A DNA stretch of 24,752 nucleotides from a virus. Positions 1 through 24,752 of the stretch are shown piece after piece; position 1 is the first letter of the stretch, and each line of letters begins with the position of its first letter. Where the stretch lies: IMG/VR virus record IMGVR_UViG_3300026075_000336, positions 1 to 24,752 of that record. One strand, written 5' to 3'. Made by a program: the position numbers and the translations under genes. The notes beneath the pieces were generated by a model. That model did not search any database and was not told the DNA's origin. It saw only the letters and a list, made by a program, of their open reading frames with translations.

Positions 1-318
1 TCCTGAGGCATTCTTATATCTCCCGCGATATTGGGCTGCCGGTCGTTGTACATCTGCTGCAAGTTCCCAACTAGGCTGTCCCCTATCAAGCTTTTCAGCC
101 TCACGATAGAACCTAGCAACACTCTGCCTAATATTGGTAGGATTAGGATAAAGAGATCGCCTTTCCTGCCGCCAACCCGCACTATCCCTATCCCCACCAC
201 TAGGGTTTGTGAAATTGGATTCAATCCGTCCTGTTTCCAGAGCAGCCTTGACGTGCCGCTTATTGCGGCCCCTGCCCTGACGTAAGATTTCTTTGATTAC
301 AGCGTTTGACTTAGCCAT
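1..318 (-). CDS. Lysozyme/transglycosylase-like virion protein, N-terminal part (runs off left edge)
   Basis: Open from an ATG at 318 to the window edge, giving 106 visible residues. The N-terminus is MAKSNAVIKEIL. Residues 25-53 contain an E28/E33-S34 pair, then GDRDSAGWRQE, which resembles the E-S ... S-x-G-L-x-Q pattern of lytic transglycosylase/goose-lysozyme-like domains. The next part, with YPNP, an arginine/tyrosine helix and a DVQRPAAQYRGRY-type end, is a form I recognise from phage virion lysozyme domains. It is the last visible gene of the ejection module, so it may be the peptidoglycan-cutting ejection protein, in the place of T7 gp16. An in-frame TGA at 343-345 leaves ATG 318 as the only canonical start. 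No good SD precedes it, and the start codon lies inside a plus-strand promoter. Total length is unknown. Confidence 0.75.
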   Translation of the reverse strand, partial: MAKSNAVIKEILRQGRGRNKRHVKAALETGRIESNFTNPSGGDRDSAGWRQERRSLYPNPTNIRQSVARFYREAEKLDRGQPSWELAADVQRPAAQYRGRYKNASG

Positions 319-333
319 GAAGTGTGGTACAAT
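306..333 (+). promoter_or_regulatory. Putative sigma70-type promoter on the plus strand
   Basis: TTGACT (306-311) and TACAAT (328-333) each match five of six consensus bases and are 16 bases apart. Transcription would start near 340 and run rightwards, against the late genes. It is followed by a strong SD, a seven-codon ORF and a hairpin with a U-rich tail. The start codon of the lysozyme-like gene (316-318, minus strand) lies in the spacer. Confidence 0.55.
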
Positions 334-348
334 CCCGGTACCTCAATC

Positions 349-381
349 GGAGGTCATATGCAATCGGTACCTGGCTCTTAG
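349..381 (+). other. SD plus seven-codon ORF (leader-peptide-like)
   Basis: GGAGG at 349-353 stands four bases before ATG 358. The frame reads M-Q-S-V-P-G-S and stops at TAG 379-381. The stop abuts the terminator-like hairpin that begins at 380. The unit could be a leader peptide, a tiny gene, or chance within a small RNA of about 80 bases (340-418). Function is unknown. Confidence 0.35.
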
Positions 382-418
382 CCCCGGTGGATCGCGTTCT
401 GCTGGGGCTTTGAGTTTT
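380..418 (+). terminator. Intrinsic terminator acting on the plus strand
   Basis: The stem pairs 380-391 with 398-409 (12 pairs, beginning AGCCCC/GGGGCT) around a six-base loop, followed by a TTTGAGTTTT tail. Three pairs are G-U wobbles in plus-strand RNA and become A-C mismatches in minus-strand RNA. The minus orientation also has no U tail, so the structure is specific to plus transcripts. It ends just before the stop codon of the 913-residue late gene at 419. Confidence 0.6.
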
Positions 419-3160
419 CTAGGGACTGTCGTAAAGACTTTTCTGCTTAGTAGTCTTAGTATCGTATAGAGACTTCTGCTTAGTCTCCTGAGTATCAAAG
501 AGAGACTTAGCTTTCTTCTTCTTCCCTTCCTTGGACTTAACCTGTACGAATGGGTTCGTGAAGGCATCAAGAATTTCCCCGCCGGATTTAAGCTTAACAA
601 TCTCCTTGGGTGTACGTGCCCCCTGTGCTGCATATCTATCAGAAGGTCCAAAGATTTGCTGTGAACCAGGGGTAATACCCTCAAGTAAGGTAAGAGCAGC
701 GGCAATGGATAACTGATTCGGGTCTAATGGAGTCCCGTCAGGGTTCTTAACCTTCTGACCCTTCCAGTTAATCTCATGTGCTGCTAAGTTGTATGCACCC
801 TCAAGCTGAGGGAGTAATGAAGTAGCTAGTGTGTCAGGGAATCCAGCAGAGAAAGCGAATGGAGTGTATCTAGTTGGGAATCGAGCGGAACCATCTTTCG
901 TTGGTACAGAACCACGAAGGAAAGAAGGTAAAGCGCCCTTCACGAATGCGTTTAGTCCCTTATCCTTCAACCACTCATCAACGTAAGGTTGGGATGAAGC
1001 GACGGCTGCGGTTAGTACCGGATGATCTTTTGGAAGATAACGGTAGAGCCAATTCAAAGAGTTCATGGTCCAAGCAATGAACGGAGTATAGTTTGCAATC
1101 GCTCTACGCATTTCGGGAGAGAATTTCCCATACTTGCCGTACATACGATCTACTGATCTACCTAAGGCCACTTGATTATGGGTTTCTCTCATACCCTTGG
1201 CCGCATCTGCAATGGCTGCTTTGGAAGTCTTTAGTACGTGACCATCCATTAAGGGATTACGAGCTAGTTCTTTGCCGAGCATCCCCGTCTGGAAGAAAGA
1301 CTCAGCCTTGCCAGATAAAGTACCCATTGTAAAGTCTGTGACATTATTCCATACATCTGCTGTCTGCTTAGGGCCATAAGGATTATCGCGGAACTTCTGT
1401 ACTTTTCTAACGGTATCTGCAAGAAATGTATGTCCTGTAACGTCGTGTCGTGTTTCTTCCGGTAGGCGAGCCTGCATGGCTAAGTGACCACCCTTAGTGG
1501 CATGGCCTGTCATTTCAGCGTATGCCTTTGGATCAATCTCCTTCAATTCCTTAAGAGCTTTATACCCACGAATGTAGGCAGTTGGTCCTACACCGGATAC
1601 AACGGAACGTAAAGCAGCTTCGATTACGTTACCCGTATACCATGTGGGGTGTAAGGCTAGAACGTTCTTACGCCACAATGTATTGTACCCCTTAGCAATA
1701 GCTCCAACAGGACCGATTTCAGTCTTAGCCTCATGCTGTTTAAGACGTTGAACCATAGTCTCAGGGACTACAGCATAACCACCCTTGACTTGATAGGGAG
1801 TGAAAGCAACCTTAGTTGAAGGATGAGCGTTGTATCTATTGGCGGCTGCTACAGCTTTACCAAAGTCCTTATGGAGTTCTAGCTTACCGCTCGCCGGTTT
1901 GACTAGTTGGGCACCACCACCAGGCTTGGCTACATAATGGGGACGTTCTAACAGTCCCATTCCTTCAGCAATAGCTAACTTCTGCTCGTCGCGTACCTTC
2001 TTCTGTGTTTTCTTAGCAAGTAAGGCCGCTTCATTGATCGCTTCCTTCTTTCCAACGACTTTCTTCCGTGCCCGGTAAGTCTTTCTATATGTGGTGGCTT
2101 GGGCGCGTCTGGATAAGTCCTCCATAAGTGCGACTTGTTCATCTACACGAGTCTCAATGTGTTTGTCCTCAACTTGTCCTTGTTTCTTTGAATCTCTCTT
2201 AGCCTTGAAATATGACTTGGAACGCGGAGCTACTTCCTTCATAGCTGTACCGGGAAGTTCCTTGACTACCGCTTCAGGCATCTTCCCTGCACGTCTAGCC
2301 ACACCACCGGCAATCATGCCCGGACCCCTAGGAATAGGAGCCACAGTCAGAGCCGTTGAGAGGGGACGTTTCTTGAAGGTGTCACTTACACCCTGTAGTC
2401 CCTTATCCCCATAAGCCTTAACGTATTCTTTGGGGAGACTGATAGCTGCTTCACCCGCACGCTTGCCCGACTCTAAGTAAGCCTTAGGACTAGTAGGATG
2501 CTCATAAGCAGGTTTAGCGATATGGACAGTAGAAGGAACAATCTCACCTGGGATATTGACAGCTTCTCTAGCTGCGTTTTCCAATACTTTGCCTGAGTAA
2601 CCAAGAGACCTACCAGGGTGGATCGCCGCTGCAATGACTTTCTCTTGGTGGAAGGGGAGATGTGCCGCCGCGAACTGGAAGGCATTGGGTCCCTTTTTCT
2701 TAGGCTTATTGAATCGTGCTGCTGTCTTTAAATCCGCGTCAGTGACAACATCATGTTGAGCTTTGCCTTTTTCCAACTCGCGTCTACGAGCAGTACGAGT
2801 AGAATGTTCCTTTTGGATAACTCGATGTTCAATTGAATGGGGAGCACCCTTTAGGAGAGCCTGCTTGCGTGCTGGTGAAGCCGCGTGGTATGCTTCCCGT
2901 ACGGCCTTCCTATAGGCAGGAGTTTTCTTAAACTTCTTTGCACGGTTTAGATCACTAGCTGATTTTGTGTCGCCAGTGGAAGGCTTATATGCAGGACGAC
3001 GACCACGTTTCAGATCGTTTTTAGTATCTCCATGAGATGCGGGAGCAGGTTTCGCATAAGGAAACTTCCGCATATTGGGAGGGGCCTGAACACCTAATTT
3101 GGGTTTAGGCTTAGGTCGTTTATACCGTTTTGGTTTCTTAACGTCTGAAGGAAGAGGCAT
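419..3160 (-). CDS. Large internal virion/DNA ejection protein candidate (913 aa)
   Basis: A 913-residue basic protein. Residues 1-160 are rich in K, R and P. A Lys/Arg-rich helical stretch spans about 310-400. A segment around 485-720 with W-R-K-N (496-499), HPTWYTGN (504-511) and YTPFIAW (691-697) resembles conserved parts of large internal proteins in other phages. The C-terminus carries three tandem KSL(F/Y)D(T/S) units (from about 884). Its place between the 432-residue protein and the lysozyme-like protein fits an ejection protein such as T7 gp15/gp16; this is inferred from context and not from a recognised family. No SD precedes ATG 3160, which lies one base from the TTG start of a divergent plus-strand gene. 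M30 is an alternative start, also without an SD. Confidence 0.7.
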   Translation of the reverse strand: MPLPSDVKKPKRYKRPKPKPKLGVQAPPNMRKFPYAKPAPASHGDTKNDLKRGRRPAYKPSTGDTKSASDLNRAKKFKKTPAYRKAVREAYHAASPARKQALLKGAPHSIEHRVIQKEHSTRTARRRELEKGKAQHDVVTDADLKTAARFNKPKKKGPNAFQFAAAHLPFHQEKVIAAAIHPGRSLGYSGKVLENAAREAVNIPGEIVPSTVHIAKPAYEHPTSPKAYLESGKRAGEAAISLPKEYVKAYGDKGLQGVSDTFKKRPLSTALTVAPIPRGPGMIAGGVARRAGKMPEAVVKELPGTAMKEVAPRSKSYFKAKRDSKKQGQVEDKHIETRVDEQVALMEDLSRRAQATTYRKTYRARKKVVGKKEAINEAALLAKKTQKKVRDEQKLAIAEGMGLLERPHYVAKPGGGAQLVKPASGKLELHKDFGKAVAAANRYNAHPSTKVAFTPYQVKGGYAVVPETMVQRLKQHEAKTEIGPVGAIAKGYNTLWRKNVLALHPTWYTGNVIEAALRSVVSGVGPTAYIRGYKALKELKEIDPKAYAEMTGHATKGGHLAMQARLPEETRHDVTGHTFLADTVRKVQKFRDNPYGPKQTADVWNNVTDFTMGTLSGKAESFFQTGMLGKELARNPLMDGHVLKTSKAAIADAAKGMRETHNQVALGRSVDRMYGKYGKFSPEMRRAIANYTPFIAWTMNSLNWLYRYLPKDHPVLTAAVASSQPYVDEWLKDKGLNAFVKGALPSFLRGSVPTKDGSARFPTRYTPFAFSAGFPDTLATSLLPQLEGAYNLAAHEINWKGQKVKNPDGTPLDPNQLSIAAALTLLEGITPGSQQIFGPSDRYAAQGARTPKEIVKLKSGGEILDAFTNPFVQVKSKEGKKKKAKSLFDTQETKQKSLYDTKTTKQKSLYDSP
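422..511 (-). repeat. Tandem C-terminal repeat KSL(F/Y)D(T/S) x3
   Basis: The last 30 residues of the 913-residue protein are three units of 11, 11 and 8 residues. The cores KSLFDT, KSLYDT and KSLYDS are at residues 885, 896 and 907, separated by Q-E-T-K-Q or T-T-K-Q linkers. They could be short binding motifs for a virion partner; that role is inference. Confidence 0.85.
3099..3126 (+). promoter_or_regulatory. Weak candidate promoter for the 3162 plus-strand gene
   Basis: TTGGGT (3099-3104) and TATACC (3121-3126) are 16 bases apart on the plus strand, inside the N-terminal coding region of the 913-residue gene. Consensus match is modest (3/6 and 4/6). Support comes from context: an SD, an ORF and a terminator follow in the same orientation. 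Confidence 0.3.
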
Positions 3161-3161
3161 T

Positions 3162-3353
3162 TTGCATTACGAGGTTAGTAAACTTAATTGGAGCAAGTTC
3201 AAGTTCTTTGAAGAGTCCATTGTCTACTTAGGTAAGGATGATACGGCAGAGCATCCTACGGCTTCTATGAAGTTATCGGGTCCTGCTGTTGCTACTTACA
3301 CACGAGAGAAGGATAAGCCAATCAAGGTGGTCTGTAATCCCATCACTCAATGA
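3162..3353 (+). CDS. Small plus-strand protein (63 aa), unknown
   Basis: TTG 3162 is preceded by AAGGAAGAGG (3148-3157), with AGAGG four bases from the start. The 63-residue product starts MHYEVSKLNWSKFKF and ends KVVCNPITQ; it is mixed alpha/beta in look with no family I can name. Evidence that it is real: the frame has a protein-like residue mix, the SD is strong, and a clean intrinsic terminator (3359-3384) begins five bases after the stop. It runs against the late operon. Its start lies two bases from the start of the 913-residue gene on the other strand, so each gene's upstream region lies inside the other's coding sequence. A longer frame from 3099 exists but lacks an SD. Confidence 0.65.
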   Translation: MHYEVSKLNWSKFKFFEESIVYLGKDDTAEHPTASMKLSGPAVATYTREKDKPIKVVCNPITQ

Positions 3354-3358
3354 CATAT

Positions 3359-3384
3359 CTATAGCGCAATCGCTATAGTTTGTT
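3359..3384 (+). terminator. Intrinsic terminator after the 3162 plus-strand gene
   Basis: A perfect eight-base stem, CTATAGCG (3359-3366) and CGCTATAG (3371-3378), has a CAAT loop and is followed by TTTGTT. It lies directly after the plus-strand stop codon. The minus orientation has only a weak T-rich tail. Beyond it, 3385-3499 is GC-rich and hairpin-prone (for example GACCC/GGGTC near 3445-3460) with no gene seen. Confidence 0.75.
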
Positions 3385-3499
3385 AATAACCGAATTCCAG
3401 TGTGAGACAGAACGGGCGTCTAAGGGACTCCGAGACCCAACCGAGGGTCAGGGGTAAGGGTCGGCCTGAATTGCCGGGAGAGGGGCCGGAAGGGGCCTC

Positions 3500-4798
3500 T
3501 CAGTCGAAGGGGTTCACCAAGCCCTTGGCCTTGCTGCCTTTCTTGCTATGAGACCTTCTCCATTCGGTATATGTAGGGATACCAAGGGCTTTAGCAATCT
3601 CTGTAGCTTTGAAACCAGCCTTTTGTAATCTACGCGCGGTTTCCCGAGAAAGATGCTTGTCATACTGAGCATCTAATGCAGCACTTACTAAGACTGGTTC
3701 AGGAGCCTTAGCGTCAGAAAGAATCTTTTTAGCTGCATCATGGCGACTAATACCCTTGAAATCCTTAGAGCCAAGAATCTGTTTAGTTTGACTAGCTCGA
3801 CTTGCGCCCTGACCACGTTGATTAGGAGTTCTCCAATCAAACTCAGTACCCTTATCCTTAGGAGTCTTTCCACCACGGATTAAAGCTGACCGCTGTTGAG
3901 GTTTGAGAGCCTGCCAATCATCTAATGAGTAACCGTACTTAGCAGCCTGCTTGATTGCTTCCTCTTTTTCGATACGACCAAGAGACTTAGGCTTAGTACC
4001 GGAACGAGTCTGTGCTTCTTGAATTCTCTTAGCTCTACCCTTAGGACCAAGTAATGCCCAATCGTGAGGGCTGAAGCCATGCTTAGAAGCCTGCTTACTA
4101 AACTCTTTCTCGTAGGTGGTTTCAGACTTAGGCGTGTTCTTAGCTTCGATACGCTTGGTCTTAGCATCCTCAACATCAAGACCAAATTGTTTAGCTGCTA
4201 GTGAGTTCTCAAACTCAGACTGTCTACGCTTCTCTGTGTAGGTTGAAGCGAAGTCACCCTTACGACGCGCTAAGTCTGTACGTGCCTTGCCTACCTGCTC
4301 ATACTTCTGATTACGAGAGAGCGTAGCTACACCTTGCATCTCAGTGTTTCTAGTCTGTGCTGCGCCCTGCTGTTGGATCAATGCACCCTGAATAGCTTTA
4401 ACAATGTTGTTTCTAGCATCTGCCGCTTTTTGGCCTTCAGGAGTTTGACTATGGACTGCTTCAGCTAATGAGGAAGCCTGATTCTGTAATCCCTGATACT
4501 GAGTTGTGGTCTGTGTCTGAAGTCCCTGTAGCTTCTTCAGGTAATCATCATACCAAGCAGGGATTTGATTCTGCGTTGTATTTAAGTCTTGTTCTTCAGG
4601 ACCAAACTCCTGATTGACCGCTGCTGCGCGTTCTTTTCGGAAGTCTCCAACACTAGTCATTCCACCAGGAAAGAAAGGCTCTTGAAGCCGATCAGTCGGA
4701 CGACCCCTGCGATTCTTTTTCTTATTCTTTTTATGTCCGTGGGGGATACGCCCTTGACCTTGGCGTCTGTTTCCTGTAGGGTGGGGGTCTCTAATCAT
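3500..4798 (-). CDS. Internal virion/ejection protein candidate with internal repeats (432 aa)
   Basis: ATG 4798 overlaps the previous stop in an ATGA junction, with GAGGAAG just upstream. The 432-residue product has a basic N-terminus (1-45) and a long Q/A/K-rich, probably helical region (60-230). Two related units follow at 231-265 and 277-308, sharing the pattern K-x-A-x-K-x-G-(F/Y)-S-x-x-D-W-x-x-L-x-P. A helix-turn-helix-like stretch at 386-408 (TARRLQKAGFKATEIAKALG) comes near the end. Such low-complexity helical proteins before a lysozyme-like gene fit podovirus internal core proteins; the specific role is inference. Confidence 0.7.
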   Translation of the reverse strand: MIRDPHPTGNRRQGQGRIPHGHKKNKKKNRRGRPTDRLQEPFFPGGMTSVGDFRKERAAAVNQEFGPEEQDLNTTQNQIPAWYDDYLKKLQGLQTQTTTQYQGLQNQASSLAEAVHSQTPEGQKAADARNNIVKAIQGALIQQQGAAQTRNTEMQGVATLSRNQKYEQVGKARTDLARRKGDFASTYTEKRRQSEFENSLAAKQFGLDVEDAKTKRIEAKNTPKSETTYEKEFSKQASKHGFSPHDWALLGPKGRAKRIQEAQTRSGTKPKSLGRIEKEEAIKQAAKYGYSLDDWQALKPQQRSALIRGGKTPKDKGTEFDWRTPNQRGQGASRASQTKQILGSKDFKGISRHDAAKKILSDAKAPEPVLVSAALDAQYDKHLSRETARRLQKAGFKATEIAKALGIPTYTEWRRSHSKKGSKAKGLVNPFD

Positions 4799-4956
4799 CT
4801 CTTCCTCTTCACCTTGGTTGCGTCTTTAGTGAAGTATCCGTATTTGGCGATAGCTTCCTTCTTGAGATTATGCATATATCGCTTTGCACCAGCCTTTCCA
4901 AGCTGACGCTCTTTCTGTGCGGCTATTGCTTTAATCTGTTGTCTAGTCCAGGGCAT
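4795..4956 (-). CDS. Small basic protein (53 aa), unknown
   Basis: The chosen start is ATG 4956 (MPWTRQQIKAIAAQKERQL). The product is a 53-residue basic helix-forming protein ending KVKRKR. It contains AIAKYGY, which resembles the repeat unit of the next gene's product (QAAKYGYS). It overlaps the 432-residue gene by four bases (ATGA), so it belongs to the same late operon. No SD is seen; the region upstream is AT-rich and leads into the divergent plus-strand gene at 4984. A longer frame to 5001 exists but starts without support. Confidence 0.55.
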   Translation of the reverse strand: MPWTRQQIKAIAAQKERQLGKAGAKRYMHNLKKEAIAKYGYFTKDATKVKRKR

Positions 4957-4983
4957 TATGTAAATAAGAATGGAGTTTACTGA

Positions 4984-5253
4984 ATGGACCTTATTGCGCA
5001 TTGCCAGGTCGAACTATGCGCCAACTGCGAGGCCGGGCGAACGAAGCGGCCCTACATCGAGTGCCAGCACATCGGCCCCGATGACGCAGGAGCGGTGATC
5101 GAGTTCGTCCGCGCCGACCTCCACCGGGGGGCCGTAGAGGCGTTACGTCAGTTCGGGGCGCACAAGGGAACCTGCGCATGGTGGATTGCCAAAGGTGCTG
5201 CGCCGTGCGATTGCGGGCTGTTTGCGACCCTCGACCGCCTCGGGGGGCAGTAA
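4984..5253 (+). CDS. GC-rich cysteine-motif protein (89 aa), likely acquired
   Basis: ATG 4984 follows GGAG (4972-4975) at eight bases. The product has C12-x2-C15, C27-Q-H29 and a second cluster C64 ... C75-D-C77-G, so it may bind zinc; no named family is recognised. Base composition jumps here: 5041-5100 has 39 of 60 G/C against 28 of 60 at 4861-4920. It opens a plus-strand cassette with the 5253 gene and two tRNAs, and is divergent from the 53-residue late gene. Opposite orientation and composition suggest horizontal gain of a moron-type gene. Confidence 0.75.
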   Translation: MDLIAHCQVELCANCEAGRTKRPYIECQHIGPDDAGAVIEFVRADLHRGAVEALRQFGAHKGTCAWWIAKGAAPCDCGLFATLDRLGGQ

Positions 5254-5432
5254 TGAAGCCTAAGTCAATTGTAGATGAGTGTGAGGACCTTCGACACTGG
5301 AATAGAGTCTTGTTAAAGGAAGTAGACGATCTTACGAGACAGAATAAAAAGCTTTGGGATAGTAATGCTGAACTAGCAGAATTAGTTGAAGAGTTGCAGG
5401 AAAGGCTAGAAGAGGCCGGTGTGGTGGAATAG
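5253..5432 (+). CDS. Coiled-coil protein (59 aa), unknown
   Basis: The ATG at 5253-5255 overlaps the previous stop (TAATG). The product starts MKPKSIVDECEDL and is almost wholly a charged heptad-type helix, ending EELQERLEEAGVVE, so a dimerising coiled coil is likely. G-rich sequence before the start may act as SD, or translation may be coupled. Base composition returns to that of the late genes, unlike the gene before it. Its last 18 bases (5415-5432) are also the acceptor and D-stem start of tRNA-Leu. Confidence 0.65.
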   Translation: MKPKSIVDECEDLRHWNRVLLKEVDDLTRQNKKLWDSNAELAELVEELQERLEEAGVVE

Positions 5433-5498
5433 GCAGACACGAAGGACTTAAAATCCTTTGTCCGTAAGGACGTACAGGTTCGATCCCTGTCACCGGCA
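5415..5498 (+). tRNA. tRNA-Leu (UAA)
   Basis: A full class II cloverleaf is present. The acceptor GCCGGTG (5415-5421) pairs with CACCGGC (5491-5497), with discriminator A5498. The anticodon stem AAGGA/TCCTT encloses loop CTTAAAA with anticodon TAA at 5449-5451. A long variable arm (about TGTCCGTAAGGACGT) and a T arm with GGTTCGATCC follow. CCA is not encoded. The tRNA overlaps the 3' end of the coiled-coil gene. Confidence 0.95.
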
Positions 5499-5516
5499 TC
5501 GGGCATTACTTCCCCA

Positions 5517-5589
5517 GCCCCCGTAACTCAGTGGCTAGAGTTCCTGACTTTTAATCAGGGAGCCGTAGGTTCGAATCCTACCGGGGGTA
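5517..5589 (+). tRNA. tRNA-Lys (UUU)
   Basis: The acceptor GCCCCCG (5517-5523) pairs with CGGGGGT (5582-5588; one G-U pair), with discriminator A5589. The anticodon stem CCTGA/TCAGG encloses CTTTTAA with anticodon TTT at 5550-5552. The T arm is GTAGG-TTCGAAT-CCTAC. CCA is not encoded. It lies 18 bases after tRNA-Leu, probably on one transcript. Both tRNAs read codons ending in A (and G by wobble). Confidence 0.95.
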
Positions 5590-5764
5590 TCCAACTACTC
5601 ATACGAGTATGAATCTCTTCAAGCTTACGATCACAGTCAATATAGTAACCCTGATCGTAGAGTTCTTTGGCTTCCATACCCATCTTTAGAACAGCTTCCT
5701 TGCGTTGCATATCCATTAAGCTCTTGATAGGAAGGTAATCCCACATATGTTTACAGTTGCTCAT
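5555..5764 (-). CDS. Small helical protein (69 aa), C-terminus antisense to tRNA-Lys
   Basis: Runs from ATG 5764 with N-terminus MSNCKHMWDYLPIKSLMDMQ and a K/E-rich helical body (RKEAVLKMGMEAKELYDQGY). About the last 11 residues (PPVGFEPTAP type) are read from the antisense of tRNA-Lys, a typical artefact sequence. The original C-terminus was therefore probably replaced when the tRNA cassette entered. It lies between the 182- and 53-residue late genes. Its start codon overlaps that of the plus-strand zinc-ribbon gene (CATG). No SD is visible. Confidence 0.55.
   Translation of the reverse strand: MSNCKHMWDYLPIKSLMDMQRKEAVLKMGMEAKELYDQGYYIDCDRKLEEIHTRMSSWIPPVGFEPTAP
5724..5751 (+). promoter_or_regulatory. 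Candidate promoter for the zinc-ribbon gene
   Basis: TTGATA (5724-5729) and TATGTT (5746-5751) are 16 bases apart on the plus strand, matching 5/6 and 4/6 of the sigma70 consensus. Transcription would start near 5758, about five bases before ATG 5763, so the mRNA would be leaderless or nearly so. This would explain why that gene has no SD. Confidence 0.4.
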
Positions 5765-5972
5765 GTATAAAGGTCAGAAGTTAAAGAAGTGTCCTAAGTG
5801 TGGAGCGGACGAAGGATTGATTAAATGTCCTGTGTGTCATAATCCTGAGAACGGTAGACTTACCAGTAAGGGTATTGGACTATATCGAGACTGGCAGATT
5901 TGGCCTAAAGAGAAGCCAGTTCCTCAATCGGAACAGTCTGAATGTCCCTCTTGCGGCGAAGATAGTTCTTGA
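5763..5972 (+). CDS. Zinc-ribbon protein (69 aa)
   Basis: Three CxxC knuckles are visible: CPKC (10-13), CPVC (22-25) and CPSC (61-64). The first two are spaced like a zinc ribbon and the third is at the extreme C-terminus. Partner and role are unknown; small zinc-ribbon proteins of phages may act on transcription or bind nucleic acid. The ATG at 5763-5765 has no SD; a TTG at 5757 is in frame. The gene fills the gap between two late genes on the opposite strand and its last 68 bases overlap the 3' end of the 182-residue gene. Confidence 0.75.
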   Translation: MYKGQKLKKCPKCGADEGLIKCPVCHNPENGRLTSKGIGLYRDWQIWPKEKPVPQSEQSECPSCGEDSS

Positions 5973-6453
5973 CGTAATCTTCAAACCCTCTACGTAGAGT
6001 GTCGTAACCTCTATCGTATTGATGCTGGGTTTCACCCTTGGCAGCCTTGTACGCACCTGAGTACAACTGACCACTAGCGGCAAATGAGGTATTCTCTCCC
6101 CTATCTCGGTTCTTCTTAGCTTCCATCAATAAGGCAGCTTGTGAGAACGGGTTGGTAGGATCAAACCCACCAAATTGACCAGTCGCCGGATTGTAAGAAA
6201 ATCCTGTTTCTTGTGACTGCTGCTGTAAGTCTACATCTTGGTCACTCAGTAGATTAGTACGTCTTTGTGCGTTAGCTGTCTGCTGGGCGATAAGAGCGGG
6301 GTCTTGTTGAGGGGCCTGCGCGGGACCAGGGGAACCAAATCCCTGACTAGGGTTATAGTTTTGCCAGTATTGGGGGGAGCCGTAGGGTGCCTGAGGATTC
6401 GCCGCGTTGTAGGTATTGATAAATCCTTGTGCGTTCTTAGACCTTTTCGCCAT
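5905..6453 (-). CDS. Internal virion protein candidate (182 aa), gp14-like position
   Basis: ATG 6453 (MAKRSKNAQGF) lies two bases after the previous stop, with GAGG upstream. The N-terminal half is rich in Q, P, N and G. The C-terminal half has the pattern AALLMEAKKNRDRGEN-T-S-F-A-A-S-G-Q-L-Y-S-G-A, then a helix (YDTLRRGFEDYVKNYLRR). This 'AASGQLYSGA' block is one I recognise from structural proteins of many phages. It is the first gene after the adaptor and starts the ejection module. Its 3' end overlaps the convergent zinc-ribbon gene. Confidence 0.75.
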   Translation of the reverse strand: MAKRSKNAQGFINTYNAANPQAPYGSPQYWQNYNPSQGFGSPGPAQAPQQDPALIAQQTANAQRRTNLLSDQDVDLQQQSQETGFSYNPATGQFGGFDPTNPFSQAALLMEAKKNRDRGENTSFAASGQLYSGAYKAAKGETQHQYDRGYDTLRRGFEDYVKNYLRRKRDIQTVPIEELASL

Positions 6454-6455
6454 TA

Positions 6456-7064
6456 CTACCAATCCTCAGAAGAATACCAAGTAGTACGCTGGAATGTTGG
6501 GTCCTGCTGTTGTAGAAGATCATCCATCATCTCTAACACTTGCTGATTAATCTCAGGACGCATCGCTTCAGCCATAGCATGAGCATCCATATCCCGATAA
6601 GCCATTTGGACAGCTAAGTCCACATAAAGCATATGATATCTGTCGGGTGCCTCCGGGGTATTAGTTCCCGTTAACTCTTCTGTGATCTTCCAGAACTGTA
6701 CACCGATGATATCGGTAGTGCTAACGGGATACGTAGCTACAATTGGATCGCCAGATACATAAGCGCGATACCAATAACGAGGGGGGCCTTCAGTTGTTAG
6801 GTCCCCATACCATTCAGTTAAATCTTTGTAACTACTCTCCGAGAGAGGGTAATCCCCTTGAGATTGATTGGTTACTGCCTCGACCTGTCCAAGAGCAGGA
6901 ACAACTAATGGTGCAATACCAATCCCATTATCTTCTCTATAGGGCCACCTATACATACCATCTAATCTCGCTACTGCACGGTTGACGTAACGACCTAAAC
7001 GAGTATCAGAAAGATGTTGAAATCCCCTGTCAGACAATTCAGTTTTAAGTTCAGAGAAATTCAT
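6456..7064 (-). CDS. Head-tail adaptor/tail tubular protein (202 aa)
   Basis: 202 residues. The N-terminus (FSELKTELSDRGFQHLSDTRLGRYVNRAVARLD) is the helical pattern typical of phage adaptor proteins that bind the portal. A beta-rich middle with PPRYWYRAY and a C-terminal helical pair follow. It starts in an ATGA overlap with the nozzle gene stop, so the two are made together. Podovirus adaptor and nozzle genes are commonly paired. Role is assigned from pattern and position. Confidence 0.75.
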   Translation of the reverse strand: MNFSELKTELSDRGFQHLSDTRLGRYVNRAVARLDGMYRWPYREDNGIGIAPLVVPALGQVEAVTNQSQGDYPLSESSYKDLTEWYGDLTTEGPPRYWYRAYVSGDPIVATYPVSTTDIIGVQFWKITEELTGTNTPEAPDRYHMLYVDLAVQMAYRDMDAHAMAEAMRPEINQQVLEMMDDLLQQQDPTFQRTTWYSSEDW

Positions 7065-8521
7065 GGATATTGTCCGATCTTGATACCGGAGATAGACCAG
7101 GGAGATGTACTGCTAATCTTAGTACTAAATAACTTACCCTTGTATGATGGATTATGGAGTGCTCTAGCTAGCAAGGGATTTGTACCAAGAGTAACGACTG
7201 CCGCAAGACTGTCAGAGGTATTATAGTCGGTTAATAGGGCAATGGTAGGTGATCCAGAACCCCTAACGGTAACCCCACGTAAATAGGTATCCTCATTCAG
7301 CCGTCTACCTCTACCGTCTTGTTCAAACCATCCAGTTTGATAATAAGAAGAGATACTAGTACCATCATCATCGGTAAAGGATGGAGAATGACGACCGATA
7401 TCATTAGTTCCAGTAGCGTATGAGAAAAACAGTTCTTCCCCATCGCTAGCACGAAATGTTGTCATACCATTAGTTGCGATATTCCATAACAACCACATAT
7501 CTACCTGTGGATCATAGACAGCTAATCTATCATTTGTAGTGGAGGACCCCGAAGGGTAAGCGAAGTATAACCTCTCATCATGCCACCATAATTGACAAAC
7601 AGAAACAGCAGCATCGTTCAACTCTGATCCAGAGAAAAAGCTTGAGAGACCACCACGAAAAATAGGATCAAGAGCACGCGAGATAAGTGTAGGGTCTCCG
7701 CCCGTTGTTCTGTAAATACCACGCCTAGAAAGAAAGTAGACACCAGTAGGTGTAGCAATAGAACACCCTCTAGCAATAGAACCAACACCAGCAGCTACAG
7801 GGCGATAGTTGAAGATTGGTAATCCAGTAGCACCAGCACTATTACCAGTAAATACAAAGAACTTTGTCTCTTTGAACACAAAGACTAACTCCCGCCAGGA
7901 AACAATGTCAACAATACGTTCCCCATCGCCAGGCGTCAAATCGAGAACACTTGTTGCAGTCCAAGTACCCGGAGCACCAGCATCAGAGAATGCGATACGT
8001 GAACTGTTTGAAGCGATGGTAGCTGCTACTAATCTATTGTCTAGGGCTTGTACATCAAGGGCAAATGTGTTGGCAGGGAATCCACCAGCTACAGCCCACG
8101 CCGCCCCATCCCACGTACGTACTGAATTCGCTGAAGTACCGACTACTCGCCAACTTGCTACATAAACAATCTCAGCAGCAGGACCACCGAATCTAGTAAA
8201 CTGAGCCTGAGCTAAATTGTTGAATGTTACTGTTGATGCAATAGACGCACCCGCTGTAGTGTAGGCTGCTAAGAACGAATTAGCCCCTGCATCTACAGAT
8301 GATGCTAATAACTGTTTTGTACCAGTAACATTATAATAAACACCTAGACTATTAAGACGTTGTGACGCCGCTGAAGATAGGAAATTATTGTACCCATCTC
8401 TTGAGCGAATACGTCCCCGACGGTCGATATCTACATTAAGTAGATCAATGGCTCCCTTAATCCCAATCTCTTCAGGGTCATCTACAAGGTCTAAACCACC
8501 GAATTGACTAAGCGAAAGCAT
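7061..8521 (-). CDS. Tail nozzle/stabilisation protein (486 aa)
   Basis: The likely start is ATG 8521 (MLSLSQFGGLDLVDD), overlapping the previous stop by 14 bases. The opening N-V-D-I-D-R-R-G-R-I-R-S-R-D-G-Y motif is the hallmark of podovirus nozzle and tail-stabilising beta-propeller proteins. Repeated blade-like segments follow, with a W-x-x-W/Y pattern (DPQVDMWLLWNIATNG) and a C-terminal strand-rich domain. It would close the lower end of the tail tube below the adaptor. A longer frame reaching 8620 covers the preceding gene and lacks support. Confidence 0.8.
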   Translation of the reverse strand: MLSLSQFGGLDLVDDPEEIGIKGAIDLLNVDIDRRGRIRSRDGYNNFLSSAASQRLNSLGVYYNVTGTKQLLASSVDAGANSFLAAYTTAGASIASTVTFNNLAQAQFTRFGGPAAEIVYVASWRVVGTSANSVRTWDGAAWAVAGGFPANTFALDVQALDNRLVAATIASNSSRIAFSDAGAPGTWTATSVLDLTPGDGERIVDIVSWRELVFVFKETKFFVFTGNSAGATGLPIFNYRPVAAGVGSIARGCSIATPTGVYFLSRRGIYRTTGGDPTLISRALDPIFRGGLSSFFSGSELNDAAVSVCQLWWHDERLYFAYPSGSSTTNDRLAVYDPQVDMWLLWNIATNGMTTFRASDGEELFFSYATGTNDIGRHSPSFTDDDGTSISSYYQTGWFEQDGRGRRLNEDTYLRGVTVRGSGSPTIALLTDYNTSDSLAAVVTLGTNPLLARALHNPSYKGKLFSTKISSTSPWSISGIKIGQYP

Positions 8522-8720
8522 TCCAGGCCGCACCAGACCAACAATAGAGGGTAGTTCCTGCACCACCATTGAACCTAATGTAAATCTGTCTACTGGTAGG
8601 CGTATGAGCAGGAGCACCATTACCCCATGAGAAGAATTGTGCTACATCATTAGTAGCAATAAGCTTCTCGAAGTTACGATTAATAGCCGCGTTCTCGTCG
8701 TTTGTATGCTCAAGATTCAT
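8508..8720 (-). CDS. Small tail-fibre-associated protein (70 aa)
   Basis: 70 residues from ATG 8720, with ATGA overlap to the gene before. The N-terminus is helical (NLEHTNDENAAINRNFEKLIAT). The C-terminal half (RQIYIRFNGGAGTTLYCWSGAAWNAFA) resembles the short 'W-x-G-x-x-W' ends of tail fibre proteins. It may be a tail accessory or fibre tip. It overlaps the nozzle gene and probably drives its translation by coupling. Confidence 0.65.
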   Translation of the reverse strand: MNLEHTNDENAAINRNFEKLIATNDVAQFFSWGNGAPAHTPTSRQIYIRFNGGAGTTLYCWSGAAWNAFA

Positions 8721-9247
8721 CTAAGTGCTTCCCTAGCAATGATGGCTGTTTTGATCCATCCATAATCAGTATTGGCTTCGATAAAATCATATAAAGGATC
8801 GCGTGTTTGAATGTTTCTAGCAAACCAACATCGTACTGCTATGTAATCAGATGCCGTGGTCGAAGATGCAATGAACATTCCACCTGATTGATAAGGCCAA
8901 TGGTGCATTCTTGCATCGAAGTTACTACCTACTCCATACTGAATAACTGTCCAAGGACCGTTTGTCGATGCAGAACGGACGAGTTCACATGAACCAAAGA
9001 AGTTCGTATTGTAACTTGTCCAACGTGTTTCATTATCAAACTCATCACTTGTAAAGATGAGGATAAGATCACCCTGTAAGACATTCGTAGGGAGTTGTAC
9101 TCGCCGCGTAATGAATTCAGGAGTGGAATCACCTGGGGGAGAAGGAAAGTAATAACGTGTCCAACCAGGCTGCCATGTTGTACTAACCTCATATCCCTGT
9201 GCAGGCGAAACAAAGACAAGGAAACAGATCAGGAAAACAAGGATCAA
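8717..9247 (-). CDS. Secreted or virion-associated protein with signal-peptide-like N-terminus (176 aa)
   Basis: Starts at TTG 9247, which overlaps the tailspike stop (TTGA). Residues 2-14 are strongly hydrophobic (ILVFLICFLVFVS) and are followed by P-A-Q-G, a plausible signal peptidase site, then a beta-rich, aromatic-rich mature region. No family is recognised. A Sec-type signal is unusual within a tail gene cluster; the product may be exported from the infected cell or the segment may anchor it in the membrane. It is also possible that it is a virion protein with a chance hydrophobic start. Confidence 0.65.
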   Translation of the reverse strand: MILVFLICFLVFVSPAQGYEVSTTWQPGWTRYYFPSPPGDSTPEFITRRVQLPTNVLQGDLILIFTSDEFDNETRWTSYNTNFFGSCELVRSASTNGPWTVIQYGVGSNFDARMHHWPYQSGGMFIASSTTASDYIAVRCWFARNIQTRDPLYDFIEANTDYGWIKTAIIAREALR

Positions 9248-12200
9248 ATCGTCACTCGCAGTAACTCATGCCATTCCGCCGCAGCCTTATCCCATAGAAG
9301 CATTATATGGTCGCGGGTGGTAGCAAGCGTGAAAGCTACACCACCTACTGTTTGAATATTACCGCCAGATACTCCTAAGTCACGGATAGAGGGGTCTCGC
9401 GCGCTTGTACCGCTACGTAGGATAATTATTGTCCCATCAGGAAGGTTTGCGTTTGTAGTGATTACATCTAGATCATCTGTAGCCGCTGCTGCCTCTGTAT
9501 CAATCTGAATAACATTAGGACCCTTACGACTTAAGAGACGTGGAGCAATAGCACCACTAGCAATAGTAAGAGATTCCTTCAGACGGTTCTCTTGTTGGTG
9601 ACCGACACCCGTCGTGATATCAATGTTAGCAGTTGTAGCTCCAAGAATAACAGAGTCAGACTCAACACATCCAACTGTACCAGTACCATCAACTAGCATA
9701 CCTCTAGATAAGCCAGTCCAACTTTCAATACGGTTACCACGTAGTTCCACATATCGAGCGTTAGTAAGACGAATAGCATTAGCAGCTAACACTTGACCAC
9801 AGTTGGTGATTGTATTACCCGATACCGAGCCGGTAAAGTAATCTTTACAGACTGTGCCAGCAGAAAGATTAGTGGTGAAGTCAAACGCCGATCCACTAGG
9901 GGTAGTAGATACTTGGAACGTATCAGTTGCTTTGTTAATAACAAAGTATGTATCACCAGTGATTAAACCCGTACCACCAGTCATACTTGAGAAGATAACG
10001 ATATCTCCGTTCGAGAATCCATGAGCAACACTCGTAAAGATATCTGTAGCAGCTACGCCAGTTACAGATTTGCCCGCGCCCGCTCCTGCAACAATGGAAA
10101 TAGGTGTGTAACTAGTATTCTTGATACGGTTCATATCAACGCGAATGCCCTGCATAACCGTACCCGACTGAGTAGCATTAAGTTCAATAGCACTCTCAGT
10201 ATTCTGAATCACATTACCCGTAATATCTAGCTCACCCGTAGATTGAGCAGGGTTGATTTGAGTAGCTAGGGTAATACCAGTCCAACAATTACGAATATTG
10301 TTGTTCTTAATGTGAACGCCATTCCAGTGTTTAGCAACCTGGATAGCGCCCTCAGACCCATAGATAACATTCTCTGTAATCTCTGTACCCTCTGCATATC
10401 TAACCGTGATAGCAAGGTTACACCCATCAAATACATTACCTGAAATAATACCGTTATCGTACCCCTGATGAGTGGAGATAGCCCCAAGCCAGGAACCCGA
10501 ATGGAAATTACCAGTGATGGAAATATTACGACTAATCCCCGGACGCGCGCTGCCCGATGCCTGAACTACTTGGTGGCGACCATTATAGAATTCATTACCA
10601 GTAACGGTTCCATCCTCCGCGCCGTTAGCGAAAGAACAACCGTATTGAACATAGGCATGGCCTGATACTCGACCCGATACGTTGTATTGATCGAAGAGAA
10701 TCTTGTTGTTAGCGAACTCCCAATCAAGTCCCATACGAAACTCGCAAACAACTGTGTCAATATCTGTGAACTCGCATCCCTGTACTGACACTGACTGGAA
10801 GTAGTCAAACCTAATACCCTTATCCGCCGAGACCGTGGCAGAGATGTTCGTACCCTTACCATTAAAGATCAAGTCCTTAAGGTGCATGTTCTTACATGGT
10901 GTGACCTTTTGAATCTTAGCCGCATCGGAGACTAAGTAGTTGTCACGGACAGGTTTCTTGAGCTTCAAGACTGTAGAGTTAATAACCCTCTCTACAATAT
11001 TGGGTTCACCAAGATCAATGGTCTCTGATCCCTCATCCACTCGGAAGGCATCCGACGAGACAACAACTTGATCGTCGGCTCTAAATCCCGACGTACTAGC
11101 AATGACAACAAGAGGGCCGAATGGAATAACATGCGCTACGCCTGTTAATGTTGCATTAGGTGTAGCAGTAACTAGTGTAGGTGCCGTAATGTCTGTTGTG
11201 AAGTTAATGGCAGCCCCAGCAGGAGCAGCAGCTACTTGGAAGGTATTAGTGGTAATGGTCCTAGCGTAATAGGTTGTACCATTAGAAAGACCCGTACCAC
11301 CCGTAAGTCCACTAAAGACAAGTGGAGTATCTACAACATAGCCGTGACCAATGACCGTGATTACGTCTGTGGAGGCCACTCCCGTAGCAGGTTTCGCACG
11401 ACCCGCCATAGCGTACGTGAGAGTTGTTGCACTACCCGAGCCAGTCACGACTACGGGATCGGTCTGGACACCATTATTAGCTTCTGTGTAATAACCTTCA
11501 TCGCCAGGAGTAACGGAACCACCGCCACCACGGATAAAGAACCAATCACCAGTAGCCATACCATGTGCAGATTTTGTAGTAACTGTTGCTACACCGGCAG
11601 CAGAAGTGATTGAAGTACAATCAATAGGAAGGTCTGGAAGTTTCTTAGCATCCTTAGTAAGGGTATTATTAGACCCGATAGTACCTAGTCCAACAATGAA
11701 TGCGTTATCAGACCCACTAGTCCATGTAGTGCGTCCTGAGAAATCTAGGATACTTGCTCCACGTACCCCTCGTAATGTCACGTTTGAGGGTACAGAGAAG
11801 TGTGTTGTTGAAGAACCAGTGAAGAAATACCTACCAGGAGGGAAGAATACCTCTCCACCATCAACCCCAGCATCTAAAATTGCAGCAGCCACATTTGAAG
11901 TTTGGTCAAATCCGAATGTTGCTGTAGCATTAGTGACTGTAAATCCAGCATTAGTAGCTAATGTTGCCACTCCACCCGAAACCGAACTAATTGTGGTGAG
12001 AAGAATATCACCCACAACAAAAGCAGCACTTAATTGCGTACCGGCACCTTTAATCGCAATAGTCTTACCTCTATCACGGTTAGTAAATGCAGCCTGTGAA
12101 CTAGTAAGTGTTGCAGTACCACTTGTAATGGCTGCGTCAGTGACTACCCGTCCATCACCCACAGCCCCGTATTCAGTAACGTCAAAAATAGCCCCTGAGG

Positions 12201-12252
12201 ACTGAAGAGTATTTAGGTCCGTTTCAAAGTCGATAGGGGGTTTAAGTGTCAA
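9244..12252 (-). CDS. Tailspike/receptor-binding protein with beta-helix (1002 aa)
   Basis: TTG 12252 overlaps the previous stop (TTGA); GAAGGG lies upstream. Residues 21-36 (AIFDVTEYGAVGDGRV) are the typical start of a pectate-lyase-3-like tailspike domain. N-rich parallel beta-helix rungs (GN.., ITGN.., ISGNVFDG) run about 455-720 and 805-860. Two copies of a roughly 75-residue domain interrupt or flank the helix, at about 286-362 and 725-802, with shared H-G ... TGGTGL ... TFQV ... FTT. The C-terminus (DHIMLLWDKAAAEWHELLRV) is a common tail protein end. It likely binds or degrades surface glycan; catalytic residues cannot be assigned. Confidence 0.9.
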   Translation of the reverse strand: MTLKPPIDFETDLNTLQSSGAIFDVTEYGAVGDGRVVTDAAITSGTATLTSSQAAFTNRDRGKTIAIKGAGTQLSAAFVVGDILLTTISSVSGGVATLATNAGFTVTNATATFGFDQTSNVAAAILDAGVDGGEVFFPPGRYFFTGSSTTHFSVPSNVTLRGVRGASILDFSGRTTWTSGSDNAFIVGLGTIGSNNTLTKDAKKLPDLPIDCTSITSAAGVATVTTKSAHGMATGDWFFIRGGGGSVTPGDEGYYTEANNGVQTDPVVVTGSGSATTLTYAMAGRAKPATGVASTDVITVIGHGYVVDTPLVFSGLTGGTGLSNGTTYYARTITTNTFQVAAAPAGAAINFTTDITAPTLVTATPNATLTGVAHVIPFGPLVVIASTSGFRADDQVVVSSDAFRVDEGSETIDLGEPNIVERVINSTVLKLKKPVRDNYLVSDAAKIQKVTPCKNMHLKDLIFNGKGTNISATVSADKGIRFDYFQSVSVQGCEFTDIDTVVCEFRMGLDWEFANNKILFDQYNVSGRVSGHAYVQYGCSFANGAEDGTVTGNEFYNGRHQVVQASGSARPGISRNISITGNFHSGSWLGAISTHQGYDNGIISGNVFDGCNLAITVRYAEGTEITENVIYGSEGAIQVAKHWNGVHIKNNNIRNCWTGITLATQINPAQSTGELDITGNVIQNTESAIELNATQSGTVMQGIRVDMNRIKNTSYTPISIVAGAGAGKSVTGVAATDIFTSVAHGFSNGDIVIFSSMTGGTGLITGDTYFVINKATDTFQVSTTPSGSAFDFTTNLSAGTVCKDYFTGSVSGNTITNCGQVLAANAIRLTNARYVELRGNRIESWTGLSRGMLVDGTGTVGCVESDSVILGATTANIDITTGVGHQQENRLKESLTIASGAIAPRLLSRKGPNVIQIDTEAAAATDDLDVITTNANLPDGTIIILRSGTSARDPSIRDLGVSGGNIQTVGGVAFTLATTRDHIMLLWDKAAAEWHELLRVTI

Positions 12253-12764
12253 CGCTTACGACCCTTCAATCCTGCTACGTTCTGAGACCAACCAGGCAAC
12301 ATAGAGACTTGAGTACGTGTAGCCGCTGCATAACGTTCAAGTAGTTCCTCTTGCCGTGCCTGACGTTCACGTTCCTTACGCCGTTCCTTGGCCTCTTCAA
12401 TAGCCTGTTCCTTCTTACGCCGTCTGTGCTCATTCGCCGGATTCCACATATCCATATCCTCTTTGAGCATACGGAACACTTCAGAGTTAGGCTCTACGTA
12501 CTCACCGTTTCTACCCTGAATAATCATCACTGAAGGTGGCGCCCCCGGATTATGCCGAATTACATGCCAATAACCGGGACGCAGAGGATTACCTGCTAGA
12601 ACCTTTTCAGTTGCAAGTGCTAGCTCAAGGTACGGATCAATGGCTTTCAACTCTTTGTTGAATTCATCCATTACACCCTTGAGGTAGACCATCTGCATAA
12701 GTTCCGCAGTAGCCTGACGGGTATTGTCTTGGAGTTCGGCAGTCACCTTAGGAGGCAGCCACAT
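12249..12764 (-). CDS. Helical protein of the tail module (171 aa), unknown
   Basis: 171 residues from ATG 12764. The N-terminus is helical (KVTAELQDNTRQATAELMQM). A central W-H-V-I-R-H-N-P-G-A-P-P segment comes next, followed by a very charged helix (EHRRRKKEQAIEEAKERRKE). The start is preceded by a GC hairpin and AAAGGG. It ends in a TTGA overlap with the tailspike. Its place right before the tailspike suggests an assembly or attachment role, but no family is recognised. Confidence 0.7.
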   Translation of the reverse strand: MWLPPKVTAELQDNTRQATAELMQMVYLKGVMDEFNKELKAIDPYLELALATEKVLAGNPLRPGYWHVIRHNPGAPPSVMIIQGRNGEYVEPNSEVFRMLKEDMDMWNPANEHRRRKKEQAIEEAKERRKERERQARQEELLERYAAATRTQVSMLPGWSQNVAGLKGRKR

Positions 12765-12765
12765 T

Positions 12766-12796
12766 CAGAGGCCCTTTCCGGCCCGTCTGAGGGCCG
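12766..12796 (-). other. GC hairpin and motif before the 171-residue gene
   Basis: CGGCCC (12779-12784) pairs with GGGCCG (12791-12796) around a six-base loop, and the adjoining GGCCGGAAAGGGCCTCTGA on the minus strand leads directly into ATG 12764. It has no U tail, so a translation-control or RNA-stability role is more likely than termination. A near copy of the motif lies at 3482-3503 in the opposite orientation. Confidence 0.4.
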
Positions 12797-12814
12797 TTGA
12801 GGGGCTGACCTTAG

Positions 12815-12979
12815 TCAACCCTTGTCCCGGTCGGATTTGACTCTCTCAGCCTCTTTCTCGACCTTACGTAAGAAACGGTAGAGAGCGCCTTCGTGTTGAT
12901 CTAACTGGTTAAGACTAGCCCGCATGGTGGCGGTGTCTGCTAACCATTGAGTAAACTGCGTTTTCTTAGAGTTGGGCAC
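12815..12979 (-). CDS. Small helical protein (54 aa), unknown
   Basis: GTG 12979 shares its first base with the TAG stop of the decoration-like gene (TAGTG junction). The 54-residue product starts MPNSKKTQFTQWLADTATM and is helical and charged, ending VKSDRDKG. The junction type is the same as at the portal and at 21125, which supports it as real. No family is recognised; a small head or tail assembly factor is possible. Confidence 0.65.
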   Translation of the reverse strand: MPNSKKTQFTQWLADTATMRASLNQLDQHEGALYRFLRKVEKEAERVKSDRDKG

Positions 12980-13314
12980 TATCGACCAATCAATACAAGG
13001 TGTCCGACAGTGGCAGTCGCGTAAGCAGCAGCAGCATGTTCAGTAGCGCCAGTAGCACCAACAGCAGCCCCAAAGAGCTTGAGTTTATTGTTAGCAAGGT
13101 CCCAATGAGGAACCCACGCCGTAGTCTGCCCCGCCGCTTCCGTGACACTACCAACAACCTGCATAATACGCTTCATACCAAAGTCAGTAGCGGTAAGAGT
13201 TTCTCCACCAGTAGCGTAAGAGCCAGAGAAGGTAACATCGACAATACGAATTTTCTTGTTACCCCAAACAAACTTACCTGCTGAACCATCTGTAGTAGTA
13301 ACTGTATAAGCCAT
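12979..13314 (-). CDS. Capsid decoration-like protein (111 aa)
   Basis: ATG 13314 follows AAGGAAG at good spacing. The pattern is MAYTVTTTDGSAGK ... I-R-I-V-D-V-T-F-S-G-S-Y-A-T-G-G-E-T-L-T-A, then a beta-rich region and a Y-A-T-A-T-V-G-H-L-V-L-I end. This 'DVTFSGSYATGGE' shape is typical of small beta-rich proteins found right after the major capsid gene in many phages, often capsid decoration proteins. It is separated from the capsid gene by an intrinsic terminator, which would lower its level relative to capsid protein. Confidence 0.75.
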   Translation of the reverse strand: MAYTVTTTDGSAGKFVWGNKKIRIVDVTFSGSYATGGETLTATDFGMKRIMQVVGSVTEAAGQTTAWVPHWDLANNKLKLFGAAVGATGATEHAAAAYATATVGHLVLIGR

Positions 13315-13353
13315 GAGCTTCTTCCTTTATAGGGCTTGAGTAAATCGTGGTAT

Positions 13354-13385
13354 GAAAATAGGGAGGACCCGAAAGTCCCCCCTAT
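13354..13385 (-). terminator. Intrinsic terminator after the major capsid gene
   Basis: In minus-strand RNA, AUAGGGGGGAC (13385-13375) pairs with GUCCUCCCUAU (13368-13358) in an 11-pair stem with one G-U and a six-base loop, followed by a U run. The G-U pair would be a mismatch in plus RNA, so the element is for minus transcripts. It lies eight bases after the capsid stop and probably lets part of transcription through. Confidence 0.85.
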
Positions 13386-13392
13386 CAATTAG

Positions 13393-14646
13393 TTATGCGG
13401 TAAGTGCGGTAGCAGCAGCGTGAGTATTACGACGCTGAAGGCCGACTTGGAATGGATAAACGACACCATCCACGAAACCAGTCTGACCCTGCTTCCAACG
13501 GAGTTTACCACCATCACCCTCAAGATCGGAAGCCCAAGTAGGCTTAGTGATAGCGCCAACAATCTGAACGAAGTCAGAGAGCGTAAGGCAGTACCAATCC
13601 GAATCGAGAATGTCAGGGTAACCCTTGACGTTAATACCGTTCCAAACCAGCCCACCAACATTACCGGCACCTAAGTTCATCTCACCCTGGAATCGAACCT
13701 GATTCTGAAGGAGAGAATAAAATGCCGACTGCTGCTTGAGACCAGTCCAAACGTCCGTCATGTACTTAGCGGACTTCTGCATAACCGCGCGCTGTAGGTC
13801 CAGAACGAGATCGAGAGAGAACACAGAAGTAGTGGTATCGCGCTTGGCTGCCTGCCAAAACTCTTCACCACCAGTAGCCGGGTTAAGGCCACCGAGAGCA
13901 CCCGTCGTATTGACGAGGTTACGAAGGCCGTTCAACTCAGGGTTGGCGGCAGTCGTAGAGTTCGGGTTCGCAATGTAAACAAAGTGCGTACCATTAGTAG
14001 TGGAGATGGAAGTACCGATGGTAATATCCGGGTCGGTAGGATCTTCCTTAATAGCTGTAATGACGGAACCAGTAGCTAACGCATCCGTGTCAGCCGTAGT
14101 ACCAACATCAACAGGAAGTCCAACATAGAGCCAACCACGCTGTAAAGCATCGAATCCCCACGCCGTACCGGAGGGGGAAGCAATAAGCTCAACAGTAGTG
14201 GAAGCACCACCAGTATCACACTGAGCAACGATACCGTCACCATTCGTCACTAACTGACGCATACACTGGTTACGCATATCGTTAACGGCACCTTCAATCT
14301 CAAGGTCCTTCGCACCAATAACCGACTGTACGTTAGACCCCCCTGCCTGGTTAAGAGCAGAGACTTCAAGGTCAACCTGGAACCAATGGTAGACCATAGT
14401 GTAAACTGCCTGATCGACACGTTGCTGATCGGCAGGGTTGAGTGAACCACCGGCAGGGCCGGTAGACACATAGCCGCCTGAACGTCCCTTATGAATAGGA
14501 ACCTGGGCCTGCTGACCAATCATCGTAGCTTGAACCTGCTCTAAGCGTTCAAGCGGGGGATGATCGTCATAGAACTGCTTCTGAATACGATCAGAAGTCC
14601 AAGTATCCTTCAGAACGTCAGCCAGCGAGGTAGCTGTCTGAGCCAC
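13393..14646 (-). CDS. Major capsid protein (417 aa)
   Basis: 417 residues from GTG 14646, preceded by GAGAGGAAATA. The N-terminal SLADVLKDTWTSDRIQKQFYDD, the P-I-H-K-G-R-S-G-G segment and the Y-P-D-I-L-D-S-D-W-Y-C-L region resemble phage major capsid proteins presumed to have the HK97 fold. It lies directly after the scaffold gene and before the terminator and decoration-like gene. It assembles the icosahedral shell around the portal. Confidence 0.9.
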   Translation of the reverse strand: MAQTATSLADVLKDTWTSDRIQKQFYDDHPPLERLEQVQATMIGQQAQVPIHKGRSGGYVSTGPAGGSLNPADQQRVDQAVYTMVYHWFQVDLEVSALNQAGGSNVQSVIGAKDLEIEGAVNDMRNQCMRQLVTNGDGIVAQCDTGGASTTVELIASPSGTAWGFDALQRGWLYVGLPVDVGTTADTDALATGSVITAIKEDPTDPDITIGTSISTTNGTHFVYIANPNSTTAANPELNGLRNLVNTTGALGGLNPATGGEEFWQAAKRDTTTSVFSLDLVLDLQRAVMQKSAKYMTDVWTGLKQQSAFYSLLQNQVRFQGEMNLGAGNVGGLVWNGINVKGYPDILDSDWYCLTLSDFVQIVGAITKPTWASDLEGDGGKLRWKQGQTGFVDGVVYPFQVGLQRRNTHAAATALTA

Positions 14647-14696
14647 TATTTCCTCTCTATTTAATTTGGACTCAGACGAGCGACGAGCCGTTCTGA

Positions 14697-15338
14697 CTAT
14701 GACTGACGGTTATTAGCCTGAAACCGTGCCATCATATGTGCTACACGCGCAGAGTGCGACTCATCTAAGTCTTGCTTTTCAGTACCTTCTTGACCCTGTG
14801 TAGGCGTTGTAACCCGCTTGGAGGAAGCCCATTTGGATTGCCGCGAGTTGTCAATGTTCTTGTATAGACCAATAGCCTGTTCAATCCCCGGATTACCGTC
14901 ATCCGTACGATTAATCAGAGCATGGCCTACTAACAACTCCACTTCATCCTTATCAAGCTCCCTACCAAGCTGGGTCTCAAAGCCTTCTAGTGCCGTATCC
15001 ATGAAGTCGGCATCTTGTGACTGTAGACGCTCCATCTGTTCCTGTTCATCCATATTCCCGAAACGGGACTCTAGACGTTCCAGGCGTTCAAGGAGGATTT
15101 GGTCCTGTGACTTATCCTGACCACCATCTACAAATTGAATCCCTAAGGCCTCAGCAGCTTGAGCCTGAACCTCAGGATCATCCGACTGCATGTTATCTAC
15201 TAGCTGTTGGTATTGGCGAAGTTCAGCGGCCTCTTGTGAGGTCTTTGTATACGTGGATTGCAGGTCCTTGTATCGCTGCTCCCAATCAACAGTTTCCTGC
15301 GTGGAATCCCCTTCCGGGGGTGTTCCTTGGTCTGACAC
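14697..15338 (-). CDS. Capsid scaffolding protein (213 aa)
   Basis: 213 residues from GTG 15338, preceded by TAGGAG. It is acidic, Q/E-rich and largely helical: an N-terminal coil (WEQRYKDLQSTYTKTSQEAA), a central QDQILLERLERLESRF, and a C-terminal helix (HSARVAHMMARFQANN), the usual layout for scaffolds whose C-terminus binds coat protein. It sits between portal and capsid. The 50-base gap to the capsid gene holds only the capsid SD and short repeats. Confidence 0.85.
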   Translation of the reverse strand: MSDQGTPPEGDSTQETVDWEQRYKDLQSTYTKTSQEAAELRQYQQLVDNMQSDDPEVQAQAAEALGIQFVDGGQDKSQDQILLERLERLESRFGNMDEQEQMERLQSQDADFMDTALEGFETQLGRELDKDEVELLVGHALINRTDDGNPGIEQAIGLYKNIDNSRQSKWASSKRVTTPTQGQEGTEKQDLDESHSARVAHMMARFQANNRQS

Positions 15339-15462
15339 TAGAACTCCTAACTTGGAAGTAAGAGTATCCTATCTAACTTGAGTCAACTTAATGTACTGTG
15401 TCCTACCTCTTCGGTTCGGACAGGTCCACCTTTTACCCTTCTAGACTAGGATTCCTACTGGC
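15339..15462 (-). promoter_or_regulatory. Portal-scaffold gap with palindrome, possible promoter
   Basis: A 124-base gap, the largest in the head module. The minus strand has TTGACTCAA (near 15378-15386), a palindrome within a repeated AAGTT, and GGATACT downstream. TTGACT would serve as a -35, but no -10 of good match lies at the right distance, so a promoter or operator is only possible. The SD of the scaffold gene lies at its end. Confidence 0.25.
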
Positions 15463-17490
15463 TTATTCCATCCCCCTAGGTGACGGGGGTGGTTTCTCTC
15501 GGGAAGGTTTACTTGCGTTACCCATCCCAAGTTTTTCTGCCTCAGCGGCTTGTGCTTCCATAGCACGCATTTGTTGCTGAGACTCAAGCATTTGTAGACC
15601 CCTAAGAATCTGGCGGCATACTTCCTGCCTACCAGCATCTAGGCGGTCAAACTCTTCCATCTTCATAAAGTCCGATAGCTGCATACGCCATACAGTGACG
15701 TTATCTTGTTCATCTGGCATGAAGCCAGGAACTTGAAGAGGCTGACCATCGGGACCGATAACAGGGAGACCAGTCATAGGATCGGTCTGTGTTCTAGGCG
15801 GTAATTGGTCATACGTATCATCCACGATTTTACGGATAACACGGTTAATGCGAGAGATATCAAGCTCGTACGACTCGATAAGCTTCTCTGCAATACCACC
15901 ATTGATAGCTGCCATAGCAGCTTCAGGAGTAATCCAACCACGATCAGCGAAAGCAAAGATTCTCTGCTCTTGTTCTTGTCTAGTCATAACTGCAAGGCTA
16001 GAAGGAAGAACAATAACCTCTTGTTGATCCATGAGTTGAGCACCGTGGAAATCTTCAAGAGCGTAAGCACCGAGGCGAGAGTCTAAGATCGAAAGAGTGC
16101 GAGGCTCCGAATAATGTCGGGAGACAATCAGGAGACAGTGACGCATGTACCGGGAGTGGAACTCAGCCAGGTCACCGAGGAAGTGTCCCCACCTAGCTCT
16201 GGAAGTCTCAATGACAGCCTGCACGGTTTTAGCTGCTACGTCTGCACCGGCCTCAATCTCTTCATCCGAGGCAACCGCGCGCATATCACGTAGGAAGGAT
16301 TCCTTGATCTGGAATAACTCCTGTGGGATTTGGACTGGCTTTTCCCACTCTGGCGCTTGCGAGCCTGTTGGCTTATACCAGTCAATACCACCGGGTTCAT
16401 CATCGGGTTGCTTGATAAGAGACCCGATAGGTGCCTTCATGCGCGGATTCAGGGTGCGGTTCTTCCACTCAAGAATCTTGTTGTAGGTGTCCTGAATGGA
16501 TCGCTGGAAGTCAATTAACTGCCAGACGAGACCTAAGTCACGCTTATCATCTGGATCATGGCAGTAGACAAGACGGTGAATGACTGGCTCATCTAGAACC
16601 TGACCCTGAGGGTATTCCCGGCTAGGGGCTGTTCTTACGGGGTATTCTGCTCTAGGGAAGATTTGACGAGCGTTGGAGATTGTAAGCTTACGACCGTTGG
16701 GGATTCCGGGGGAGGGTCGCTCGTAATACTCAACGACCATAACGAGATTTTGTGTCCCATGTTTGTCGGAAGGGACCTCCGAACCGGAGGCATCCGGCAC
16801 CAGTTTCCCGCCAATATAATTGGGGTCGGAGACAATAACGTCAATCGGGACGGCTTGCTCTGTTGCCCACCATTTTGACTCTTCGAACTTGACATGCGGC
16901 TCCCAATAAACCTCATTACCATTAAAGATTTTGTTCTTGAGTTCACCCTGACCAATGGTCTTTAAATCATCACCATCACGAATGGTAGTGTAAGGACCAA
17001 CGTTAGGATCGAAGTACGGCATGGCGAATCCCTCGCCACCACCAGCTAATGCTAGTTTAATGACATCAATTGAAAGACCACGTAGGTTCCATTTGTCGTA
17101 TCCGTAGCGTGCCACTCGTTCTGAAAGGCGCGCTGCACTAACCCGCTTAGGATCAGTACCAGTGGGGAGGACTTGGTATCCGGGGATACGGGCAACTGCG
17201 GCGGAGATTTTCCCATCCACAATAGGCCGAATGAAGTTATACTGATTCCGGATTCTATGTGGAGCCTTACCTCCCCCACCGACATGTGTAATGGTAGACT
17301 GCCAAAGTAATGCGTTTCGCTCATTTAACCACCAGTAGGTTTCCCCGCGTTCGAAGCGCATACAAAGACGCCGTTTATTGGCATCCCTAAGCATTTCCTC
17401 TCGACCACGCTTAAGACGTTCCTTAACCGCTGTAGGGATTCTGTGTTCCTCTACAGTGAGGAAGTCTTTTACATTCTCAAAAACAGCCAC
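15463..17490 (-). CDS. Portal protein (675 aa)
   Basis: The best start is GTG 17490, sharing its first base with the previous TAG stop (TAGTG). A TTG at 17544 is in frame but lies deep in the previous gene. The product (VAVFENVKDFLTVEEHR) has I-R-N-Q-Y-N-F-I-R-P-I-V-D-G-K, G-Y-Q-V-L-P-T-G-T-D-P, long helices in the stem region, and a proline-rich end (PPPSPRG). These are features of podovirus-type portal proteins, and the length is close to P22 portal (about 725). It forms the twelve-subunit DNA entry ring and docks terminase and adaptor. Confidence 0.9.
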   Translation of the reverse strand: MAVFENVKDFLTVEEHRIPTAVKERLKRGREEMLRDANKRRLCMRFERGETYWWLNERNALLWQSTITHVGGGGKAPHRIRNQYNFIRPIVDGKISAAVARIPGYQVLPTGTDPKRVSAARLSERVARYGYDKWNLRGLSIDVIKLALAGGGEGFAMPYFDPNVGPYTTIRDGDDLKTIGQGELKNKIFNGNEVYWEPHVKFEESKWWATEQAVPIDVIVSDPNYIGGKLVPDASGSEVPSDKHGTQNLVMVVEYYERPSPGIPNGRKLTISNARQIFPRAEYPVRTAPSREYPQGQVLDEPVIHRLVYCHDPDDKRDLGLVWQLIDFQRSIQDTYNKILEWKNRTLNPRMKAPIGSLIKQPDDEPGGIDWYKPTGSQAPEWEKPVQIPQELFQIKESFLRDMRAVASDEEIEAGADVAAKTVQAVIETSRARWGHFLGDLAEFHSRYMRHCLLIVSRHYSEPRTLSILDSRLGAYALEDFHGAQLMDQQEVIVLPSSLAVMTRQEQEQRIFAFADRGWITPEAAMAAINGGIAEKLIESYELDISRINRVIRKIVDDTYDQLPPRTQTDPMTGLPVIGPDGQPLQVPGFMPDEQDNVTVWRMQLSDFMKMEEFDRLDAGRQEVCRQILRGLQMLESQQQMRAMEAQAAEAEKLGMGNASKPSREKPPPSPRGME

Positions 17491-17792
17491 TAGGCGCTTT
17501 CGTAGGTCTTTCTGAAGTCCTCTAGGTCCATAGCGGTAGGCCAACCATCTTCATCGAGAAGAAGGTAACCATCCTCGCAATGCTTGAGACCATCACGAGT
17601 CTCCACATCAAACGGACCCTCAACGCGCATAGCCCTAGCCCGCTTCTTATGACGGTAGGGAGTGAATTTCTTACTCTCAATAAGAGTATTGATAAAACCC
17701 TCAGTGAAGTGAGTAGTCAGGTCACTCTTATGGAGATGTTCGGGTGTGCCCTGGGCACGATTACGCAGTTCTTCTAGGTCTTTATCGGCCAC
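17490..17792 (-). CDS. Small protein upstream of portal (100 aa), unknown
   Basis: The preferred start is GTG 17792 (MADKDLEELRNRAQG), with AGGAAGAGG five bases before it; a TTG at 17807 is in frame. The product has a helical N-terminus, a basic K-K-R-A-R-A-M-R-V-E-G-P-F-D-V-E segment and a strand-rich C-terminus with DGYLLLDEDGWP. It ends in a TAGTG junction with the portal. No family is recognised. Confidence 0.65.
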   Translation of the reverse strand: MADKDLEELRNRAQGTPEHLHKSDLTTHFTEGFINTLIESKKFTPYRHKKRARAMRVEGPFDVETRDGLKHCEDGYLLLDEDGWPTAMDLEDFRKTYESA

Positions 17793-18051
17793 GAGCCTCT
17801 TCCTCAAAACCGTAGGGGTATGATCCTTCTTCCTTCAATGTTGTCTCATGTGCATCCCACCAATCTTCATCGGTGCGGATTGTTTCAAACGTCTGCTCTA
17901 GGTCTACGTTGGGGATTTGTGCTGTCTCGGGTTTAATACGGTTAAGGAGTTCCCGCCGTTCTTCCCGAATGGCTTTGTTCTCATCACGGATCATTAGTTC
18001 ACGACCGAGAACAGCTACAACAAAGAGAACGCCTAGGATAATGGTTTCCAT
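17782..18051 (-). CDS. Membrane-anchored helical protein (89 aa)
   Basis: ATG 18051 overlaps the previous stop (TAATG). Residues 3-16 (TIILGVLFVVAVLG) form a single N-terminal transmembrane segment, followed by a charged helix (IREERRELLNRIK) and an acidic tail. This resembles small membrane proteins such as holins or spanin-like anchors, but neither can be assigned. It overlaps the 100-residue gene. Confidence 0.65.
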   Translation of the reverse strand: METIILGVLFVVAVLGRELMIRDENKAIREERRELLNRIKPETAQIPNVDLEQTFETIRTDEDWWDAHETTLKEEGSYPYGFEEEARGR

Positions 18052-18254
18052 TAGTAATACTTACTCGATCCATACTCGAAACGCTTGGCTTTCTTGTTGT
18101 ACATCTTATAGCGCCGAGTCTTAGGACGTTTACGGGGATCGTTTCTATGGGGCTGTGGATCAACACTAGACAGCTTGGCTAAGACACCACTCAGATGTTT
18201 CTTCTGACTAGTGGTCTTTTTCATAGCCCCCTTAACGAGAGCCTTTCTGGACAT
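18051..18254 (-). CDS. Small basic protein (67 aa), unknown
   Basis: ATG 18254 overlaps the previous stop (TAATG). The 67-residue product (MSRKALVKGAMKK ... KRFEYGSSKYY) is very rich in K and R, so nucleic acid binding is possible. An upstream frame to 18305 is a shadow of the preceding gene. No family is recognised. Confidence 0.65.
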   Translation of the reverse strand: MSRKALVKGAMKKTTSQKKHLSGVLAKLSSVDPQPHRNDPRKRPKTRRYKMYNKKAKRFEYGSSKYY

Positions 18255-18442
18255 TAGATGCCTGTGACAGTGGCGGTAGCAGTAGTGGGCGAATCGCCAG
18301 AGCACTCATTGACCAGCTTGTTGACAACAGACTGAAGCTGCTTCAACTGATATGCCGTACAATCAATAGCTGCCGCATTGAACGTAATCGTGGCAGTCAT
18401 AGGTGTACGCGCGGAAACCGCAATAGAAGTTAACGCTGCCAT
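18254..18442 (-). CDS. Small Thr/Ala-rich protein (62 aa), unknown
   Basis: 62 residues from ATG 18442 (MAALTSIAVSARTPMTATIT), with two strand-rich ends and a middle helix (YQLKQLQSVVNKLVNE). It overlaps the coiled-coil gene before it by 13 bases and the basic gene after it by one. No family is recognised. Confidence 0.6.
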   Translation of the reverse strand: MAALTSIAVSARTPMTATITFNAAAIDCTAYQLKQLQSVVNKLVNECSGDSPTTATATVTGI

Positions 18443-18690
18443 GACTTCTGCTCCTTTTTCTCTTCTTGCTGTTTTTCTAATTGGGCTAATCTCTTCTTCT
18501 GTTCCTTCTCGGCCTTAGCCTTAGCCTCTTCCTCATCTCTCTTCTCTGCTCTACGCTTTGCATTGGCCTTCTCTCGCCGTACGGCAAGTTCCTCTTCATG
18601 CTCTAACCGCTGACGTTCCTCACCAGTAAGAGAGCGAAGGGGATAACGTTCATTACGCTTCAGAAACTCTTCCTTTTTACTCCGAGTCAT
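18430..18690 (-). CDS. Highly charged coiled-coil protein (86 aa)
   Basis: 86 residues from ATG 18690, starting MTRSKKEEFLKRNERYPLRS, then almost unbroken K/E/R/A helix to the end (KAKAEKEQKKRLAQLEKQQE). It overlaps its neighbours by 14 and 13 bases. A structural or assembly role is possible; no family is recognised. Confidence 0.65.
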   Translation of the reverse strand: MTRSKKEEFLKRNERYPLRSLTGEERQRLEHEEELAVRREKANAKRRAEKRDEEEAKAKAEKEQKKRLAQLEKQQEEKKEQKSWQR

Positions 18691-18934
18691 TATACTCCGT
18701 CACAAACATACGGGCTTTGTCAGTTGAACCAAACCATGCCTTATTGGTAATGAGGTACTCTTCATCACCCTGTTGCAACACCTTACGGTGGTTAATATCA
18801 TCCTCATTGTTGAACACAAACACCGGGTCCTGAACAAGAATCCCTAGCGTATTCCCCAGCATAGGCTCAAGCGGGACTTTTCCTCCCGAGATTTTCACAT
18901 CATACTTCAGTCGTTCATAATTAGGGCTATTCAT
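18677..18934 (-). CDS. Small alpha/beta protein (85 aa), unknown
   Basis: 85 residues from ATG 18934, in an ATGA overlap with the 156-residue gene. It is mostly strand-forming (YDVKISGGKVPLEPMLGN, DPVFVFNNEDD) with an acidic end (VTEYNDSE). No family is recognised. The dense overlaps place it in the same late operon. Confidence 0.65.
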   Translation of the reverse strand: MNSPNYERLKYDVKISGGKVPLEPMLGNTLGILVQDPVFVFNNEDDINHRKVLQQGDEEYLITNKAWFGSTDKARMFVTEYNDSE

Positions 18935-19401
18935 CTTACCTCTAATTGAATAAGTAACTGAACGCTAGAGCTAGCCGCACCAGTAACGCTGTTCACGATC
19001 CTGAATACAAACCATCCAGACACAGACGGCCAAGAAAACTCTTCACCTTCTGTATGAAGGGCGGTATTAGCACCCGGCTGTGTAATTGTGATTGTACTTC
19101 CCGCAATAGCAGGACCAACAGTGAACCCAACTACTGCTGCACCACCAGTAACAGTTAGAATCTGATGTAGACTAACTGTATAGTCCGAGGTAGAGGCCAC
19201 ATCATTAGATAATGTGGATAACCTCATCCGTAACTTAGTACCGATGTAATCGTCAGGCTCTAGGTAGAACGAACTGAAAGCATTGTTACCACCCAAAGAA
19301 ACAGGAGCGGCATTCATCAATGCTGGATAGCGAGTACCAGCAGCTAACGCGCTGAGAAGTGAGCCACGTTCAACAATAGTCCGTGACGGGTTACGAGGCA
19401 T
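18931..19401 (-). CDS. Beta-rich structural protein candidate (156 aa)
   Basis: 156 residues from ATG 19401, three bases after the stop of the 27-residue gene and without a clear SD, so coupling is likely. After a short helical start it is T/S/V/G-rich with alternating strands (SDYTVSLHQILTVTGGAAVVGFTVG ends SVQLLIQLEV), like capsid fibre or decoration domains. The assignment is from composition and position only. Confidence 0.6.
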   Translation of the reverse strand: MPRNPSRTIVERGSLLSALAAGTRYPALMNAAPVSLGGNNAFSSFYLEPDDYIGTKLRMRLSTLSNDVASTSDYTVSLHQILTVTGGAAVVGFTVGPAIAGSTITITQPGANTALHTEGEEFSWPSVSGWFVFRIVNSVTGAASSSVQLLIQLEVR

Positions 19402-19404
19402 ATA

Positions 19405-19488
19405 TTAAATATGGTCGAGAAGCGCGAAGAGAACTACAATGAGAACGATAGCTACAATGACATAGAGAAGGAGGTTAATAGGTCCCAT
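19405..19488 (-). CDS. 27-residue single-span membrane protein
   Basis: ATG 19488 is preceded by AAAAGGA at good spacing. The product begins MGPINLLLYVIVAIVLIVVL and is one hydrophobic helix with a short FALLDHI tail. It lies between two late genes. Tiny membrane proteins of this type occur in phages, sometimes in lysis or membrane functions; the role here is unknown. Confidence 0.65.
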   Translation of the reverse strand: MGPINLLLYVIVAIVLIVVLFALLDHI

Positions 19489-19501
19489 CTCAATCCTTTT
19501 A

Positions 19502-20857
19502 TTAGAGTTCAACCCAACGGATACTAGCTGTCCACTGATCTACTAATGCGGTGTGAGCTACTACACGGTTGACTTGAATATTGATACCGTCTGCCGAACC
19601 ACCACGTAAGATGATGCCATTACCTACTGAACTAGCTTTGAAAACTTCAAACCTCTGAGAACCAAGTGGCTGTGTTGCATGTTCAACGCCCTGTCTAATG
19701 AGTGCTGTACCTAGCGCACCGCCACCAGTCTTAACTTGCATAACATTTGCTGCTGCGTTGGTAATGATTGCTGAAGTACCCAAACCACCACCTACGTCTG
19801 CTGCTGCAAGGTTTGTCCCGCCTGTACCGGCAGAGGTTGACTTAAAGACTTCTACGTTGGTCCTACCACCCGTAGTCGAAGCAGTTGTAACGAGGATCGA
19901 GACAACAATCTCAACAATGTAGGCATCTTGAGTTACTGCTGCCGGGTGGAAGAAAGTAAGCAGTTCTTTCACTCCGATAGTAATAGCCGGTGCGACTTCC
20001 GCTGTGACACATTGGTATGTTGCCAACCGTGTCGGAAGTTCAATTGTAGTTAGGGCTTTTTCAGTAGTAGCAGGAAGGGAGCGGACGGGTAGGACAGTGG
20101 CTACATCTGTACCATCTGAGATTTGTACCTTGCCGATTTCTGCTGTACCAGCTACTAGTGCGGGTAATGTCAGTACGTCAACATCACCAATGTTGGCAGT
20201 ACCAGCACCAATAGTCACAGAACCATCTACTGTGAGCGAGCCTCCATTATCGTCAACCGACAAGACGCCGGTCGAGTCGTTGGCGATTGTGACTCTGTGG
20301 GCTGTAGCTTCAGTACCACCACCCGTAGTAGATAACGGAGCAGGAACAGTAAGTACATCTACATCTCCGATATTTGCAGTTCCAGCGGGAAGAGAAGGCA
20401 AACTCAAAACATCAACATCACCAATATTATTGACGCCCGCTGCGAGGGCCGCTGTGACCGGGACGGAGCTAGCCCTTAGCTGGGCATCGGTCAGGGGTCC
20501 CGAGGCCGTTACGGTGCCGCTGACGGGGACTGCGACGGCTCTGAGTTGGGTGTCTGTCAGCGGACCAGTAGTAGGAAGAGGATTAGCACTACCTACCAAT
20601 GTGGCCCCGCCGGATTCTGCTCTTAGGAGACCAACAGTTGCCCTAGGGTCTGAACCGGCACCTGTGTCTAAGTCTGAGGTAGATAATTCTGTGTCTACCG
20701 GGAGAGGGGCTGCTGCTGATACGTCTGTTGCTGCACCGTCAACTCCAAAGTTAACCTTGACACGTTCGTACTTCACACCACCTACATCGTCTGTGGCGAT
20801 TACATCTCCACCGGAACCAGCATTGAGTGTAGTGTTATCAGCCACGAACCGCCCCAT
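19502..20857 (-). CDS. Repetitive head fibre/decoration-like protein (451 aa)
   Basis: 451 residues from ATG 20857. The N-terminal 240 residues hold repeats: two copies of GPLTD(T/A)QLRA, each followed by a S-V-P-V-type strand, and three copies of NIGDVDVL(S/T)(L/V)P, with a fourth degenerate copy (EIGKVQI). The C-terminal 200 residues are a beta-rich domain (TYQCVTAEVAPAITIGVKEL onward). Such GPLTDAQLRA proteins are known from phage virions. The place between terminase and portal suggests a head fibre, but a tail fibre cannot be excluded. Confidence 0.7.
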   Translation of the reverse strand: MGRFVADNTTLNAGSGGDVIATDDVGGVKYERVKVNFGVDGAATDVSAAAPLPVDTELSTSDLDTGAGSDPRATVGLLRAESGGATLVGSANPLPTTGPLTDTQLRAVAVPVSGTVTASGPLTDAQLRASSVPVTAALAAGVNNIGDVDVLSLPSLPAGTANIGDVDVLTVPAPLSTTGGGTEATAHRVTIANDSTGVLSVDDNGGSLTVDGSVTIGAGTANIGDVDVLTLPALVAGTAEIGKVQISDGTDVATVLPVRSLPATTEKALTTIELPTRLATYQCVTAEVAPAITIGVKELLTFFHPAAVTQDAYIVEIVVSILVTTASTTGGRTNVEVFKSTSAGTGGTNLAAADVGGGLGTSAIITNAAANVMQVKTGGGALGTALIRQGVEHATQPLGSQRFEVFKASSVGNGIILRGGSADGINIQVNRVVAHTALVDQWTASIRWVEL

Positions 20858-21125
20858 GCCTAATAAGAGACTTCTTGAGGTCTACTGCTTCTTCACGCCA
20901 GTAATCCCGGTCAGCTTCCAGTTCATTGACCTTACCAAGTAGACGCTTATTCTCGGAAGTCAGGAGACGGACCTTACCCATAAGTTCATTCTCTGTCCGG
21001 TCCTGAGTATCTACCAAGGTCTCTAAAGCATCCACCCTCTCGTTCTTCTTCTTGGAGAGACCAAAGACAATCACGAAGAGAGAGATAATCAGAGAGCTAT
21101 TAACAATGGTGATAGCGATAGTCAC
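20838..21125 (-). CDS. Membrane-anchored coiled-coil protein (95 aa)
   Basis: GTG 21125 shares its first base with the previous TAG stop (TAGTG). Residues 2-22 (TIAITIVNSSLIISLFVIVF) form one transmembrane segment. The rest is a charged coiled coil (LLTSENKRLLGKVNELEADRD). This layout matches inner-membrane spanin-like or other anchored proteins, but no partner gene is seen. It overlaps the 451-residue gene by 20 bases. Confidence 0.7.
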   Translation of the reverse strand: MTIAITIVNSSLIISLFVIVFGLSKKKNERVDALETLVDTQDRTENELMGKVRLLTSENKRLLGKVNELEADRDYWREEAVDLKKSLIRHGAVRG

Positions 21126-21229
21126 TATGGACCTGCTCCCTGCTGCTGCTTGAGGGGTAGATCGGTAGATGGAGCAGGACCACCACCATCAAGCATTCCA
21201 GTGAGATTAGCTAGTTTGATAATGGTCAT
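21125..21229 (-). CDS. 34-residue peptide gene
   Basis: ATG 21229 lies six bases after the previous stop; the stop overlaps the GTG of the 95-residue gene (TAGTG). The product is MTIIKLANLTGMLDGGGPAP followed by a Gln-rich tail. No SD is clear. It may be a real small gene or a leader whose translation couples to the next gene. Confidence 0.45.
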   Translation of the reverse strand: MTIIKLANLTGMLDGGGPAPSTDLPLKQQQGAGP

Positions 21230-21235
21230 ACGTTA

Positions 21236-21559
21236 CTACGCTACGGTGTAAGTAATGTGTCCTGCAATGGCGGTAGCCGCGCCGAGTTCAATGTTGAGGG
21301 GTTCACCCGGACCAGTGGCGAAAGCAGGACAATCAGGACCACCATCCCAAACAATACCGCCACCAATGGAAGAGGGGATACCGATAACTCCTGTCACTCC
21401 TGTAGTGGTGGAACGGAAACGGACAGACTGAGCGGTAGCTACAGTATTGGTTAAGGCGTAACCGATAACAACAATGCGCTTACCAGGGACAGCAGCGATA
21501 ACATCGCCAGTAGCAGCGATGCCTAATGAAGCGAATCTAGTGTCTCTGGAAAAGGGCAT
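21236..21559 (-). CDS. Small beta-rich structural protein candidate (107 aa)
   Basis: The start is ATG 21559 (MPFSRDTRFASLGIAATGD), one base after the previous stop, with AAGGA upstream. The G/T/V-rich beta pattern (RIVVIGYALTNTVATAQSV, GGIVWDGGPDC) resembles small phage decoration or head proteins. A longer frame to 21712 lies inside the previous gene and is rejected. Confidence 0.7.
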   Translation of the reverse strand: MPFSRDTRFASLGIAATGDVIAAVPGKRIVVIGYALTNTVATAQSVRFRSTTTGVTGVIGIPSSIGGGIVWDGGPDCPAFATGPGEPLNIELGAATAIAGHITYTVA

Positions 21560-21560
21560 A

Positions 21561-22079
21561 CTATTCCTTAGCCTTTTTATCCTGCTTGAGTGCAAGTTCG
21601 ATAAGCTTAGACTGTTGCTCAAGCTGAGCCTTGAGTTGTGCGAGTTCAGCATCCCGACCAGCATTAGACTCATTGGCCTGTGCTGAGGCGAGGGCAGCGG
21701 CACGTTCCGCACCCTTGAGACCCATACCGGGACCCACGCCGTATTGGGCTAACTTAACACTAGGAGTACCTGAGATATTCATAGGTGATCCACAATCATC
21801 ACACTTGAGGTACTTGGTATCTTGAGGAAGGAACCGAACGTGAGTATTCTCGATACCGGGCATATCTCCACCACGGTCAGCATAGGTGAAAGAAGTCTCT
21901 TCCCGAATACCGGGAATCTTTTCCTCAAAGTCTAAGTTCTCCTGCTTGTTGTGGTACTTGAGACAAGCCTGATTGTAGCAATGAACATAGACGTGAACAG
22001 GAGTTCTGTACTCTTCGAGAGTACCATCTTCCTGCTGCTCCGTTCTGACGATTTCCTTCTGGCGAATAACTGTAGGCAT
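21561..22079 (-). CDS. Zinc-motif protein with C-terminal coil (172 aa)
   Basis: 172 residues from ATG 22079, directly after the terminase stop. It has C-Y-N-Q-A-C in the first half and C-D-D-C-G near residue 93-97, so it may hold one zinc. A Gly/Ala linker then leads to a helix (AELAQLKAQLEQQSKLIELA). This type of gene is found near terminase and portal in other phages. No family name is given with confidence. Confidence 0.65.
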   Translation of the reverse strand: MPTVIRQKEIVRTEQQEDGTLEEYRTPVHVYVHCYNQACLKYHNKQENLDFEEKIPGIREETSFTYADRGGDMPGIENTHVRFLPQDTKYLKCDDCGSPMNISGTPSVKLAQYGVGPGMGLKGAERAAALASAQANESNAGRDAELAQLKAQLEQQSKLIELALKQDKKAKE

Positions 22080-23459
22080 TTAAGAATACTTTCCCATAGG
22101 TGCTGTAGATGGTTGCTTTCTAAATCCTGTTAGGTTAGGAGCCTTCATAAGTCCTGTTGTTGTGTCGAACTTCAATCCCTGATGAGGGGAACGGAGGGTA
22201 ATATCTGTGTGAGTCCAAGGGCAGAACATAGCGGCATACCGGATAGTATCCCAAGTGTGGTGGGGACCCTTTGTAGAGAACGACTCTTTGGTACGGTCTG
22301 TATCTGACTCGTCCCGGTGTACAACCCATCGTTGCCTCTCTTTAATAACGTTGGGACATTCATTGGAAACTAAAAGGGAACGTGAGGCTACTCTTGATCG
22401 AAGTTCAAGAATTCCTGCCCTGAGAGGATTCTGACCAGGAGTTGTGTAGATGCCTTCCCTTGCGAAAACTCCCTCAACGTTTTCCCCGTTGGTGAGAACC
22501 GAATTTCGGGCTGAGGGGTCGATAACGTAGATAATGCGAGATTCTGGAATCTTCCACTCATAGTTCTTCCGCCGAATCTCCTGTGCAATGCGGTCAACAT
22601 TGGTATTGGGGGAATTTGTAGGGTATAGCTCATCAAATACCAACTGTCGGTTACGCTTGTCGAAGGCGTTCCATGTGACAGCAGCTTGTGTTGCACCCGG
22701 ATCAATGGAGACGATAATGGTTTCGTGGGAATGAACGTGTGGAATCGTTGGAGGGGGAATCTCATTAGCAGGGGTCCAATCCGCTAATACCAGTCCGTGA
22801 AAGTGGACGAAATTACCTTCAATGATTGCCTGACGTTCTGCTTCCGGTAGATACGACAGGGCTGCAATCATCGCTTCGTGGTCGATATGGGGGTTGTCTC
22901 TCATCGAGGCAACTACACAGGTAGTGTCATCGTGATCCCGTTTTTCCCAAATCTCATCATAAGTCCATGAGAGACCAAAGAGAGGGGTCATAGTAAACAT
23001 CACTTGTGCGTTGGGCATGGCTGATCTGAGGCGAGCCATGTTCTCTGTGAAGATACCGAACCCTTGTTCTCCGGGTGGCTCTTCATCGAAGTGAACCCTG
23101 TTTAGTTCGACCGCCGAGTGTGCGTCCCGGTCCTGATCTGCTGTATTGAATAGGAAACGAGACCCACAGTCGAATTGAAGCCTCATCTTCTGTTTACTAA
23201 AGGCATCATCAAAAGACTTCTTCCAGAGAGCATCTTGTGGGACTAATGCCCTGAGTTTTTCAATGACAACATCAACGACATTCCACTTTGGACAGACGAT
23301 ACGACAATGGAATGGGGGTTCCCATTGCTTGTGAATGAGCAAGTGCTCCGGTAGAAACTCTCGGGGTACTGCCTGGATAAGGTCGTCAGTAAGGCCAATG
23401 TATGTCTTACCTGATCCATTTCCTCCGAAGAAAGCTTTTCGAAGAGTATGTGCTGACAA
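22080..23459 (-). CDS. terL: Terminase large subunit (canonical part from TTG, 459 aa)
   Basis: ATPase motifs: Walker A GGNGSGKT (12-19 from TTG 23459), Walker B RVHFDEEP (D125, E126/E127) and a T-M-T-P motif near 156-159. Nuclease motifs: SIDPGA (D253), VIDPSA (D314) and TWDTIRY (D404). It packages DNA through the portal. TTG 23459 is the only canonical start in this open frame and is poorly supported, because the conserved segment just before Walker A continues upstream to 23600 (see the separate entry). The true product is probably up to about 507 residues. Confidence 0.9.
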   Translation of the reverse strand: MSAHTLRKAFFGGNGSGKTYIGLTDDLIQAVPREFLPEHLLIHKQWEPPFHCRIVCPKWNVVDVVIEKLRALVPQDALWKKSFDDAFSKQKMRLQFDCGSRFLFNTADQDRDAHSAVELNRVHFDEEPPGEQGFGIFTENMARLRSAMPNAQVMFTMTPLFGLSWTYDEIWEKRDHDDTTCVVASMRDNPHIDHEAMIAALSYLPEAERQAIIEGNFVHFHGLVLADWTPANEIPPPTIPHVHSHETIIVSIDPGATQAAVTWNAFDKRNRQLVFDELYPTNSPNTNVDRIAQEIRRKNYEWKIPESRIIYVIDPSARNSVLTNGENVEGVFAREGIYTTPGQNPLRAGILELRSRVASRSLLVSNECPNVIKERQRWVVHRDESDTDRTKESFSTKGPHHTWDTIRYAAMFCPWTHTDITLRSPHQGLKFDTTTGLMKAPNLTGFRKQPSTAPMGKYS

Positions 23460-23600
23460 GAACTGTTCTTGTTTACCATAGGGTCTGACAAAGGCTAAAG
23501 GGTTCCTGTCTTGAAGAACACCTAATTCAGCTAGGAGGGTATCCCTCTCTAGTTTCTGTTGTGCTGTTAGGTTTGTCTCGTTCTTTAGCTTTAGTTTGAT
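23460..23600 (-). other. In-frame upstream extension of terL without canonical start
   Basis: The terL frame is open for 47 codons above TTG 23459, back to a TAA at 23601-23603. It reads IKLKLKNETNLTAQQKLERD, then LQDRNPLAFVRPYGKQEQF. The NPLAF-x-x-P-x-x-x-Q-x-x-F block is the usual motif just before Walker A in large terminases, so this is very likely coding. It contains no ATG, GTG or TTG. It overlaps the last codons of the 87-residue gene. Confidence 0.75.
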
Positions 23601-23854
23601 TTAGTGGGCCTGGGACAAGTAGCGTTCTTTTTAAAATACCTACTAGATGCAACACCGAATTGGTCGCATCGTCTAATCAACCATTCGGAACACTCGGGAG
23701 AGTTGATCCAACCTCCCGCCGCTCTCGGCCTCTGTAAGGCCTTGGGAGCCGGACCCTTCCCGTCCCTAGGGGTAGCCGCTCGCTGGGCGGGAGAAGGGCT
23801 GCTAGGGGCCTCTCGACGCATTTCTGAGGGGAGTGAGTCAAGGATGCGGGGCAT
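23591..23854 (-). CDS. Protein upstream of terminase (87 aa), unknown
   Basis: 87 residues from ATG 23854, six bases after the previous stop, with no good SD. The first half is P/A/R/S-rich (high GC); the second (SPECSEWLIRRCDQFGV) is helical. It occupies the place of a small terminase subunit but has no recognised domain. Its last codons overlap the terL frame in the -1 register, so it may be coupled or fused to it. A plus-strand frame over the same bases cannot be wholly excluded. Confidence 0.5.
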   Translation of the reverse strand: MPRILDSLPSEMRREAPSSPSPAQRAATPRDGKGPAPKALQRPRAAGGWINSPECSEWLIRRCDQFGVASSRYFKKNATCPRPTKSN

Positions 23855-23860
23855 TTGGAG

Positions 23861-24085
23861 CTAAGTAACCTCTCGGAAGTAGAAATAATCAGTAGTGCTA
23901 TCTGAATCAGATGAGCCAAACTCAAGGGTCTTACCTGATAACTCTTCCAGCTTGGTTTGAGCGTAAGCTAAATCCTCGCGGAAATGGTGACTACTACGAT
24001 TGAGTTGGTAGTAGTGATAGTTTGCACCTACAGGTCCGGTAGGATCATAAAAGAGAGCAACCGTTCTATTTAAAACTCTCTCCAT
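23861..24085 (-). CDS. Small protein (74 aa), unknown
   Basis: 74 residues from ATG 24085 (MERVLNRTVALFYDPTGPVG), followed by a helix (FREDLAYAQTKLEELSG) and an S/D/Y-rich end. It overlaps the gene before it by 16 bases and ends six bases before the 87-residue gene. No SD is clear. Protein-like composition and packing in the operon support it. Confidence 0.6.
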   Translation of the reverse strand: MERVLNRTVALFYDPTGPVGANYHYYQLNRSSHHFREDLAYAQTKLEELSGKTLEFGSSDSDSTTDYFYFREVT

Positions 24086-24273
24086 AGTCTTAAGACAGCC
24101 TTTTTGTTGTAGAGAATATCACGGATAAGGAGACCTCTATAGCGACTAAGAATAAGCCATGCGATAGGTGCAGCTATAGAGAAAGACTTTTCAATCATGT
24201 AATGCAACTTCGTAGGGGACCTCTTTAGGGGAAAGGAAGTGAGAGCAAGGCTGCCTTCGGCCCACGCCCACAT
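24070..24273 (-). CDS. Possible small membrane-associated protein (42-67 aa)
   Basis: The open frame starts at ATG 24273 (67 residues) or, more protein-like, at ATG 24198 (42 residues; MIEKSFSIAAPIAWLILSRY and a basic tail KAVLRLWREF). The hydrophobic segment may enter the membrane. Neither start has a good SD. It would be the first gene of the visible late operon. Confidence 0.4.
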   Translation of the reverse strand: MWAWAEGSLALTSFPLKRSPTKLHYMIEKSFSIAAPIAWLILSRYRGLLIRDILYNKKAVLRLWREF

Positions 24274-24324
24274 TAAGGGAAGATAAAACCCCTCCCCTCC
24301 CCCTCTAAAGATTAGCTAAGGATA

Positions 24325-24349
24325 AGGTAAAGCGCAGGTAAAGGTAAAG
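24325..24349 (+). repeat. AGGTAAAG direct repeat x3
   Basis: The eight-base unit occurs at 24325-24332, 24336-24343 and 24342-24349 (the last two overlap by two bases), inside an A/G-rich strip. It may be a protein-binding site cluster ahead of the late genes; this is inference. Confidence 0.6.
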
Positions 24350-24368
24350 GGGATATAAGCTAAAGCCT

Positions 24369-24465
24369 ATGTATGCGCTAGCTAAGCGTGAGATAAGGTC
24401 ATACATATAAGCATAGGGTAAATAGGTGTAGCTACTCTATGTATGTAGGTACTCAATGTATGTAG
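24369..24465 (+). repeat. ATGTATG repeats x4
   Basis: ATGTATG is found at 24369-24375, 24439-24445 and 24456-24462, and inverted at 24400-24406. The last two direct copies extend to ATGTATGTAG and are spaced 17 bases start to start. The cluster is iteron- or operator-like; function is unknown. Confidence 0.6.
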
Positions 24466-24752
24466 TCGTAAGCACAAGGGGTTTTCAGTAAAGAAGGAAA
24501 CAGGAGTTTGGCAGCAGGTCTGAGCAATGCGAGTCTGAACGCTCAGGGTACGCAGAACAAACACACGTTCGTATGAGTTATGGTCAGATAACTATATGTG
24601 CATAGCCTAAAGCTTCGCTGTGTGTGGGCCGTACGGGTGTACGCTTGGCGCTCACCAATCGTTAATGGAGGTCACCGCCTGCCCTGAACCTAGCCGATGT
24701 ACCAGACGCCGCGCCTGCCAGCGAGACCCGTAGCACGCGGTTACCCCATAAG

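Follow-up and report, generated by a model that had tools for sequence, protein, structure and literature searches.

At the seam between two minus-strand late genes of an uncultured tailed phage lies a compact series of plus-strand signals, which raises the question of whether this seam holds a gene of its own, what such a gene would produce and on what its product would act. The window analyzed here is the entire 24,752-base virus record IMGVR_UViG_3300026075_000336, a phage fragment with its late genes (terminase, portal, major head protein, virion and tail proteins) on the minus strand. The lysozyme-like gene has its ATG at 318-316 and no clear Shine-Dalgarno (SD) sequence, and 100 nt separate this ATG from the stop (419) of the 913-aa gene, for whose protein a family match was searched and none was found. 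The features of the locus are collected in Table 1.

Table 1. Features at the seam between the lysozyme-like gene and the 913-aa gene
Feature	Position	Strand	Remarks
Lysozyme-like (lysin) gene	1-318	-	Truncated at contig end; candidate antisense neighbor
Sigma70-type promoter, TTGACT-16-TACAAT, extended -10 TG	306-333	+	Overlaps first codons and start region of the lysozyme-like gene (minus)
GGTACC pair and CAATC(CC)GG repeats	330-372		Candidate operator or repeat
Predicted small RNA, ~78 nt	340-417	+	Start at A340 predicted from spacing to the -10
5' hairpin, ACCUC-AAUCG-GAGGU	340-354	+	GGAGG paired at four of its five bases
GGAGG and seven-codon ORF, ATG CAA TCG GTA CCT GGC TCT TAG	349-381	+	Translation putative
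Intrinsic terminator	375-418	+	Core stem 380-409; G-U pairs make it plus-strand-specific
913-aa late gene	419-3160	-	Upstream of lysin gene; stop (419) adjoins plus-strand terminator

Linkage of promoter and terminator

The initial annotation had described a promoter with two five-of-six hexamers, a GGAGG, an ATG with six further codons and a TAG, and a 12-pair hairpin, and had called this arrangement too ordered for a plain gap. All of these elements were found in place on the plus strand between 306 and 418. The -35 (TTGACT, 306-311) and -10 (TACAAT, 328-333) hexamers each match at five of six positions across a spacer of 16 (312-327), inside which the lysozyme-like ATG lies, as had been noted; the extended -10 TG is an addition to that description. 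The promoter was judged against the sigma70-type consensus, from which the preference of the host's own sigma factors may differ.

To place these elements against chance, 2000 dinucleotide shuffles of the window were scanned on both strands, and a T-rich tail was required after the stem. Extended -10 sites of such quality are expected 0.25 times per shuffled window, counting both strands. A promoter matching at least 10 of 12 positions, with a terminator of at least 10 pairs no more than 90 nt downstream, occurred at 0.0005 per shuffled window, a somewhat flattering figure because the criteria were fixed after the unit was known, and one that still leaves a large margin. The same pairing with an extended -10, or with an SD and ORF, occurred in none of the 2000 shuffles. 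A looser scan of positions 1-2000 returned three promoter-like sites against 2.3 expected and two terminator-like sites against 2.0 expected. Single elements are thus ordinary, and the unusual part is the linkage of promoter to terminator, which upholds the view that the seam is more than a plain gap.

The predicted RNA and its terminator

From this promoter, RNA polymerase would start near A340 and stop near 417. The predicted RNA folds at -34.1 kcal/mol (z -3.58), and only one of 200 shuffles was equally stable. Its product would be a stable RNA composed of the 5' hairpin, a mostly open linker (~355-374) and the terminator hairpin. The terminator core has 12 pairs (380-391/398-409), seven of them G-C, and is followed by the T-rich tail TTTGAGTTTTCT, in which the U-tract is interrupted; a further four pairs can form beyond a UU/UU internal loop to lengthen the stem. 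Stem energy is -20.9 kcal/mol on the plus strand vs -10.7 kcal/mol on the minus strand, where the stem is largely broken. Therefore, the stem serves plus transcripts, and the strand asymmetry that had been claimed for it is real. A bidirectional or minus-strand terminator was ruled out, since the minus-strand stem is weak and lacks a U-tract behind it. By stopping transcription here, the terminator would keep the antisense transcript from entering the 913-aa gene.

At the sequence level, two marks of cis-antisense small RNAs are present, namely a promoter of the unit's own on the strand opposite to the flanking minus-strand genes, and a short RNA ending in an intrinsic terminator. The predicted 78 nt agrees with the earlier suggestion of a small RNA some 80 bases long, and both the shuffle statistics and the folding argue for it. 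In a search of all Rfam families, none reached its gathering threshold; the only match was NsiR1 (11.5 bits against a gathering threshold of 39), and matches at a relaxed threshold were at chance level.

Search for relatives

When the unit was searched as exact and gapped DNA patterns, no relative was found in the viral contigs or genome contigs covered, with the exception of L003, which was rejected as its promoter-hairpin pattern sits before an ordinary, unrelated gene. BLAST of the unit against phages and plasmids gave no match, and searches for close relatives through the major head protein, the 913-aa protein and TerL yielded no locus with the seam. With no homologue in the collections searched, selection on the unit cannot be shown.

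A lysozyme-like domain profile reached more distant relatives, with 56 loci recovered at identities of 31-59%. Of the five best records that were tested for it, four encode a related major head protein as well. With the same scan relaxed, an antisense promoter-terminator unit was detected at none of the 56 loci, many of which are GC-rich and distant, so that absence there is not evidence of absence in close relatives. An upstream ORF was readable at 38 loci, and at 23 of these the start of the lysin gene lies inside the end of that ORF or no more than 20 nt from it, the gap sizes being approximate because start codons were chosen mechanically. Gapless examples include TAGTG in L010, TAATG in L007 and the seam of Arthrobacter phage Jasmine, where the overlap is 1 nt. 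Because so many of these loci have little or no gap and none carries the unit, the 100-nt gap looks like the site of an accessory insertion, occupied by the plus-strand unit rather than ancestral.

Possible targets of the RNA

In the late mRNA, the leader that separates the 913-aa and lysozyme-like genes is perfectly complementary to the predicted RNA. This RNA starts 22 nt upstream of the lysozyme-like ATG (predicted start 340, ATG 318), overlaps no coding sequence and extends as far as the edge of the stop (419) of the 913-aa gene. The initial annotation had proposed a regulator of the lysozyme-like gene. The position antisense to the 5' leader of that gene makes this proposal plausible; direct occlusion of the lysin start, in contrast, is unsupported, since accessibility of the start region (-15..+5) in a crude fold of the minus mRNA was unchanged when 340-417 was blocked (0.405 to 0.407). 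RNase III-type processing or a target in trans would be possible alternatives to start occlusion.

The reading that we prefer, and that we hold to have about an even chance of being correct, is a self-contained plus-strand gene for an RNA of ~78 nt that would pair with the leader at the lysin seam and alter processing or translation there. To judge from the cis-antisense RNAs of other phages, such pairing would be the likeliest way for it to act, and the output of lysin might be limited or delayed as a result.

The RNA might instead act in trans, with its open linker pairing to mRNAs of the host or from elsewhere in the phage, or by sequestering a protein, and the lysin seam would then be a tolerated insertion site. 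The order of 5' hairpin, open linker and terminator is a common design among small RNAs, and the RNA neither reaches the lysin start nor alters the predicted accessibility there. In addition, distant relatives without the unit are what accessory cargo would predict, and other plus-strand islands occupy seams in the same contig, one of them with tRNAs. The antisense position alone, however, offers a simpler basis for a target, and we regard action in trans as a tentative and rather unlikely explanation.

A locus with no dedicated function, consisting of a terminator against stray antisense transcription beside a chance promoter, or of an inserted cassette in decay, would fit the interrupted U-tract and the lack of relatives or conservation in the collections searched. 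Nevertheless, the promoter-terminator linkage is rare by chance and every element is intact, which makes this explanation unlikely.

The seven-codon reading frame

The GGAGG (349-353) precedes an ATG at 358-360, and the TAG (379-381) reaches into the terminator stem, overlapping its first bases. One candidate reading is an expressed minigene, in which a short mRNA would yield MQSVPGS and act through the peptide or through ribosome or peptidyl-tRNA effects, the terminating ribosome covering the start of the terminator stem. At -8.8 kcal/mol, the SD pairing is stronger than at any other start surveyed, and an SD, ATG and ORF of such quality occurs in 0.3% of 82-nt stretches, but in 4% under weaker criteria. 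Furthermore, bases 350-353 of the GGAGG have an unpaired probability of 0.01 or less in the predicted RNA, and the seven-codon ORF was found nowhere else in the collections searched, with its codons kept in no relative. Because its SD is paired, the ORF is most likely incidental or secondary; in the folding model its translation is possible and not favored, and the minigene is an improbable account of the unit. The leader peptide that had also been suggested is not supported as an attenuator, given the paired GGAGG and an ORF seen nowhere else in the collections searched; this reading was rejected for want of any plus-strand gene after the terminator to attenuate, as 419-3160 holds a minus-strand gene.

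Repeats within the unit

Two GGTACC sites, at 337 and 366, lie 29 bp apart and are the sole two in the window, where 5.6 are expected. CAATC(CC)GG occurs at 330, 344 and 361. The low total of GGTACC is not special, many palindromic hexamers being missing from the window; its clustering within the unit is. As judged from the sequence, the cluster could be an operator. A more elaborate scheme, in which a compact antisense RNA gene inserted between once-coupled late genes times lysis in an uncultured host, while translation of the seven-codon minigene and the operator-like pair of GGTACC sites add a second layer of control, appears highly improbable to us. A 15/17 match of 335-351 to 5916-5932 was taken as chance.

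Absence of palindromic hexamers is a window-wide pattern (for example, AGATCT occurs 0 times vs 8.2 expected) and suggests avoidance of restriction. Over-represented hexamers are CGCGCG, GCGCGC and CGTACG.

Other features of the window

Additional plus-strand stretches occur among the minus-strand late genes. At 3162-3378 a seam island holds an ORF of 63 aa that has AGAGG as its SD and no family match, and after it come the hairpin CTATAGCGCAATCGCTATAG and TTTGTT; the start of the 913-aa gene beside it, on the minus strand, is without an SD. GC-richer cargo at 4984-5589 comprises tRNA-Leu(taa), tRNA-Lys(ttt), a coiled-coil-like ORF, and an 89-aa ORF with a weak, sub-threshold match to DUF6248. 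An ORF at 5763-5972 has zinc-ribbon-like CxxC pairs (sub-threshold Pfam matches) and overlaps a minus-strand 185-aa gene. An imperfect direct repeat of 27 nt, CGGGAGAGGGGCCGGAAGGGGCCTCTC, is found at 3475-3501 and 23788-23814, 20 kb apart, with the copies 85% alike. Near the contig end, 24280-24500 is purine-rich and repeat-like, with GGATAAGGTAAAG-type and TATGTATG motifs and no evident genes.

Comparison with known systems

Morons are autonomous cargo in phages, made up of promoter, gene and terminator. The unit resembles them in having its own promoter and terminator, in lying between late genes and in being missing from the relatives seen; unlike them it holds no protein gene of usual size, and its cargo would be RNA. 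If the RNA is made, it would suggest that small RNA genes can insert as cargo between tightly packed late genes. To our knowledge, antisense RNAs at the lysis genes of phages are few, and the unit would then provide a compact example, found from sequence alone.

In the sar layout of phage P22, as in the unit described here, the promoter lies at the start of the downstream gene. The sar RNA, of 68/69 nt, is antisense at the ant gene and interferes with initiation of ant translation (PMC12197685). It shares with the unit a similar size, a backward course across an intercistronic gap, an intrinsic terminator and a position antisense to a leader, whereas the target gene and phage differ and no sequence relation is implied; moreover, sar pairs over the ribosome-binding site of its target, which the RNA predicted here does not. 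Phage lambda OOP RNA, of 77 nt, is transcribed from promoter pO to terminator tO, antisense to the mRNA of the opposite-strand operon (cII) (PMC5869508, PMC12197685). It is nearly equal in length to the predicted RNA and likewise has its own promoter and terminator and opposes a phage mRNA, but OOP, which acts through RNase III-dependent cleavage, extends 52 bases into the cII coding sequence at its 3' end, and the predicted RNA lies almost wholly in the intergenic gap. If it acts as proposed, the predicted RNA would do so in the manner of OOP and sar; because it covers neither a target start site nor a coding end, it was not classed as sar-type or OOP-type. PAK_P4as15 of Pseudomonas phage PAK_P4 is an endolysin-associated antisense RNA of ~550 nt that is missing from a related phage (PMC12197685); like the unit it lies antisense at a lysin gene and is absent in a relative, although it is much longer than ~78 nt. 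PAK_P4as15 thus sets a precedent for an antisense RNA at an endolysin gene. The unit described here probably encodes a small antisense RNA, a predicted new example of a kind already known from phages.
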